From: Elusimicrobiales bacterium
Lineage (GTDB): Bacteria; Elusimicrobiota; Elusimicrobia; Elusimicrobiales; UBA9959
Length of the DNA: 56,824 bases
Direction: 5' to 3'
Assembly: GCA_031082205.1 (NCBI GenBank)
Contig: JAVHLJ010000009.1
Location: forward strand, 1-56,824
In this document: positions 1 to 56,824 of the stretch, piece after piece
Layout of the letters: every line of letters starts with the position of its first letter
Numbering within the stretch: position 1 is the stretch's first letter
Position numbers and translations under genes: made by a program
Notes under the pieces: model-generated
Told to the model about the DNA's origin: nothing
What the model saw: only the letters and a program-made list of their open reading frames with translations
Databases searched by the model: none

Positions 1-1
1 C

Positions 2-100
2 GGCCCCGACGACACCGATGACGGCGGCGGCTGCGGCGGCGGAGGCGGCGGTGGCGGCGGCTCCGACCCCGACGGCTCGGGCGGCGGCACCGACTTCTGA
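2..100 (+). CDS. C-terminal end of a Gly-rich protein (partial)
   Basis: An open frame enters from the left edge and ends at the TGA at 98-100. The 32 visible residues are almost all Gly with a few Asp, Ser, Pro and Cys, ending in Gly-Thr-Asp-Phe. Such low-complexity tails occur at the C-termini of many membrane and exported proteins, so no function can be assigned. A strong terminator follows immediately, which supports this being the true end of a gene. Confidence 0.55.
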   Translation, partial: GPDDTDDGGGCGGGGGGGGGSDPDGSGGGTDF

Positions 101-116
101 GCGCCGGCCGGCCAGC

Positions 117-151
117 GAAGACCCGGGGGTAACCGCCCCGGGTCTTTTCTT
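117..151 (+). terminator. Rho-independent terminator after the upstream gene
   Basis: Arms GACCCGGGG (120-128) and CCCCGGGTC (136-144) form a 9-bp stem with a 7-nt loop, followed by TTTTCTTT. It separates the Gly-rich gene from the acn operon. Confidence 0.85.
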
Positions 152-240
152 TCCGGCCCATTACTATCGTCAATACGGCAGCGGCCCTTTTTTTTGAGAG
201 AATATACGGATAGTCCCACTACGACAGGAGGAGCGTTCCC

Positions 241-2175
241 ATGCCCCAGAACATCGTTGAAAAGATCCTCACCGCCCACCTCAAAGAAGGCGAATTCGTA
301 AAAGGCAAAGAGATAGGCATACGCATAGACCAGACCCTGACGCAGGACGCGACGGGGACCATGGCGTATCTCCAGTTCGAGGCGATGGGCCTCAAGGAGA
401 TAAAGACGGATCTTTCGGTTTCATATGTCGACCATAACACCGTGCAGGTCGGCTTTGAGAACTCCGACGACCACAAATACCTCCAGACCGTCGCCGCCCG
501 CTACGGCGTGGTCTACTCCCGCCCGGGCAACGGCATCTGCCACCAGGTGCACCTGGAGCGCTTCGGCAAGCCCGGCACCACGCTGCTCGGCTCCGACTCG
601 CACACCCCGACGGGCGGCGGCATAGGCCAGGTGGCCATAGGCGCCGGCGGCCTGGACGTGGCCGTGGCCATGGGCGGCGGCCTGTTCTACACCACCTGCC
701 CCAAGGTCTACCTGGTCCGGCTGACCGGCGAGCTCAGCCCCTGGGCCTCGGCCAAGGATGTCGTGCTCAGGATGCTCGAGATCCTGACCACCAAGGGCAA
801 TGTCGGCGTCATGCTGGAATACGGCGGCAAGGGCGTGAAATCGCTCTCAGTCCCCCAGCGCGCGACCATCGCCAACATGGGCGCCGAGATGGGCGTCACC
901 TGCTCGGTGTTCCCGTCCGACAATGTAACGAAGAAGTTCATGAAGGCCCAGGGCCGCGAGGCCGACTGGACGGAACTCAAGGCCGACCGCGGCGCCAAAT
1001 ACGACCGCGTCATCGACATAGACCTCTCGACGATAGAGCCGATGGCGGCCGCGCCGCACAGCCCGGGCAATATCAAGAATATCTCCGAGCTCGAGGGCGG
1101 CGCCGTGGACCAGGTCTGCATCGGCTCCTGCACCAACTCCTCGCTGCGCGACATGCTGACCGTGGCGGCCATACTCAAGGGCCGCAAGGTGGCCCCGACG
1201 GTGAGCCTGGGCATAGCCCCCGGCTCGCGGCAGGTGCTGCAGATGATGGCCCGCAAGGGCGCGCTGGCCGACCTGCTGGACTCGGGCGCGCGCATACTGG
1301 AAAGCGCCTGCGGCTTCTGCATAGGCAATCACTTCTCGCCCAAGAGCGGCGGCGTTTCCCTGCGCACCTCCAACCGCAACTTCGAGGGACGCAGCGGCAC
1401 AAAGGACGCGCAGGTGTACCTGGTCAGCCCCGAGGTGGCCGCCGTGGCCGCCGTCACCGGCAAGTTCACCGACCCGGCCAGGGCGGGCATCGAATACCCG
1501 GCCGTCAAGGAGCCCTCCTCGTTCCTGGTCGACGACTCGATGTTCATAAAGCCGTCCGCGGAGCTCAGGAAGACCGAGGTCTTCCGCGGCCCGAACATCG
1601 GCGAACCTCCCAAGAACGATAAAATGCCCGAGAAGCTCAACGGCGCCGTGATGATACATGTCGGCGACAAGATAACGACCGACCATATCATGCCGGCCGG
1701 GGCGCGGCTCAAGTACCGCTCCAACGTTCCCGCCTACGCCAAGTACGTGTTCGAGAACGTCGACCCCGAGTTCCACAAGCGCTGCCAGGAGAGCAAGGCG
1801 GCCGGCTTCCATAACGTGATAGTGGCCGGCGAATCGTACGGCCAGGGCTCCAGCCGCGAGCACGCCGCCATGTGCCCGATGTACCTGGGCGTCAAGGCGG
1901 TGGTCGCCAAGTCGTTCGAGCGCATACACGCGGCCAACCTGATAAACTTCGGCATCGCCCCGCTGACGTTCAAGAACCAGGCGGACTACGACCAGATCAA
2001 GGCCGGCGACAAGCTGACCTGCGGCGACTGGCGCGCGGCCTTCGCCGAAGGGCGCCCCGTCGTCCTGAAGAACGAGCGCACCGGCGCCTCCATCGAGTGC
2101 GTCTGCGCCCTCTCGGAGCGGCAGAAGGCCATACTGACGGCCGGCGGGCTCCTCAACCAGACTACCGGCAAATAG
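241..2175 (+). CDS. Aconitate hydratase, short (Aquifex-type) form
   Basis: Predicted to interconvert citrate and isocitrate in the cytoplasm using a [4Fe-4S] cluster. At 644 residues it is much shorter than AcnA/AcnB (about 890) and matches the compact aconitase type described from Aquifex. The N-terminal part has GSDSHTPTGGG near residue 117. The cluster ligands are C297 (in IGSCTNSS), C357 and C360 (in CGFCIG). The swivel domain near the C-terminus carries GESYGQGSSREHA. The ATG has an AGGAGG-type site about 10 nt upstream. aclB follows after 12 nt, so the context is citrate metabolism in the ATP-citrate lyase direction. A related isopropylmalate or homoaconitate isomerase is possible, but the single-chain fusion and the acl neighbours favour aconitase. 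Confidence 0.93.
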   Translation: MPQNIVEKILTAHLKEGEFVKGKEIGIRIDQTLTQDATGTMAYLQFEAMGLKEIKTDLSVSYVDHNTVQVGFENSDDHKYLQTVAARYGVVYSRPGNGICHQVHLERFGKPGTTLLGSDSHTPTGGGIGQVAIGAGGLDVAVAMGGGLFYTTCPKVYLVRLTGELSPWASAKDVVLRMLEILTTKGNVGVMLEYGGKGVKSLSVPQRATIANMGAEMGVTCSVFPSDNVTKKFMKAQGREADWTELKADRGAKYDRVIDIDLSTIEPMAAAPHSPGNIKNISELEGGAVDQVCIGSCTNSSLRDMLTVAAILKGRKVAPTVSLGIAPGSRQVLQMMARKGALADLLDSGARILESACGFCIGNHFSPKSGGVSLRTSNRNFEGRSGTKDAQVYLVSPEVAAVAAVTGKFTDPARAGIEYPAVKEPSSFLVDDSMFIKPSAELRKTEVFRGPNIGEPPKNDKMPEKLNGAVMIHVGDKITTDHIMPAGARLKYRSNVPAYAKYVFENVDPEFHKRCQESKAAGFHNVIVAGESYGQGSSREHAAMCPMYLGVKAVVAKSFERIHAANLINFGIAPLTFKNQADYDQIKAGDKLTCGDWRAAFAEGRPVVLKNERTGASIECVCALSERQKAILTAGGLLNQTTGK

Positions 2176-2187
2176 GAGATCCACATC

Positions 2188-3498
2188 ATGGCTCAAAAAG
2201 GCATAAGGGAATACGAAGGCAAGAAGATACTCTTCGACGGGCTGGCCAAATACATCCCGTCGTTCAAGGGCCGGTCGGCCCGGCTGGCGCTGGTGCGCCC
2301 CGACACCGACCCCAAGCGCCTGGTCAAGGACCATCCCTGGCTGCTCAAGGAGAAGCTGGTGGCCAAGCCCGACCAGCTCTTCGGCAAGCGCGGCAAGCAC
2401 GGCCTGCTCTCGCTCAACAAGGACTGGAAGGACACCTGGGCCTGGATAGCCGAGCGGATGAACAGGACCGTCACCGTCGGCAAGACCACCGGCGAGCTCA
2501 ACACCTTCCTCATCGAGCCTTTCACGCCGCACTCGGAGGACTCCGAGGAGTTCTACGTGGCCATAAAGGCGTTCCGGGACAACGACACGATATACCTCTC
2601 CAACAAGGGCGGCATCTATGTCGAGGAGAACTGGGAGAAGGTGAAGGAGACCGCGGTCCCGATACTCTCCTCGGTGGACGAAGTGAAGCTCAACATGCCC
2701 GACTTCGGCAAGAGGAAGGCGCAGGTCGAGGAATTCGTCCGCGCGCTTCATAAGGTCTACGCCGAGGGCCATTTCACCTACCTCGAGATCAACCCGTTCA
2801 CCTTCCACGGCGACGACATAGTGCCGCTGGACCTGGTGGCCAGGGTGGACGATACCGCGGCCTTCGAATGCGTGAAAGTCTGGGGCGACCTGGAGTTCCC
2901 CTCCTCTTTCGGCCAGCGGCTGACCAAAGAGGAGCAGTTCATCCGCTCCGTTGACGAGAAGACCGGCGCCAGCCTGAAACTCACCATGCTCAACCCCGAC
3001 GGCCGGATCTGGAACATGGTGGCCGGCGGCGGCGCCTCGGTCATATACGCCGACACGGTCTGCGACCTCGGCTTCTCGAAGGAGCTGGCCAACTACGGCG
3101 AGTACTCGGGCGACCCGTCCGAGGAGGACACCTACCAGTACGCCAGGACCATCCTGGACCTGATGACGCGCAAGCGCGACCCGCGCGGCAAGGTGCTCAT
3201 CATAGGCGGCGGCATCGCCAACTTCACCGACGTGGCCAAGACCTTCAAGGGCATCATCCGCGCCCTGAAGGAATACCAGAAGAAACTGGTGGAAGGCAAA
3301 GTGAAGATCTACGTGCGCCGCGGCGGCCCCAACTACCAGGAGGGCCTGGCCAATATGCGCCGGCTGGGCGACACGCTGGGCGTGCCGATAGAGGTATACG
3401 GCCCGGAAACGCACATGACCGCCGTGGTCTCCATGGCGCTCAAGCCCGCGGCGGCCAAGCCCGCGGCTAAAAAGACCGTCGCCGGAGGTAAGAAATAA
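2188..3498 (+). CDS. aclB: ATP-citrate lyase, small (beta) subunit
   Basis: This 436-residue protein corresponds to the N-terminal half of eukaryotic ATP-citrate lyase: an ATP-grasp/succinyl-CoA-synthetase-beta-like part followed by a citrate-binding Rossmann-like part. Recognisable segments are the N-terminal IREYEGKKILFDGLAKY, the YLEINPF ATP-grasp strand, VAGGGASVIYADT and the glycine-rich IIGGGIANFTDVAKTF. With the large subunit it cleaves citrate to oxaloacetate and acetyl-CoA using ATP and CoA, the diagnostic step of the reductive TCA cycle. An Ala/Lys/Pro-rich tail closes the chain. AGGAG lies just before the ATG, and the stop overlaps the aclA start (TAATG), giving tight coupling. Confidence 0.95.
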   Translation: MAQKGIREYEGKKILFDGLAKYIPSFKGRSARLALVRPDTDPKRLVKDHPWLLKEKLVAKPDQLFGKRGKHGLLSLNKDWKDTWAWIAERMNRTVTVGKTTGELNTFLIEPFTPHSEDSEEFYVAIKAFRDNDTIYLSNKGGIYVEENWEKVKETAVPILSSVDEVKLNMPDFGKRKAQVEEFVRALHKVYAEGHFTYLEINPFTFHGDDIVPLDLVARVDDTAAFECVKVWGDLEFPSSFGQRLTKEEQFIRSVDEKTGASLKLTMLNPDGRIWNMVAGGGASVIYADTVCDLGFSKELANYGEYSGDPSEEDTYQYARTILDLMTRKRDPRGKVLIIGGGIANFTDVAKTFKGIIRALKEYQKKLVEGKVKIYVRRGGPNYQEGLANMRRLGDTLGVPIEVYGPETHMTAVVSMALKPAAAKPAAKKTVAGGKK

Positions 3499-5327
3499 TG
3501 AAACCCGAGCTTTTCACCAAGGACACCACCTCGATAGTCTACGGCTACCACGTCAACGCCATACAGCGCATGCTGGACTTCGACTACGCCTGCGGACGCA
3601 AGACCCCGTCGGTCGCCGCGATAGTCAACCCCGGCACCGACGGCGTGCACAAGGTCTTCTTCGGCAAGGGCGAGGTCCTGCTGCCGATGTACGGGAACTT
3701 CGCGGCCGCCGCCGATAAGCACCCCAAGGCCGACGTCGTGGTCAACTTCGCCTCTTTCCGCTCGGCCTTCGACTCCAGCATGGAAGCGCTCAACCACCCC
3801 AATATCCGCACCGTCTGCGTGATAGCCGAGGGCGTGCCGGAGCGCCGCGCGCGCCAACTGGCCGCGACCGCCAAAAAACTGGACAAGATGGTCATAGGGC
3901 CGGCCACCGTGGGCGGCATCAAGGCCGGCTGCTTCAAGATAGCCAATACCGCCGGGACATACGAGAACATCGTCGAGTCCAGGCTGCACCGGCCCGGCTC
4001 GGTCGGCTTCGTCTCCAAGTCGGGCGGCCTGTCCAACGAGTGCTATAACATCATAGCCCGCAACACCGACGGCCTCTACGAGGGCATAGCGATAGGCGGC
4101 GACGCCTACCCCGGCTCCACCCTGCTCGACCATATCCTGCGCTACGAGGCCATACCGGCCGTCAAGATGATAGTGGCGCTGGGCGAGATAGGCGGCACCG
4201 AGGAGCTGCGCATAGTGGAAGCGCTCAAGGCGAAGAAGATAACCAAGCCGCTGGTCATCTGGGTCACCGGCACCTGCTCCAAGATGTTCCCGGCCGGCGT
4301 GCAGTTCGGCCACGCGGGCGCCAAGGCCGGCTCGGACCTTGAGACCGCCGACGCCAAGAACGCGGCGCTCAAAGCCGCCGGCGCGGTGGTGCCGGACTCC
4401 TTCGACGACTACGGCGTGAAGGTCAACGAGACCTACCAGCGTCTGGTGAAGAAGGGCGCCATAAAGCCCGCGGCCGACGTAGAGGCCCCGGCGCTGCCGC
4501 TGGACTTCGCCCAGGCGATGAAGGAAGGCCGGATACGCAAGGCCACCACCTTCATCAACACCATCTCCAACGAGAAGAAGGAAGAGCTCGAGTACCTCAA
4601 TATCCCGATATCGAAAGTGCTCGACAGCGGCATGGGGATAGGTGGCGTCATCGGCCTGCTCTGGTTCAAGCGCGAGCTGCCCGACTACGGCCGCAAGTTC
4701 CTCGAGACCGCGCTCATGCTGACCGCGGACCACGGCCCGGCGGTGAGCGGCGCGCATAACGCCATCGTGACCGCCCGCGCCGGCAAGGACATCATCTCCT
4801 CGCTGGTCTCCGGCCTGCTGACCATAGGCCCCCGCTTCGGCGGCGCCATAGACGGCGCGGCGCAGGAGTTCAAGCGCGCCTACGACGCCGGGCTTACCCC
4901 CGAGCAGTTCATAAAGGACATGAAGAAGAAGGGCACGCCGATCCCCGGCATAGGCCACAGGGTCAAGAGCGTGACCAACCCCGACATGCGCGTGACGCAG
5001 ATGAAGGCCTTCTGCAGGAAGAACTTCAAGAAGACCACGCTGCTGGACTACGCGCTGGAGGTGGAGAAGCTGACCACCGCCAAGAAGGGCAACCTGATAC
5101 TCAACGTGGACGGCTGCATCGGCATCTCGTTCGTGGACATGCTTTCGAGCACCGGCTCGTTCACCGCGCAGGAGATAGACGATATAGTGAAGATGGGCTG
5201 CCTCAACGCCCTCTTCGTCGTCGGGCGCAGCATCGGCCTCTTCGGGCATATCTTCGACCAGAAGCGCCTGAAGCAGCCCATGTACCGCACCCCCTACGAC
5301 GAGATAGCCTACATGACGGACCTCTGA
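3498..5327 (+). CDS. aclA: ATP-citrate lyase, large (alpha) subunit
   Basis: At 609 residues this has the usual length of the bacterial large subunit. The first half is a succinyl-CoA-synthetase-alpha-like region with the phosphohistidine motif FGHAGAKAG (H272). The second half is a citrate-synthase-like lyase domain with ADHGPAVSGAHN and GIGHRVKS. The active complex is expected to be an aclA/aclB hetero-oligomer in the cytosol that cleaves citrate for CO2 fixation or acetyl-CoA supply. Start and reading frame are fixed by the one-base overlap with aclB. It is the last gene of the acn-aclB-aclA operon and a terminator follows within 25 nt. Confidence 0.96.
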   Translation: MKPELFTKDTTSIVYGYHVNAIQRMLDFDYACGRKTPSVAAIVNPGTDGVHKVFFGKGEVLLPMYGNFAAAADKHPKADVVVNFASFRSAFDSSMEALNHPNIRTVCVIAEGVPERRARQLAATAKKLDKMVIGPATVGGIKAGCFKIANTAGTYENIVESRLHRPGSVGFVSKSGGLSNECYNIIARNTDGLYEGIAIGGDAYPGSTLLDHILRYEAIPAVKMIVALGEIGGTEELRIVEALKAKKITKPLVIWVTGTCSKMFPAGVQFGHAGAKAGSDLETADAKNAALKAAGAVVPDSFDDYGVKVNETYQRLVKKGAIKPAADVEAPALPLDFAQAMKEGRIRKATTFINTISNEKKEELEYLNIPISKVLDSGMGIGGVIGLLWFKRELPDYGRKFLETALMLTADHGPAVSGAHNAIVTARAGKDIISSLVSGLLTIGPRFGGAIDGAAQEFKRAYDAGLTPEQFIKDMKKKGTPIPGIGHRVKSVTNPDMRVTQMKAFCRKNFKKTTLLDYALEVEKLTTAKKGNLILNVDGCIGISFVDMLSSTGSFTAQEIDDIVKMGCLNALFVVGRSIGLFGHIFDQKRLKQPMYRTPYDEIAYMTDL

Positions 5328-5349
5328 AAGAGGACGCCGTAAAATAAAG

Positions 5350-5375
5350 AACCCCGGGCCTCCCCGGGGTTTTTT
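5350..5375 (+). terminator. Terminator of the acn-aclBA operon
   Basis: AACCCCGG (5350-5357) pairs with CCGGGGTT (5364-5371) across a 6-nt loop, followed by more T residues. It lies between aclA and the convergent radical SAM gene and may serve both. Confidence 0.85.
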
Positions 5376-5389
5376 ATCGCCGTCCAGAT

Positions 5390-6733
5390 TCAGCGCCCGG
5401 CGGCTTTTATGTTCGCGAGACCGCGGGCTACGGCTTCAGGACCGTAGAAGACCTTCCGGACCAGCCCCCACATATTGCCGGGCAGCCTGAACTTTCCGCG
5501 TGAGAAATACCCCCCGGCGGCCTCCAGTTCCCGTACCTGCGCGGAGAAAACTTTCCTGAAATCGGATCCATGCCGGCGGCGGAAATCCGCCAGGTCCACG
5601 GCCAGGTCATCGGTAAGCCCGGTCAGGGCCGAATAGATCATCTCGTCCCGGTGCGTACAGAGCGTTCCGCGCTCCACCGGCGGGCGGCCGCGGCGGGCGG
5701 GGCCTTCCCAGTCCGCCCAGGCGGCCCTGTTGATATACCGCGCGCCGCCGAAGGCCCGGGAGACGGCGCCGGGCCCCAGGCCCAGCACCGAGCGGCGCTC
5801 GGCCAGCCGCGTGCTCTGCCTGTTGCGCGAGCCTGGTGTAAGCCCCATCGAATCCGAATCCACCTTGATATAACCCGCGCCGGCGAGCCGGCGGAAGCCT
5901 TCGGCGCGTATGGCTTCCACTTCTTTTTCGTCGCCCGAACCGCCGCCGAGCCTGGCGTGCAGGGTGTAGGGCGTGTTTATGAAAGTATTGAGATGGACCT
6001 GGTCGGGCCTTAGCTTCATGACCCGGCCCAGGTCGCGCAGGAAACTCCGGCGGTCCTGGCCGGGCAGGCCGCAGATAAGGTCGATGTTCACCTTTATGCC
6101 GGCCGCCGCAAGTATCCGGTGCGCCGCGGCGACGCGCGTCAGTCCCTGCCGCCTCGAATTGGCGCTGAGCACGCGCTCGTCGAGCGACTGTACCCCGATG
6201 CATACCCGGTCCACGCCGCAGGAGCGCCAGGACTCAGCTTTCTCCCGCGTCACGTCCTCGGGATGCAGTTCCAGCACGGTCTGGAGGCCGCGGGCGAAGC
6301 GGAAGCGCCGGCGCAGGAGGGCGAAGAACCCGGCTGTCTCGTCCGGCGTCATCAGCGAGGGAGTTCCCCCGCCGATGTAGAGGGTGGAGAATTCCGCGCC
6401 CCGGAAGAGCGGCGCGTAGAAGCCGGCCTCGCCGTCCAGCGCGGCGAAATAACGGCCGAAGACCTCCGATCTTTTGGCCGGCGAAGATCCTATGGCGGTG
6501 ACCGGCAGGAAGCAGAAGCGGCAGCGCTGCCTGCAGAAAGGAACGTTGACGAAGAGCCCGGCCTCCTTCGTAAGCCGGAGACTGCGCCGCCAGGCCGCGG
6601 GAAGCAGGCCCCCTTTGCGGGAGAAATCGGTCCAGCTGCCGAAAGGCGGATACTGCTCGGCGTAGCCGGTATAGTCCAGCCGCCGGAGGGCGGCCAGGAA
6701 GGCGTCGAATGTTCTCTCGCTGGTTCCGGGCAT
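5390..6733 (-). CDS. HemN/HemW-like radical SAM protein
   Basis: This 447-residue protein has the CX3CX2C iron-sulfur signature in FCRQRCRFCFLPV, followed by the SAM-binding YIGGGTPSLM. Further on are GVQSLDERVL and NIDLICGLPGQ, typical of the oxygen-independent coproporphyrinogen oxidase-like superfamily. The family includes HemN (haem synthesis), HemW (haem chaperone) and relatives acting on haem or other substrates, and I cannot choose between these. No clear ribosome-binding site precedes the ATG. An AT-rich, nearly palindromic promoter region lies 6-25 nt upstream, so the message may be nearly leaderless. A second radical SAM gene is divergent. Confidence 0.8.
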   Translation of the reverse strand: MPGTSERTFDAFLAALRRLDYTGYAEQYPPFGSWTDFSRKGGLLPAAWRRSLRLTKEAGLFVNVPFCRQRCRFCFLPVTAIGSSPAKRSEVFGRYFAALDGEAGFYAPLFRGAEFSTLYIGGGTPSLMTPDETAGFFALLRRRFRFARGLQTVLELHPEDVTREKAESWRSCGVDRVCIGVQSLDERVLSANSRRQGLTRVAAAHRILAAAGIKVNIDLICGLPGQDRRSFLRDLGRVMKLRPDQVHLNTFINTPYTLHARLGGGSGDEKEVEAIRAEGFRRLAGAGYIKVDSDSMGLTPGSRNRQSTRLAERRSVLGLGPGAVSRAFGGARYINRAAWADWEGPARRGRPPVERGTLCTHRDEMIYSALTGLTDDLAVDLADFRRRHGSDFRKVFSAQVRELEAAGGYFSRGKFRLPGNMWGLVRKVFYGPEAVARGLANIKAAGR

Positions 6734-6740
6734 TGGAAGG

Positions 6741-6760
6741 TTTAAATTATATAATAAACA
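6741..6760. promoter_or_regulatory. Divergent AT-rich promoter region
   Basis: A 20-bp AT block in an otherwise GC-rich sequence contains TATAAT on the plus strand (6750-6755) and TATAAT on the minus strand (6751-6746), overlapping each other. It separates two divergent radical SAM genes. No convincing -35 element was found on either side. Confidence 0.45.
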
Positions 6761-6804
6761 CCGTGAAACGCCCCGGAAAAGGCCCCGTCTCCGGCAAGGA
6801 GATA

Positions 6805-7866
6805 ATGAAGTTCAAGATAGCCGTCACTTCCGGCTGCTGCCTGGACTGCTCCCATTGCTTCATCGACAGGACCGTGAAGCGGACCATCCCTTTCGCCAGC
6901 GCCATGAAAGCCGTCGGCATATTCCTGCGCTCCCCCGGCGAGGTGAAGACGCTGGAGATATACGGCGGCGAGCCGCTGACCGTATTCCCCCTGGTAAAGA
7001 AGATAATAACCGGCGCCCAGTCGCTGGCGCGGCGGCTCGGCAAGCGCCTGGCGGTCTCGGTAGCCAGCAACGGGGTCCTGGCGGGCGCCGCCGAACTCGA
7101 CTGGCTGGCAGCCCGCGGCTGCCGCTTCGCGGTCAGCTTCTCCGGCAGCGAGCTTAGCCACGACCTGTCCCGCAGGTTCGCCTCCGGAAAAGGCTCTCAC
7201 TCGCTGGTGGCGGGAAAGGTCCCCCTCTTCATCTCGAAATTGAAGGAAGACCTGCACGTGATACTCTGCGTCCATCCGCGGCGCGCAGCAGCGGCCCATG
7301 AGGACTTCCTGCGCCTGGAAGCCATGGGCTTCCGCAATATCGGCATAGAATGCGTGCACGGCTTCCCCTGGCGCCCCGCCGACCTGTCCGCCTTCGGCCG
7401 GGCCATGCGCCGGATAACGGCCCATGTCCTGAAGAGGGCCGCCTCAAAGAACCCCGTGGTCCTGGAACCTCTCCTGGAGTTCATCCGGGAAAAGGAATAC
7501 CGTAATTCTTTCTGCCCCTTCCTGCGCGACCTGGAACTTTTCCCGGACGGCACGCTCTCTTTCTATCCCTATCCTTTCCTGCGCGGCAAAGCGCAGCTGA
7601 AGGCCGCAAAGATGGGCACGGCGCGGGGCTGGGTGGACCGGAAATACCGGGATTGCCTGCCCGAAGCCGGGTCTCGCCGCTGCGCGGAATGCGCCCGCTC
7701 TTATTACAGGCTGCCGGGTCTCTCCGGCGGCAGCCGGGCGCACGCCCTGCGCACCGCGGCCTGCCGGTCGGCGGCCCTGGAGATAGTGCGCCGAGCCGCG
7801 GCCGAGCCGGGCATGAGGTCTTACCTCAGGCGTCTGGTGAAGCTTTTCAGGAAAGGCTATATCTGA
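6805..7866 (+). CDS. Radical SAM protein of unknown substrate
   Basis: The CX3CX2C motif CCLDCSHC lies close to the N-terminus and is followed by YGGEPL, so SAM and a [4Fe-4S] cluster are expected. The C-terminal part has further Cys residues (FCPFLRDLELFPDG, then RDCLP and RRCAECARSYY). They could hold an auxiliary cluster as in SPASM-type maturases. I chose the ATG at 6805 (353 residues) because AAGGAG precedes it, although the spacing is short; a GTG at 6763 in the same frame is an alternative. The gene is divergent from the HemN-like gene. No peptide substrate gene is visible next to it, so the role (peptide or cofactor modification) is open. Confidence 0.75.
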   Translation: MKFKIAVTSGCCLDCSHCFIDRTVKRTIPFASAMKAVGIFLRSPGEVKTLEIYGGEPLTVFPLVKKIITGAQSLARRLGKRLAVSVASNGVLAGAAELDWLAARGCRFAVSFSGSELSHDLSRRFASGKGSHSLVAGKVPLFISKLKEDLHVILCVHPRRAAAAHEDFLRLEAMGFRNIGIECVHGFPWRPADLSAFGRAMRRITAHVLKRAASKNPVVLEPLLEFIREKEYRNSFCPFLRDLELFPDGTLSFYPYPFLRGKAQLKAAKMGTARGWVDRKYRDCLPEAGSRRCAECARSYYRLPGLSGGSRAHALRTAACRSAALEIVRRAAAEPGMRSYLRRLVKLFRKGYI

Positions 7867-7885
7867 ACGGCCTGGCGGCCGCTCC

Positions 7886-8377
7886 TTACTTCTTCTTGTA
7901 CTTGGCCAGGACTTCCATGAAGCCGTGGGCGGCCATCAGCTCGTCGGAAGTGTGGCGCAGGCGCTTTAGTATCACAAGGATTATCTCTATCAGCATGCCC
8001 GAACCCTCTTCGGGGCATTTCTTTATGAATTCCAGCAGGCTGGAACGTTCCAGCTCGAAGAGCTCGGCGTCGGTGACGGCGCGGGCCTGAGCGTAGCGGG
8101 GCCTGTCCTCGAGCACGGCCATCTCGCCGAAGAAGTCGCCCTTGTTCATGGAGGCCAGTTTCTTGTAGCGCTTGCCGGCCTTGTCCAGCTTCTTCTCGAT
8201 GGCGACCTCGCCCGAGATGATGACGAAGAAGGTGGAGCCGTCCGCGCCCTCCCTGAAGACGGTCTCGCCCGCCTTGAAGGAGATGCTCCGGAAAGTCTTG
8301 TGGAATTCCCGGAGTCCGCAATCCGAGAAACCGGAGAAGAGGGAAAGGTCTTTGAGCGCTTCGGTGTTCTTTTTCAT
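7886..8377 (-). CDS. Single-domain cyclic-nucleotide-binding protein
   Basis: The 163-residue chain is one cNMP-binding (CRP-like) beta-roll, with GETVFREGADGSTFFVIISGEV and the phosphate-binding-cassette-like FFGEMAVLEDRPRYAQARA. It then has a short helical C-terminus. There is no helix-turn-helix, so unlike CRP/FNR it is unlikely to bind DNA itself; it may be a ligand-sensing regulatory subunit. The cassette reads RPRYAQ rather than the usual R-x-A-T/S, so the nature of the ligand is uncertain. It is convergent with the radical SAM gene and separated from dut by a terminator, so it is probably transcribed alone. Confidence 0.8.
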   Translation of the reverse strand: MKKNTEALKDLSLFSGFSDCGLREFHKTFRSISFKAGETVFREGADGSTFFVIISGEVAIEKKLDKAGKRYKKLASMNKGDFFGEMAVLEDRPRYAQARAVTDAELFELERSSLLEFIKKCPEEGSGMLIEIILVILKRLRHTSDELMAAHGFMEVLAKYKKK

Positions 8378-8418
8378 AGTTCCCCGAGGGGAGGTTAAAT
8401 CATACCAAAAATGGGCAT

Positions 8419-8446
8419 GAAAAACCCGGCCCCCGGGGCCGGGTCT
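8419..8446 (-). terminator. Terminator of the nrd-dut operon
   Basis: ACCCGGCCCC and GGGGCCGGGT form a near-continuous GC hairpin (8424-8444). On the minus strand it is followed by TTTTT (8424-8420), just past the dut stop codon. Confidence 0.85.
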
Positions 8447-8467
8447 CTCGTCGGGAACGCCCGCCGG

Positions 8468-8911
8468 TCAATGCTTGCCGGTGCTGCCGAAGCCGCCGGC
8501 GCCGCGGGTGGTCTCCGCCAGCTCCTTGGCCTCGGTGAAATAAGCGTACTCCACCTTGTTGAAGACCATCTGGGCCACCTTCTCGCCCTTCTTTACCTCG
8601 TAGGGGGTCCTGGGATCCAGGTTGATAAGTATGACGCCCACTTCGCCGCGGTAGGGCGCGTCCACCGTTCCGGGCGTATTGAGCACGGTAAGGCCGTGCT
8701 TGAGCGCGAGCCCGGACTTGGGCCGCACCTGTCCCTCGTAGCCGTGGGGGATGGCCATCTTGAGGCCGGTGGGTATCAGCGCCCGCTCGCCGGGCTGCAG
8801 GACCTTGTCGACGGTAGAATAGAGGTCGACGCCGGCGTCGCCCTCATGCGCGTAGGCCGGGACTTTGACGTCATCGGCCAGTTTCTGAACGGTAACTTCG
8901 AGTTTAGTCAT
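8468..8911 (-). CDS. dut: dUTP diphosphatase
   Basis: Hydrolyses dUTP to dUMP and pyrophosphate, which keeps uracil out of DNA and feeds dTMP synthesis. The 147-residue trimeric-type enzyme shows all five motifs in order: [33 protein letters not shown] (with the catalytic Asp), GEKVAQMVF and the C-terminal [10 protein letters not shown]. The ribosome-binding site GAGGA overlaps the end of nrdG and the intergenic gap is only 4 nt, so dut is the last gene of the nrdR-nrdD-nrdG-dut operon. Placement with ribonucleotide reductase makes sense for a dNTP supply unit. Confidence 0.97.
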
Positions 8912-8915
8912 GTTG

Positions 8916-9641
8916 TTATCCTCTCACTTCGGTCTTGGGCAATATCTTCACCACTTCGGCGTGTATGTCCTGCAGCAGCTGCGGCGGGGTCTCGGGGAAA
9001 GACTCCAGCCGGGGGTCCAGCAGCCCGTCCTTGCGCGGGACGAACTTCTGGACGAAATAGCGGTGGAACTTCGAGCCGGTGTTATCCGCGATGAGCGCGG
9101 CGGTCTCCGCCATCTCCGCCACGGTCAGGAAGGAGATCCCGTCCTCCCTGACGACCGGCGCGACCGTGGTGCGGAACTCGTATTCGGGGAAAGAGGCGGC
9201 CAGCCGCATGCTCTCCTTGATCTTCTCCGCATAGCCGGGAACGCCGGCCGTAGCCGTCCATAGCCGCTCGGGACCCTTCACGTCCATGGCGACATAATCC
9301 ACCAGCTTGCCGGCCAGCAGGCGGGACAGGACCCCGGGCGAGCTGCCATTGGTGTCCAGCTTGACCTGTAGCTTCCTGGAGCGCAATTCCTCTATGAAAG
9401 GGACCAGGTCCGGCTGCAGCGTGGGCTCTCCGCCGCATATCGTGACGCCGTTGACCCAGTCCTTCACGGTCCCGAGATAGTCGAAGAAATCCTTCTCGTT
9501 CACCGGCGGCGTGCTGTCGCCTACCAGCGGCTTGGCGTGGCAGTGGGGGCAGCGGTAATTGCACCCGGGCGTGAAAGCGACGGCGGCTATCCTTCCGGGA
9601 TAGTCTATCAGGTTGAATTCCAGCGCCGCGCCTATCTTCAT
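8916..9641 (-). CDS. nrdG: Anaerobic ribonucleotide reductase activating protein
   Basis: This radical SAM enzyme would generate the glycyl radical on NrdD. The motif CNYRCPHC gives cluster ligands C27, C31 and C34, followed by [12 protein letters not shown] for SAM binding. At 241 residues it is longer than E. coli NrdG (about 154). It belongs to the longer activase branch annotated as anaerobic RNR activating proteins. It lies directly downstream of nrdD with a GC hairpin in the short intercistronic space, and overlaps the dut ribosome-binding site. Confidence 0.92.
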
Positions 9642-9656
9642 GTCCTTCCAAATATC

Positions 9657-9686
9657 GGCGCCCCGGCGGGTACTGCCCGGGGCGCC
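9657..9686. other. Intercistronic GC hairpin between nrdD and nrdG
   Basis: GGCGCCCCGG (9657-9666) and CCGGGGCGCC (9677-9686) form a perfect 10-bp stem with a 10-nt loop. No T-run follows on either strand, so it is not a standard terminator. It could be a processing or stability element that sets NrdD:NrdG stoichiometry. Confidence 0.6.
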
Positions 9687-9697
9687 CGTTCAACGCC

Positions 9698-12600
9698 TCA
9701 GGCAGTCTTGACCGTGTAGGCTTCCTCTACCATCTTGTGGTACTCGACTTCCTTGCGGCGTACCGGTTTGCCGCGCTTGAACTCCAGCTCGTAGCGCGAG
9801 GTGGTGCCGTTGTTCTTGACCAGCACCGTCGGTATCGGGTCGAGCGGCACGTTCCACTTGGCCGCGGCTATGCGGCTCTCGGTTTTCGTGAGATCGTGGA
9901 ACTCCACCGGTATCTCCATGCCGTTGTCCTTGAGCGCCTTGGCCAGCGAGTTCTTGGCTTCTTCGCAGGTCACGCAGCCGGGCTTGCCGAACACCATGAC
10001 CTTCTTGGAGTCGTCCTTCTCGTGCAGCCACTTAACGCCGGGCGCGAAGCTGGCGTAGCGGGGCGCCACGGCCTCGCGGGCGGCGCTGATGGCCAGCTGC
10101 GAGTCGTTCCAGCCGGGGAGGTTCGAGAAGTAGCCGACTATCTTGGTGCGCTTGGTCATGTCGGCCGAGCCGCACTTGCCGCACTTGTCCTTGAAGCCGA
10201 AGTAGTTGGTGTGGCAGTTATTGCAGTGCGTGAACTCCGGCGAGACCGTGATCTGAGAGGCCCGGGTGTTGCGGTAGGCCTTCTCGATCAGCGTGCCGAT
10301 GGACTCGGCCGGGATCTGCGACTCGCCGCAGTAGACGTGGATGATGGAGCCGGACTCTATCATCTCGTGGAACTTGGACTGCAGCTCGATGCGGTCCACG
10401 ATGGAGACGTCGGCACCGGGGTTGAGGTGTATGGAGTTGGTGTAGTAGGGGGCCTTCTTCAGGTCGCCCTTGACCACCTTCTTCGCCTCGGGGAAGCGCG
10501 CCATGTCGCCCTTGGCCAGCTTCTGGGTCGCGCTCTCGGCCGGGGTCTCCTCCAGCGTGATCTTGAGGCCGTGCTTCGCGCGCAGCTCGCCGATCTTGTT
10601 GTACATGAAATCGATGACCTGCAGGCCGGTCTCGTAGGCGTCCTTGCTCTCGTGGAGCTCCTTGCCGGTCAGGTACTGCACCACCTCGTTGAGGCCGATG
10701 AGGCCCATGATATAGGTGGCCTTCTTCAGGTCGACGTAAGGGGTGCCGTCGTCCGAGGGCAGGCCCAGCGAGCGCAGCGGGCTGCCGTCGGTGTCGAGCA
10801 GCATCTGCGTGTAGACCCGCTTCTCCAGGTGGGCGCGCATGGCGATGTCCATCGCCTTGCCGATCTGGTCCAGCGTGCCCTGCAGGGTCTTGCCCTTGAA
10901 GGCGGCCTGCGGCAGGTTGATGGTCACGTTCTGAAAGCCCGTGAAGCGGATGCGCTCGGGGCGCTTGAGCAGGTCGGCGTCGGTGACCTTCTCCTTGAGG
11001 CGGCAGCACTGCGCCAGGGTGGCGCCGGCGCCGTCGCGGTCGAACATGAAGTAGGTCGAACCGTTCTTGGTCGCCAGGCGGCAGCCGTAGTCGTAGACCT
11101 CGCGCTCGCCGGGGTCGGTCAGCGCCTCGTTGTTGACGTGCAGGTCGCACTTGGGGAAGGCGAACTGTATGCCGTACTTGTCGCCGTCCTCCCAGACCTT
11201 CATCAGCTCTATGGCGAACTCCTGCGAGGTCTTGACCATGCGGGGATCGCCGTAGGTTATGAACTTGCGGCCGTCGGCGGGGTGCACCACGTCGCCGTTG
11301 CGGCTGTCGCCCTCGGCGCCCTTGAACCTGGGCGCGTCGTCCACCAGCTCTACGCGGCCGTTGGCGTCCTCGAGCATGTACTTGCCGCCGGGGCCCAGCG
11401 CCGGGACGTTGTGCATGTACTGCGGCACGCCGGTGTGGATGTTGAAGTCGATGAACAGCGTCTGGCCGCCGCGGCTGAACGCGTTCTGGCTGGCGGAGAA
11501 GATGAGGTTCTGCGCGATCTGGCGCATCTCGCCGCGGGAGAGCTTGCGCAGCTCGCGGGTCTCGCCGGTCTTCTTGAAGTAGGGCACGGCGGTGCCGTCG
11601 GTATAAGTGACGGTGCCGGCCTCGATCATCGCCTCGAGCTCGGCCCGCTTTATCTTCACGGGCTTGCCTTCGAGCTCGCCCTCTATGAGCACCTCGGGGG
11701 TGTTGAGCATGGGCGCGTAGAGTATATTAAGGAAGCCGAAGCCCAGGGCCCCGGCGTAGCGGCTCTGCATCGAGGCCAGGAAGGTCTGGATATGGCCGTT
11801 GAGCACCATGGCGCTCTTGGCCGGGTGGCTCTTGTTCTGGAGGTTGGAGACTATCTTGTCCAGGCCGTACTTCTTTATGTACTCGACGGAGTGGCTGGAG
11901 CAGTACACGCGCTGGGGGTAGCCCAGGTCGTGTATGTGCACCGTGCCGTTATTGTGCGCCTCGGCGACCTCCTCGGAGAAGACCTTGCGCAGGTTGTACT
12001 GCTTGAGGACGTATTCGGCGACGCCGAGGTTGACCGCCTCGGGGTTGTTGGAGGTGATGTTGCTGTTCTCCTTGCTGTTGCCCACCACCAGCGACTCCAG
12101 GGTGGAGATGGGCATCGCCAGCGCGCTGTTCTTGAGCGGTATGCCCATCATCGAGAGATGGGACTCGGAGATGCGGCGCAGGAACTGGGTGTCGAAGGAC
12201 TTGGTGCCGTACTTCTCGCTGAGCTCGTAGGCGTTGTTCTCGGTCTCCTTGGCTATCATCGCGGCCAGGTCCGGGGTCAGCGCGTATTCCTTCTCGAGCG
12301 CCTGGGCGAGCTTGGCCCGGTCGAAAGGCTCGATGGTCTCGTTGGTGATGCTCTGCACCAGGAGCATCTGGTCGGTGATGTCGGCCTTGGCGCTCTTCTT
12401 CTTGACGGTCAGGCCGCTGCGGCGCACGCGGCCGCGGTCCAGGGCGTAGGACTCGAACTTGTCGGCGGTGCGGTCGAAGCCCTTCTCGCGCAGGACGGTC
12501 ACGCACATGGCGTTGCTGTCGTCGACGGTGGGGATGCGGTTCTTGAGGGTGAAATCGTTGTTGAGGCGGCGGGCCACCTCGTTGGCCACGTCGACGGCCT

Positions 12601-12724
12601 TCTCCTCGTCGCGGCCGCCCAGCGTGTAGGCGGCCTTGTAAATGGCGGCCTTGATCTTCTCCAGGTTGAAAGGAGCCACCTTGCCGTCGCGCTTCTTTAT
12701 GACTTTGGGAAAAAATTCGTTCAT
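9698..12724 (-). CDS. nrdD: Anaerobic (class III) ribonucleotide reductase with fused C-terminal redoxin
   Basis: Reduces ribonucleoside triphosphates to dNTPs under anoxia. The 1008-residue chain begins with an ATP-cone (about residues 5-95) for allosteric control. The glycyl-radical-enzyme barrel follows. The C-terminal region of the core has the zinc-binding set HCNNCHTNYFGFKDKCGKC and the glycyl radical segment KIVGYFSNLPGWN. Beyond this the protein continues for about 100 residues as a glutaredoxin-like domain: VMVFGKPGCVTC with C917 and C920, then the cis-Pro region DPIPTVLVKN. The fused redoxin suggests reduction by a thiol redoxin rather than formate. It is preceded by nrdR (13-nt gap) and followed by nrdG and dut, under the tandem NrdR boxes upstream of nrdR. 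Confidence 0.93.
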   Translation of the reverse strand: MNEFFPKVIKKRDGKVAPFNLEKIKAAIYKAAYTLGGRDEEKAVDVANEVARRLNNDFTLKNRIPTVDDSNAMCVTVLREKGFDRTADKFESYALDRGRVRRSGLTVKKKSAKADITDQMLLVQSITNETIEPFDRAKLAQALEKEYALTPDLAAMIAKETENNAYELSEKYGTKSFDTQFLRRISESHLSMMGIPLKNSALAMPISTLESLVVGNSKENSNITSNNPEAVNLGVAEYVLKQYNLRKVFSEEVAEAHNNGTVHIHDLGYPQRVYCSSHSVEYIKKYGLDKIVSNLQNKSHPAKSAMVLNGHIQTFLASMQSRYAGALGFGFLNILYAPMLNTPEVLIEGELEGKPVKIKRAELEAMIEAGTVTYTDGTAVPYFKKTGETRELRKLSRGEMRQIAQNLIFSASQNAFSRGGQTLFIDFNIHTGVPQYMHNVPALGPGGKYMLEDANGRVELVDDAPRFKGAEGDSRNGDVVHPADGRKFITYGDPRMVKTSQEFAIELMKVWEDGDKYGIQFAFPKCDLHVNNEALTDPGEREVYDYGCRLATKNGSTYFMFDRDGAGATLAQCCRLKEKVTDADLLKRPERIRFTGFQNVTINLPQAAFKGKTLQGTLDQIGKAMDIAMRAHLEKRVYTQMLLDTDGSPLRSLGLPSDDGTPYVDLKKATYIMGLIGLNEVVQYLTGKELHESKDAYETGLQVIDFMYNKIGELRAKHGLKITLEETPAESATQKLAKGDMARFPEAKKVVKGDLKKAPYYTNSIHLNPGADVSIVDRIELQSKFHEMIESGSIIHVYCGESQIPAESIGTLIEKAYRNTRASQITVSPEFTHCNNCHTNYFGFKDKCGKCGSADMTKRTKIVGYFSNLPGWNDSQLAISAAREAVAPRYASFAPGVKWLHEKDDSKKVMVFGKPGCVTCEEAKNSLAKALKDNGMEIPVEFHDLTKTESRIAAAKWNVPLDPIPTVLVKNNGTTSRYELEFKRGKPVRRKEVEYHKMVEEAYTVKTA

Positions 12725-12737
12725 CTCGTTTACCCCT

Positions 12738-13187
12738 CTATTTTTTTATGGACTTTATCTCTTTCTCGAAATCCTTCACGTCCTCGAAGTCCTTGTAAAT
12801 GGACGCGAACCGGATATATGCGACCTTGTCGAGCCGCTTGAGCGCGCGGGCGACGAGCTCCCCGATGGTGCCGCTGGGGATCTCGCTCTTGTCCTCGCTC
12901 CTCAGGCTGGCCTCGATGTTCCTGCCTGCCTCCTCCATCTTCTCCACGCTTACGTCCCGCTTCTGGCAGGACTTGACGATGCCGCTCATGAGCTTCTCGC
13001 GCGAGAAAGGCTCCCTCCGGCCGTCCTTCTTTATGACGACCAGCGGGTGCTGTTCCATCCTCTCGTAGGTGGTGAAGCGCTTCTCGCACTTTTCGCATTC
13101 CCTGCGGCGCCTGATCTCCAGGCCGTCCGAGGAATCGCGGCTGTCGGTGACCTTGGTGTCCTCCGCGCCGCAGAACGGGCATTTCAT
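12738..13187 (-). CDS. nrdR: Transcriptional repressor NrdR
   Basis: ATP/dATP-sensing zinc-finger repressor of ribonucleotide reductase genes. The 149-residue protein has an N-terminal zinc ribbon (C3, C6, C31, C34 with the basic RRRRE stretch) and an ATP-cone starting at VVIKKDGRREPFSREKL. AGGAG precedes the ATG by 8 nt. It is the first gene of the nrdR-nrdD-nrdG-dut operon. The operon promoter overlaps a candidate NrdR box, and a second box lies exactly 31 bp further downstream, so autoregulation is expected. Confidence 0.97.
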   Translation of the reverse strand: MKCPFCGAEDTKVTDSRDSSDGLEIRRRRECEKCEKRFTTYERMEQHPLVVIKKDGRREPFSREKLMSGIVKSCQKRDVSVEKMEEAGRNIEASLRSEDKSEIPSGTIGELVARALKRLDKVAYIRFASIYKDFEDVKDFEKEIKSIKK

Positions 13188-13265
13188 CCGTCAGTTCTCC
13201 TGTTTTTGGGGCCGACGAGGGCCCTTCGAGGGAGCCTTGCCTATACTATCCTCGGCTCCCGCGGA

Positions 13266-13281
13266 CTACCATACGTTGTGG
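13266..13281 (-). promoter_or_regulatory. Candidate NrdR box, distal
   Basis: The plus strand reads CTACCATACGTTGTGG, sharing about 10 of 16 positions with the NrdR consensus ACACWATATATWGTGT. It starts exactly 31 bp from the other candidate box, placing both sites on the same helix face, as expected for cooperative NrdR binding. It lies in the nrdR leader. Confidence 0.55.
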
Positions 13282-13296
13282 CTTTCACTTCCCCCA

Positions 13297-13312
13297 CCAC
13301 TATTAGTAGTAG
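13297..13312 (-). promoter_or_regulatory. Candidate NrdR box, start-site proximal
   Basis: CCACTATTAGTAGTAG matches about 11 of 16 positions of the NrdR consensus. It sits immediately downstream of the -10 element of the nrdR promoter, over the expected transcription start, which suits repression. Confidence 0.6.
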
Positions 13313-13319
13313 CGCGGAT

Positions 13320-13348
13320 ATTTTAACACCAAACCGCGTAACTGTCAA
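13320..13348 (-). promoter_or_regulatory. Promoter of the nrdR-nrdD-nrdG-dut operon
   Basis: On the minus strand there is a perfect TTGACA (13348-13343), a 17-bp spacer and TAAAAT (13325-13320). The predicted start is near 13313, giving a leader of about 125 nt to the nrdR ATG. Confidence 0.75.
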
Positions 13349-13370
13349 ATTTTCATAGGGAAACGGCTTC

Positions 13371-13398
13371 TTGACAGCCCCCCGCGATTTTGTAAGAT
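13371..13398 (+). promoter_or_regulatory. Promoter of pruA
   Basis: TTGACA (13371-13376), a 16-bp spacer and TAAGAT (13393-13398), about 20 nt before the pruA ATG. Its -35 and the nrdR -35 form an inverted repeat (CTGTCAA/TTGACAG) because the promoters are back to back. Confidence 0.7.
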
Positions 13399-13418
13399 AG
13401 TTTAAAAGAGGTACTGAA

Positions 13419-15044
13419 ATGACCCTGAGATCCCACGCCGAAAGACCCTCGAACGAGCCGAATTCATCATACGCGCCGGGCGGCCCGGAGCGGGCCGCGC
13501 TGAAAGCGAAACTGGCGGAAATGAAGGCCTCTCCGGCCGAGGTCCCGCTTTTCATCGGCGGCAGGGAGGTACGCACCGGCCGCACCGCCGCCATAAGGGC
13601 GCCGCACGACCACAAGCTGGAACTCGGCCGCTATCACCGCGCCTCGGCCGCCGAGGTGGACGCGGCCATAGAGGCCGCCGTCGCCGCCCGTCGGACCTGG
13701 GGGACGATGCCCTGGCGGGAGCGGGCGGACATCTTCCTGCGCGCCGCGGACCTGCTGGCCGGCCCCTGGCGGCCGGCTATCGCCGCCGCGACGATGCTCT
13801 GCACCTCCAAATCCCTGCAGCAGGCCGAAGCCGACACCGCCGAGCTCGTCGATCTTTTCCGTTTCAACGCCTGGTACGCCGCCCGTCTCTGGGAGGAACA
13901 GCCCTCGCAGGCTCCCGGCGAGCGCAACCGGCTGGAATACCGGCCGCTCGAGAACTTCGTCTACGCCGTTACGCCTTTCAATTTCACCTCCATCTCGGGC
14001 AACCTGCCCGGGGCGCCGGCGCTGATGGGCAATCCCGTAATCTGGAAGCCGGCCTCCAACGCCATGCTGCCGGCCCATTACCTCATGTCCCTGTGGAGGG
14101 AGGCGGGGCTGCCCGACGGCGTCATCAACATGGTGCCGGGCCCGGCCGGCGAGATAGGCAACCGCGCCATCGAGAGCGAGCATTTCGCGGGGCTCAACTT
14201 CACGGGCTCCACGCCGGTCTTCAACGGCATGTGGTCGGCGATAGTGCGCAATCTCTTCGCCTACAAGTGCTACCCGCGCATCGCCGGCGAGACCGGCGGC
14301 AAGTGCTTCATCTTCGCCCACTCCTCCTGCGACCCGGCGGCCCTCAGGACGGCCATGATACGCGGCGCTTTCGAGCATCAGGGGCAGAAATGCGCCTCGG
14401 CCTCGCGCGCCTATGTGCCGAGGTCGCTCTGGGAGTCGATAAAGAAGGACCTGGCGGCGGAAATAGACGGGATAAAGATGGGGCCGCCGGAGGATTTCTC
14501 CTGCTTCGCCAACGCCGTCATCGACAAGATGGCCTACGACAATATAAAGGGATATATAGACCAGGTGAAAAAGTCTTCCTCCGCGAAGATACTGGCCGGC
14601 GGGCAGTGCGACGAGCGGCAGGGCTATTTCATCCGGCCCACGCTGGTGGAGACTTCCGACCCGCTGTTCAAGACGATGCAGGAGGAGATCTTCGGGCCGG
14701 TGCTGACGGTATACCCCTACGAGGAGAAGGACTTCGCCAGGACGCTGGAGATCTGCGACTCCACCTCGCCCTACGCGCTGACGGGCTCGCTGTTCGCGCG
14801 CGACGAGGCGGTCATAGCGGAGGCGTCGAAGGCGCTGGAGAACGCGGCCGGCAATTTCTATATAAACGACAAGCCCACCGGCGCCGTGATGGACCGTCAG
14901 CCCTTCGGCGGCGGCAGGGCGTCGGGCACCAACGACAAGGTGGGCTGGTACCACGGCCTGCTGCGCTGGACCTCGGTACGCACCGTCAAGGAGAACCTCG
15001 CCCCCCCGTCCGACTACCGCTACCCCTGCATGTCGGAAGAATAG
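13419..15044 (+). CDS. pruA: L-glutamate gamma-semialdehyde (1-pyrroline-5-carboxylate) dehydrogenase
   Basis: Oxidises glutamate semialdehyde to glutamate with NAD+, the second step of proline (and arginine) breakdown. The 541-residue length fits the monofunctional P5C dehydrogenase group. Motifs include TPFNFTSISGNLPGAPALMGN, NFTGST, the catalytic Glu E291 in GETGGKC and the catalytic Cys C325 in GQKCASAS. QEEIFGPVLTVYPY and QPFGGGRASGTNDK follow. No proline dehydrogenase gene is seen nearby. It has its own promoter and a close ribosome-binding site (AGAGG). Confidence 0.93.
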   Translation: MTLRSHAERPSNEPNSSYAPGGPERAALKAKLAEMKASPAEVPLFIGGREVRTGRTAAIRAPHDHKLELGRYHRASAAEVDAAIEAAVAARRTWGTMPWRERADIFLRAADLLAGPWRPAIAAATMLCTSKSLQQAEADTAELVDLFRFNAWYAARLWEEQPSQAPGERNRLEYRPLENFVYAVTPFNFTSISGNLPGAPALMGNPVIWKPASNAMLPAHYLMSLWREAGLPDGVINMVPGPAGEIGNRAIESEHFAGLNFTGSTPVFNGMWSAIVRNLFAYKCYPRIAGETGGKCFIFAHSSCDPAALRTAMIRGAFEHQGQKCASASRAYVPRSLWESIKKDLAAEIDGIKMGPPEDFSCFANAVIDKMAYDNIKGYIDQVKKSSSAKILAGGQCDERQGYFIRPTLVETSDPLFKTMQEEIFGPVLTVYPYEEKDFARTLEICDSTSPYALTGSLFARDEAVIAEASKALENAAGNFYINDKPTGAVMDRQPFGGGRASGTNDKVGWYHGLLRWTSVRTVKENLAPPSDYRYPCMSEE

Positions 15045-15072
15045 ATAAGGAAGAACTCTTCCGGGTGCTGCC

Positions 15073-15235
15073 GGGGCATCACTACGCAAAGATGCGCTCG
15101 TACACCGTACTCGCGCTCCGACCTCGCCGCTCGCGCTCGTATGCGCCTACGCTCCGCGAGGAGCAAAGCACCGTAAGCTGCGGCGCATACTCCGTAAGCT
15201 CGCGGCTTCGGACGGCTTTGCTTAAGTGATGCCCC
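15073..15235. other. Structured noncoding element A (nested inverted repeats)
   Basis: GGGGCATCACT (15073-15083) pairs perfectly with AGTGATGCCCC (15225-15235), and GCAAAG (15086-15091) with CTTTGC (15216-15221). Inside these, GTATGCGCC (15139-15147) pairs with GGCGCATAC (15182-15190). A hairpin GCTCC-GCGA-GGAGC (15151-15164) has a GNRA-type loop. TCCG-T-AAGC (15191-15199) pairs with GCTTCGGA (15205-15212). The arrangement looks like a folded RNA or a structured mobile DNA end. No protein on either strand is credible here. The family is not recognised. Confidence 0.55.
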
Positions 15236-15278
15236 GACATCCCCCGATTGTCTCCCCATAAGGCAATCGACAGGTCGG
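15234..15278. other. Linker hairpin between elements A and B
   Basis: CCGAC (15234-15238) pairs with GTCGG (15274-15278), and inside it CGATTG (15245-15250) pairs with CAATCG (15264-15269). It joins the two larger structured elements, so the three may be parts of one molecule. Confidence 0.45.
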
Positions 15279-15286
15279 CTTCCCAC

Positions 15287-15468
15287 GGGGACACGCGGCG
15301 AGTCACATGAGGAGCTTTTTCCCCGAGCGGAATGAAGGCACCGGCACTGCCGGACGACCAAGAATGTCTGAGGCCCGAGGCGCTATGCGCCCGGGCCGAG
15401 TTTTTGGTCGGCTGAATGAAGCGCTGGTGCATCCCGGAAAAAGCGAACCGTGACGAGCGTGTGTCCCC
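15287..15468. ncRNA. Candidate 180-nt hairpin RNA (structured element B)
   Basis: One long, interrupted hairpin. GGGGACAC (15287-15294) pairs with GTGTCCCC (15461-15468), GTCAC (15302) with GTGAC (15450), and GCTTTTTCC (15314-15322) with GGAAAAAGC (15436-15444). GCACCGGC (15338) pairs with GCTGGTGC (15423), and GACCAA (15356) with TTGGTC (15404). GGCCCG and GGCGC then close on a TAT apical loop. GAATGAAG occurs on both sides of the central internal loop. Length and single-hairpin topology recall 6S RNA, but this is only a hypothesis. Strand is unknown; a strong terminator lies about 40 nt downstream on the plus strand, and a TATATAAG block lies upstream on the minus strand. Confidence 0.4.
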
Positions 15469-15506
15469 GGGGGGAGCCAAGGGCCTCCGCTATCCTTATA
15501 TAAAGC

Positions 15507-15539
15507 AAAGACCCCGGAAGGAGGGCTTCCGGGGTCTTT
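15507..15539. terminator. Strong bidirectional terminator
   Basis: AAAGACCCCGGAAG (15507-15520) and CTTCCGGGGTCTTT (15526-15539) form a perfect 14-bp stem with a 5-nt loop. The A/T ends act as U-runs in both directions. It could end pruA or element B transcripts on the plus strand and the kinase operon on the minus strand. Confidence 0.85.
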
Positions 15540-15540
15540 C

Positions 15541-15755
15541 GCTGGGGGCTAAAGTTAGTCGACGCCGCGCTTGCTAAGCATCGTCTTGGGGACTATGCTT
15601 TGGGGGTTTGGGGGTTAGGGGGGCGCAAACGCGGCGCCGAGATCTGTGTTGCCTGACTAGGCAGTTCAAGTTTTAAAGAGCTGGGTGCCTGACTAAGCTG
15701 TAAATCCTACATGGATAGTATATAACCGTCCGCTCAAATAAAACTCAAATATGCC
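15541..15755. other. Noncoding stretch with G-tracts and a repeated decamer
   Basis: No credible gene. It contains four G-tracts (15588-15591, 15602-15606, 15610-15614, 15618-15623) that fit an intramolecular quadruplex on the plus strand. The decamer TGCCTGACTA occurs twice about 37 bp apart, the first copy within the palindrome TGCCTGACTAGGCA. The right end is AT-rich, next to the 3' end of the PAS/H-box gene. Confidence 0.5.
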
Positions 15756-17171
15756 TCAATTCTTCCTGCCGCGTTTCTTGAGCCCCCCCGGTATGTCGTA
15801 GAGTTTGTCGCTGATGGCCGCCGCCCGCTTCACCGCCGAGATTATGCTCTTTATCTCGTCGCGGCCCGCCTGTCCCGGCTTGAGCCCCTCGTACACAAGG
15901 CTCGCGTAGCCGTCTATGGCCGCCAGCACGTTATTGAAGTCGTGGGCAACGCCGCCCGTGACGCGCGACACCAGCTCCCCCGCCTTCTTATGGACCAGCT
16001 CGGCCTCCATGGCCCGCACCCTGGTCACGTCCCTGGCTATGCCCAGCAGGCCGGTGATGTCGCCGTAGACGTCGCGCAGCGGGACCTTGACGACGTTGAA
16101 AACGCGGAGGCGGCCCTCCGCGTCCGTCCTGGAATTGTCGGAGACCATGGTCTCGCCGGCCTTGAGCACCCGCTCGTCCTGGCGGCGGCCCTCCTCGGCC
16201 TCGGCCTTCCTGAAGAAGTCGAAGTCCGTCAGCCCCGCTATTTTATCCTCGGGCATACCCAGCACCGCGGCGCAGGCCCTGTTGACCCGGGTGTAGCGGC
16301 CGTCTTGGTCCTTGATGAAGATGGCGTCGGGGGCGTTGTCGAAGATCTTGCGCAGCGTCTCGGCGCTGTCGCGCAGCTCCCGCTCCAGCTCGCGCCGGTC
16401 GCTGACGTCGCGGATGATGCCGGTTATCGAGACCGGCTTGCCGCCCTTGAAGACCACTCCGCTCTTCTGCTCGGCGTAAAAATAAGTGCCGTCCTTGCGG
16501 CGGGCGCGGTAGGGGATGAGCGGCAGCGTCCGGCCGGTGCTGAAGGCGTTGCGGAGGGCTTTCGCCGTATCCTCCCTGTCCTCGGGATGGGCGAACATGC
16601 TGATGTGGCGGCCGATCACGTCGCCCTGGGAATAGCCGTAGCGGCGCACCTGCGGGCTTATGTAGGTGACGCGCCCCAGCGGGTCGATGGAGTAGATGAT
16701 GTCGCGGCCGGAATTCACCAGCGTGCGGTAGGTCTCCTCGGACTGGCGCAGCTCGTCCTCCACCGCGCAGCGCGCGTCGGCCAGCGCCAGCAGGCCGGTA
16801 AAGGCGCGCATAGCCTCCTTCTCCTGCGAAGTTGCCCGCACGCAGCAAAGGGCCAGCGTTATAGCGGAGGGGCCGCCGGGCGGGGAGGATACGGCGAAGA
16901 AGGGGACGGTCTCCGATCGGAAAGCGGCGCCGCCGGCCGGCACCCGGCCGCGCCAGGCCTGGAAAGCGCGCCTGGCCTCGGTGGGGACGCCCGGCGAATA
17001 CAGGCCGGCGTGGGCGCCGCCGTCTATCCTGACCAGCAGGCGGCCGGGGCCGAAAAGTTCCCCGGAGAGCTTCAGCAACGTACCGGCAAGTTCCGGAGGC
17101 GGCGGACAGGGAGTATGGAGCGCGGCCCGGGAAAAGGCCAGCAGCGCGTCGGGAAAAGAGGTCTTCTTCAT
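15756..17171 (-). CDS. PAS-domain protein with histidine-kinase H-box but no ATPase domain
   Basis: The 471-residue chain has a variable N-terminal region (possibly GAF-like) and two PAS domains (about 145-265 and 270-390; the first ends in PVSITGIIRDVSDR). A dimerisation/phosphoacceptor segment GVAHDFNNVLAAIDGYASLV follows with H410. It stops about 60 residues after that His and has no N, G1, F or G2 boxes. It therefore cannot phosphorylate itself and may be phosphorylated in trans, act as a phosphatase, or be a truncated kinase. Its ATG overlaps the stop of the preceding OmpR-family regulator by 4 nt, so the two are co-translated and likely partners. Confidence 0.8.
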   Translation of the reverse strand: MKKTSFPDALLAFSRAALHTPCPPPPELAGTLLKLSGELFGPGRLLVRIDGGAHAGLYSPGVPTEARRAFQAWRGRVPAGGAAFRSETVPFFAVSSPPGGPSAITLALCCVRATSQEKEAMRAFTGLLALADARCAVEDELRQSEETYRTLVNSGRDIIYSIDPLGRVTYISPQVRRYGYSQGDVIGRHISMFAHPEDREDTAKALRNAFSTGRTLPLIPYRARRKDGTYFYAEQKSGVVFKGGKPVSITGIIRDVSDRRELERELRDSAETLRKIFDNAPDAIFIKDQDGRYTRVNRACAAVLGMPEDKIAGLTDFDFFRKAEAEEGRRQDERVLKAGETMVSDNSRTDAEGRLRVFNVVKVPLRDVYGDITGLLGIARDVTRVRAMEAELVHKKAGELVSRVTGGVAHDFNNVLAAIDGYASLVYEGLKPGQAGRDEIKSIISAVKRAAAISDKLYDIPGGLKKRGRKN

Positions 17172-17857
17172 TGCAGGCGGTAGCCGTGGCCGGTGACCTT
17201 CACTATCCTTTTGGCGACGGCGGGCCCCAGCTTGCGGCGCAGGCTGGAGATATGGGATTCGACGGTATGCGGGTCGTTGTACTCGGCCGGGTCGTAGCCC
17301 CAGACCGTCTCGAGCAGGAAAGGGACGCTGAGCAGGCGGCCTTCGCGCATCAGCAGCAGCGTGAGCAGGTCGAACTCCTTGCGGGTGAGCTTTATCTCCT
17401 TTTTCCCTGCCCTTACTGTGCGGGTGGAGGGGTCTATGGTCAGCCCCATCTTCTCGATGAGCTCGTGCTTCTCGTCGCAGGCCTTGAACCGGCGTATGGC
17501 GGCCTTCACTTTGGCCAGCATGACCGGGTAGGAGAAAGGCTTGGTCAGGTAATCGTCGGCGCCCTTGCCGTAGCCGTGCAGCTGGTCGCGCTCGGCGGTG
17601 CGCTTGCCCGACATCATGATGACGGGCGTCTCGCCCAGCGTCCGGGAGGATTTTATCTTGTCGCAGAGCTCGAATCCGTCCCCGCCGGGCATCTCGGCGT
17701 CGGTCAGGACCAGCGCCGGCCTGGCCTTGTGGGCGGCGTCCAGCGCGTCCTTGGACCCGTAGCGGGCCGTCACGGCGTAGCCGTGGCTCTCCAGGTAGCG
17801 CTTGAGCGCCCCGGCGAAATCCTTTTCATCGTCCACTACGAGTATGCGGCATGGCAT
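17168..17857 (-). CDS. OmpR-family response regulator
   Basis: A 229-residue receiver plus winged-helix DNA-binding protein. The receiver has D9/D10 and the phosphoacceptor D53 in LVLTDAEMPGGDG, with the conserved Lys in YLTKPFS. The output domain shows LTRKEFDLLTLLLMREGRLLS and the recognition region HTVESHISSLRRKL, ending GHGYRLQ. I start it at the ATG at 17857, with a GGGAGGG site upstream, rather than at longer in-frame openings. The output domain is closely similar to the regulator at 26094-26783, which has the same length, pointing to duplication. It is co-translated with the PAS/H-box gene. Confidence 0.9.
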   Translation of the reverse strand: MPCRILVVDDEKDFAGALKRYLESHGYAVTARYGSKDALDAAHKARPALVLTDAEMPGGDGFELCDKIKSSRTLGETPVIMMSGKRTAERDQLHGYGKGADDYLTKPFSYPVMLAKVKAAIRRFKACDEKHELIEKMGLTIDPSTRTVRAGKKEIKLTRKEFDLLTLLLMREGRLLSVPFLLETVWGYDPAEYNDPHTVESHISSLRRKLGPAVAKRIVKVTGHGYRLQ

Positions 17858-17927
17858 AATGCTTGTTCCCTCCCTATCCCCGCTAAAATGATAACATAGA
17901 AAGGCGGTTTTTGAAAAATATTTGAGC

Positions 17928-20006
17928 ATGCCGGTACCGAAGATACAATTCCTGAAAGGCGTAGGGCCCAAGAGGGCCGCGCTGCTGGCGGAACTCGGGG
18001 TAGACACGCCCCGCGACCTCCTGGCCTATTACCCGCGGGCCTGGCAGGACCGCCGCCTGCCCGGCGACGCGGAGAAGGGAGCGCCGCTCGAAGAAGCGCT
18101 GGTCTTCCGCGGAAAAGTGCTCTCCGCGCGGGAACTGCGCACCTCCAAGGCCCTGGTCATCTTCAAGGCCGTACTCTCCAACGGCAAATACGAAGTGGAA
18201 GCCTCCTGGTTCAAGCGCTTCAGCTGGCGCTACGACGTTTTCGCCTCGCTCAAGAAAGAAGTGCGCGAGGGCGCGGAGATCTGGATAGTCGGCCGGCCGG
18301 AGGACGCTCTTTTCCCCGGCCGCGTACGGGTGGAGGAGCATTACCCGGCCGGGCCGGCCGCCGAGGCGGCGCATGTCGGGCGCATAGTCCCCGTTTACCC
18401 GCTGACCGAGGGCCTCAGCGGCCGCTTCATGCGCGAGGCCGTGCGCTCGGCCCTGGCGCAGATGGGCGGCGAGACGCCCGAATGCCTGCCGGAGGATATA
18501 CGCTCGCGCCGGGCGCTGGCCTCGGCCGCGCAGGCCGGGCGCGGCATACATTTCCCCGGCTCGCTCTTCGAGCTGGAATCGGCGCGCCGGCGCCTGGCCT
18601 ACGAGGAGCTGTTCCTGATGGCGCTGGCCTGGGGCATAAAACGCCGGCAGCTGCGCGCCGTAGAAAAAGAGCACCGCTACGAGCTCAGGCGCCATCTACT
18701 GACGCCTTTCAGGGAGGCCCTCTCCTTCGAGTTCACCCCGTCCCAGAAGAAGGTCATAAACGAGATCTTCGACGACATGCTCTCGCCCCGGCCGATGGCC
18801 CGGCTGCTGCAGGGCGATGTCGGTTCCGGCAAGACGGTAGTGGCGCTGAGCGCGCTGCTGCTGGCCGCCGAGAACGGCCGCCAGGGCCTTTTCATGGCGC
18901 CGACCGAGATACTGGCCGAACAGCACGCGCTGACCTTCGAGCGGCTGCTCAAAGGTCTGCCGGTGCGCTGGGCGCTGCTGACCTCGTCGGTAAAAGGCCC
19001 GGCCCGCAAGAAAATACTGGAGGACGCCGCCGAGGGCCGGCTGGACATACTCATCGGCACCCACGCCCTGATAGAGGAGAGCGTCAAGCTCAAGACCCCG
19101 GGACTGGTCGTAGTGGACGAGCAGCACCGCTTCGGCGTGCGGCAGCGCGCGGCGCTGCGCGCCAAGGGCGACCGCACCGACGCGCTCATCATGACCGCCA
19201 CGCCCATACCGCGAACGCTGGCGCTGGCGCTTTACGGCGACCTGGACGTCTCCACGCTCACGGGCATGCCGCCCGGCCGCAAGCCGGTAAAGACCGAGAG
19301 CCTCAACGAGGAAAAAGCCTTCCGCGAAGCGCGGCTGGCGGCCTCCGTAGGCCGGCAGGTCTATATCGTTTATCCCCTCATCGAAGAGAGCGGCACGGCG
19401 GGCCTCAAAGCGGTCACGCTGGAGTTCGAGCGCCTGCGCGAAGTGTTCAAAGGTTATACGCTGGCCGTGCTGCACGGCCGCATGAAACCCGAGGAAAAGC
19501 GGAAGGTAATGGAAGATTTCGCCGCCGGCCGCACCCGCGTCCTGGCCGCCACCCAGGTCATAGAGGTCGGCATAGACGTGCCCAACGCCACGGTGATGGT
19601 CATAAACAACGCCGAGCGTTTCGGGCTCTCGAGCCTGCACCAGCTGCGCGGCCGCGTGGGCCGCGGCGCGCACGAGTCGCGCTGCCTGCTGGTGGCCGAC
19701 CTGCGCGCCGACGGCGCCCGCGAGCGGGTACAGGCCATGTGCTCCACCACCGACGGCTTCCTGATAAGCGAGAAGGACCTGGCCCTGCGCGGCGGCGGCG
19801 ACCCGCTGGGCCTGCGCCAGCACGGCGACCTGGACCTGCGCCTGGCCGACCTCTCGCGCGACTCGGCCCTGCTGCGCCAGGCCGTCGAGGACCGCGACGC
19901 GGTCCTGGAAAAAGACCCGCGGCTGGCCCTGCCGGAGCACGGCCCGCTCAAAGCCCGGCTCCTGGCGCTTTACGGCGCCAGGTGGGACCTCATCGAACTT
20001 TCCTGA
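17928..20006 (+). CDS. recG: ATP-dependent DNA helicase RecG
   Basis: Branch-migrating helicase that remodels stalled forks and Holliday junctions. The protein is about 692 residues, the usual length. The N-terminal wedge/OB region begins with QFLKGVGPKRAALLAELGV. Helicase motifs include the Walker A LLQGDVGSGKTVVAL, the DEQH box in VVDEQHRFGVRQ, MTATPIPRTLALALYGDLD and ATQVIEVGIDVPNATVM. QLRGRVGRG follows, then the C-terminal LRGGGDPLGLRQHG. The ATG at 17928 is preceded by an in-frame TTG at 17922; neither has a strong ribosome-binding site. Transcription diverges from the OmpR-family regulator. Confidence 0.95.
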   Translation: MPVPKIQFLKGVGPKRAALLAELGVDTPRDLLAYYPRAWQDRRLPGDAEKGAPLEEALVFRGKVLSARELRTSKALVIFKAVLSNGKYEVEASWFKRFSWRYDVFASLKKEVREGAEIWIVGRPEDALFPGRVRVEEHYPAGPAAEAAHVGRIVPVYPLTEGLSGRFMREAVRSALAQMGGETPECLPEDIRSRRALASAAQAGRGIHFPGSLFELESARRRLAYEELFLMALAWGIKRRQLRAVEKEHRYELRRHLLTPFREALSFEFTPSQKKVINEIFDDMLSPRPMARLLQGDVGSGKTVVALSALLLAAENGRQGLFMAPTEILAEQHALTFERLLKGLPVRWALLTSSVKGPARKKILEDAAEGRLDILIGTHALIEESVKLKTPGLVVVDEQHRFGVRQRAALRAKGDRTDALIMTATPIPRTLALALYGDLDVSTLTGMPPGRKPVKTESLNEEKAFREARLAASVGRQVYIVYPLIEESGTAGLKAVTLEFERLREVFKGYTLAVLHGRMKPEEKRKVMEDFAAGRTRVLAATQVIEVGIDVPNATVMVINNAERFGLSSLHQLRGRVGRGAHESRCLLVADLRADGARERVQAMCSTTDGFLISEKDLALRGGGDPLGLRQHGDLDLRLADLSRDSALLRQAVEDRDAVLEKDPRLALPEHGPLKARLLALYGARWDLIELS

Positions 20007-20030
20007 ACGAACCCCGCAGTCCTTCGGGCA

Positions 20031-20052
20031 GGGCTAAAAGCCCTTTTTTATT
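20031..20052 (+). terminator. Terminator of recG
   Basis: GGGCT-AAA-AGCCC (20031-20043) followed by TTTTTTATTT. Confidence 0.8.
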
Positions 20053-20060
20053 TGTTACAA

Positions 20061-20076
20061 TGTGACCGGGGTCACA
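20061..20076. promoter_or_regulatory. CRP/FNR-type palindrome
   Basis: TGTGACCGGGGTCACA is a perfect TGTGA-N6-TCACA palindrome, identical in its half-sites to the CRP consensus. TACAAT (20056-20061) immediately precedes it and could be a -10 element. It lies about 110 nt before the 20184 gene, so it may regulate the three-gene unit that follows. The regulator is unknown; the window's own cNMP-binding protein has no DNA-binding domain. Confidence 0.55.
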
Positions 20077-20183
20077 TCAGAGAAAATTCCTTCCGGCATA
20101 CGCGCCAGCCGGTGGCGTTTATGCATCCTGTGAAAAACACCCTTTAAAAGGAAGCCCGGACGGGCTTCCAGGAGGAGTCATAT

Positions 20184-20477
20184 ATGAAGGCAAGGGCTAA
20201 AAGCGCCCCCGCGCCGCTCCGCTATATCCTGACGCTGCGCTTCGGCGGCCGCGCCGGGGCGGGCTCGCGGATGGAAGTATTCAACGCGATCAGGGAACTC
20301 GGCGCGTTCAGGATGCGGCGGGACGGCAGCGCGCAGGACATCCTGGAGCTCAGGACCGCGCTGGACAGGGGCGAGCTGGAAAAACGCCTGAAAGAACTGG
20401 CGCGCGGCAGGCGCGGCTTTTATTGCAGGGTGGACGAATCGGACGAAGCCCGGGGCCGGACGGGAGGGACGCCATGA
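20184..20477 (+). CDS. Small conserved-looking protein of unknown function
   Basis: A 97-residue basic protein; I do not recognise the family. The central part (LRYILTLRFGGRAGAGSRM, then FNAIRELGAFRMRRDGSAQ) could form a small alpha/beta fold. The C-terminal third is rich in Lys, Arg and Glu. AGGAGG precedes the ATG at good spacing. Its stop overlaps the next gene's ATG (ATGA), so it is translationally coupled to the DUF4912 protein and the stand-alone receiver. That three-gene unit is the only clue to its role. Confidence 0.65.
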   Translation: MKARAKSAPAPLRYILTLRFGGRAGAGSRMEVFNAIRELGAFRMRRDGSAQDILELRTALDRGELEKRLKELARGRRGFYCRVDESDEARGRTGGTP

Positions 20478-21295
20478 CCTCCCCGGGCAAAGGGAAACCG
20501 CCGGAGGGACCGGGGCCGGAAGGGAGGCGCCCCGGCGGCCTGCCGGAAAAATACGGCGAGACGGAAGCCGTGCTGCTGCCCCGCGACCCGCACTGGCTGC
20601 TGCTCTACTGGGAGATAGCGGGGGGAACGGAAGCAGCGGGCCGCCCCGCCATCCGCGTGCGCGAGGCCGGGACGGGCGGCGCGGAGGGAACGGTCTCGCT
20701 CATAGAGGTGCCGGCGGACGCCGACCGCTGGTACATAAACGTGCGCGGCGGCGGCGAATGCCGCTGCGAAGTGGGGCGCATACTGCCCGACGGCTCTTTC
20801 GCCGCGCTGGCCGAAAGCAACGCCGTTCTGCCTCCTCCCGGCCGCGTCTCCGATACCGGGGACGAAAGATGGCTGACGGCGGCGGGCGGTTTCGAGAAAC
20901 TGCTCCAGTTGTCGGGCGTGGACTGCGCGGGCCGAGGCTCCGCCGAGCTGGCCCGGTCGCTGGCGCAGCGCTGGGAGCTGCTGCGGGCGGTCTTCTCGCG
21001 CGCGGCCTCCTGGGGCGGGGAGGAGATGCTGGCCCGCAGGCGCGAACAGCGGCGGGGCTTCCGGCTGACGGCCGACTGCGAACTGGTCCTTTACGGGGCG
21101 GCGGAACCGGACGCCCTTGTGACCGTCTCGGGCAGGAAAGTGGAGCTCGACGGGAACGGCTCGTTCTCCATGCGCTTCGCCCTGCCCCCGGACGGGACCG
21201 TGGACCTGCCGGTCCGCGCCTTCTCGCCCGACGGCGCGGAGACCCGCGGGCTGGCCATAAAAATAACCAGGGAGACCGTTACGGATGAACGCTGA
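20474..21295 (+). CDS. DUF4912-domain protein
   Basis: A 273-residue protein. After a Pro/Gly-rich N-terminus comes LPEKYGETEAVLLPRDPHWLLLYWEI, which matches the start of DUF4912, a domain of unknown function (residues about 25-130). The C-terminal region from about 195 has alternating strands (LVLYGAAEPDALVTVSGRKVELD) resembling an Ig-like or carbohydrate-binding-type sandwich. No signal peptide is seen. The ATGA overlap with the previous gene sets the start at 20474. It overlaps the following receiver gene by 11 nt, suggesting the trio acts together. Confidence 0.75.
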   Translation: MTSPGKGKPPEGPGPEGRRPGGLPEKYGETEAVLLPRDPHWLLLYWEIAGGTEAAGRPAIRVREAGTGGAEGTVSLIEVPADADRWYINVRGGGECRCEVGRILPDGSFAALAESNAVLPPPGRVSDTGDERWLTAAGGFEKLLQLSGVDCAGRGSAELARSLAQRWELLRAVFSRAASWGGEEMLARRREQRRGFRLTADCELVLYGAAEPDALVTVSGRKVELDGNGSFSMRFALPPDGTVDLPVRAFSPDGAETRGLAIKITRETVTDER

Positions 21296-21686
21296 AGAAA
21301 AGACGGTGCTTATCGTGGACGACGACAGCGAGGTCTGGGACCTGCTTTACTACATCGTCAGGAAGGAGGGCTTCAGGACCGAGAAAGCCTCCGACGGCGA
21401 GGAGGCGCTGGAAAAAGCGCGGGGCATGACGCCCTCGCTGATACTGCTCGACCTCATGCTGCCCAGGCTGAGCGGGTTCGAGCTGCTGCGTGAGCTGCAG
21501 GAAGAAAGCACCGCGGATATCCCCATAATCCTGGTCTCCGGCCGGCATATGGACCAGTCCACCCTGGACCTGCTGAAAAGCGAGCCTAACGTGAAGGATT
21601 TCATGGAAAAACCGGTGAAGCCGCAGGTCCTGACCGCCAGGCTTCACGCGCTGCTGGGGACCCGCCCGACCGGCGCGAAGGAATAG
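21285..21686 (+). CDS. Stand-alone response-regulator receiver
   Basis: A 133-residue single receiver domain with the acidic pair D12/D13, phosphoacceptor D56 in LILLDLMLPRLSG and K109 in FMEKPVKP. There is no output domain, so it should act by protein-protein contact or as a phosphorelay intermediate. The start codon lies inside the DUF4912 gene (11-nt overlap), so expression is coupled to it. Confidence 0.88.
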   Translation: MNAEEKTVLIVDDDSEVWDLLYYIVRKEGFRTEKASDGEEALEKARGMTPSLILLDLMLPRLSGFELLRELQEESTADIPIILVSGRHMDQSTLDLLKSEPNVKDFMEKPVKPQVLTARLHALLGTRPTGAKE

Positions 21687-21709
21687 GCCCGGCTTGCGCC
21701 CGGCGGGTT

Positions 21710-22057
21710 TTATTCCAGAGCGGCCGCCACGGCGGCCATGAAGGAATTGACGTCGAAGGGCTTCTCGAAATAGCTGGAGGGACGCTTTTCGGGAGGCAGT
21801 TCCCGGACCGACCCGGTGACCAGCAGGCTTTGCGCTCCCGCCCTCTTCTTGTTGAGGGACTCTATCAGGTCCGTTCCCAGGCCGTCCGGGAACATCAGGT
21901 CGGTTATCAGCAGGTCGAAATCGCGTTCGGCTATAAGCGCGGCCGCCTCCGCGAAAGTGGCGGCCTTCTCGACCGAATGGTCGAGCCTGGCCAGCAGCCT
22001 CTCATAGACCTTGAGCATGGCCGGATCGTCGTCGGCCACCAGTATGCGTTTAGGCAT
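21710..22057 (-). CDS. Stand-alone response-regulator receiver
   Basis: A 115-residue receiver: ILVADDDPAMLKVYERLL, phosphoacceptor D53 in LLITDLMFPDG, and the conserved Lys in YFEKPFDVNSF. The start is placed at 22057 because GGAGG lies 8 nt upstream; the frame stays open further upstream but without receiver sequence. It is convergent with the preceding receiver and the two are not close copies. A palindrome TGTAAC-N4-GTTACA lies about 60 nt upstream. Confidence 0.87.
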   Translation of the reverse strand: MPKRILVADDDPAMLKVYERLLARLDHSVEKAATFAEAAALIAERDFDLLITDLMFPDGLGTDLIESLNKKRAGAQSLLVTGSVRELPPEKRPSSYFEKPFDVNSFMAAVAAALE

Positions 22058-22112
22058 CGCTCTCAACCTCCAGCGTATGCCCTCACCCCAGGCCCCCACG
22101 GCCCGCACATAG

Positions 22113-22128
22113 TGTAACACAAGTTACA
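22113..22128. promoter_or_regulatory. Palindrome TGTAAC-ACAA-GTTACA
   Basis: Perfect 6-bp arms with a 4-bp centre, in the intergenic space between a minus-strand receiver (start 22057) and the plus-strand DUF3870 gene (start 22322). The size and form fit a dimeric repressor or activator site. A second imperfect repeat, GGTCAA...TTTGACA (22188-22204), lies nearer the plus-strand gene. Confidence 0.45.
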
Positions 22129-22321
22129 GCCGGAAAACAGGGGCATTGTGCCCAGACGGGGACCGGGACCGGGAGCCTATGATATCGGTCAACCCGGTTT
22201 GACAGCAGGCCAGCCGGTAAGTTAACATAATTCCGCTTCGGGGGAGGGTTTACGGGTGTATGGAATTGATCGCGAGTCCGGGGACGGTAGTCCGCGGCAT
22301 TTTATTTTCGGGGGGACGGTA

Positions 22322-22675
22322 ATGAAGAACGAGGGAACGGAAGAGCCCAAATTGCGGCCTGACACCATCATAATCTCCGGCTTCGCGAGACTGCCCGAGA
22401 ACATGTCCAGCGCGGCCTCGCCGGCCATGCTCAGCATAGACGTCGAGGTGGACCCGCAGGACGGGAAAGTGGTGGACTGTTCCTGCTCGCTGCCGGCCGG
22501 CCTGGCCAAGAAGATCCTCAGCAACTCGCTCCTGGGCAGGGAGATAGAGGCCGGGGTGAAGGGCGCCGTCGCCCAGATAGAGAAAAGATTTTTCAGCGTG
22601 GCCAAGCGGGCGATAATCGCCACGCTGGAGGACGTCTACAGGAACTACCACAGGTACCTGCAGGAAGGCAGATAG
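22322..22675 (+). CDS. DUF3870-domain protein
   Basis: A 117-residue protein similar in pattern to DUF3870, a small family of unknown function found near metabolic or regulatory genes. Features are TIIISGFARLPENMSSA at residues about 16-32, then a strand pair around SIDVEVDPQDGKVVDCSCSL and a helical C-terminus ending YRNYHRYLQEGR. The ATG at 22322 is chosen for its GGGGGGA site; the frame is open upstream but lacks a good start. It precedes the hybrid kinase gene, from which two strong GC hairpins separate it. Confidence 0.65.
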   Translation: MKNEGTEEPKLRPDTIIISGFARLPENMSSAASPAMLSIDVEVDPQDGKVVDCSCSLPAGLAKKILSNSLLGREIEAGVKGAVAQIEKRFFSVAKRAIIATLEDVYRNYHRYLQEGR

Positions 22676-22677
22676 TC

Positions 22678-22759
22678 CCGCGGCCGGTCCGCCGGCCGCG
22701 GCAGTAACGCACCTTTGCGCGCTGCGCGCGGGACGCCCCGCGCCGCGGACGCGCGCAAA
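22678..22759. other. Two GC-rich hairpins before the hybrid kinase gene
   Basis: First hairpin: CCGCGGCCGG (22678-22687), TCCG loop, CCGGCCGCGG (22692-22701). Second: outer arms TTTGCGCGC (22714-22722) and GCGCGCAAA (22751-22759) enclosing GCGCGGG and CCCGCGC. Neither is followed by a T-run on the plus strand, so they look like leader structures rather than simple terminators. Confidence 0.55.
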
Positions 22760-22770
22760 ACCGAGGCGAC

Positions 22771-24873
22771 ATGGCGCATACCGACGTTCCCGGCGGCCGC
22801 GGCGCGGCCCGCGCATCCCGACAACTGGACATACTCGTGGCCGACGACGACGACGGCGCGGCCGAGGCCCTGGCCGTCGTGCTGCGCAAAGCCGGGCACT
22901 CCGTCCGCCTCGCCAGGCACGGCGGCGAGGCGTTCGCCCTGGCCTCCGCCAGCGTCCCGGACCTGGTCGTTTCCGACATAATGATGCCGGAGATGGACGG
23001 GTTCATGCTCTGCCGCAGGATACGCGAGGACCGGCGGCTGGCCGGGGTTCCGGTCATACTATATTCGTCCGTCTTCTGTTTCGACGACGACAGGGAACTG
23101 GCCATGAGCCTGGGAGCCTCGCGCTTCCTGGTCAAACCGATAGGTCCCTCCGCCCTGCTGGAGGCGGTGCGCGCCGAGACGGACCGGACCGCCGGCCGGC
23201 GCGCCGGGGCGGGGCCGGCCTCGTCCGCAATGGACGAGCGGCAGTACCGGGCGCTGCTGGAGAAGCTCCATCTTAAGATAAAGGAACTGGAAGCCGCGCG
23301 GCTGCAACTGGCCGCGAGCGAGGCCCGATACCAGGGGGTGACGGCCGCCCTTTCAGACTACGTCTACACGGTGCACGTGGAGAACGGGCGGGCCGTCCGC
23401 ACGGAGCACGGCGAGTCGTGCCTGAAGGTCACCGGCTATTCCCGGCGGGAACTGGAGGAGGATCCGCATCTCTGGCTGCGCATGGTGGCCGAAGAGGACC
23501 GGCCGGCTGTGACGGAGCACGCGCGCGCGGTATTATCCGGCAAATCCCCGGGGCCGCTTGAGCACCGCATAACACGCAAGGACGGGGCCGTCCGCTGGGT
23601 GAGCAATACCCCGGTGCTCCACCGCGCTCCGTCCGGCGGACTGCTCGCCTATACCGGCGTTCTGCGGGACATAACCGCCCGCAAGGAGGCCGAGAAAAGA
23701 CAGGCTCTCACCGACGCGGCGCTGCTGCAATCCCAGAAAATGGAGGTCGCCGGGCGGCTGGCCAGCGGCATAGCCCACGATTTCAACAATATACTCACCG
23801 CCATCACGGGGTACGCCGGACTGGCCGTGCCGCTGCTGCCCGAAGATTCCCCGGTCCGCGGGAACCTGGAAGAGATAAGCAGGTCGGCGGAGCGGGCGGC
23901 TCAGCTCACCCGCCAGCTGCTGGCCTTCAGCCGCCGGCAGGTGCTGGAATTCCGGACGCTGGACCTCAACGCCGTAATGACGGACATGCGCGACATGCTG
24001 GAACGCCTTATAGGCGAGGACATAACCCTTGCCATACGCCGTTCCGGGGGACCCGCCCGGGTCAGGGCCGACTTCGGCTGTCTGGAGCAGGTCGTCCTCA
24101 ACCTCGCCGTCAACGCGCGCGACGCCATGCCGGGCGGCGGCAGGCTGGACATGGAGATCGGCGTTTCGGTTCTCGGACAGCCGGCGGTCCACAGGCACGG
24201 GACCGTCCCGCCCGGGCGGTACGTGACGCTCTCGGTGACCGACGCCGGCTGCGGCATGAGCGAGGAGACGCAGTCGCATCTTTTCGAGCCCTTCTTCACC
24301 ACCAAGGAACAGGGCAAGGGGACCGGCCTGGGCCTGCCCACCATCTACGGCATAGTGACGCAGAGCGGCGGACATATCTCGGTCTACAGCGAGGAAGGCA
24401 AGGGGACCTGCTTCAGGATATACCTGCCGGAAGCGCCGGCCGCCGCGGAACCGTCGAAACCCGCGGAAACGCGCAAGCCGGTCCTCTTCAGGGGCGCCGC
24501 GACCATACTTCTGGTCGAGGACGACCCGTCCATCAGGGCGCTGGGCAGGCGCGTACTGGCCGCGGACGGCTTCACCGTGGTGCACGCGGCTTCCGGCCCC
24601 GAGGCGCTGGAGCTGTGCGAAAAACGCGGGGCGCCGGTCCATCTCCTGCTGACGGACATGGTGATGCCGGAAATGAGCGGACCGGAACTGGCCGGGCGGC
24701 TGGCCGGGCGCTGGCCGGGACTGAAAGTAGTGTTCATGTCCGGCTACACGGAGCACGCGGCGCTGGACGACGGCCTTCTCAGGGAGGGCGCGGCCTTCAT
24801 CCAGAAACCTTTCGCCCCGGACGCGCTGCTGCGCGCCGTCCGGGAAACGCTGGCCGGGCCGGAGGACCGGTGA
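22771..24873 (+). CDS. Hybrid histidine kinase REC-PAS-HisKA-HATPase-REC
   Basis: A 700-residue cytoplasmic-looking protein with no membrane segment. Domains in order: receiver (about 20-135, phosphoacceptor D69 in LVVSDIMMPEMDG), a short coiled region, a PAS domain (about 190-305), the phosphoacceptor domain with H336 in GIAHDFNN, an HATPase domain (about 430-565) and a C-terminal receiver (D629 in LLLTDMVMPEMSG). The HATPase has NLAVNARDAMPGGG, DAGCGMSEE, FEPFFTTK and GKGTGLGL. All catalytic boxes look intact. The N-terminal receiver makes it able to take input from another kinase, and the C-terminal receiver to act in a phosphorelay. GAGG precedes the ATG. Confidence 0.93.
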   Translation: MAHTDVPGGRGAARASRQLDILVADDDDGAAEALAVVLRKAGHSVRLARHGGEAFALASASVPDLVVSDIMMPEMDGFMLCRRIREDRRLAGVPVILYSSVFCFDDDRELAMSLGASRFLVKPIGPSALLEAVRAETDRTAGRRAGAGPASSAMDERQYRALLEKLHLKIKELEAARLQLAASEARYQGVTAALSDYVYTVHVENGRAVRTEHGESCLKVTGYSRRELEEDPHLWLRMVAEEDRPAVTEHARAVLSGKSPGPLEHRITRKDGAVRWVSNTPVLHRAPSGGLLAYTGVLRDITARKEAEKRQALTDAALLQSQKMEVAGRLASGIAHDFNNILTAITGYAGLAVPLLPEDSPVRGNLEEISRSAERAAQLTRQLLAFSRRQVLEFRTLDLNAVMTDMRDMLERLIGEDITLAIRRSGGPARVRADFGCLEQVVLNLAVNARDAMPGGGRLDMEIGVSVLGQPAVHRHGTVPPGRYVTLSVTDAGCGMSEETQSHLFEPFFTTKEQGKGTGLGLPTIYGIVTQSGGHISVYSEEGKGTCFRIYLPEAPAAAEPSKPAETRKPVLFRGAATILLVEDDPSIRALGRRVLAADGFTVVHAASGPEALELCEKRGAPVHLLLTDMVMPEMSGPELAGRLAGRWPGLKVVFMSGYTEHAALDDGLLREGAAFIQKPFAPDALLRAVRETLAGPEDR

Positions 24874-24879
24874 GAAAAC

Positions 24880-25215
24880 CTATTTCGCGCGGTAATGGGA
24901 GACGATGTCCTTGAGCAGCCCCAGGACCAGGGCGCGTTTTTTGCGGTCGAGGCCGGTCAGCAGCTGTTCCATGACCGCGCCATAGACCTTCTTCCCCCCG
25001 CCGGCGCGGCCGGAAAGCAGGTCGGCCGGGTCGGCGCCGAGGGCCTCCGCGATGGCGACGAAAGTTTTCAGGCTTGGAATGTTCTTCCCTCTCTCTATCT
25101 GCCCGTAGAACGAAGTGTCTATCCCGGCCTTCTCGGCCACCTGCGACTGCGTAAGCCTCAAAGCCTTGCGCACGGATCTCATCCGCCCGCCTATCTCAGC
25201 GTAGAAGTTCCCCAT
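24880..25215 (-). CDS. XRE-family transcriptional regulator
   Basis: A 111-residue protein whose N-terminal half is a Cro/C1-type helix-turn-helix. It runs GGRMRSVRKALRLTQSQVAEKAG, SFYGQIERGKNIPSLKTFVAIAEAL and GADPADLL. The C-terminal 40 residues are basic and helical and may dimerise. The ATG at 25215 is preferred; an in-frame TTG at 25230 adds five residues. It is divergent from the receiver gene at 25371. The shared upstream region has a perfect 12-bp palindrome inside the opposing promoter, so this protein is a good candidate to bind there and control both genes. Confidence 0.88.
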   Translation of the reverse strand: MGNFYAEIGGRMRSVRKALRLTQSQVAEKAGIDTSFYGQIERGKNIPSLKTFVAIAEALGADPADLLSGRAGGGKKVYGAVMEQLLTGLDRKKRALVLGLLKDIVSHYRAK

Positions 25216-25270
25216 AGGTGTACAATTCAATGACTTTCGGCGGCCCGGACGGAAGATATTATAGGCACTA

Positions 25271-25299
25271 TTGACAGGGTTTATAAACCTTAATAGAAT
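25271..25299 (+). promoter_or_regulatory. Sigma-70-type promoter of the 25371 receiver gene
   Basis: TTGACA (25271-25276), 17-bp spacer, TAGAAT (25294-25299). The expected start near 25306 leaves a leader of about 65 nt. On the opposite strand TATAAT near 25258-25263 may serve the XRE gene. Confidence 0.75.
25278..25289. promoter_or_regulatory. Candidate operator GGTTTATAAACC
   Basis: A perfect 12-bp palindrome lying exactly in the -35/-10 spacer of the plus-strand promoter and close to the -35 region of the divergent XRE gene. A dimer bound here would block both promoters. Confidence 0.65.
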
Positions 25300-25370
25300 A
25301 TGCGAGGTCAGCAGTGGGGCCGCGGTAAGGCGCGCCGCGGAAAGAACACCGGCCCCATCCAGGGGGACTT

Positions 25371-25733
25371 ATGCGCCGGAAAACGATACTGGTGGTTGAC
25401 GACGAACCGATCTGGAGGAACCTTCTCTCCAGGCTGCTCGTCCCGGCCGGCTACCGGGTAACAACGGCGCCGTCGGGGAGCTGCGGCCTGAAAGCGGCCC
25501 GCACCGGGGAAGCCGACTGCGTCATCCTGGACTATCACCTGCCCGACGGAACCGCCCGCGAGTTCTGCCCCGCCATACGCGCCGCCCTGCCAAGGCCGGT
25601 GCCGATATTGATCTTCAGCTCCGAACCCTCGGCCGCCGACCTGCTTACCCGCGACGGGAACGCCGACGCCTTCTTCCTGAAAACCACGCCTCTCAAAGTA
25701 CTCCTGGCCGCGATAGAAGACCTGCTCCGCTGA
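25371..25733 (+). CDS. Stand-alone response-regulator receiver
   Basis: A 120-residue receiver with ILVVDDEPIWRNLLSRLL, phosphoacceptor D54 in CVILDYHLPDG and a Lys in FFLKTTPLKVL at the conserved position. No output domain. It is driven by the best promoter of the signalling island, and that promoter contains the palindrome probably bound by the divergent XRE regulator. It is therefore likely to be a regulated, not constitutive, signalling component. Confidence 0.87.
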   Translation: MRRKTILVVDDEPIWRNLLSRLLVPAGYRVTTAPSGSCGLKAARTGEADCVILDYHLPDGTAREFCPAIRAALPRPVPILIFSSEPSAADLLTRDGNADAFFLKTTPLKVLLAAIEDLLR

Positions 25734-25865
25734 CCGCCGTCCGAAGAAGCGCTCCGCGCCGCTCCGGTCGCTTGAAGGGGCGGGCCTGATAGTACTATTA
25801 CTATTCATGGGGAGAGAGTTTCCGTTCATCTTCACATAGGACCGCCGCGGGGCGGACGTTCATCC

Positions 25866-26097
25866 ATGGGCGATCATAAAAACTCCACACTTATGGTCGG
25901 GGACGACGAGAGCCTCGCGGGCTTCCTTTTGCCGGGCGCTGGCCGAGGACGGGGAGGCGGCGCGCAGGGCCTACGAGGCCGCGGCGGGCACGCCGGTCCC
26001 GGAGTACGCGGGCATGGGCTTTGACGGCCTGCCGGCGAAACCATATAATTATGAGGAAATGGCCGCTCTGCTCAAGAAACTCATAGGCGGGAAATGA
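25866..26097 (+). pseudogene. Decayed response-regulator receiver gene
   Basis: From the ATG at 25866 the frame gives a receiver-like N-terminus (TLMVGDDESLAGFL). It then runs into low-complexity Gly/Arg sequence with a stop near 26020. A different frame from about 25935 reads ALAEDGEAARRAYEAAAG, then FDGLPAKPYNYEEMAALLKKL and GGK-stop, which is the typical end of a receiver domain with its Lys-Pro. The phosphoacceptor region is missing and the remnant is about 130 bp shorter than a normal receiver. A frameshift plus internal deletion explains it. Its stop overlaps the next regulator's ATG (ATGA), the trace of an earlier coupled pair. Confidence 0.65.
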
Positions 26098-26783
26098 ACG
26101 GAAGAATACTGCTGGTGGACGACGACCGCGCGATGCTCGACGTCATGCGCCGGGGCCTGGAGGCCCGCGGCTACGCCGTCTCCTTCACCGACAATCCCTC
26201 GGAGGGCCTCATCCTGGCCCGGGACCTCAAACCCGCGGCGGTCATCACCGACGCCGAGATGCCCGGCATGGACGGCCTGACCCTTTGCCGCGCCGTGAAA
26301 GAGAGCGCCGGGAAGGGCGGGCTGCCGGTCATACTCATCTCCGGGAAGATGACGGAGGAGGAGGACATACTCTCCGCCTACGACAAGGGAGCGGACGACT
26401 ACCTGATAAAGCCGTTCTCGATACCGATAATGCTGGCCAAGGTCTCGGCCGTCCTGCGGCGCTATTCCGCCCGGACCGACGCCGGCGAGAGCGTGAAGCG
26501 CGACGGCATAGAGCTGGACCCGGAGGCCCGCACCGTCAAAGTGAAGGGCGCGCCCGTCAGGCTGACCCGCAAGGAGTTCGACCTGCTCGCGCTGCTGCTG
26601 ACCAGCCGCGGCAAGGTGCTCTCCCCCTCCTTCCTGCTCGAGCGAGTCTGGGGCTACGACCCGGCCGAGTACAACGACACCCACACCGTGGAAGTGCATC
26701 TCTCCAATCTCAGGAAGAAGCTGGGACCGGAACTGTCCGCCAGGATAGCCAGCGTCACCGGCGTCGGCTACAAATTCGAATAG
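26094..26783 (+). CDS. OmpR-family response regulator
   Basis: A 229-residue receiver plus winged-helix protein with D53 in AVITDAEMPGMDG, Lys in YLIKPFS, and the output domain LTRKEFDLLALLLTSRGKVLS, then HTVEVHLSNLRKKL, ending GVGYKFE. It is the same length as the regulator at 17168-17857 and shares WGYDPAEYND and TDAEMPG with it, so the two are paralogues. No kinase gene is adjacent; the decayed receiver gene overlaps its start. Direct repeats at 27722-27763, spaced 11 bp as OmpR-family proteins prefer, are a candidate target. Confidence 0.9.
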   Translation: MNGRILLVDDDRAMLDVMRRGLEARGYAVSFTDNPSEGLILARDLKPAAVITDAEMPGMDGLTLCRAVKESAGKGGLPVILISGKMTEEEDILSAYDKGADDYLIKPFSIPIMLAKVSAVLRRYSARTDAGESVKRDGIELDPEARTVKVKGAPVRLTRKEFDLLALLLTSRGKVLSPSFLLERVWGYDPAEYNDTHTVEVHLSNLRKKLGPELSARIASVTGVGYKFE

Positions 26784-26784
26784 C

Positions 26785-27693
26785 TTATTCCCTTTCTCCG
26801 AACAGCGGAGCCATTTCCGGGTCCTTCCGGACCTCCATCATCAAAGAAATAAAATCGGGCCTGGCAAGGTACTTAAGGGCCAGCCGCTCGGCGCCCGGAG
26901 TTCTTTTGAGTTCCGCCAGGGCCGACGCCGGGTCTTTGCCTATGGCGCCGGCCAGGACCGCCGCGGCTTCGGGGTCCTTTTCCAGGTCGGTCAGGAACTC
27001 GGCGACGCCCGGCCTGTCCCCGTATTTGACCATGGCCCGGCGCAGGAGCTCTTCACTGGAGGACGGCGCGACGGGAGCGGCGGCGCCCGACGTTTCCCCG
27101 CGGGACGCGGCAGGGCCCGCCGGGACCGGAGCGACCGAAACAGCCCGGGGAGATTCCGTCACGGACCGGGCGCCGCGGCCCGGGGCGAGGAGATAAAACC
27201 CCGCCAAGGCCAGCGCCAGCCCCAGCGCCGCGAAAGAGATATCCCTCAGCATACCGCGCCTGGCGTCGCGGCCGCCGGCCGCGGCGCGTTTCGGACGCCC
27301 CGGCCCTGATCCGGCCGGAGCGGCGGTCGCCGTTTCCCCCGCCAGTATGCCGTCCACCGCCTCCAGCACGGGAGTGAGCCCGCCCCCCTTTGAAAGGAAT
27401 CCCGCCGCGCCCATCTTCATATACCTGTCGGCGTCCTCCGGAGCGTCGTAGCCGGAAACCACCAGTACCGGCGTCTCCGCGGAAAGTTCCCTTATGGCCG
27501 CGAAAACGCCCGAACCGGAAAGTTCCGGCAGGTTGCGGTCGAGTATGACCAGGTCGGGGACGCGCTCGCGGAACAGCCGCACTCCCTCCCTGCCGTCCGC
27601 GGCGGCGGCGACCTCGTGCCCCTTGCGGGAAAGGAAGGTCCGGAAGGCGTCGCGGGCCACGCCGTCGTCGTCTATCACCAGTATGAGAGCCAT
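26785..27693 (-). CDS. Receiver-transmembrane fusion protein
   Basis: A 302-residue protein. The N-terminal receiver (1-120) has D8-D10, phosphoacceptor D52 in LVILDRNLPELSG and K102 in FLSKGG. A Pro/Ala/Gly linker leads to one membrane helix (about 152-170, SFAALGLALALAGFYLL). After a low-complexity linker, the C-terminal region (about 210-302) is helical with repeats of Asp-Pro-Glu/Asp (LEKDPEAAAVL, IGKDPASALAEL, VRKDPEMAPLF). A receiver tethered to the membrane with an extracytoplasmic helical domain is unusual. Its receiver closely matches the first receiver of the dual-receiver gene at 29608-30372. The function is unknown. Confidence 0.8.
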   Translation of the reverse strand: MALILVIDDDGVARDAFRTFLSRKGHEVAAAADGREGVRLFRERVPDLVILDRNLPELSGSGVFAAIRELSAETPVLVVSGYDAPEDADRYMKMGAAGFLSKGGGLTPVLEAVDGILAGETATAAPAGSGPGRPKRAAAGGRDARRGMLRDISFAALGLALALAGFYLLAPGRGARSVTESPRAVSVAPVPAGPAASRGETSGAAAPVAPSSSEELLRRAMVKYGDRPGVAEFLTDLEKDPEAAAVLAGAIGKDPASALAELKRTPGAERLALKYLARPDFISLMMEVRKDPEMAPLFGERE

Positions 27694-27721
27694 GCGGACA
27701 TGATACAAAAATCCCGTTTTC

Positions 27722-27763
27722 TTGAGCCGGATTTGAGCCGGCCTTGAACCGGCCTTTAGCCCC
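27722..27763 (+). promoter_or_regulatory. Tandem 11-bp direct repeats, OmpR/PhoB-box-like
   Basis: TTGAGCCGG at 27722, TTGAGCCGG at 27733 and TTGAACCGG at 27744, with a degenerate TTTAGCCCC at 27755. All start exactly 11 bp apart, one helical turn. The -10-like TATTAT at 27776 follows, with no normal -35. This is the layout of a PhoB/OmpR-family activator site. It lies between the receiver-TM gene (minus) and the FlgO-like gene (plus). Confidence 0.6.
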
Positions 27764-27800
27764 CTGCCGCTACACTATTATCGCCGGGAGAGGGGGAGAT

Positions 27801-28664
27801 ATGGAGCCGAAAAATGTTTTTCTCGCGATAGCCGCGGCGGCGCTGGTCCTTCAGACCGCGCCGTGCGCGGCCGGGGGAGATTACTTCTCCGCGGCCGGGA
27901 AGATAGCCGCGGCGGCCGAAGCCGGCGGCTTCAGGCGGATAGCGGTGCTGGATTTCGCAGTCAACGGCCCCGCCACGCGCGACGAAGCCCGTTATATCGC
28001 GGAAAAGCTCTCCCATTACCTCGCGGCGCGCAAGGGGCTGGAGATAATAGAGCGCGCGCTGCTCGACCGGGTGCTGGGCGAGCAGAGACTGCGGGCCTCG
28101 GCCGGCGGGAGCGGGGCCGAAGCCGCCGTCTTCTCGGTGGACGCCGTGGTGACGGGCACGCTGTTCTCGGACGAACTCGACCAGAGCGTTGTGGCCAAGC
28201 TGCTGGAGGTGCGGACCGGCAGGGTAGTGGCCTCTTTCGAGATAAAGGCTGAGCGGAGATGGGAAATAAGCCCCCGCCTGTCGAGGACAGGCCCGGAGAC
28301 GCGCGGCCTGCCGCAGCTGCCCGACTTCTACCTGGCCCCTCCGGACCTGCGCGACGCGCCGGCGGCCCCGGTCTTCGAGACCTGCTCGGAGAGGCGGCGG
28401 GACCTGGCGGACGCGAACCGCGCCCTGCTGGAGCTGAAGGCCAGATACTGGGCGCTCAAGATGCGCGAGCCCGGCTTCGACCGCCGCCGCCTGACCGTAA
28501 ACCCGGGCAGCGAACTCGGGGACCGCGGGCTCAAGAAGGAGTTCTACTCCCTTCTGCGCGCCCACTTCGACGCGGACGAGCCCCCCCCCTTTCCGAACGG
28601 GAGATGCGCGGACTGTCCTCCCTCATGGAAAAGGAGAAGCGGATGCTGGACGACTGCGGGGTGA
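27801..28664 (+). CDS. Exported FlgO/CsgG-like protein, probably frameshifted near its end
   Basis: A 287-residue product as sequenced. Residues 1-24 form a signal peptide (NVFLAIAAAALVLQTAPCAAGG). The mature part has RRIAVLDFAVNGPATRDEA followed by LEIIERALLDRVLGEQRL, the pattern of FlgO/CsgG-type outer-membrane-associated proteins. DAVVTGTLFSDEL and LLEVRTGRVVASFEI then follow. Near the end a run of nine C (28581-28589) shifts the frame. With one extra C the end would read PPPLSEREMRGLSSLMEKEK and finish at 28669, two bases before the next ATG, which is more protein-like than the present Cys/Trp-rich tail. Either a sequencing slip or a real mutation. Confidence 0.7.
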   Translation: MEPKNVFLAIAAAALVLQTAPCAAGGDYFSAAGKIAAAAEAGGFRRIAVLDFAVNGPATRDEARYIAEKLSHYLAARKGLEIIERALLDRVLGEQRLRASAGGSGAEAAVFSVDAVVTGTLFSDELDQSVVAKLLEVRTGRVVASFEIKAERRWEISPRLSRTGPETRGLPQLPDFYLAPPDLRDAPAAPVFETCSERRRDLADANRALLELKARYWALKMREPGFDRRRLTVNPGSELGDRGLKKEFYSLLRAHFDADEPPPFPNGRCADCPPSWKRRSGCWTTAG

Positions 28665-28670
28665 TCTGAT

Positions 28671-29600
28671 ATGGGCAGGATACTGATAGCCGACGACGAC
28701 GCGGCCTTCCAGGCGCTGATGGCGCGCGCATTTTCTGGCACCGGATGGAAGGTGGCCGCCGTGGCGGACGGCGCGGCCGCGCTGGCGGAGGCGCAGCGCG
28801 AGATGCCCGACGCCATTATACTGGACCTTAATATGCCGGGAGTGAGCGGGCGGGAGGCGCTGGCGGCCATACGCCGCAAAGCGGCGATGAACCGCGTGCC
28901 GGTGATAATAGTCTCCGGCCTGAACTCAACGGAAGAGAAATCGGCGGAGTTCGGCCTCGGTGCGGACGATTATGTCACCAAGCCCTTCGATCCCGCGGAG
29001 CTGCTGGCCCGCGTGGAGAACGCGGTCAGGCGCACCCGGCGCAACATAAACTCCAACCCCCTGACCGGCCTCCCCGGGGCGCCGGCCATAGAGGAGGAGG
29101 CCTCGCGGAGGATATCTTCCGGGGTAACCTTCGCTTTCGCCTACATCGACATCGACAACTTCAAGGCCTATAACGACCGCTACGGCTACTTTAACGGCGA
29201 CAATGTGATAAAGACCGCGGCGGCGCTGCTGGAGGAGATCTCCGGCGGGGAGTTCATCGGGCATGTAGGCGGGGACGATTTCGTCCTTGTGACCACCCCC
29301 GGCATGGCGGTAAGGATCGCCGAGGAACTGACCCGGCGGTTCGACGCGCTGGCGCCCGGTTTCTATAACCTCGAGGACAGGGAAAGAGGCTCCATCGTCA
29401 CGCACGACAGGCAGGGCAAAGAGCGCCGTTTCCCGCTCGTCTCCCTTTCGATAGCGGTGGTCACCAATGAACGGCGGGAGATACGCCATTACGCCCGGCT
29501 GGCGGACCTGTCGGCGGAGATAAAGCGATACCTGAAAGGCCTGCCGGACAGGAAAGGCAGCGTCTGGCTCAAGGACAGGCGCGGCGACGCGGCGAAATAA
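28671..29600 (+). CDS. Receiver-GGDEF protein with variant GGDDF motif
   Basis: A 309-residue protein: receiver (1-120; D52 in AIILDLNMPGVSG, Lys in YVTKPFD) followed by a diguanylate-cyclase-like domain (about 130-300). The domain starts NPLTGLPGAPAIEEEA, has FAYIDIDNFKAYNDRYGY and the signature GGDDF at 200-204. The canonical motif is GG(D/E)EF, so the catalytic Glu is replaced by Asp. It may be a weak or altered cyclase or a nucleotide-binding effector. It follows the FlgO-like gene after 2-6 nt, so they are probably cotranscribed. It is the only obvious second-messenger output in this island. Confidence 0.88.
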   Translation: MGRILIADDDAAFQALMARAFSGTGWKVAAVADGAAALAEAQREMPDAIILDLNMPGVSGREALAAIRRKAAMNRVPVIIVSGLNSTEEKSAEFGLGADDYVTKPFDPAELLARVENAVRRTRRNINSNPLTGLPGAPAIEEEASRRISSGVTFAFAYIDIDNFKAYNDRYGYFNGDNVIKTAAALLEEISGGEFIGHVGGDDFVLVTTPGMAVRIAEELTRRFDALAPGFYNLEDRERGSIVTHDRQGKERRFPLVSLSIAVVTNERREIRHYARLADLSAEIKRYLKGLPDRKGSVWLKDRRGDAAK

Positions 29601-29607
29601 GGAGGGC

Positions 29608-30372
29608 TCAGCGGCCCGAGGCGAGCAGGCGGGCCTTAAGGCTGACGGCGAGCATATCGAGGTTGATCGGCTTGGGGATATAGTCGAAGGCGCCGAGTTC
29701 CAGGCAGCGGCGGGCGGTCTCCTCGTCCTGGTTGCCGGTTATCATCATGACGGAGGCGGCCGGGTCCGCGGCCAGTATTTCCCGCAGCACTTCTACCCCG
29801 TCCCTGACGGGCATATATATGTCGAGGAGAATTATATCGGGCTTGAAGGAGGCGAGGAGAGGCAGAGCCTCCCCCCCGTCGGCGGCCAGCGCCACCTCGC
29901 AGCCTTCGCTCGAGAGGAAGCGCTTAAGGAGCGCCCTTATGCTCTCGTCGTCGTCGGCGACCAGGACGCGGGGCTTCGCCGGGGCGGCCGGCGCGGGACC
30001 GGCCGCGGCCGGGGCGGGACCGAGCAGTTCCTCCACGGCCTTGAGCACCGGCGAAAGGCCGAACGCCTTGGAAAGGAACCTGGTGGCTCCCCCCGCCAGG
30101 TACCTGGCCTCGTCCTCGGGGGCGTCGTACCCGGTAAGTATTATCACGGGCGCCGAGGGCGAGGCTTCCCGTATCTTCGCCAGGACCTGCGAGCCGGTCA
30201 GGGCCGGCAGTTCGCGGTCGAGTATGACCAGGTCCGGCGCTATATTCTTGAACATGGCCAGGCCGTTGGCGCCGTCGGCCGCCGCGCGCGCCTCGTGGCC
30301 CATGCGGATAAGGAAAGCGCCCAGCGCGTCGCGCGCTATGCCGTCGTCGTCTATTATGAGTATCCTGGCCAT
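29608..30372 (-). CDS. Dual-receiver response regulator
   Basis: 254 residues with two receivers joined by a Pro/Ala linker. REC1 (1-120) has D52 in LVILDRELPALTG and Lys in FLSKAFG; REC2 (about 134-252) has D184 in IILLDIYMPVRDG and Lys in YIPKPIN. REC1 is closely similar to the receiver of the receiver-TM protein at 26785-27693 (shared IARDA/VARDA, GYDAPED and FLSK segments). No DNA-binding or enzymatic output. GGGGA precedes the ATG. It is convergent with the GGDEF gene and divergent from the degenerate hybrid kinase. Confidence 0.88.
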   Translation of the reverse strand: MARILIIDDDGIARDALGAFLIRMGHEARAAADGANGLAMFKNIAPDLVILDRELPALTGSQVLAKIREASPSAPVIILTGYDAPEDEARYLAGGATRFLSKAFGLSPVLKAVEELLGPAPAAAGPAPAAPAKPRVLVADDDESIRALLKRFLSSEGCEVALAADGGEALPLLASFKPDIILLDIYMPVRDGVEVLREILAADPAASVMMITGNQDEETARRCLELGAFDYIPKPINLDMLAVSLKARLLASGR

Positions 30373-30418
30373 ACTTTCCCCGGCGGATATTATAGTAAAT
30401 GAAAGCGGCGGCGGCTCT

Positions 30419-30446
30419 TTGACGCGGGGCCTTTTTTCAATATAAT
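30419..30446 (+). promoter_or_regulatory. Promoter of the 30462 hybrid kinase gene
   Basis: TTGACG (30419-30424), 16-bp spacer and a perfect TATAAT (30441-30446). The leader would be only about 9 nt, containing the GAGGGGA ribosome-binding site. Confidence 0.7.
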
Positions 30447-30461
30447 GGGAACGAGGGGAAT

Positions 30462-31988
30462 ATGCCGGACATCATCACGATATCGCTTATCGCGGCCGCG
30501 GCCGGCGCCGCGCTGGCGTTCGTTCTTGCGCGGCGGGGACGGGGGGCCGAGGGCGTCTTCGACTCCATGCGGGAGCCGGTATTAATCACCGCGCCGGACT
30601 GCTCCATACTGTACGCGAACAGGGCGGCCCACGAGGCCCTGGGCGTAAAAAAGGGCTCGCTGTCCGGCCTCAAATGCTACCGTGCGGCGCATGGCCTGGA
30701 CAAACCGCTGCCGCAATGCGCGGACATGCTGGCCGGGGGCCGCGCCGACCCGCTGTGTCTCGACCATTTCAGCGAAAAAATGGGGAAGGACCTTCGGATA
30801 AGAGTTTTTCCCGTGAGGGGAAAGGACGGCGGGATAGACCGCGTTCTCTGCATGGCGCAGGACGCCGCCCCGTCCAGGACCCGCGAAACGCACCTCTACC
30901 ACGACGCGCAGATGGAGGCGATGTCGCGCCTGGCCGGCGCGGTGGCCCATCAGTTCAACAACATACTCAGCGTGATAAACACCGCCCTTCACCTGGCCAG
31001 GACTTCGGGCAGCGAAGAGGCCCGGGACGAAGCCCTGTCGGCGATAGGGAACTCGGCCAGGAACGGCGCGGGCATAACCCGGCAGCTCCTCACGCTCGGC
31101 CGCGGCAACGCGATCCGCAGGGTCCCCGTGGATATACCGGAGCTGCTGCGGGACACGCTCAAGATCCTGTCCTCGCAGCCGGACATGCCCGCCATGGACA
31201 CCCGTTTCCGGGACGATCTGCCGACGGTGCAGGCCGACCCCCTGGAATTATCGAGGCTTTTCCAGCACGTGCTGGGCGGCAGGGAGTTCGCCGCCCTCTC
31301 CGGCGAGCCGGTCATAGTGGAGGCCTCGTCGGCCAGCCTGGCGCGGCCCGACTCCGCCGGCGCCCCGGGACCTCTTTTCGTGAAGGTCTCCGTCAGCCGC
31401 CTCTGCCGTGATTTCGACAGGGATTCGATAAAGGACATCTTCGAACCGGGGCTGGAGACCAGCCGCTGGACGCTGCCCATCGCCTACGCCATAGCCAGGA
31501 GGCACGGCGGCTGGATAGAGGCCTCTTATTCCTGGGCCGGGATACTGGCCTTCGACGTATATCTGCCCGCCGGTCCCGCGGAGCGCGGACCGGGGGAAGG
31601 CGCGCCGGCGGAGAGGACGGAGGGTGACGCCGGGCCGGGGCCGCTGCGCGTGCTGCTGGCCGAGGACGACGAGGACCTGCGCGTGATGACGGCCAGGATG
31701 CTGAAGGCGGAAGGGCATAGCGTGACGGAAGCCGCCGACGGCCTGGAGGCGGAGCGGCTGCTGGCCGGCGGCGGCTTCGACGCCCTGGTCTCGGACATAA
31801 TGATGCCCGGCAGGACGGGGACGGAACTGGCCGCGGCGGCGCGGGCGGCGGCCCCGTCCATCCGGATAATACTGCTCAGCGGACACTCCGAGGGCCGCAT
31901 GGACGCCGCCAAGGCCGCCTCCCTCGGGTATATTTTCGTCCAGAAACCCTACGGCGCGGAACAGCTCCTGGGCCGCCTGAGAGGCTGA
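30462..31988 (+). CDS. Membrane-anchored PAS-kinase-receiver protein with degenerate ATPase domain
   Basis: 508 residues. An N-terminal membrane helix (about 5-22) is followed by a PAS-like domain (about 30-135). The H-box AVAHQFNNILSVI carries H163. The ATPase region (about 225-365) keeps only traces: the N-box is HVLGGREFAALSG, there is no DxGxG, the F-box-like IFEPGLE is present, and the G2 glycines are replaced by SRWTLPIAYAIA. A normal C-terminal receiver has D445 in ALVSDIMMPGRTG. It is probably unable to bind ATP normally and may be a scaffold, phosphatase or phosphotransfer protein. The next gene, an intact REC-kinase-REC protein, is a natural partner. Confidence 0.82.
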   Translation: MPDIITISLIAAAAGAALAFVLARRGRGAEGVFDSMREPVLITAPDCSILYANRAAHEALGVKKGSLSGLKCYRAAHGLDKPLPQCADMLAGGRADPLCLDHFSEKMGKDLRIRVFPVRGKDGGIDRVLCMAQDAAPSRTRETHLYHDAQMEAMSRLAGAVAHQFNNILSVINTALHLARTSGSEEARDEALSAIGNSARNGAGITRQLLTLGRGNAIRRVPVDIPELLRDTLKILSSQPDMPAMDTRFRDDLPTVQADPLELSRLFQHVLGGREFAALSGEPVIVEASSASLARPDSAGAPGPLFVKVSVSRLCRDFDRDSIKDIFEPGLETSRWTLPIAYAIARRHGGWIEASYSWAGILAFDVYLPAGPAERGPGEGAPAERTEGDAGPGPLRVLLAEDDEDLRVMTARMLKAEGHSVTEAADGLEAERLLAGGGFDALVSDIMMPGRTGTELAAAARAAAPSIRIILLSGHSEGRMDAAKAASLGYIFVQKPYGAEQLLGRLRG

Positions 31989-32016
31989 CCCCGTCTCTCT
32001 CCCGGCGGGGAGGGGA

Positions 32017-32045
32017 TTGCAAATAAAGGCTAGACTGTTTATACT
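32017..32045 (+). promoter_or_regulatory. Promoter with overlapping inverted repeat, 32084 kinase gene
   Basis: TTGCAA (32017-32022), 17-bp spacer, TATACT (32040-32045). The repeat GGCTAG-N10-CTAGCC starts in the spacer and covers the -10 element, a possible repressor site. Confidence 0.6.
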
Positions 32046-32083
32046 AGCCATTATCCGCGCCGCCGGCGCGGCGGAGAGGTCCA

Positions 32084-33628
32084 ATGAACAACATCCTGCT
32101 GGTGGAAGACTCGGAAAGCGACATAAACCTGATCGAACAGACGCTCCGCATGGCCGGAGCCGAATTCACGCTGAGGACGGCGGACAACGCCCCGGATTTC
32201 CGCAGGTATCTGGCCGAAGCGCGGCCGGACATAATAATTTCCGACGGGCGCCTGCCCAATTTCAGCTGCGAGGAGGCCCTGGTCCTGCGCCGCGAACTGG
32301 CCCCCGGCGTGCCGTTCTTGATCGTCACCGGCAGCCTGGAGGACGACAAAGCCGCGGAGCTCATGAAGCTGGGCGCCGACGACTACCTCATAAAGGACAG
32401 GCTCGCCCGCCTGCCGGCCGCCGTGAACTCCGCCATCGAGAAAGCGCGGACCGTCAGGGAACAGGCGGAACTGCGGGAACAGCTGGAGCAGTCGCAGAAG
32501 ATGGAGGCGCTGGGAGCCTTCGCCGCGGGAATGGCCCACGATTTCAACAATATACTCGGCGCCATCGAAGGCTACACCTCCATAATACTTTCCACGCTGG
32601 AGGACGGCACGCTCAAGGAGGACATACAGGAGATACGCAAGGCGGGTCAGCGCGGCGCGGAGATAACCCGCCAGCTGCTGACTTTCAGCCGGAGAGAGAA
32701 GCTCAGCATAGAGCCGCGCGACCTGCGCGCCGTCGCGGCCGGTACGGCCCGGCTCATAAAGCGCATAGTGGGCGAGCGCGTGTCGCTGCGCGAGGAAACG
32801 GCCGCCGAGGAAGTTCCCGTGCTCTGCGACGCCACCCGGCTGGAGCAGGTGCTGCTGAACCTGGCGGCCAACGCGCGCGACGCGATGCCCGGGGGCGGCG
32901 AGCTGCTGATACGCACCGCCAAGGCCCCCTGTCCGAAGCGGTTGGACGCGGACGCGGGCCCCGCGGCCCCGCGGGTCTGCGGGATGATCGAAGTCCGGGA
33001 TAACGGCAGGGGAATGACCCCGGACGGGGTCCGGCGGGCTTTCGAGCCCTTCTACACCACCAAAACGCGCGGCAAGGGGACCGGGCTGGGGCTGTCCACC
33101 GTTTACGGCATAATAAAGCAGCACGGCGGATTTATAGACGTCCGCTCCGAGCCGGACAAAGGGACTTCGGTCAGGATCTATCTGCCGCTCGGAGGAAAAC
33201 CGGCCGGCGCGCGGACCGAAGAAGTGGCGGCCGTCAAAGAGGCCGTCGCGGGCATACGCGTGCTCATGGTGGAGGACGACGCCCAACTGAGAGCGGTGGC
33301 CTGCAAGGCCCTGTCGGCGGCCGGATTCAGGATGACCGCCGCGGGCAGGCTGGACGAGGCCCTGGACATTTTCAGGGGAAGCGGCGGCGCTTATGACCTG
33401 ATATTCGCCGACATCGTGCTGCCGGACGGCAGATCGCCGGAGGCGGCGGGAGAATTCCGGGCCGTAAATCCGGGGGTCAATTTCGTGTTCACCACGGGCT
33501 ACCTGGAGAACCAGGACCCGCTGGCCCTGGTGGAGAAAGAGGGCCACACATTCCTCGAAAAGCCCTATTCGATAGAAAAAGCCGCGGAGGTCCTGGAGAA
33601 AGCCGCGCGCGCCGCGGCGGCCGGCTGA
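32084..33628 (+). CDS. Hybrid histidine kinase REC-HisKA-HATPase-REC
   Basis: 514 residues, soluble. The receiver (1-120, D54 in IIISDGRLPN) is linked by a coiled coil (REQAELREQLEQSQKMEALG) to H152 in GMAHDFNNILGAI. The ATPase domain is intact: NLAANARDAMPGGG, DNGRGMTPD, FEPFYTTK and GKGTGLGL. The C-terminal receiver has D443 in LIFADIVLPDG and a Lys in FLEKPYS. The first receiver's LIKDRL replaces the usual K-P-F, a variant common in sensor-linked receivers. It follows the degenerate kinase gene and has its own promoter. GAGAGG precedes the ATG. Confidence 0.92.
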   Translation: MNNILLVEDSESDINLIEQTLRMAGAEFTLRTADNAPDFRRYLAEARPDIIISDGRLPNFSCEEALVLRRELAPGVPFLIVTGSLEDDKAAELMKLGADDYLIKDRLARLPAAVNSAIEKARTVREQAELREQLEQSQKMEALGAFAAGMAHDFNNILGAIEGYTSIILSTLEDGTLKEDIQEIRKAGQRGAEITRQLLTFSRREKLSIEPRDLRAVAAGTARLIKRIVGERVSLREETAAEEVPVLCDATRLEQVLLNLAANARDAMPGGGELLIRTAKAPCPKRLDADAGPAAPRVCGMIEVRDNGRGMTPDGVRRAFEPFYTTKTRGKGTGLGLSTVYGIIKQHGGFIDVRSEPDKGTSVRIYLPLGGKPAGARTEEVAAVKEAVAGIRVLMVEDDAQLRAVACKALSAAGFRMTAAGRLDEALDIFRGSGGAYDLIFADIVLPDGRSPEAAGEFRAVNPGVNFVFTTGYLENQDPLALVEKEGHTFLEKPYSIEKAAEVLEKAARAAAAG

Positions 33629-33631
33629 GGC

Positions 33632-34909
33632 TCAGTCCCCTCCGGCCGTCGCCGGCGGGCCGGAGAGCGGGATCTCGAAGAGGACCCTGCCGCCGCCACC
33701 GGGCGCGTTGGAGATGAACAGCTCCCCGCCGTGGCGGCGGACTATCTCGTCGGCGACGAAGAGACCCAGCCCCGTCCCCCCCTGCTCCCTGCGGGTAGTG
33801 CCGAAAGCCCTGACGCCTTTCTTTATCATCTCGTCCGGGAAACCGGGGCCCGAATCCTGCACCATGGATATTATCCGCCCCCCGGAAAGCTGGGAACGGA
33901 CCTCCACCGTCGAGCCCTCCGGGGAGAAGGAGACGGCGTTGGAGACGAGGTTCATGAATACCCGCTCGATGTGGACCTTGCTGATGACGGCCGGCGGCAG
34001 GTCGGCCGGGATCTCGTCCTTCACGGCGACGCCCTTCTTCCTGGCCTGGAAGGAGCACAGCGCCAGCGCGGCCTCGGCCGCCTCGCGAACGCCGGCCGGG
34101 GCGAAAACGTATTCCCTGCCCCGCACTATGCCCATCGCGTTGGAGAGCATCCCCTTGGCGTAGCGCGCCGCCTTGAGTATCCTGGCGACATTGGCGTGGT
34201 CCCGCTCCTCCTCCTGGGACATCACCTCGGCGCTCAGGAGAATGACGGAAAGAGGGTTGCCCAGGTCGTGCAGCACGCCGGAGACCATACGCCCCACTTC
34301 CGTGGCCGAAGCGTCCATGACGAGGCTGGTCCGGCTGTCCGACAGTTCCCTGGCCAGCCGCTCGGCCTCCATCCGCTTGGCCAGCAGATGCTCGTCCGTG
34401 CGGCGTTTCGACCAGGCCGTGCGGTAGAGTACGGCGGCCGAGAGCGCGAAGATGGCGAGCTTCACGGTGACGCCGAAGGCCTCGGTTATGTCCCAGGACT
34501 GCAGGGGTTTGCTGAAATAGATCACGCCCAGCGAGCAGAACAGCAGGGCGCTGACCACGTCGAAAAGCTTGACGGCCAGCGCCGCGGCGAAGAGAGGGAG
34601 CAGGTAGAGGACCCAGAAATAGGAATCGCCGCCGCCGGAGTATTTTATTATCCCGGTTATTATCAGCATGTTGAGCAGCAGCACCAGTTCCACCAGCCAG
34701 GCCTCGCCGCCGCGCAGGCGCGGGGCGAACCAGTTGAAGAGCAGGTTGGAGACCATCAGCAGCAGGAACAGGTGGAGGATGTCCGGGTAGACGATGAGCG
34801 GGTTGCCGCGCATGAAGAAGGCGATGGCGAGCATGAACACGAGGAAAACGGTCTCGTAACCGCCCCTGGCGAAATTGCCGGTATAGGGAGTATCGTCCCG
34901 CCGCCCCAT
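33632..34909 (-). CDS. Membrane histidine kinase
   Basis: 425 residues. Six hydrophobic segments lie within about residues 20-180, consistent with a multi-pass sensor of the MASE/7TM type. A coiled linker leads to the H-box MVSGVLHDLGNPLSVI with H214, and an intact ATPase domain follows (NLVSNAVSFSPEG, DSGPGFPDE, GGTGLGLFVADEI). No receiver is fused. The ATG at 34909, 5 nt after the PAS gene's stop, gives a sensible membrane start; the longer open frame upstream overlaps the PAS gene in another frame and is not protein-like. Last gene of the minus-strand operon. Confidence 0.88.
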   Translation of the reverse strand: MGRRDDTPYTGNFARGGYETVFLVFMLAIAFFMRGNPLIVYPDILHLFLLLMVSNLLFNWFAPRLRGGEAWLVELVLLLNMLIITGIIKYSGGGDSYFWVLYLLPLFAAALAVKLFDVVSALLFCSLGVIYFSKPLQSWDITEAFGVTVKLAIFALSAAVLYRTAWSKRRTDEHLLAKRMEAERLARELSDSRTSLVMDASATEVGRMVSGVLHDLGNPLSVILLSAEVMSQEEERDHANVARILKAARYAKGMLSNAMGIVRGREYVFAPAGVREAAEAALALCSFQARKKGVAVKDEIPADLPPAVISKVHIERVFMNLVSNAVSFSPEGSTVEVRSQLSGGRIISMVQDSGPGFPDEMIKKGVRAFGTTRREQGGTGLGLFVADEIVRRHGGELFISNAPGGGGRVLFEIPLSGPPATAGGD

Positions 34910-34914
34910 AGCTT

Positions 34915-35496
34915 TCAGTCCTTGCGCTCCGGGTAAATTTTTCCCATGCATTCCGGGCAGAGACTGTGGCTGAAATCCACTTCGGCGTGCGCGCTGAAGT
35001 ACTTCTCCACGCTCTCCCAGTCGCCTTTGCCGTTCTTTATCTTCTTGCAGGCCGAACAGATCGGCAGCAGCCCGCGCAGACTGGCCAGCTCGCGTTCGCG
35101 GGAGATCTTCAGCGCCTCCTGGGCAGCCTTGCGGTCGGTTATGTCCACGCAGCTGCCGATGAAACCGGCGAACTCCCCGTCCTCCCGGTAGAAGGGGACT
35201 CCCCGGTCGAAAAGCCACCTGTAGGCCCCGTCATGCCGCCGCAGCCGGTACTCCATCTCGAACGGTTCCCTCGCTTTGAAGTGATCCAGGTAATATTTGA
35301 CGCAGCGGTCGAAATCGTCGGGATGCACGCCCTCGGCCCAGCCGTCGCCCATCTCCTGTTCCATGGAGCGGCCGGTGAAAGCCAGCCAGCGCTCGTTGAA
35401 GTAGTCGCATTTCGCGTCCGTTCCCGACCGCCATATGAGTATCGGCGACTGTTCGGTAAGCGCCCTGTATTCCCCGTATGAAAGTTTTTTATCCAT
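34915..35496 (-). CDS. PAS-domain protein with C-terminal Cys4 motif
   Basis: 193 residues. A PAS domain (about 10-130) contains FNERWLAFTGRSMEQE, GVHPDDFDRC and GFIGSCVDITDRKAAQEAL. A C-terminal segment, LLPICSACKKI...GDW...YF, ends SHSLCPECMGKIY, with two Cys-x2-Cys pairs likely to bind zinc. The same ending is seen in many PAS or receiver proteins of unknown mechanism. No kinase domain is present. The adjacent membrane kinase gene, 5 nt downstream, lacks a PAS domain, so this protein may supply the sensing function in trans. Confidence 0.85.
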   Translation of the reverse strand: MDKKLSYGEYRALTEQSPILIWRSGTDAKCDYFNERWLAFTGRSMEQEMGDGWAEGVHPDDFDRCVKYYLDHFKAREPFEMEYRLRRHDGAYRWLFDRGVPFYREDGEFAGFIGSCVDITDRKAAQEALKISRERELASLRGLLPICSACKKIKNGKGDWESVEKYFSAHAEVDFSHSLCPECMGKIYPERKD

Positions 35497-35511
35497 ACAG
35501 CCTCCGGCCGC

Positions 35512-36381
35512 TCAGCGCGGCTTGAAAGAGGACAGGGGGACGCGGAAGAATTCCCGTTCCTCGTTGGTTATGAGCAGCGAGTCGCCGTGGAAGGCTATCC
35601 CCTCGCATTGGCCGGCGCGGAAAGGGAGGAAGGATTTTTTCCCCTCGAAGTAGTTGTCGCCTTTGGCCGGGCGCTCGAAGAGCCAGGCGCCCGAATAGGT
35701 CAGCACCGCCAGCCGGCCGCCGTCGCGGTCGGCCTCGGCGTCGGTGACCATGTCGCCGGCGTCGAACCTGCCGAGCAGCTCCGGCACGTTCGTCTCGCCG
35801 GCCTTGAGCTCGCCGAAGCGGTAAAGCTTGGTGAAGGTGTCGCCGCGGTGCTTGGTCATTATGTATAGCGAGCCGCGGGCGAAGAAAAGCGACTCGGCGT
35901 CGAAGTTCAGCCTCTCGGGGGGGAATTTCTTCATGTCGGGGTAGCGGAAGAGGTATTTGGCCAGGTAATGGGTCTCGACGGCGTCCTGCGGCCAGGGCTC
36001 GGGCACGACATAGAGCGCCAGGTCGCGGCGGAAATTCATGTTATTGCCGAAATCGCCTATTATCAGGTTCCCCTTGTCGTCGGCGGTCATTGCCTCCCAG
36101 TCCACGTTCGCCGCCCCGACCACGGATATCCCCGCGTATTTCTTCACCCAGGCCGGCCTTATCATTTTGCCGTCCGGACCCAGCGCGTAGATATTGGGCT
36201 TGCTGCCCGAATCGTTGAGCGTCCAGTAGACGTCCTTCCACTGGCGGCTGGCGGCGAGCGTGGAACCCTCTTTCACCAGGTCCGTATCCATGACGGCGAA
36301 GGGCTTGAGGGGCTCGGGTTCGGGGGCGGCGGCGTGGAGAACGGCGCAGAGCGCGAGCGCGGCGGCGGCCAATATCTTCAT
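35512..36381 (-). CDS. Exported protein, propeller-like
   Basis: 289 residues with a signal peptide (ILAAAALALCAVLHAAA). The mature part has repeating strand motifs: DVYWTLNDSGSKPNIYALGPDGK, NVDWEAMTADDKGNLIIGDFG, AESLFFARGSLYIMTK and CEGIAFHGDSLLITNEE. This suggests a beta-propeller of the kind found in periplasmic or secreted proteins. No catalytic motif is recognised. It overlaps the end of the CCA-adding enzyme gene by 4 nt (ATGA), so it belongs to the operon, although no functional link to tRNA or signalling is evident. Confidence 0.75.
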   Translation of the reverse strand: MKILAAAALALCAVLHAAAPEPEPLKPFAVMDTDLVKEGSTLAASRQWKDVYWTLNDSGSKPNIYALGPDGKMIRPAWVKKYAGISVVGAANVDWEAMTADDKGNLIIGDFGNNMNFRRDLALYVVPEPWPQDAVETHYLAKYLFRYPDMKKFPPERLNFDAESLFFARGSLYIMTKHRGDTFTKLYRFGELKAGETNVPELLGRFDAGDMVTDAEADRDGGRLAVLTYSGAWLFERPAKGDNYFEGKKSFLPFRAGQCEGIAFHGDSLLITNEEREFFRVPLSSFKPR

Positions 36382-37316
36382 CTTTCCTCCCTGAGGGCGG
36401 CTACGGCTTCGGCCTGGAAAGGTTCGAGGCCGAGGGGTTCGCGCCCGCGCGCGGCCAGGGCGAGCGCGCGGACGATCGGGACCGAAACGGTCCTCTCGAG
36501 CCTCAGCCCTTTTATGAAATCCTCCCCCCCGGCGCCGGGGCGGCCGGCAAGGTACGCCAGCCGGGCGCGCCAGTCGGAGAGCCCGTCCAGCCGGGGCCAG
36601 CCCTCGCCCCTGTAAACGAAGGCCAGGGCCTTCCAGGCCGCGAGGAGGTCCAGCGCGGCGGACGGCTTCGCTTCTTTGAGTATCTTCACCAGCTCGTTGC
36701 GCAGCCGTTCCGCGGAAAGGAGCCCCGGCTGGCCGGCCGCGACGGCTTCGGCGACGAGGCCGGCCGTCCCTTTCTCCGGCGTCCAGCCGAACCGCGCGGC
36801 GAACCGGGCGCAGCGGTAGATCCGGGTGGGGTCGTCTCGGAAACTGGCCGGGTGCAGGACTCGCAGCAGGCCGGCCTTTACGTCGGCGGCGCCGCCGTGC
36901 GGGTCGGCCAGGCCGCCGAAGGATTCCGGCAGCAGCGACACGGCCATGGCGTTGCAGGTGAAGTCGCGGCGCAGCAGGTCCTCGGCCAGCGTCGCGGCCG
37001 GCTCAACAACCGGCAGCTTCGCGGGCGCGGGGTAGACCTCGCGCCGGAAGCCCGCGAAATCGAAACGCCGGCCGTCCGGCATGAAGGCGCGCACGGTTCG
37101 GAATTTATCGAACGGGGTTATGGAGCCCCCGGCCGCGAAGCCGCGGGCCAGCGGCAGGGGGTCGCCGGAAACGAGAAAGTCGATATCGTCGGAGGAGCGG
37201 CCCAGCAGCCAGTCGCGGGCGCAGCCGCCCACGGCGTAAAGCTCGAGACCGAGCCCCGCGGCCAGTTTCCCGGCCGCGGCCAAAGTCTCCCTCTGGTCGG
37301 CTATCTCTATTTTCAT
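36378..37316 (-). CDS. tRNA nucleotidyltransferase / poly(A) polymerase family protein
   Basis: 312 residues of the class II nucleotidyltransferase family that adds or repairs the tRNA 3' CCA end. Motifs are AVGGCARDWLLGRSSDDIDF (the G-G/S and D-x-D metal site), RRDFTCNAMA and DDPTRIYRCARFAARFGW. The chain is shorter than many CCA enzymes and has no HD domain. It could be a full CCA enzyme, an A- or CC-adding form, or a poly(A) polymerase; sequence alone does not decide. The operon context is mixed. Confidence 0.88.
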   Translation of the reverse strand: MKIEIADQRETLAAAGKLAAGLGLELYAVGGCARDWLLGRSSDDIDFLVSGDPLPLARGFAAGGSITPFDKFRTVRAFMPDGRRFDFAGFRREVYPAPAKLPVVEPAATLAEDLLRRDFTCNAMAVSLLPESFGGLADPHGGAADVKAGLLRVLHPASFRDDPTRIYRCARFAARFGWTPEKGTAGLVAEAVAAGQPGLLSAERLRNELVKILKEAKPSAALDLLAAWKALAFVYRGEGWPRLDGLSDWRARLAYLAGRPGAGGEDFIKGLRLERTVSVPIVRALALAARGREPLGLEPFQAEAVAALREER

Positions 37317-37342
37317 CCGGTCGCGCGGCCAGCGTGGCCGCG

Positions 37343-37993
37343 TCAGGGCTGCTTCTTCAAAAAAGGGAGGGCGTCGCCGGAGAGCTTCTCGAAGACCTCG
37401 CGTGTGCGTTTCACGCGGACGAGCGCGTCGTTGGCGGCCTCTATCTTCTTAAGGGCCTCTATGGCCGCGCCGCGGGTGGGCTCCGGGCCGCTGTAGGGAA
37501 CGGAGAAAAGTATGTCGCGCTCCCGGGCTCGCGAAGGCAGCAGCGGCGCCAGGCGCAGGTCGGCTTCCCGCGCCATGAACTCCATGACGTCGGTCTCCTC
37601 CTCGGCGTCCCGGTCGCGCAGGAGCAGCGCCGTCAGTTCGTTCACGCCGAAGAGGCAGCGGGGCTCGAACTCGACCGGCTTGCCCTGGAACAGCGTCGGC
37701 TTGACGGCCTCGTAGTCCTCGCGCATCTTGGCCGTCCATTTCCCGCTCTCGCCGGAATAGGAGGATGGCATGACGAAGGCCAGGAGCTCCATTTCGGTAT
37801 CGAGGTAAATGAAGGTCTCCTCGCGCGAGAAGACGCCGCGGCACCTGGGGCACATCAGGAGGTCGAATTCGCCGCTGATGATGGCCTCCTTGAGCCCGGC
37901 GTCGCGGTCGCCGCGCACGACGGTCCAGAAATCCGCGTCGAAAGACTCCCCGCAGGAGGGGCAGTCTATGCGCATCGAGCTCTTGGTGGCCAT
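37343..37993 (-). CDS. CpXC-domain protein
   Basis: 216 residues. The N-terminal domain matches the CpXC family: CPSCGESFDADFWTVV with a second pair in LLMCPRCRGVFSREE, together a likely zinc ribbon, followed by a strand-rich core. CpXC proteins have no established function. The C-terminal 60 residues are helical. It is separated from the PLP enzyme gene by 12 nt and from the CCA enzyme gene by 26 nt. Confidence 0.85.
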   Translation of the reverse strand: MATKSSMRIDCPSCGESFDADFWTVVRGDRDAGLKEAIISGEFDLLMCPRCRGVFSREETFIYLDTEMELLAFVMPSSYSGESGKWTAKMREDYEAVKPTLFQGKPVEFEPRCLFGVNELTALLLRDRDAEEETDVMEFMAREADLRLAPLLPSRARERDILFSVPYSGPEPTRGAAIEALKKIEAANDALVRVKRTREVFEKLSGDALPFLKKQP

Positions 37994-38005
37994 GGCGGTC
38001 GCGGC

Positions 38006-39457
38006 TTAAAGAAGCCCGACTTCCTTGTTGAAAGCGTCTATCAGCCTGTCGTACTCTTCCGCCATGGCGAAGGTCTCGTCCCAGTAGGCGGGGTCCCAGA
38101 GCTTGCGCAGTTCCTCGGAATTGCGGCCCTGCTGCTCCACCCAGGTGAAATATTTGAGGTTGTGCACGGCCTTGCGGTCGGCGTAGGTGAGCTCCCGCAT
38201 GTGGTTGACGTTCTCGCCCAGCAGGCGGCGCTCCAGGTCTACCAGCGCGTTCTCGCGGGTGTACTTGCCCATGTCGCGTTCCATCTCCTTTATGCGCGAG
38301 CCGTAGAGGTCCATGCTGTCGGTGAAGACGGTCATCACTATATCGTTCTCGCCCAGCTCGTAGTACTTCGCGCTCTTGATGGCGCTGAGCAGGTTGGAGA
38401 TGCCGGAGAAGCCGAGGAGGCCGAGTTTCTCGATGACCTCTTTCTTCACGCCGTACTGAGCGAGCACCTTTTTGCCCTCGGGCTCGTTGAAGAGCCGGGC
38501 TATGCGCACGCAGGCCTCGTCGTCTATGGCGGTGACCAGGTCGGTGTTGCGGACATTGTGCACCCAGGGTATATGCTTGTCGCCTATGCCCTCGATGCGG
38601 TGCTCGCCGAAACCGTTCTGCAGTATGGTCGGGCACTGCAGCGCCTCGCTGGCGGTGATGAAAGAGCCCGGGAACTTCTTCTTGAGGTAGTCGCCGGCGG
38701 CTATGGTGCCGGCGCTGCCGGTGGCGGAAGTGAACCCGGCCAGGCGGCTCTTGGGTCCCTTGACGGCGTTGAAGGCCTCTTCGAGGGCCGCGCCGGTGAC
38801 GTGGTAATGCCAGGTGGGGTTGCCCATCTCCTCGAACTGGTTGAAGATCACGCAGTCCTTGCGGGTCTTCTTTATCTCCCAGCACTTATCGTAAATTTCC
38901 TTTACATTGCTCTCGGTGCCCGGGGTCGCGATGACCTCGGAGCCGATCTCCCTGAGCCAGTCGAAGCGCTCCTTCGACATGCCCTCGGGCAGGATGGCGA
39001 CCGGCGTGGTGCCGAGAAGCTTGGAGTCGAAGGCGCCGCCGCGGCAGTAATTGCCGGTGGACGGCCAGACGGCCTTCTGGGCCTGCGCGTCGAACTCGCC
39101 GGTCACCATGCGCGGGGCCAGGCAGCCGTAGGCGGCGCCGACCTTGTGCGCGCCGGTCGGGAAGTACTTGCCGACGATGCCGACGACGCGGCATTTCAGG
39201 CCGGTGATCTCCCCGGGGATCTCCAGGTAATTGACGCCGCCGAAGCCGCCGGTCCTGTGGTCGTTCTTCCAGGTGATGCGGAAAAGGTTCAGGGGGTTGA
39301 CGTCCCAGAGGCCTACGGGCTTAAGGGCCTTCTTTATCTTGTCGGGGATCAGGGCCGGGTCCTTCATCTGCTTGAAGGTGGGCATGATTATGCCGCGCTT
39401 TTTGCAGAGGGCGGCGTTCTTCCTGACTGTGGCGGGATTGACTTTTAATTTGGCCAT
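38006..39457 (-). CDS. Fold-type II PLP-dependent enzyme
   Basis: 483 residues, related to the cysteine synthase/threonine synthase/tryptophan synthase beta superfamily. The PLP lysine is expected in TGAHKVGAAYGCL, with the substrate or phosphate loops in PSTGNYCRGGAF and SATGSAGTIAAGDYLKKKFPG. It is longer than cysteine synthase (about 310), with an extra C-terminal region rich in charged helices. The exact reaction cannot be read from the sequence. GGAGGAG precedes the ATG; an AT-rich promoter region lies at 39488-39512. First gene of the operon down to 33632. Confidence 0.8.
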   Translation of the reverse strand: MAKLKVNPATVRKNAALCKKRGIIMPTFKQMKDPALIPDKIKKALKPVGLWDVNPLNLFRITWKNDHRTGGFGGVNYLEIPGEITGLKCRVVGIVGKYFPTGAHKVGAAYGCLAPRMVTGEFDAQAQKAVWPSTGNYCRGGAFDSKLLGTTPVAILPEGMSKERFDWLREIGSEVIATPGTESNVKEIYDKCWEIKKTRKDCVIFNQFEEMGNPTWHYHVTGAALEEAFNAVKGPKSRLAGFTSATGSAGTIAAGDYLKKKFPGSFITASEALQCPTILQNGFGEHRIEGIGDKHIPWVHNVRNTDLVTAIDDEACVRIARLFNEPEGKKVLAQYGVKKEVIEKLGLLGFSGISNLLSAIKSAKYYELGENDIVMTVFTDSMDLYGSRIKEMERDMGKYTRENALVDLERRLLGENVNHMRELTYADRKAVHNLKYFTWVEQQGRNSEELRKLWDPAYWDETFAMAEEYDRLIDAFNKEVGLL

Positions 39458-39512
39458 TACGGGCTCCTCCGGTGTCGTCTCTGTCGTCGTATATACTTTA
39501 TATTTTTAATAT

Positions 39513-39545
39513 GAAAAAAGAAACCCCCGGCGCGGGCCGGGGGCG
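39513..39545 (-). terminator. Terminator after the 39567 gene
   Basis: CCCCCGGC (39524-39531) pairs with GCCGGGGG (39536-39543). On the minus strand TTTCTTTTTT follows. Confidence 0.85.
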
Positions 39546-39566
39546 TTCTTTTATCGGGAAGCCCTC

Positions 39567-40505
39567 TTACTTCGCTTCGATGGCTTCGGTCTTGTCCTTC
39601 TTTATGAACTTGTCGGTGGAGATGTCGCCGAGGCGCTTGAAGCCCCACTTGAGGTAGAACTTCTTGGGGCCGCGGTAGCTGTCGTCGGCCTCGGGCTTCT
39701 CCAGTTCCTTCTCGGTGAAGGTCATGGTGTAGCCGCGGGCGGCGTCGAAGACGAACTCCTTCCCGCCCTTGTAGGAATCGGGCCAGAAGCTGACCTGCCT
39801 GTAGAGGTCCACCTTGATGGCGACCTTCTCGCCGGCGTACTCGCCGCCCCACTTGTCGCTGACGGTGAAGGTGTACTTGCCCTTTTCATAGGAGAACTCG
39901 ACGGCCGCGAGGCCGTCCTTGTCCGGGTCGGTGGCGACCTTCTTGCCGGGGGTCAGGGTGTAGAGGGTGTCGTAGTTGCCGGTCTTGGAGACCGAGTACT
40001 TGTAGGCGGCCTGGTTGACGTAGAGGCGGCTCCAGGGACCCTCGAGGCAGACCTCGAAGCTGTCGCGCTCCCAGGGGAAGAGCTTGCGGGCCTCCACCTT
40101 CACCTGCACGGCCTCGCGCCAGCTCTGGCCGGGGCGCTCGTAGCAATTGGTGACCGGGCGGGTGACGCACTGGGTCTGCGGCACCTGCGTGCCGTTGGGG
40201 CCGGGCACCATGACGGTGTGGCACTGCTGCACGTACTGGGTGTGGCAGTCCTGTATGTACTCCTGGCTGTGCAGCCAGACGCGCTCGGAGGTCTGCGCGG
40301 CGTCGGACGGGCCGAAGCCGAAGCGGACGCAGTCGCGGGTGTAGCGGCTGTGGCCGAGGTACCTGTCGGCGACGGGCAGGTCCGCGGACACTTCGGCGGC
40401 CCGCTCGATGGCGGCCTTCACGTCCACGCCCTGGTCAAAGTTTATCTCGGCCTTGGCGGCCCCGGCGAAGCCCAGAAGGACCGCCGCTATGAGTATCTTT
40501 TTCAT
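39567..40505 (-). CDS. Exported protein sharing an N-terminal motif with the 42053 gene
   Basis: 312 residues. A signal peptide (MKKILIAAVLLGFAGAAKA) is followed by INFDQGVDVKAAI, which is also present at the start of the mature protein encoded at 42053-43204. The middle region is Cys-rich (DCHTQYVQQCHTV, TQCVTRPVTNCYERPG), and the second half is strand-rich with aromatic and Lys residues. No known domain recognised. The start at 40505 is chosen for the signal peptide. It is preceded by the conserved TTACC/GGTAA and TTGAC/GTCAA elements, so it is probably coregulated with the 42053 gene. Confidence 0.75.
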   Translation of the reverse strand: MKKILIAAVLLGFAGAAKAEINFDQGVDVKAAIERAAEVSADLPVADRYLGHSRYTRDCVRFGFGPSDAAQTSERVWLHSQEYIQDCHTQYVQQCHTVMVPGPNGTQVPQTQCVTRPVTNCYERPGQSWREAVQVKVEARKLFPWERDSFEVCLEGPWSRLYVNQAAYKYSVSKTGNYDTLYTLTPGKKVATDPDKDGLAAVEFSYEKGKYTFTVSDKWGGEYAGEKVAIKVDLYRQVSFWPDSYKGGKEFVFDAARGYTMTFTEKELEKPEADDSYRGPKKFYLKWGFKRLGDISTDKFIKKDKTEAIEAK

Positions 40506-40566
40506 CTTTCGTTCTTCTCCTGTTCTATACCTTTCGACTTCAGCCGGAACCCCCATGAGGCATATT

Positions 40567-40587
40567 TTACCGGCAGGTAAATTCTAC
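40567..40587 (-). promoter_or_regulatory. Conserved promoter element, copy 1
   Basis: The plus strand reads TTACCGGCAGGTAA (40567-40580) followed by ATTCTAC. On the minus strand this gives TAGAAT (a -10-like hexamer) then a TTACC-N4-GGTAA palindrome. The same sequence occurs at 43248-43268. Confidence 0.6.
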
Positions 40588-40609
40588 AACAAGGCGCACG
40601 GGGAGCGCC

Positions 40610-40623
40610 TTGACATCGGTCAA
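40610..40623 (-). promoter_or_regulatory. Palindrome TTGAC-ATCG-GTCAA, copy 1
   Basis: Starts 30 bp from the end of the TTACC/GGTAA element. The equivalent palindrome upstream of the 43204 start has the same 30-bp spacing. There is no good -35 for the TAGAAT, so this may be an activator site. Confidence 0.6.
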
Positions 40624-41394
40624 TCAAAAATCCACGTCGTTGCCGGGGTATTTGGAGTGTATATCGTAGTCTTCGGATATCTGGTTGATAGGGGAACATT
40701 GAAACATCGAACGTTCATCGGACCATCCAGTCCATTCGCAGACAAACAGCCAATCGTTCCCGTACCCCCTCAATGGCAGATCCGTCCATGCGTACGCCGC
40801 GTTAAGGTCTTTTATCCCCTTAAGGACGAACCCCTCGCGCTCGAGCACTATTTCCACATACGATCTGTCGCCATAACCGAATTTCCGTCCGGCGGCTTTG
40901 GCGATCAGCATCTTGTCCGGCGCGGGAACGACTTTCCGGCCGCTCACCCGGGCTTTGTGATAAAACTGAACGTTATCAACTTCTATAGTCCGGTAACCGG
41001 TTCCGGATGAGATAAGCGCCAGTATGATGTTGGCGTCCCTGTCATAGCCGGCAACCACCACGTCCGCGATACCATCGCCGTTATAGTCGCCCCTCAGCGC
41101 ATAGGGCAGGGAATTTTCGGAAAAAGGATAATACTTCACCCGCCACTCCGGGTAATCCGCCATGGCCCACAGTCGGAAGTCCGGATTATACCCGCGCAAC
41201 GCCGCGGCTGCTTCACCGGCCGGCTCCAGGCTTTTCATATACTCCGGTTTCAGGGGATATTCCCGCGGCAATGGAGGCGGCACCGCCTCCACAGCGCCGG
41301 AAACCGTTCCCCGCTGCGGCACATAAACAGGGGCGTCCTCCTGACAGGCGCAGGCGAAAACGCATATCGCGGCGCCTAATAAAGCGCGGTTCAC
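40624..41394 (-). CDS. Exported or lipoprotein-like VCBS/FG-GAP-type protein
   Basis: 256 residues with a short N-terminal hydrophobic segment (LLGAAICVFACAC) ending in a Cys that could be lipidated, though the lipobox is not ideal. The central DYNGDGIADVVVAGYD is a calcium-binding-type VCBS/FG-GAP motif, followed by ALISSGTGYRTIEV. It is a paralogue of the neighbour at 41396-42046, which has FTDINGDNRDDAVL and VLSEGTTGYRVVQV in the same order. The role is unknown. A 1-nt gap to the upstream gene indicates cotranscription. Confidence 0.75.
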   Translation of the reverse strand: MNRALLGAAICVFACACQEDAPVYVPQRGTVSGAVEAVPPPLPREYPLKPEYMKSLEPAGEAAAALRGYNPDFRLWAMADYPEWRVKYYPFSENSLPYALRGDYNGDGIADVVVAGYDRDANIILALISSGTGYRTIEVDNVQFYHKARVSGRKVVPAPDKMLIAKAAGRKFGYGDRSYVEIVLEREGFVLKGIKDLNAAYAWTDLPLRGYGNDWLFVCEWTGWSDERSMFQCSPINQISEDYDIHSKYPGNDVDF

Positions 41395-41395
41395 G

Positions 41396-42046
41396 CTATT
41401 TCCCTTTCCGCTGATACGATGTTAAGGGGGGAAGGACTTCGAATTCCGGGATCGCGTCCCTTCCTCTCCAGCGAAAAATGTGCACGCCCTCCGCCATAAA
41501 CCATGCGAGATCGCCTTCCTCTACGGCTACTGTCGTGCGGTACCAGTCATCGACGGCCGTGCCGGCGGCAAGCACAGTAAGGCCCTTTTTCACCGGCCTA
41601 TGCGCAATGCCTCTGGATACTTGCACTACGCGGTATCCGGTCGTTCCCTCGGAAAGCACGGCCAGAGTGGAAAAATACTCCTCTTTTACTGTTCCTTTTA
41701 CGCTCCGGTGTTCGATCCAGAGGTCCGCTTCGCCGAAAAGCACCGCGTCATCGCGATTATCCCCGTTGATGTCGGTAAAAACGGCGGAATAGCAGGCGGT
41801 GCTGGAGAAAGTCAGTGGCGCTGATTTCCTGAAATCCCCGTCATAGTCCTCCAGCCCGAAGATCCGGAATGCCGGCGAATGCTCTTTCAGCGCATTAAGC
41901 ATAGCGTCTGGCAGGATTACCTGATACGAGTATTTCACATACCCGCGCCGCGGCTGGCCGGCAGGCGGCGTTTTATCGGAAGAAACCACGGCGACAGGAC
42001 ACAACAGGAATAGCGCCGCAAAAGAACAAGGAAGTTTGCGGAACAT
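41396..42046 (-). CDS. Exported VCBS/FG-GAP-type protein, paralogue of 40624
   Basis: 216 residues. The N-terminal hydrophobic stretch (CSFAALFLLCPVAVVSS) looks like a signal peptide. Mature features are AFRIFGLEDYDGDF, FTDINGDNRDDAVLFGE and STLAVLSEGTTGYRVVQV. The order and spacing match the downstream gene, so the two arose by tandem duplication and have diverged strongly. The ATG at 42046 is preferred over an in-frame TTG at 42052. It follows the 42053 gene after 6 nt. Confidence 0.75.
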   Translation of the reverse strand: MFRKLPCSFAALFLLCPVAVVSSDKTPPAGQPRRGYVKYSYQVILPDAMLNALKEHSPAFRIFGLEDYDGDFRKSAPLTFSSTACYSAVFTDINGDNRDDAVLFGEADLWIEHRSVKGTVKEEYFSTLAVLSEGTTGYRVVQVSRGIAHRPVKKGLTVLAAGTAVDDWYRTTVAVEEGDLAWFMAEGVHIFRWRGRDAIPEFEVLPPLTSYQRKGK

Positions 42047-42052
42047 AAGCAA

Positions 42053-43204
42053 TTACAGGCAGTCCGAAGGCGGCACGGGGTCTTCGGGAATATACTCCCC
42101 ACCGTCGTAAAGGTCAACACACTTCGAATCTGGGATCGGGTCGCCGACGTTAGCCGGACAGCAATTAACACCCAGCGGATCCATATCGAAAGGGGCCGTC
42201 CTGCCCCAGCCGGTCTGGCCGGGCGGCTGCAGGGTCAGGTGATAATGGCCCCTCTTTTCGGTCTCAAGGTCTCCTTCAGAACGAACCGCAAAACCGGCGT
42301 CGCACATCATCCTGATGAGCTTTTCCCGGTTGGATTTCACCACCTGCCGCTTACCGACGTCTATATTGATGCCGTGCTTGTGCTCTTCGTGCGGCGGCTG
42401 CCAGTTGTAGTTAATATCGAACAGGCCGCCCCAGGGAAGGCTGATGTCATTGTAGGAAAGATTCCCCGCGGCGGGGCACGCTTTCTTCCAGTCGCCGCCG
42501 AGTTTCACCAGCGTGTTTATCATTCTGACGGTGCCGAAATGGTTCTTTGGATGGGCCTGCGTAGAACCGTGCAGATCGTAACCGACGCCCTTAGGCATTG
42601 TCATCCATTGCCTGGGGTTTGTTGATTCAGACACCCTTACATCTATATGCATAACGTGCGTACTGGCGCATGAATAGCTGAAAACAGCTTCCTGCGTAAT
42701 CCGTGTCGCGTAGGCAGGTGTTTTCCAGCGGAAGACGAAATCCGTGTTTACCGGGGTTGTTTTTGAATAGATCGGGTTGGGAAGGTCGTCGCCGGCGGGG
42801 GTCGCAATATTCGGCGGCGGCGGGGCCGAATGATAATGCCCGCCATACCACGGGTAATTCTTGTATTCAGACCGCACAGACCAATAGCTGTTCGGCGGCG
42901 GATTCGGATGTGTACAGGAATAGGTGGTCCAGGCCTCCACCCCCGGAGAAACAGTATACACCGGAACCTTATTTTCATACTGCGCCGCGATCGGGATCCA
43001 CTCTCCGTTCTCCGATCGGATGGAGACCATAATATCCACTTTCCCCTGCGGTCCTGAATAGCCGGGAATGAAGGGCATTTCCACGGGGAAATCCCCGGCC
43101 TGCCCGATGGCGGCCTTCACGTCCACGCCCTGGTCAAAGTTTATCCCGGCCTTCGCGGCCGCGGCGAAGCCCAGAAGGATCGCCGCTATCAACAGCTTTT
43201 TCAT
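42053..43204 (-). CDS. Exported protein with a possible LAS-type peptidase region
   Basis: 383 residues. Signal peptide MKKLLIAAILLGFAAAAKA, then INFDQGVDVKAAI as in the 39567 gene. The C-terminal half has EEHKHGINIDVGKR and, about 60 residues later, GHYHLTL. The H-x3-G/H-x-x-G...D plus H-x-H pattern recalls zinc peptidases of the M15/M74 (LAS) type that cut peptidoglycan. This is a pattern-level suggestion only. The N-terminal half is unrecognised and rich in Pro, Tyr and Trp. It is the first gene of a three-gene unit with the two VCBS/FG-GAP-type genes. Confidence 0.7.
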   Translation of the reverse strand: MKKLLIAAILLGFAAAAKAGINFDQGVDVKAAIGQAGDFPVEMPFIPGYSGPQGKVDIMVSIRSENGEWIPIAAQYENKVPVYTVSPGVEAWTTYSCTHPNPPPNSYWSVRSEYKNYPWYGGHYHSAPPPPNIATPAGDDLPNPIYSKTTPVNTDFVFRWKTPAYATRITQEAVFSYSCASTHVMHIDVRVSESTNPRQWMTMPKGVGYDLHGSTQAHPKNHFGTVRMINTLVKLGGDWKKACPAAGNLSYNDISLPWGGLFDINYNWQPPHEEHKHGINIDVGKRQVVKSNREKLIRMMCDAGFAVRSEGDLETEKRGHYHLTLQPPGQTGWGRTAPFDMDPLGVNCCPANVGDPIPDSKCVDLYDGGEYIPEDPVPPSDCL

Positions 43205-43247
43205 TTTCGCACCCCCTGTTCTGCGATTCTGAACCGGAATCCCCAAG

Positions 43248-43268
43248 TTACCGGCAGGTAAATTCTAC
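43248..43268 (-). promoter_or_regulatory. Conserved promoter element, copy 2
   Basis: The plus strand has TTACCGGCAGGTAA (43248-43261) followed by ATTCTAC, identical over 21 bp to copy 1 at 40567-40587. It lies 44 bp before the signal-peptide ATG. Confidence 0.6.
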
Positions 43269-43289
43269 GATGCGGCCGCGCGCGCCCGC

Positions 43290-43305
43290 TTTGACCGAAG
43301 TCAAA
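43290..43305 (-). promoter_or_regulatory. Palindrome TTTGAC-CGAA-GTCAAA, copy 2
   Basis: Perfect 6-bp arms. Its TTGAC starts 30 bp from the TTACC/GGTAA element, as in copy 1. The korB terminator begins 6 bp further on. Confidence 0.6.
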
Positions 43306-43307
43306 CG

Positions 43308-43341
43308 AAAAGCCCCCCGCCCGGACTCCGGGCGGGGGGCC
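43308..43341 (-). terminator. Terminator of korAB
   Basis: GCCCCCCGCCCGG (43312-43324) and CCGGGCGGGGGGC (43328-43340) form a 13-bp stem with a 3-nt loop; on the minus strand TTTT follows. Confidence 0.85.
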
Positions 43342-43360
43342 TCGGACGCGGCCGGCGGAA

Positions 43361-44347
43361 CTACTTCACTTCCCAGGCGTCGGGGCCGGCCAGCAGGGCG
43401 TCCAGGTCGGCCGGCGGGCCGGACTGCTCCGCCACAAGGGCCTCATAGGAGGTCTTTTTCACGGCCTTGAACACGCCCACGGGGACCGGGAACTCCGGCT
43501 GGGTCAGGCCGCTGATGAGGTAGGCCATCTCGGCGCTGGTCTCGTCGTAGACGGCGACCTCCTCCGGGACCTTGCCGGCCGGGAACTCCACCACCTCGGG
43601 CCGGAAGCCCCGGAAAGCTATACCCTTATTCTTCCCCTTGCCGAAGACCAGCGGCTTGCCGTGCTCCACCCGCAGGACATTGTCGTCCTTGGTCTGCGGG
43701 TCCTTGAGCGGGTCGAACTCCTTGTCGCTGAAAGGCACGCATTTCTGCAGTATCTCGACGAACGCGGTGCCCTCGTGGGCCGCGGCGCGGTCGAGTATGG
43801 CCGCGTTGCCGGCCAGGTCGAAGTCTATGCCGCGCGCCACGAAAGTGCAGTCCAGGCCGGCCGCGAAACGGGCCGGGTTGAACGGCCAGTCCAGCGAGCC
43901 CTCCGGCGTCGTCTTTGTCTTGGTGCCCGGCTGCGTCGTAGGGGAGGCCTGCCCCTTGGTCAGCGCGTAGATGCGGTTGTTGAAGAGCACTATCTTGAGG
44001 CCTATGTTCTTCCTTATGGCGTGCAGCATGTGGTTGCCGCCGATGGAGAGGCCGTCGCCGTCGCCGGTCACCACCCAGACGGCCAGGTCCGGGTCCGCCA
44101 GCTTGACGCCCGTGGCCACCGCCGGCGCGCGGCCGTGCATGGTGTGGAAGCCGTAGGTGTTGACGTAGTACGGGAAGCGGCTGGAGCAGCCGATGCCCGA
44201 GATGACGGCGTACTTCTCGTGCGGCAGGCCCATGCCCGCCATCGCCTTCTGTATCTGGTTGAGTATGGCGAAGTTGCCGCAGCCCGGGCACCATTTGACC
44301 GGGAGGTTGGAGGAGAAGTCTTTGGCGGTGAGTTTAGTCTTTTCCAT
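43361..44347 (-). CDS. korB: 2-oxoacid:ferredoxin oxidoreductase, beta subunit (2-oxoglutarate type)
   Basis: 328 residues. The thiamine-diphosphate subunit has GDGDGLSIGGNHMLHAIRKN (from residue 95) and cluster ligands C20, C23 and C54 with a further Cys near 198. With the alpha subunit it interconverts succinyl-CoA plus CO2 with 2-oxoglutarate using ferredoxin, the direction needed for the reductive TCA cycle. Assignment to 2-oxoglutarate rather than pyruvate rests on the two-subunit layout, family resemblance and adjacent sucCD; other 2-oxoacids remain possible. Its ATG overlaps the korA stop by one base (TGATG). Confidence 0.88.
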   Translation of the reverse strand: MEKTKLTAKDFSSNLPVKWCPGCGNFAILNQIQKAMAGMGLPHEKYAVISGIGCSSRFPYYVNTYGFHTMHGRAPAVATGVKLADPDLAVWVVTGDGDGLSIGGNHMLHAIRKNIGLKIVLFNNRIYALTKGQASPTTQPGTKTKTTPEGSLDWPFNPARFAAGLDCTFVARGIDFDLAGNAAILDRAAAHEGTAFVEILQKCVPFSDKEFDPLKDPQTKDDNVLRVEHGKPLVFGKGKNKGIAFRGFRPEVVEFPAGKVPEEVAVYDETSAEMAYLISGLTQPEFPVPVGVFKAVKKTSYEALVAEQSGPPADLDALLAGPDAWEVK

Positions 44348-46203
44348 CAGTTCCCCCTCAGGACTTCCTTGATCTTTTCGAGGACCTCTTCCTGGTTCAG
44401 GGGCTGGCCCTGCACCTTGTTGAGGCCGACCGGCTCGGTCATGTAGCTGGAGCGCAGCAGCAGGCGGAACTGGCCGCAGTTCTCCTCCGGCACCAGCACC
44501 TTGCGGAACCGGCGCATGATGACTCCCAGGTCCGGCGGCAGCGGGTTCAGATGCCGCACGTGAACGGAAGAGACCTTCAGCCCGGCCTCGCGGGCCGCGG
44601 TCACGGCCTGCTTTATGGCCCCGTAGGTGGAGCCCCAGCCGGCGACCAGCAGGTCTCCCTCGGGGTCGCCGTAGACCCTGGTCGGAGGGATCTCCCTCGC
44701 CACTCCGGCTATCTTTTCGGCGCGCAGCTGCGTCATCCGCTCGTGGTTGAGGGCGTCGTAGCTGATGGCGCCGGTGACATCCTGCTTCTCGAGCCCGCCC
44801 AGCCGGTGCTCATAGCCCTTGAGGCCCGCGTGGGCCCAGGGCCGCGCCAGCGTCTCCGGAGCGCGCAGGTAAGGCTTGTACGCCTCCGGCGGCGGCAGCG
44901 GCGGGACCTCGAACTTCGGCAGTTCGGACGGCTCCGGTATGCGGAAAGGCTCGGAGCCGTTGGAGAGATAGGAGTTCGAGAGGACTATCACCGGCGTCAT
45001 GTACTTGACGGCGAGGCGCGCGGCCTCCAGCGTGGCGTCGAAGCAGTCGGCCGGGCTAGAGGCGGCCAGAACGGGCAGCGGCGACTCGCCGTGGCGGCCG
45101 AAGACGGCCTGCAGCAGGTCGCTCTGCTCGGTCTTGGTGGGGAGGCCGGTGGACGGGCCGCCGCGCTGCACGTCCACTATCACCAGAGGCAGCTCGGTGA
45201 TGACGGCCAGGCCCAGGGCCTCGGCCTTGAGGGAGAGCCCGGGGCCGCTGGTGCCGGTGGCGGCCAGGCTGCCGGCGAAAGCCGCGCCTATGGTGGAACA
45301 TATCGCGGCGATCTCGTCCTCTGCCTGGAAGACCCTCACGTCCCGCGACCTGTACTTGGACAGGACCTGCAGTATCTCGGAAGCCGGGGTTATGGGATAG
45401 GAGCCGTAGAAGAGGTCCCGCTTGAGCAGCTTGGCCGCTGTTATCAGCGCGTAGGCGGCGGCCTCGTTGCCGGTCAGGTTGCGGTAGCGGCCCGGCTTTA
45501 TCTTCCTCTTGCGCACCTGGAAGCGCGCGTCGAAGATCTCGGTGCTCTCGGCGTAGTCGTGACCCGCGCGCAGGACCTTCTCGTTGGCCGCGGCCGTCTC
45601 GGGGCTTTTTTTGAACTTGGCCTTTATCCACTCTATCGTGGGCGACAGCGGCAGGCCGTACATCCAGTAGAGTATGCCCAGCACGTAGAAGTTCTTGCAC
45701 TTGAGCACCTGGGACCTGGTCAGGCCGGAACCGGCGAGGGCGGCTTCGGTAAGGGCGCTGGCCGCGACGGAGATCACCCGGTAATTGCCCAGGGTGCCGT
45801 CCTCCAGCGGGTTGGAGGAGTAGCCGGCCTTCTCCAGCGCCTGCTGCGAGAAGGCGTCGGAGTTGACGATGATGACCGAACCCTTTTCCATGCCCTTGAG
45901 GTTGACGGCCAGCGCGGCCGGGTTCATGACGACCAGGACGTGCGGCTTGTTGCCGGGGGTGAGCACCGAGTCGTCGCCGAAATTTATCTGGAAGCCGCTC
46001 ACGCCGCCGAGCGAGCCCGCGGGGGCGCGTATCTCGGCCGGGTAATCGGGCAGGGTGCTCAGGTCGTTGCCGGCCTTGGCCGTGGCCGTCGCGAACTGGT
46101 TGCCGACCAGCTGTATGCCGTCGCCGGAGTCGCCGGCGAACCTTATCGTGATGGAATTCAACTCGCTGACCTTCACGTTCTTTTTAGGGGCGTTCTGGGT
46201 CAT
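44347..46203 (-). CDS. korA: 2-oxoacid:ferredoxin oxidoreductase, alpha subunit (gamma-alpha fusion)
   Basis: 618 residues. The N-terminal gamma-type domain (about 1-200) begins ITIRFAGDSGDGIQLVGNQFA. The pyrimidine-binding alpha domain follows, with GSYPITPASEILQVLSKY, FQAEDEIAAICSTIGAAFAG and ATGTSGPGLSLKAEALGLA. The C-terminal part has VAGWGSTYGAIKQAV. The fused gamma-alpha chain is typical of KorA. No separate ferredoxin-type delta subunit is visible. GAGGA precedes the ATG by 7 nt. It is divergent from sucCD, whose product and substrate it shares. Confidence 0.9.
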   Translation of the reverse strand: MTQNAPKKNVKVSELNSITIRFAGDSGDGIQLVGNQFATATAKAGNDLSTLPDYPAEIRAPAGSLGGVSGFQINFGDDSVLTPGNKPHVLVVMNPAALAVNLKGMEKGSVIIVNSDAFSQQALEKAGYSSNPLEDGTLGNYRVISVAASALTEAALAGSGLTRSQVLKCKNFYVLGILYWMYGLPLSPTIEWIKAKFKKSPETAAANEKVLRAGHDYAESTEIFDARFQVRKRKIKPGRYRNLTGNEAAAYALITAAKLLKRDLFYGSYPITPASEILQVLSKYRSRDVRVFQAEDEIAAICSTIGAAFAGSLAATGTSGPGLSLKAEALGLAVITELPLVIVDVQRGGPSTGLPTKTEQSDLLQAVFGRHGESPLPVLAASSPADCFDATLEAARLAVKYMTPVIVLSNSYLSNGSEPFRIPEPSELPKFEVPPLPPPEAYKPYLRAPETLARPWAHAGLKGYEHRLGGLEKQDVTGAISYDALNHERMTQLRAEKIAGVAREIPPTRVYGDPEGDLLVAGWGSTYGAIKQAVTAAREAGLKVSSVHVRHLNPLPPDLGVIMRRFRKVLVPEENCGQFRLLLRSSYMTEPVGLNKVQGQPLNQEEVLEKIKEVLRGN

Positions 46204-46277
46204 GGTCTGTCCTCGTAGAAACGATGATGTGGGGAGACTGGACTTATATATCGGTTTTATACTACAAACTTAATGTC

Positions 46278-46300
46278 AAAGGGGCAAGCACAACCCCTTT
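46278..46300 (+). other. Hairpin in the sucC leader
   Basis: AAAGGGG (46278-46284) and CCCCTTT (46294-46300) enclose a 9-nt loop just before the GGAGG ribosome-binding site of sucC. No T-run follows, so it could affect translation rather than termination. Upstream, TATACT at 46258-46263 is a possible -10 without a good -35. Confidence 0.45.
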
Positions 46301-46315
46301 CCGGAGGCCGGACCG

Positions 46316-47473
46316 ATGAAACTTCTCGAATACGAAGGCAAGGAAATTTTCGCCCGCTACGGGCTCCCGCTGCTGGAGCGCTACGGCGTCCTGCGGCTCG
46401 GGGACGACCCGGCTTCCCTGAAGCTGACGGGCAAGGGCCCCTGGGTGGTGAAAGCCCAGGTGCTGGCCGGCGGCCGCGGCAAGGCCGGCGGCGTCAAGGT
46501 AGGCAGGACCGAAGAAGAGACCCGGGGGCTGGCCGCGGCCATGCTGGGCATGAAGATGGTCACCATCCAGACGCAGGGCAAGGCCCTGACGGTGGAGGAG
46601 GTCCTGGTCGAGCAGGCCTGCGAGCTGGAGCGCGAGATGTACCTCTCCGTAGTGCTCGACCGCAAGGAAGCCTGCCCTATGATAATAGCCTCGGCCGAGG
46701 GCGGCATGAGCATAGAGGAACTGGCCCATACCAGGCCGGAACTCATACTGAAAGTCCCGGTGGACCCCCACGCCGGACTGCGGGACTACCAGGCGAGGGA
46801 GCTGGCCTACGGGCTGAAGATACCCAAGGCCAATTTCTGCGCCTTCACCGAACTCGTAAAGAACCTGGCCCGGATGTTCATGGAGCTCGACGCCGGCCTG
46901 GTGGAGATAAACCCGCTGGCGATAACCAGGGACGGCAGGCTGGTCGCCGTGGACTCCAAGATAGTCACCGACGACAACGCCCTGTTCCGCCACAAGGACA
47001 TGGCCGCCAAACCCGACCACGAGGCCACCCCGGTGGAGCGCGAAGCCAGGGAAATAGGTATAAATTATATAGGCCTCGACGGCAATATCGGCTGCATGGT
47101 CAACGGCGCCGGGCTCGCCATGGCCACGCTCGACACGGTCAAGCTGGCCGGCGGCGACGCGGCCAATTTCCTGGACGTGGGCGGCGGCGCCAATGTGGAC
47201 CAGATCACCCGGGCTTTCCAGATAATACTCAAGGACCCCAAGGTGAAGGCCGTCATGGTCAATATCTTCGGCGGCATAATGAAATGCGACAATATCGCCT
47301 CGGGCATAGTGGAGGCCTCCAAGCGGGTCAGCATAAAGGTCCCGCTGGTGGTGCGGCTGGAAGGGACCAATGTAAAGGAAGGCAAAGATATACTCGCCCG
47401 CTCCGGCCTCAAGCTGGAGCAGGCCGATTCGCTCTGGGAGGCCGCGCGCAAAGCCGTCGCGGCCGCCAAATAG
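46316..47473 (+). CDS. sucC: Succinyl-CoA synthetase, beta subunit
   Basis: 385 residues, the normal length. ATP-grasp domain starting [16 protein letters not shown], with [33 protein letters not shown] and the C-terminal CoA-ligase part ([26 protein letters not shown]). Interconverts succinate, ATP and CoA with succinyl-CoA. In the reductive TCA direction it makes succinyl-CoA for KorAB, encoded divergently. GGAGG lies 9 nt before the ATG. sucD follows after 10 nt. Confidence 0.96.
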
Positions 47474-47483
47474 GAGAACAGCC

Positions 47484-48383
47484 ATGGCCATACTTCTCGA
47501 TAAGAACACCAGGCTCGCGGTACACGGCCTGACCGGCGCGCAGGGCTCTTTCCACGCCGGCCAGTGCATGGAATACGGCTCCAAGGTCGTCGCCGGCGTG
47601 ACGCCGGGCAAGGGCGGGACCGCCCACCTCGGCGTGCCGGTCTTCAATACGGCCAAAGAAGCGGTACGCGAAGCGGGGGCCAACGCCGCCCTTATCTTCG
47701 TGCCCCCGCCTTTCGCCGCCGACTCCATACTGGAAGCGGCCGCGGCCGGCATGGGCACGGTCATCTGCATCACCGAAGGCATACCGGTCTGCGACATGGT
47801 GCGCGTGAAGCACACGCTTAAAGCCTGGAAAGCCGCCGGCATGAAGGTCACGCTGGTCGGACCCAACTGCCCGGGGGTGATAACCCCGGAGGAATGCAAG
47901 GCCGGCATCATGCCCGGCTATATACACAAGAAAGGGCCGGTCGGCGTCGTTTCCCGCTCGGGCACGCTGACCTACGAGGCGGTCTGGCAGCTCACCTCTC
48001 TCGGTCTGGGCCAGTCCACCGTGGTGGGCATAGGCGGCGACCCGGTGCAGGGGCTCAATTTCGTCGACACCCTGGAGCTTTTCCAGGCCGACCCGGAGAC
48101 GAAGGCGGTCGTAATGATAGGCGAGATAGGCGGCGCGGCCGAAGAGGACGCCGCCCGTTTCATCAAGGATAAGATGAACAAGCCGGTCTTCTCCTTCGTC
48201 GCCGGCAAGACCGCGCCTCCCGGCCGCCGCATGGGCCACGCCGGGGCGATAGTCGAAGGCGGCGCGGGCACCCACGCCGGCAAGGTGGAGGCCCTCGCGG
48301 CCGCGGGCGTCACCGTGGTGGAGAACCTCTCGGACATGGGCCGCACTGTGGCGGAGAAGTTCGGAGCGGCGGCGCGGAAATGA
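47484..48383 (+). CDS. sucD: Succinyl-CoA synthetase, alpha subunit
   Basis: 299 residues with a CoA-binding Rossmann domain ([20 protein letters not shown]), [19 protein letters not shown] and the phosphohistidine loop [16 protein letters not shown], in which H252 is the catalytic residue. Partner of SucC. It is followed by a corA-like gene with a 4-nt ATGA overlap, so the transporter is made with the enzyme. Confidence 0.96.
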
Positions 48384-49306
48384 TAACCCGCTACAAGCTG
48401 GAGGAGAACCAGCTCAAGGAGGCCCCGGAGGGACCGCACTGCGTCACGGTCGCGGTCAACCCCGGAGAGGCCGAGCGCAAGGAACTCCTGGCCGAGTTCG
48501 CGGTGGACGAGCACAACCTGCATTCCTCGCTCGACCCGGAGGAACCGGCCCGCCTCGAAGTTGAAGGCGACCGCCTGGAGCTCATCTTCAAGCGCCCCAA
48601 GAACTATTCCTCCAAGGACCATTTCCTCTTCAAGGTCTCGTCGATGGGCCTCTTCCTGTTCAAGGACCGGCTGCTGGTGGTGCTGTCGGAGGAGATGCCC
48701 ATCTTCAGCGGCAAGTATTTCAAGCACGTCGCGGGGCTCCGGGAGATCTTCCTCAAGCTGCTCTACAACGCCATCTTCCATTTCATGGAGCACCTCAAGG
48801 TGATCAACATGATCGCCGACGAGATAGAGACCAAGATAACCAGGTCCATGGAGAACCGCTACCTGCTCAACATGTTCACCCTGGAAAAGAGCCTGGTCTA
48901 CTACCTCAACGCCATCAGCTCCAACGCCTTCGTCATAGAGCGGCTCAAGAACAGCGCCGAGAAACTGGGCTTCACCGTGCGCAGCCGCGAATTCATAGAC
49001 GACGTGCTCATCGAGAACACGCAGTGCTACCGGCAGGCCGAGATCTACTCCAACATCTTCGCCTCGCTGGTCGGCGCGCGCGCCTCGATAGTCAGCAACA
49101 ACCTCAATATCCTGCTCAAGAACCTCAACGCCATCGTGATAGCCATAGCGGTCCCCAGCTTCTTCGCCGGCATGGGCGGAATGTCCGAGCTCACCGGCCT
49201 GTTCGGCGCGGAGAACTGGTATATCTCCTACCCGGCCTTCCTGGCGCTTATGGTGCTCATGGGCGTGACCGTCTTCCACCTCATCAAACGCTTCGAGAAA
49301 CACTGA
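48380..49306 (+). CDS. CorA-family divalent cation transporter
   Basis: 308 residues. A large helical cytoplasmic domain (about 1-240, including [15 protein letters not shown] and [15 protein letters not shown]) is followed by two C-terminal membrane helices (about 245-265 and 278-298) and a Lys/Arg end, the CorA layout. The signature loop between the helices, normally GMN, reads [14 protein letters not shown]. That is a variant seen in a CorA subgroup, so Mg2+ versus other metal selectivity is uncertain. Coupled to sucD by overlap; rimO follows after 2 nt. Confidence 0.85.
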
Positions 49307-49308
49307 GA

Positions 49309-50604
49309 ATGCCGCGCATCTTCATCTCCAGCCTGGGCTGCCCCAAGAACCTGGCCGACGCCGAGGTGATGGCCGGGGAGCTGGCCGGCGCCGGCTGGGA
49401 GGTGGTATCCTCGGAAACGGAAGCGGACGCGGCACTGGTCAACACCTGCGCCTTCCTGGGCTCGGCCGTGAAGGAATCCGAGGCCGAGATACGCAGACTC
49501 CTCGCGCTGAAGAAGCGCGGGTTGCTGAAAAAAGTAGTGATAGCGGGCTGCCTGACGGAGCGGATGAAGGGCGCCCTGCTGGAAAAATTCCCGGAGGCCG
49601 ACGCGGCGGTAGGCCCCGGCTCCCTGCGGGAGATAGCCAGGGCGCTGGAAAAGGGCGGCCTGCTGCTCTCCCCCCAGGCGGCCCTGGAAGCGCCGCCGCT
49701 CAAGCTGCGGCTGACCGCGCCGCACAGCGCCTATCTCAAGGTGGCCGACGGCTGCGACAACCGCTGCGCCTACTGCCTGATCCCCTCGCTGCGCGGGCCT
49801 TTCCGCTCCAAGCCGCTGGAAGACGCCGTCGCCGAGGCCCGCCTGCTGGCCGGGAGCGGCGCGAAAGAGATCTCGCTCATAGCCCAGGACACCACCCTCT
49901 ACGGCGCCGACCTTTACGGCAAGCCGGCGCTGGCCAGGCTCCTGAGGAAAGTCTCGGCGATAAAGGGGCTGCGCTGGATACGCGTCATGTACGCCTACCC
50001 CGAACGCGTCACGCCGGAACTGCTGCGCGTGATGGCCGGCGCGGAGAACATCTGCCGCTACCTGGACCTGCCGCTTCAGCACGCCTCCGACGCGGTGCTC
50101 AAGGCCATGAACCGGCGCTCGACGGAAAAGGGCCTGCGCCGCACGCTGGCCTCCATACGCCGGCTCCTGCCCGGGGCCGCGATAAGGACCAATTTCATAG
50201 TCGGCTTCCCCGGCGAGACGGACAGGGATTTCGCGAGGCTGCTGCGCTTCGTGCGCGAGGAGCGGCTGGATAATGTCGGGGTATTCAAATACTCCCCGGA
50301 GCCCGGGACTTCGGCCGCCGGCTTCCCGGACCAGGTCCCGGAGACGGTCAAGACGGAGCGCATGAACGAGCTGCTCGCGGCCCAGGCCGCCGCGGTGGAC
50401 GCCCTCAACGCCGGCCTCGTCGGGAAGAAGTTCGAGGTGCTCATGGATTCGCCCCGCTTCGGCCGCACCTACCGCGACGCGCCGGAGATAGACGGCACCG
50501 TGGAGGTCGCGGCGGCAGCCGGGAAAAAGCCGCGTGCCGGCGACTTCCTGCGCGTACGCATAACTTCCGCGCGCGGCTACTCCAGGAAGGGCGTCCCCTG
50601 CTGA
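49309..50604 (+). CDS. rimO: Ribosomal protein S12 methylthiotransferase
   Basis: 431 residues, the usual RimO length. N-terminal methylthiotransferase domain with cluster ligands C11 (SSLGCPKNLADAE), C47 (NTCAF) and C81 (AGCLTER). The radical SAM motif CDNRCAYC supplies C149, C153 and C156, and a TRAM domain ends the chain. The LGCPKN and IPSLRGPFRSKP segments favour RimO, which modifies an Asp of S12, over MiaB. The ATG at 49309 follows the corA-like stop by 2 nt; the longer open frame upstream overlaps that gene. Confidence 0.93.
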   Translation: MPRIFISSLGCPKNLADAEVMAGELAGAGWEVVSSETEADAALVNTCAFLGSAVKESEAEIRRLLALKKRGLLKKVVIAGCLTERMKGALLEKFPEADAAVGPGSLREIARALEKGGLLLSPQAALEAPPLKLRLTAPHSAYLKVADGCDNRCAYCLIPSLRGPFRSKPLEDAVAEARLLAGSGAKEISLIAQDTTLYGADLYGKPALARLLRKVSAIKGLRWIRVMYAYPERVTPELLRVMAGAENICRYLDLPLQHASDAVLKAMNRRSTEKGLRRTLASIRRLLPGAAIRTNFIVGFPGETDRDFARLLRFVREERLDNVGVFKYSPEPGTSAAGFPDQVPETVKTERMNELLAAQAAAVDALNAGLVGKKFEVLMDSPRFGRTYRDAPEIDGTVEVAAAAGKKPRAGDFLRVRITSARGYSRKGVPC

Positions 50605-50620
50605 ACCGCGGGCCCTCAAT

Positions 50621-50665
50621 TAAAAAGGCCCGGCGCGCCTGACGGCGGGCCGGGCCTTTTTAAAG
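50621..50665. terminator. Bidirectional terminator between rimO and the protease gene
   Basis: AAAAAGGCCCGGC (50622-50634) and GCCGGGCCTTTTT (50649-50661) form a 13-bp stem with A/T ends on both sides. It serves the two convergent genes. Confidence 0.9.
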
Positions 50666-50671
50666 TCCTTC

Positions 50672-51502
50672 TTACTTCGCGACGCTGTCTATCCAGTCGA
50701 GAACGGAGTTGACCTTGGCGTAGACGCCGTACTTGTTGGGGCGGGCGCAGCCGTGGCCCCAGCTGACGACGCCGACCAGGGTCCGGCCGGAGCCGGAGCC
50801 CATGACGAGCGGGCCGCCGCTGTCGCCCTGGCAGGAGTCCTTGCCGCCCTCGGGATAGCCGGCGCAGATCATGCTGCCGTCTATCTTGCCGGGATAGGCC
50901 CCGTCGCAGGTCTTGGCGTCCACGAAGGGCACGTCCACGCGCATCAGCAGGCTGGAGCCGGACCAGGCGCCTTCCGAGGTGGTGCCCCAGCCGGCGGTGG
51001 TGAAGAGGGCCGGGCCGCTCACCTCGCGGCGGTTGAGCGCCACGGGCGGGAAGGCGGAATCGCCGGAGAGCTTCACCAGGGCGAAGTCGTAGAGCATGTT
51101 ATCGGTGTCCCATTTCGGGTGCACTATGACCTCGGCGGGAGTGAAGCGCTCGGCGCCCGCGGTCTCGCGCTGATTATGCAGGCCGATGAGGACGGAACCG
51201 GAAAAGCCGCCCTCCACGCAATGGGCCGCGGTCAGCACCCAGTTCTTCTTGATGAGCGAGCCGCCGCAGAAGTGGCCGTAGGCCTGCAGGGAGACGATGA
51301 ACGGGAATTCGCCGCGCGACGCCTCGGAACCGCCGACTATCTTCTCCCCGCCGGAGGAGAGGACGAGGGGGGACGGGACCGGCAGAGCGGAATTTTCGGT
51401 CAGGGAAGCGACATCCACGCCGCGCAGGGCGCTGAGGTCGGGGAGCTGGGCGGCCGAGGCCGTCACGGGAACCAGTAACATCGCAGCGAGGGTCTTAAGC
51501 AT
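50672..51502 (-). CDS. Secreted trypsin-like serine protease (S1 family)
   Basis: 276 residues. The signal peptide (MLKTLAAMLLVPVTASAA) is followed by a propeptide of about 36 residues and the activation site EK|IVGG (K54-I55). The catalytic triad is H94 (TAAHC), D139 (DFALV) and S228 (GDSGGP). D222, six residues before the serine, corresponds to chymotrypsin Asp189, so Lys/Arg specificity is predicted. Self-activation at K54 is therefore possible. Cys residues fit the usual disulfides (C79-C95, C213/C224 region). The ATG at 51502 has AAGGAGA at good spacing. Chymotrypsin-fold proteases with a full zymogen layout are uncommon but known in bacteria. Confidence 0.93.
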   Translation of the reverse strand: MLKTLAAMLLVPVTASAAQLPDLSALRGVDVASLTENSALPVPSPLVLSSGGEKIVGGSEASRGEFPFIVSLQAYGHFCGGSLIKKNWVLTAAHCVEGGFSGSVLIGLHNQRETAGAERFTPAEVIVHPKWDTDNMLYDFALVKLSGDSAFPPVALNRREVSGPALFTTAGWGTTSEGAWSGSSLLMRVDVPFVDAKTCDGAYPGKIDGSMICAGYPEGGKDSCQGDSGGPLVMGSGSGRTLVGVVSWGHGCARPNKYGVYAKVNSVLDWIDSVAK

Positions 51503-51637
51503 CTTTTCGTCTCCTTGGTCCACCGGGCGCCGGTCGCACGCATTGCCCGGATGGCACCTAAAGTTTAGCCCGCGGGACCCGCTTCAACAAGGCCAAAAGG
51601 CCCTTGTTTTTCTGGGCCCTAAGGCCTATTCCACGGC

Positions 51638-51704
51638 TGGACCGGGACGCTCATTAATAACTATAATGATATTTCACCTCCATAGCGCCTATGGAGGCCT
51701 TTTT
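51638..51704 (+). promoter_or_regulatory. Promoter followed by a terminator-like 5' hairpin, upstream of pfaD
   Basis: TGGACC (51638-51643), 18-bp spacer, TATAAT (51662-51667). Predicted transcripts start near 51674. A perfect hairpin, CCTCCATAG-CGC-CTATGGAGG (51677-51697), with CCTTTTT follows at once. Either an attenuator, or a terminator with a coincidental -10. Confidence 0.5.
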
Positions 51705-51731
51705 GTCATTCCCGGGTAACGGAGCCGCGAC

Positions 51732-53309
51732 TTGACCATATCCGCACGGACACAACAGAAGCCTTTCATTCTCCCTTTCTCGGAAGAGGCCGTATCCCGC
51801 CTCGAGGACCTCGACCGGGCTTTCACCGTCTCCCGCGGGGACGGCTTCGCGGCATTTCACGAGGGCCGCGCCCCGGAGGGCGCTTTCGTTCCGCCATGCC
51901 TGCCGGCGAACCTCGGCGACCCGGCCTTCCTCTCGGCCCACGGCCTGCGCTTCGCCTATGTCGGCGGCTCCATGGCCAACGGCATCAGTTCCACGGAGCT
52001 GGCCGAGGCGCTGGGCCGGGCCGGCATGCTTGGCTTCTACGGCGCGGCGGGCCAGCCCGTGGAAGAGGTCGAGAAGGCCATCGACCGCCTGCGGGCGGCG
52101 GGCGATATCCCCTCCGGTTTCAATTTGATCCACAGCCCCTCCGACCCGGCGCTGGAAGAGGCCCTGGTCGGCCTTTACCTCGAACGCGGCGTGCGGCTGA
52201 TAGAAGCCTCGGCCTACATAGGCCTTACGCTGCCGCTGGTGCGCTTCCGCACGGCCGGCATACGCCGGGGCGCGGACGGCTCCATAGAGACGCCCAACCG
52301 GGTGATCGGCAAGGTCTCGCGCGTCGAGGTGGCCGAACGGTTCTTCTCCCCCCCGCCGGACAAGTTCCTCAAAGAGCTGGTCTCGCGCGGCGAGCTCACG
52401 CCCGAGCAGGCGCAGCTGGCCTCCCTTGTCCCGGTCGCGGAGGACGTGACGGCCGAGGGCGATTCCGGCGGTCATACGGACAACCGCCCCCTGGTGAACC
52501 TTCTGCCGACCATCATGGCCCTGCGCGACCGGATACAGGCCGAGCGCGGCTACGCCCGGACGCCGCGCGTCGGCGCCGGCGGCGGCATAGCGACGCCCGA
52601 ATCGGCCGCCGCCGCCTTCATCATGGGCGCGGCCTATGTGGTGACCGGCTCGGTCAACCAGGCCTGCGTCGAATCCGGCGCCACGGACCTGGTGCGCCGC
52701 CTGCTGGCCGCCGCGGAGCAGGCCGACACCGCCATGGCCGCCGCCGCCGACATGTTCGAGATGGGCGTGAAGGTGCAGGTGCTCAAGCGCGGCACCATGT
52801 TCGCGATGCGCGCCAACAAGCTCTACGACTACTACAGGACCTATCCCTCTTTCGAAGCCATACCCGCCGACATAAGGACGGCGCTGGAGCGCGACTATTT
52901 CCGCGCCTCCTTCGGCGAGGTCTGGTCCTCCACGCGCGAATATTTCCTCAGGCGCGACCCGTCGCAGGCCGAGAGGGCCGAGCGCGACCCGAAGCACAAG
53001 ATGGCCCTGGTCTTCCGCTGGTACCTCAGCCGCACCTCGCGCTGGCCGCTGGCCGGCGACGAGAGCCGCAAGGTGGACTACCAGATCTGGTGCGGCCCTT
53101 CCATGGGCGCCTTCAACGAATGGGCCAGGGGGTCCTTCCTCGAGGCGCCCGAGAGCCGGGACGCCGTCACGGTGGCCCGGAACCTCCTCGCGGGCGCGGC
53201 GGCCCTTAGCCGCCTGCACGCGCTGCGCTGCCAGGGCGTCGCGGCCGACCCGCGCCTGGCGAGGCGCGAACCGAAGCGGGCCGAAGAGCTCGCCGCTTTT
53301 TTCAGCTGA
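51732..53309 (+). CDS. pfaD: PfaD-type enoyl reductase of a PUFA/secondary-lipid synthase
   Basis: 525 residues of the 2-nitropropane-dioxygenase-like flavin enzymes. The TIM-barrel part has FAYVGGSMANGISSTEL, GFNLIHSPSDP, GAGGGIATPESAAAAFIMGA and YVVTGSVNQACVESG, and the C-terminal WCGPSMGAFNEWARGS is typical of PfaD. PfaD acts in trans as the enoyl reductase of PfaA-type synthases. The start is TTG at 51732, with GGAG 7 nt upstream. The synthase gene follows after 57 nt, which supports the assignment. Confidence 0.9.
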   Translation: MTISARTQQKPFILPFSEEAVSRLEDLDRAFTVSRGDGFAAFHEGRAPEGAFVPPCLPANLGDPAFLSAHGLRFAYVGGSMANGISSTELAEALGRAGMLGFYGAAGQPVEEVEKAIDRLRAAGDIPSGFNLIHSPSDPALEEALVGLYLERGVRLIEASAYIGLTLPLVRFRTAGIRRGADGSIETPNRVIGKVSRVEVAERFFSPPPDKFLKELVSRGELTPEQAQLASLVPVAEDVTAEGDSGGHTDNRPLVNLLPTIMALRDRIQAERGYARTPRVGAGGGIATPESAAAAFIMGAAYVVTGSVNQACVESGATDLVRRLLAAAEQADTAMAAAADMFEMGVKVQVLKRGTMFAMRANKLYDYYRTYPSFEAIPADIRTALERDYFRASFGEVWSSTREYFLRRDPSQAERAERDPKHKMALVFRWYLSRTSRWPLAGDESRKVDYQIWCGPSMGAFNEWARGSFLEAPESRDAVTVARNLLAGAAALSRLHALRCQGVAADPRLARREPKRAEELAAFFS

Positions 53310-53366
53310 CCGCCGACGGGCGGAAGAACGTACGGCGCCGCCGCGCGGCGTCTTAAAGAGGACGAC

Positions 53367-56300
53367 ATGAGCTCAAAGAACGAGAACTCCCCCATACCTC
53401 TCGCGATAGTCGGCATAGGCTGCCTTTTCCCGAAAGCGGAGAACGCCCGCCGCTTCTGGGCCAACATAAAGAACGGCGTGGACGCCATCACCGACATCCC
53501 GGCGTCGCACTGGCTGCCGGAAGAGCATTACCACAAGGACCCCAAAAAGCCGGACATGACCTACGCCCGCAAGGGCGGCTTCCTCCTCCCCGTCGATTTC
53601 GACCCGTCCGAGTTCGGCCTGGCGCCCAACGCGCTGGAGGCCACCGACAGCGCCCAGCTGCTGGGCCTCGTCGCCGCGAAGATGGCCCTCGAGGACGCCG
53701 GCTACGGCGCGGGCCGCGAGTTCGACCGCAACGCCGTCAGCGTCATCATGGGCGTCACCGGCGCGCTGGAGCTGGTCATCCCGCTAGGCGCGCGGCTGGG
53801 GCATCCCAAGTGGCGCAAGGCGCTCGCCGAGTTCGGCATCTCCGGCGCCGACGCCGACGCCATCATCGCCCGCATGCAGGAGGACTATGTCCCGTGGCAG
53901 GAGAGCTCCTTCCCCGGCCTGCTCGGCAACGTGGTCGCGGGCCGCATCGCCAACCGCTTCGACCTCGGCGGCACCAACTGCGTGGTGGACGCCGCCTGCG
54001 GCAGCTCGCTGGGCGCCGTGCACATGGCCGCGCTCGAGCTGCAGGCCGGCCGGGCGGACATGGTCGTCACCGGCGGCGTGGACTGCTTCAACGACATCTT
54101 CATGTACATGTGCTTCAGCAAGACCCCGGCGCTCTCGCCGGACGGCAACGCCAAACCCTTCGACGCCTCCGCCGACGGCACCGCGCTGGGCGAGGGCCTG
54201 GGCATGCTGGTCATGAAGCGCCTCGGCGACGCCGTGCGCGACGGCGACCGGATCTACTCGGTGATCAAGGGCGTCGGCTCCTCCTCAGACGGCAAGGGCA
54301 AGTCCATCTACGCGCCCAGCGCCGGGGGCCAGGCCAGGGCCCTGCGCCGCGCCTACGCCGCCTCCGGCGTCGAGCCCCGCACCGTCGAGCTGGCCGAGGC
54401 CCACGGCACCGGCACCACGGTCGGCGACGGCGTCGAACTGGACGCCCTGACCGAAGTCTACCGCGAGAACAAGCCGGACGGCGCCTGGTGCGCCCTCGGT
54501 TCGGTGAAGTCGATGATAGGCCACACCAAGGCCGCCGCGGGTTCGGCCGGCCTGATAAAGGCCTCGCTCGCCCTCTACAATAAAACGCTCCCCCCCACCA
54601 TAAAAGTGAACGCGCCGCTCAAGAAGCTGGCCGAGGGGACTACCCCGTTCTACCTGAACACCGAGGTCCGTCCCTGGGTAAAGCGGGACCATCCCCGCCG
54701 CGCCGTGGTCAGCGCGCTGGGCTTCGGCGGCTCCAATTTCCACGCCGTGCTCGAGGAGCATGCCCCCGACAAGAAGAGCCCCGACTGGGACGGCGACCAC
54801 CAGGTGGCCGTCTTCTCCGGCGCGAACGCCGGCGGGATAAAGACGGAGCTCTCATCCTGGAAGGGGCTGGACTGGGACGGCGTGCGCGCGGCGGCATACA
54901 AGGCCCGCGCCGCCTTCAAGCCCTCCGCCCCCGCCCGCCTCGGCTTCGTCCTGGAGCGCGGCTCAGACTGGAGCGGGACCATAGCGGCCGCCTTAGCGGC
55001 CCTGGACTCGCAGAAAGCCGCGGCGTGGACCACGCCCGAGGGGATATGTTTCTCCTCGGCCGCGCCCGCGAAGCTGGCCGTGCTGTTCCCCGGCCAGGGC
55101 GCGCAGTACCCCGGCATGCAGCGCGACATAGCCTGCCGCTTCCCGGAGGCGCTCTCCGCGCTGGAGACCGCCAACGCCGCTTTCGGCGGGGACAAGCCGC
55201 TCTCCGACTACCTCTACCCGCGTCCCGCTTTCACCGCCGAGGCGCGGCAGCGCCAGGCCGAGGAACTGAAAGACACCCGCGTGGCCCAGCCCGCCCTCGG
55301 CGCGGCCTCTTTCGGGGCCTGGCGCGCGCTGGCCGCCTTCGGCGTGAAGCCGGCGGCCTTCGCCGGCCACAGCTACGGCGAACTGCCGGCCCTCTGCGCC
55401 GCCGGCGCCTTCGGCGACGCCGACCTGTTCGCCCTCTCCAGGCTGCGCGGCGAACTGATGGCCGCCGGCTCTGGCGACCGCGGCGGCATGCTCGCGGTAC
55501 AGGCCCCGCTGGCCGAAGTGGAGAAAGCGGTGAAAGAGGAGAAACTGGACCTCGTCATCGCCAACAAGAACACTCCCGCCCAGTTCGTACTCTCCGGCGC
55601 GACAGCGCAGATAGAACTGGCGGCGGAGCGCCTGGCCGCGCGCGGCCTCAAGTGCACGCGCCTGCAGGTCTCGGCGGCTTTCCACAGCCCGCTGGTAGCC
55701 GGCGCGCAGAAGGAATTCGCCGCCGGCCTCGGCCGGGTGAAGTTCAACAAGCCGGCCGCCGCCGTTTACTCCAACAAGACCGGCTCGCCCTACCCCGGCG
55801 ACGCGGACGGGGCCCGACTGACGCTGGCCTCGCAGCTCGCCTCGCCGGTGGAGTTCACCGCGATGATAGAGCGAATGTACGCCGACGGGATAAGGATATT
55901 CCTCGAGGTCGGCCCGGGGTCCCGGCTGACCGGCATGGCCGGGCAGATACTCGCGGGCAAAGAACACACGGCTTTCGCGCTCGACGCCTCGTCCGGCAGG
56001 AAGAACGGCGTGGCCGACATGGCCCGCGCCCTGGCTCGCCTGGCCTCTCTCGGCTGCGCCATGGACCTCTCCGCCTGGGAAGGCGGAGAGGCCGGCGCGA
56101 AGGACGCGCTGGAAAAGAAGGTCTCCAAGCTGGCGGTGAAGGTCACCGGGGCGGGCTACCGCTCGCCGCGCAAGCCTTCCGCGGCGCCGAAGCGCCCGGT
56201 CGGCGCGCAGCGCGCCCCGGCGCCGTCCGCTTTCACTCCCTCCGCCCAGCCGGCACAGGTCTCGGAAGCCATGCGCATAACGCAGGAGAGCATGGCCGCC

Positions 56301-56824
56301 ATGCAGCGGCTGCAGGAGCAGACCGCCATACTGCACGCCAGGTTCCTCGAAGGCCAGGAGGCGGCGCAGCGCTCCTTCCAGGCCCTCATCGACCAGCAGC
56401 GCGTCACGCTCGGCGGGTCGCCCGCGCCGCTGCCGGCGTTCACCCCCGCGGCCATGCCCGCGGCGCAGACTCCCGCCCCGGTCCGTGCCGTTCCCGCGGC
56501 GCCAGCCGCGCCCGCGCCCGTCCATTCAGCCGGGCCGGACGTCTCCGGGGTCCTGCTGGAAATAGTTTCCTCGCAGACGGGATACCCCGTGGAGTCGCTC
56601 AATCCCGACATGGACATGGAATCCGACCTCGGCATCGATTCCATCAAGCGCGTCGCCATTCTCTCGGAGCTCCAGGAGAAGCTCCCGCAGGCCCCGCGCA
56701 TCACGCCCGAGCAGCTCGGCATCATACGCACGCTGCGCCAGGTGGGCGATCATCTCGCGGCCGGCATGCCCGCCGGCGCCGCGGCCGCCTCCGCGCGGCC
56801 CGCCGCCCCTTCCGCGGCAGGCGG
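53367..56824 (+). CDS. PfaA-like polyketide/PUFA synthase, KS-AT-ACP (partial, runs off the window)
   Basis: 1152 residues are visible without a stop. The ketosynthase (about 8-470) has C211 in VDAACGSSL, EAHGTGTTVGD and IGHTKAAAG. The acyltransferase (about 570-880) has FPGQGAQYPGM, S669 in GHSYGE and the expected AFHS. A Pro/Ala linker leads to the first acyl carrier domain with S1092 in LGIDSIKR, the phosphopantetheine motif typical of PUFA synthases. Ala/Pro-rich linker follows, suggesting tandem carrier domains beyond the edge. With PfaD it would make long unsaturated or hydroxylated acyl chains; the product cannot be predicted. GAGG precedes the ATG. Confidence 0.92.
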   Translation, partial: MSSKNENSPIPLAIVGIGCLFPKAENARRFWANIKNGVDAITDIPASHWLPEEHYHKDPKKPDMTYARKGGFLLPVDFDPSEFGLAPNALEATDSAQLLGLVAAKMALEDAGYGAGREFDRNAVSVIMGVTGALELVIPLGARLGHPKWRKALAEFGISGADADAIIARMQEDYVPWQESSFPGLLGNVVAGRIANRFDLGGTNCVVDAACGSSLGAVHMAALELQAGRADMVVTGGVDCFNDIFMYMCFSKTPALSPDGNAKPFDASADGTALGEGLGMLVMKRLGDAVRDGDRIYSVIKGVGSSSDGKGKSIYAPSAGGQARALRRAYAASGVEPRTVELAEAHGTGTTVGDGVELDALTEVYRENKPDGAWCALGSVKSMIGHTKAAAGSAGLIKASLALYNKTLPPTIKVNAPLKKLAEGTTPFYLNTEVRPWVKRDHPRRAVVSALGFGGSNFHAVLEEHAPDKKSPDWDGDHQVAVFSGANAGGIKTELSSWKGLDWDGVRAAAYKARAAFKPSAPARLGFVLERGSDWSGTIAAALAALDSQKAAAWTTPEGICFSSAAPAKLAVLFPGQGAQYPGMQRDIACRFPEALSALETANAAFGGDKPLSDYLYPRPAFTAEARQRQAEELKDTRVAQPALGAASFGAWRALAAFGVKPAAFAGHSYGELPALCAAGAFGDADLFALSRLRGELMAAGSGDRGGMLAVQAPLAEVEKAVKEEKLDLVIANKNTPAQFVLSGATAQIELAAERLAARGLKCTRLQVSAAFHSPLVAGAQKEFAAGLGRVKFNKPAAAVYSNKTGSPYPGDADGARLTLASQLASPVEFTAMIERMYADGIRIFLEVGPGSRLTGMAGQILAGKEHTAFALDASSGRKNGVADMARALARLASLGCAMDLSAWEGGEAGAKDALEKKVSKLAVKVTGAGYRSPRKPSAAPKRPVGAQRAPAPSAFTPSAQPAQVSEAMRITQESMAAMQRLQEQTAILHARFLEGQEAAQRSFQALIDQQRVTLGGSPAPLPAFTPAAMPAAQTPAPVRAVPAAPAAPAPVHSAGPDVSGVLLEIVSSQTGYPVESLNPDMDMESDLGIDSIKRVAILSELQEKLPQAPRITPEQLGIIRTLRQVGDHLAAGMPAGAAAASARPAAPSAAG

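Follow-up and report, generated by a model that had tools for sequence, protein, structure and literature searches.

Several short modules that mark exported proteins have been described. In Bacteroidetes, the lipoprotein export signal (LES; K-(D/E)2 or Q-A-(D/E)2 on lipoproteins) is a demonstrated surface-targeting signal (PMC5080379). The PEP-CTERM/exosortase (PMC1569441), MYXO-CTERM/myxosortase (PMC11980579) and GlyGly-CTERM/rhombosortase (PMC3237569) systems use C-terminal tags with a known or proposed enzyme, and the MYXO-CTERM tag combines a transmembrane helix with an arginine-rich end (PMC11980579). The YSIRK/GXXS motif lies inside the signal peptide itself (PMC5962339). Unrelated exported proteins of the class Elusimicrobia carry, right after the signal peptide, a motif with the consensus [VI][ND]FDQG[VI]DVKxx[VI] that resembles each of these in part. 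Like the CTERM tags, it is a short region of homology that exported proteins of certain lineages share although they are otherwise unrelated, but it is N-terminal rather than C-terminal. Like YSIRK/GXXS, which guides the destination of exported proteins, it is N-terminal and lineage-specific, but it follows the predicted cleavage site, so that the mature protein would keep it.

Another parallel is the LES, also a short motif with which the mature part of different exported proteins begins. However, the LES occurs on lipoproteins, whereas the tagged leaders have an AxA-like site no more than eight residues before the tag in 115 of 118 cases and mostly lack a lipobox: 109 of the 118 have no lipobox-like match, and in nearly all of the other 9 the match lies inside the hydrophobic region, not beside the tag. 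These counts led us to reject a lipoprotein reading. The lipobox cysteine that immediately precedes the LES is not a feature of the tagged leaders as a group (n=118), and the consensus, [VI][ND]FDQG[VI]DVK, contains neither K-(D/E)2 nor Q-A-(D/E)2. On balance, we favor the view that FDQGVDVK is a modular sorting or anchoring tag at the mature N-terminus of exported proteins across the class, and that two genes described below, A and B, are a local instance of it and probably members of a regulon.

Genes A and B lie on the minus strand of one contig (C98) of a 2.75-Mb genome in 98 contigs, within the window, the whole stretch of 56,824 nucleotides analysed (Table 1). The sequence-only reading had proposed that these genes, starting at 40505 and 43204, share a near-identical leader, first motif and upstream block while differing elsewhere, and both BLASTN and codon identities bear this out. 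The 5' regions align over 264 columns (75% identity, E=2e-46), and past this stretch the similarity is no longer significant. This common block of about 260 bp comprises the dyad TTGAC-N4-GTCAA, a -10 element, TTACCTGCCGGTAA, the signal peptide and INFDQGVDVKAAI; the rest of A and B is unrelated. DNA identity is 50/57 in the signal peptide and 41/42 in codons 20-33, drops to only 30/54 in codons 34-51, and the similarity fades at about codon 45.

Table 1. Features of the A/B locus, in window coordinates.
Feature	Positions	Strand	Remarks
Gene A	39567..40505	minus	Exported Cys-rich protein, 312 aa; predicted tandem Ig/FnIII-like beta domains
Signal peptide of A	40449..40505	minus	
Tag of A	40407..40445	minus	INFDQGVDVKAAI, residues 21-33
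TTACC-N4-GGTAA block, presumed transcription start of A	40567..40580	no strand	
Proposed -10 of A, TAGAAT	40581..40586	minus	23 nt after dyad; same spacing before A in relatives
Dyad upstream of A	40610..40623	no strand	TTGACCGATGTCAA; adjoins stop codon of FG-GAP lipoprotein gene
FG-GAP-like lipoprotein gene	40624..41394	minus	Travels with B; below Pfam cut-off
FG-GAP-like exported protein gene	41396..42052	minus	Travels with B; below Pfam cut-off
Gene B	42053..43204	minus	Exported protein, 383 aa; SLPWGG-FDI...PHxxHxxGxxID...HYH motif
Signal peptide of B	43148..43204	minus	
Tag of B	43106..43144	minus	INFDQGVDVKAAI, residues 21-33
TTACC-N4-GGTAA block, presumed transcription start of B	43248..43261	no strand	
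Proposed -10 of B, TAGAAT	43262..43267	minus	23 nt after dyad
Dyad upstream of B	43291..43304	no strand	TTGACTTCGGTCAA

The arrangement upstream of the leaders is equally regular. TTACCGGCAGGTAA plus ATTCTAC occurs exactly at 40567-40587 and 43248-43268. With up to three mismatches the 14-mer TTACCGGCAGGTAA has nine matches, compared with a shuffled mean of 2.65, and it is exact at just these two sites; a search of the 2.75-Mb genome for the 21-mer GTAGAATTTACCTGCCGGTAA, which spans the -10 and the TTACC block, recovers only the two copies even when three mismatches are tolerated. The equal spacing claimed for the dyad and the TTACCTGCCGGTAA block holds at both genes, although the gap between the 14-mers is 29 bp (43 bp start to start) and not 30 bp. 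The 43-bp spacing is also kept upstream of A orthologs in relatives. A 5' RNA hairpin reading of TTACC-N4-GGTAA was set aside because the presumed transcription start falls within the block.

The two products are unrelated behind the leader. The AlphaFold2 model of A (pLDDT 82) has a well-folded body, with leader, tag and linker, to about residue 50, at low confidence and a lone short helix at residues 29-38. Foldseek places it weakly, at low TM-scores, near RbmA and other tandem FnIII proteins. Gene B resembles LAS metallopeptidases, whose zinc ligands are H-x6-D and H-x-H, at motif level only. In an alignment of seven homologs, H275 and D282 (HKHGINID) and Y321 and H322 of HYH are invariant, and the first H of HYH is variable. 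A Pfam search with B gave no domain. Foldseek gave no LAS fold and matched beta-sandwich proteins, from a low-confidence query model (pLDDT 60) in which residues 24-52 are among the worst; a match to a DARPin fusion in the PDB (E=0.00035) has no single significant stretch and is attributed to chance.

Beyond the locus, the tag recurs across the class. A search with the 36-residue leader found matches in 27 of 147 class genomes, and a profile of 31 leaders did so in 124 of 235 at E<=0.05. In family f2 the profile scores no better than noise (E 0.003-0.05); many f1, f10, f14 and f15 genomes have matches at 1e-20 to 1e-5, up to 11 per genome. At a threshold of at least 15 bits, 131 distinct tagged proteins were extracted from DNA. 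Among the 117 that could be registered, F is present in all, a conservation built in by a registering rule that required F, then D or N; D is present in 108 (92%), G in 104 (89%) and the second D in 94 (80%). Information content is concentrated in the residues F-D-Q-G-V-D-V-K.

Because signal peptides are part of the leader profile, that search might have favored proteins that have one. The DNA pattern FDQG[VIM]D[VIM] was therefore searched alone, free of signal-peptide information, in 341 genomes of the phylum with the reversed pattern as control. It gave 60 matches against 0 for the reversed pattern, all 60 in families f1, f10, f14 and f15 and none in genomes of other classes within the phylum. 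Contexts were read for 42 of the 60, and 40 of these lie directly behind a signal peptide (the exceptions are L172 and L199). The restriction of the tag to Elusimicrobia thus applies within the phylum; outside it, the search covered plasmids, which gave no match. A single match among solved structures (E=0.92) is regarded as chance. A text search of 5.39 million papers for FDQGVD returned none; as that search leaves out most of the subscription literature, it argues only weakly for novelty.

What follows the tag varies widely. Behind residue 45, the tagged proteins sort into mutually unrelated clusters: 75 A-type, 21 C11 clostripain, 11 M28 and 9 C1 papain proteins, smaller groups of 3 B-type, 3 coiled and 2 repeat-rich proteins, and singletons that include an alpha/beta hydrolase and a DUF4332/HHH protein. 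The A-type family is Cys-rich and FnIII-like with no recognised enzyme domain. Among C11 peptidases with a readable start, those of f2 (G126, G122), a family without matches to the DNA pattern, and those of two other-class genomes possess a signal peptide but lack the tag (L255 is too short at the start to judge). The analysis shows the position and conservation of the motif, its sharing by unrelated passengers and its absence from homologous passengers; the last two agree with what marks a sorting tag in general, the same short module on unrelated proteins and missing from their homologs elsewhere. An NCBIfam scan of 30 tagged proteins found no sorting-domain model; just clostripain scored above noise. 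Since A-type proteins make up more than half of the tagged set, the tag might be an A-type N-terminus that is occasionally borrowed. A-type homologs in f2 (G122) and f11 carry the degenerate tags VDFDSGVDLKNF and DDFDNGLDIKNF, and several f1 paralogs have none, a distribution in which A-type proteins may be the oldest carriers.

These results divide the earlier proposal of a mobile 5' cassette attached to different passengers. One regulation-plus-leader module does stand on two unrelated passengers, and its peptide part is a true module, which in the class as a whole stands on six or more types of unrelated passengers. The matching genome search for the GTAGAATTTACCTGCCGGTAA-type block found the promoter-plus-leader DNA at two places only, one of them the resident promoter of A in relatives without B. 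Plain duplication would have been indicated by just two copies with similarity running through the whole genes; there are two copies, but similarity ends near codon 45. The promoter-leader cassette has been copied only locally, whereas the peptide module is widespread.

The history of the locus was traced by comparison with relatives. The gene order of WAS_Bin_5 and UBA11179, with neighbor genes named by reading their translations, is oxoacid:ferredoxin oxidoreductase alpha, beta, [block]A and a TrpB-like gene, without B; A loci in two further genomes (G204 and G093) also have no B nearby. The relatives have one copy of the regulatory block, before A, at the same place. B is adjacent to A in two genomes only, that of the window and its sister X2_MetaBAT.4 (G110), and in both of them B and FG-GAP genes lie between two block copies. 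One X2_MetaBAT.4 contig end reads alpha, beta, A2 (a full-length A paralog), [block]B', FG-GAP and so on, and another reads FG-GAP, FG-GAP, FG-GAP lipoprotein, [block]A, TrpB-like; we infer that the two contigs are adjacent. The middle of B' has been lost. Both A and B' in X2_MetaBAT.4 have changed tags (EEIKVDFDGNSKG, GEIKIDFDGKDKS), while both genes of the window have INFDQGVDVKAAI; from two genomes, this suggests that the tags changed together through gene conversion or shared constraint.

Promoter identities at the locus are mosaic. The promoter half of B is nearest to the A promoter of UBA11179, which is at the ancestral site (85%); the present promoter half of A is 70% identical to that promoter and 83% to the A promoter of X2_MetaBAT.4. 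The UTR of A, at 82%, is closer to that of UBA11179 than is the UTR of B (54%). An insertion of B and the FG-GAP genes, with the crossover close to the TTACC block, fits this mosaic. B and the two FG-GAP genes would thereby have come between two copies of the promoter-leader block of A, and the simplest route for their arrival may be recombination at that block. One specific form of this history, compatible with a sorting tag and confined to local events, is single-crossover integration at the shared promoter block of a donor locus made up of promoter, UTR, leader, B and two FG-GAP genes, with B already tagged before it arrived. The mosaic identities are consistent with it, as are B homologs elsewhere: that of G082 is tagged and that of G050 begins with a tag-like FDFD. 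We regard it as possible at best and rather doubtful: the 41/42 match of A and B in codons 20-33 suggests copying or conversion after arrival, and the mosaic fits equally a tandem duplication of A followed by replacement, to which the extra A copy in the sister genome would correspond.

A plainer alternative is a local partial duplication, in which the 5' end of B was copied from A, or the reverse, and merely supplied a promoter and signal peptide. The presence of the regulatory block in two copies only, the relatives with a single block before A and no B, and the fading of identity near codon 45 all agree with such an event. However, it leaves unexplained why the tag recurs on unrelated passengers throughout the class and why a B homolog in another family (L042, G082) has an independent tag. 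It is insufficient as a full account, and unlikely as one; it stands only for the DNA-level similarity of A and B.

The sorting-tag reading can be stated as a putative pathway. Sec would export the tagged precursor, and signal peptidase I would trim it at the AxA site, as judged from the sequence. The exposed FDQGVDVK and the short helix behind it may then be recognized by a putative envelope component that delivers the protein to the cell surface or retains it there, and a flexible linker would let any domain ride behind the tag. More tentatively, and at somewhat less than even probability, FDQGVDVK may be the address label of an undescribed, non-lipidated Elusimicrobia sorting or surface-retention system, read by a dedicated putative receptor and serving hydrolases and FnIII-like scaffolds, some of them co-regulated through one dyad.

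The tag could alternatively be an export-efficiency element, a propeptide or a relic. A motif that merely tunes Sec export or signal-peptidase cleavage, as an acidic start of the mature chain, would agree with the acidic residues and with a position directly after the AxA-like site. We consider this improbable, because the information lies in specific F-D-Q-G-V-D-V-K residues, far beyond charge, and exported C11 homologs in tag-poor lineages manage without the motif. Still less probable is that the tag acts as a propeptide, or as an inhibitor segment of chaperone-like type, that is cut off when secreted proteases are activated. Peptidases (C11, C1, M28) are frequent among the passengers and the tag sits at the usual propeptide position, but the same 10-residue motif occurs on unrelated folds and mechanisms, most often on A-type proteins, and untagged C11 homologs do without it.

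The dyad has a wider distribution than the promoter-leader block. Presented earlier as an element of the cassette, TTGAC-N4-GTCAA proved to be a recurring regulatory site, with nine occurrences in the genome against one for a reversed control. Eight of the nine lie upstream of exported-protein genes: a trypsin-like (S1) protease, an M14 peptidase, an S8 subtilase, endonuclease I, an FG-GAP protein, a protein of no known type, A and B. Several sites are conserved, since in three congeners the dyad precedes homologous S1, endonuclease I, S8, unknown and A genes; there it also precedes some non-exported genes and the gene of a C11 peptidase whose start, VDFDG, is tag-like. This distribution before other secreted-hydrolase genes suggests a regulon.

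Promoter geometry offers a candidate for the regulator. At class II Crp/Fnr promoters, an inverted repeat is centred near -41.5, with a good -10 and no -35, and the half-site of Fnr is TTGAT. From the dyad end to a -10-like element is 22-24 nt at A, B, the unknown and the FG-GAP genes, and exactly 23 nt to TAGAAT/TATAAT in A, B and the A orthologs. The repeat at A and B would thus lie about 41 nt upstream of the presumed start, with a good -10 and no visible -35, an arrangement that fits a class II activator. Their half-site, however, is TTGAC and not the TTGAT of Fnr, and other dyads in the same genome overlap a -35: at the S1 protease promoters the left dyad half is the -35 itself, followed by a spacer of 17 bp. 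The sites may therefore work in more than one mode or under more than one regulator. The genome encodes two regulators of Crp/Fnr type that score above the Pfam cut-off. A and B probably belong to a secreted-hydrolase regulon acting through TTGAC-N4-GTCAA, with a Crp/Fnr-type protein as candidate activator.

Elusimicrobia are mostly uncultured, and our literature search found no account of the way in which the enzymes they secrete get to the cell surface or remain there. If the favored reading is true, a short, non-lipidated tag at the mature N-terminus, common to many secreted proteins that are not related, would represent a new kind of sorting signal. It would also help to list the secretome of the class, and its receptor could be sought by phylogenetic profiling, as in the PEP-CTERM approach. 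The A/B pair illustrates how a new passenger can acquire an existing leader and promoter.

Upstream of gene B, which encodes an exported 383-aa protein, the TTGAC-N4-GTCAA dyad is separated from the oxidoreductase beta gene by a strong G+C-rich inverted repeat, probably the terminator of that gene. A TTGAC-N4-GTCAA dyad also lies immediately upstream of the C11 peptidases of the genus (L235, L232, L239). These begin with a signal peptide and VDFDGxxxxGxIMxxIS, a variant that resembles the tag, the [VI][ND]FDQG[VI]DVK motif behind many Elusimicrobia signal peptides. Tagged proteins are encoded by L094 and L095, the former with long HPVNPQPY/HPVGPQPY repeats.

Features in the window and relatives
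Feature	Location	Sequence
Inverted repeat	window 43312-43340	GCCCCCCGCCCGG...CCGGGCGGGGGGC
C11 peptidase	L235:1528-2853	
FG-GAP-like genes	window 40624-42052	
FG-GAP-like genes, X2_MetaBAT.4	L006:106-2318	
B', X2_MetaBAT.4	L009:4320-4661	

The exported FG-GAP-like genes adjoining gene A form an expanded tandem array in X2_MetaBAT.4, the sister genome. Its B counterpart, B', retains the leader and C-terminal HYH part with in-frame loss of ∼270 residues, including the HxxHxxGxxID motif, and reads as a decaying or minimal copy of B.
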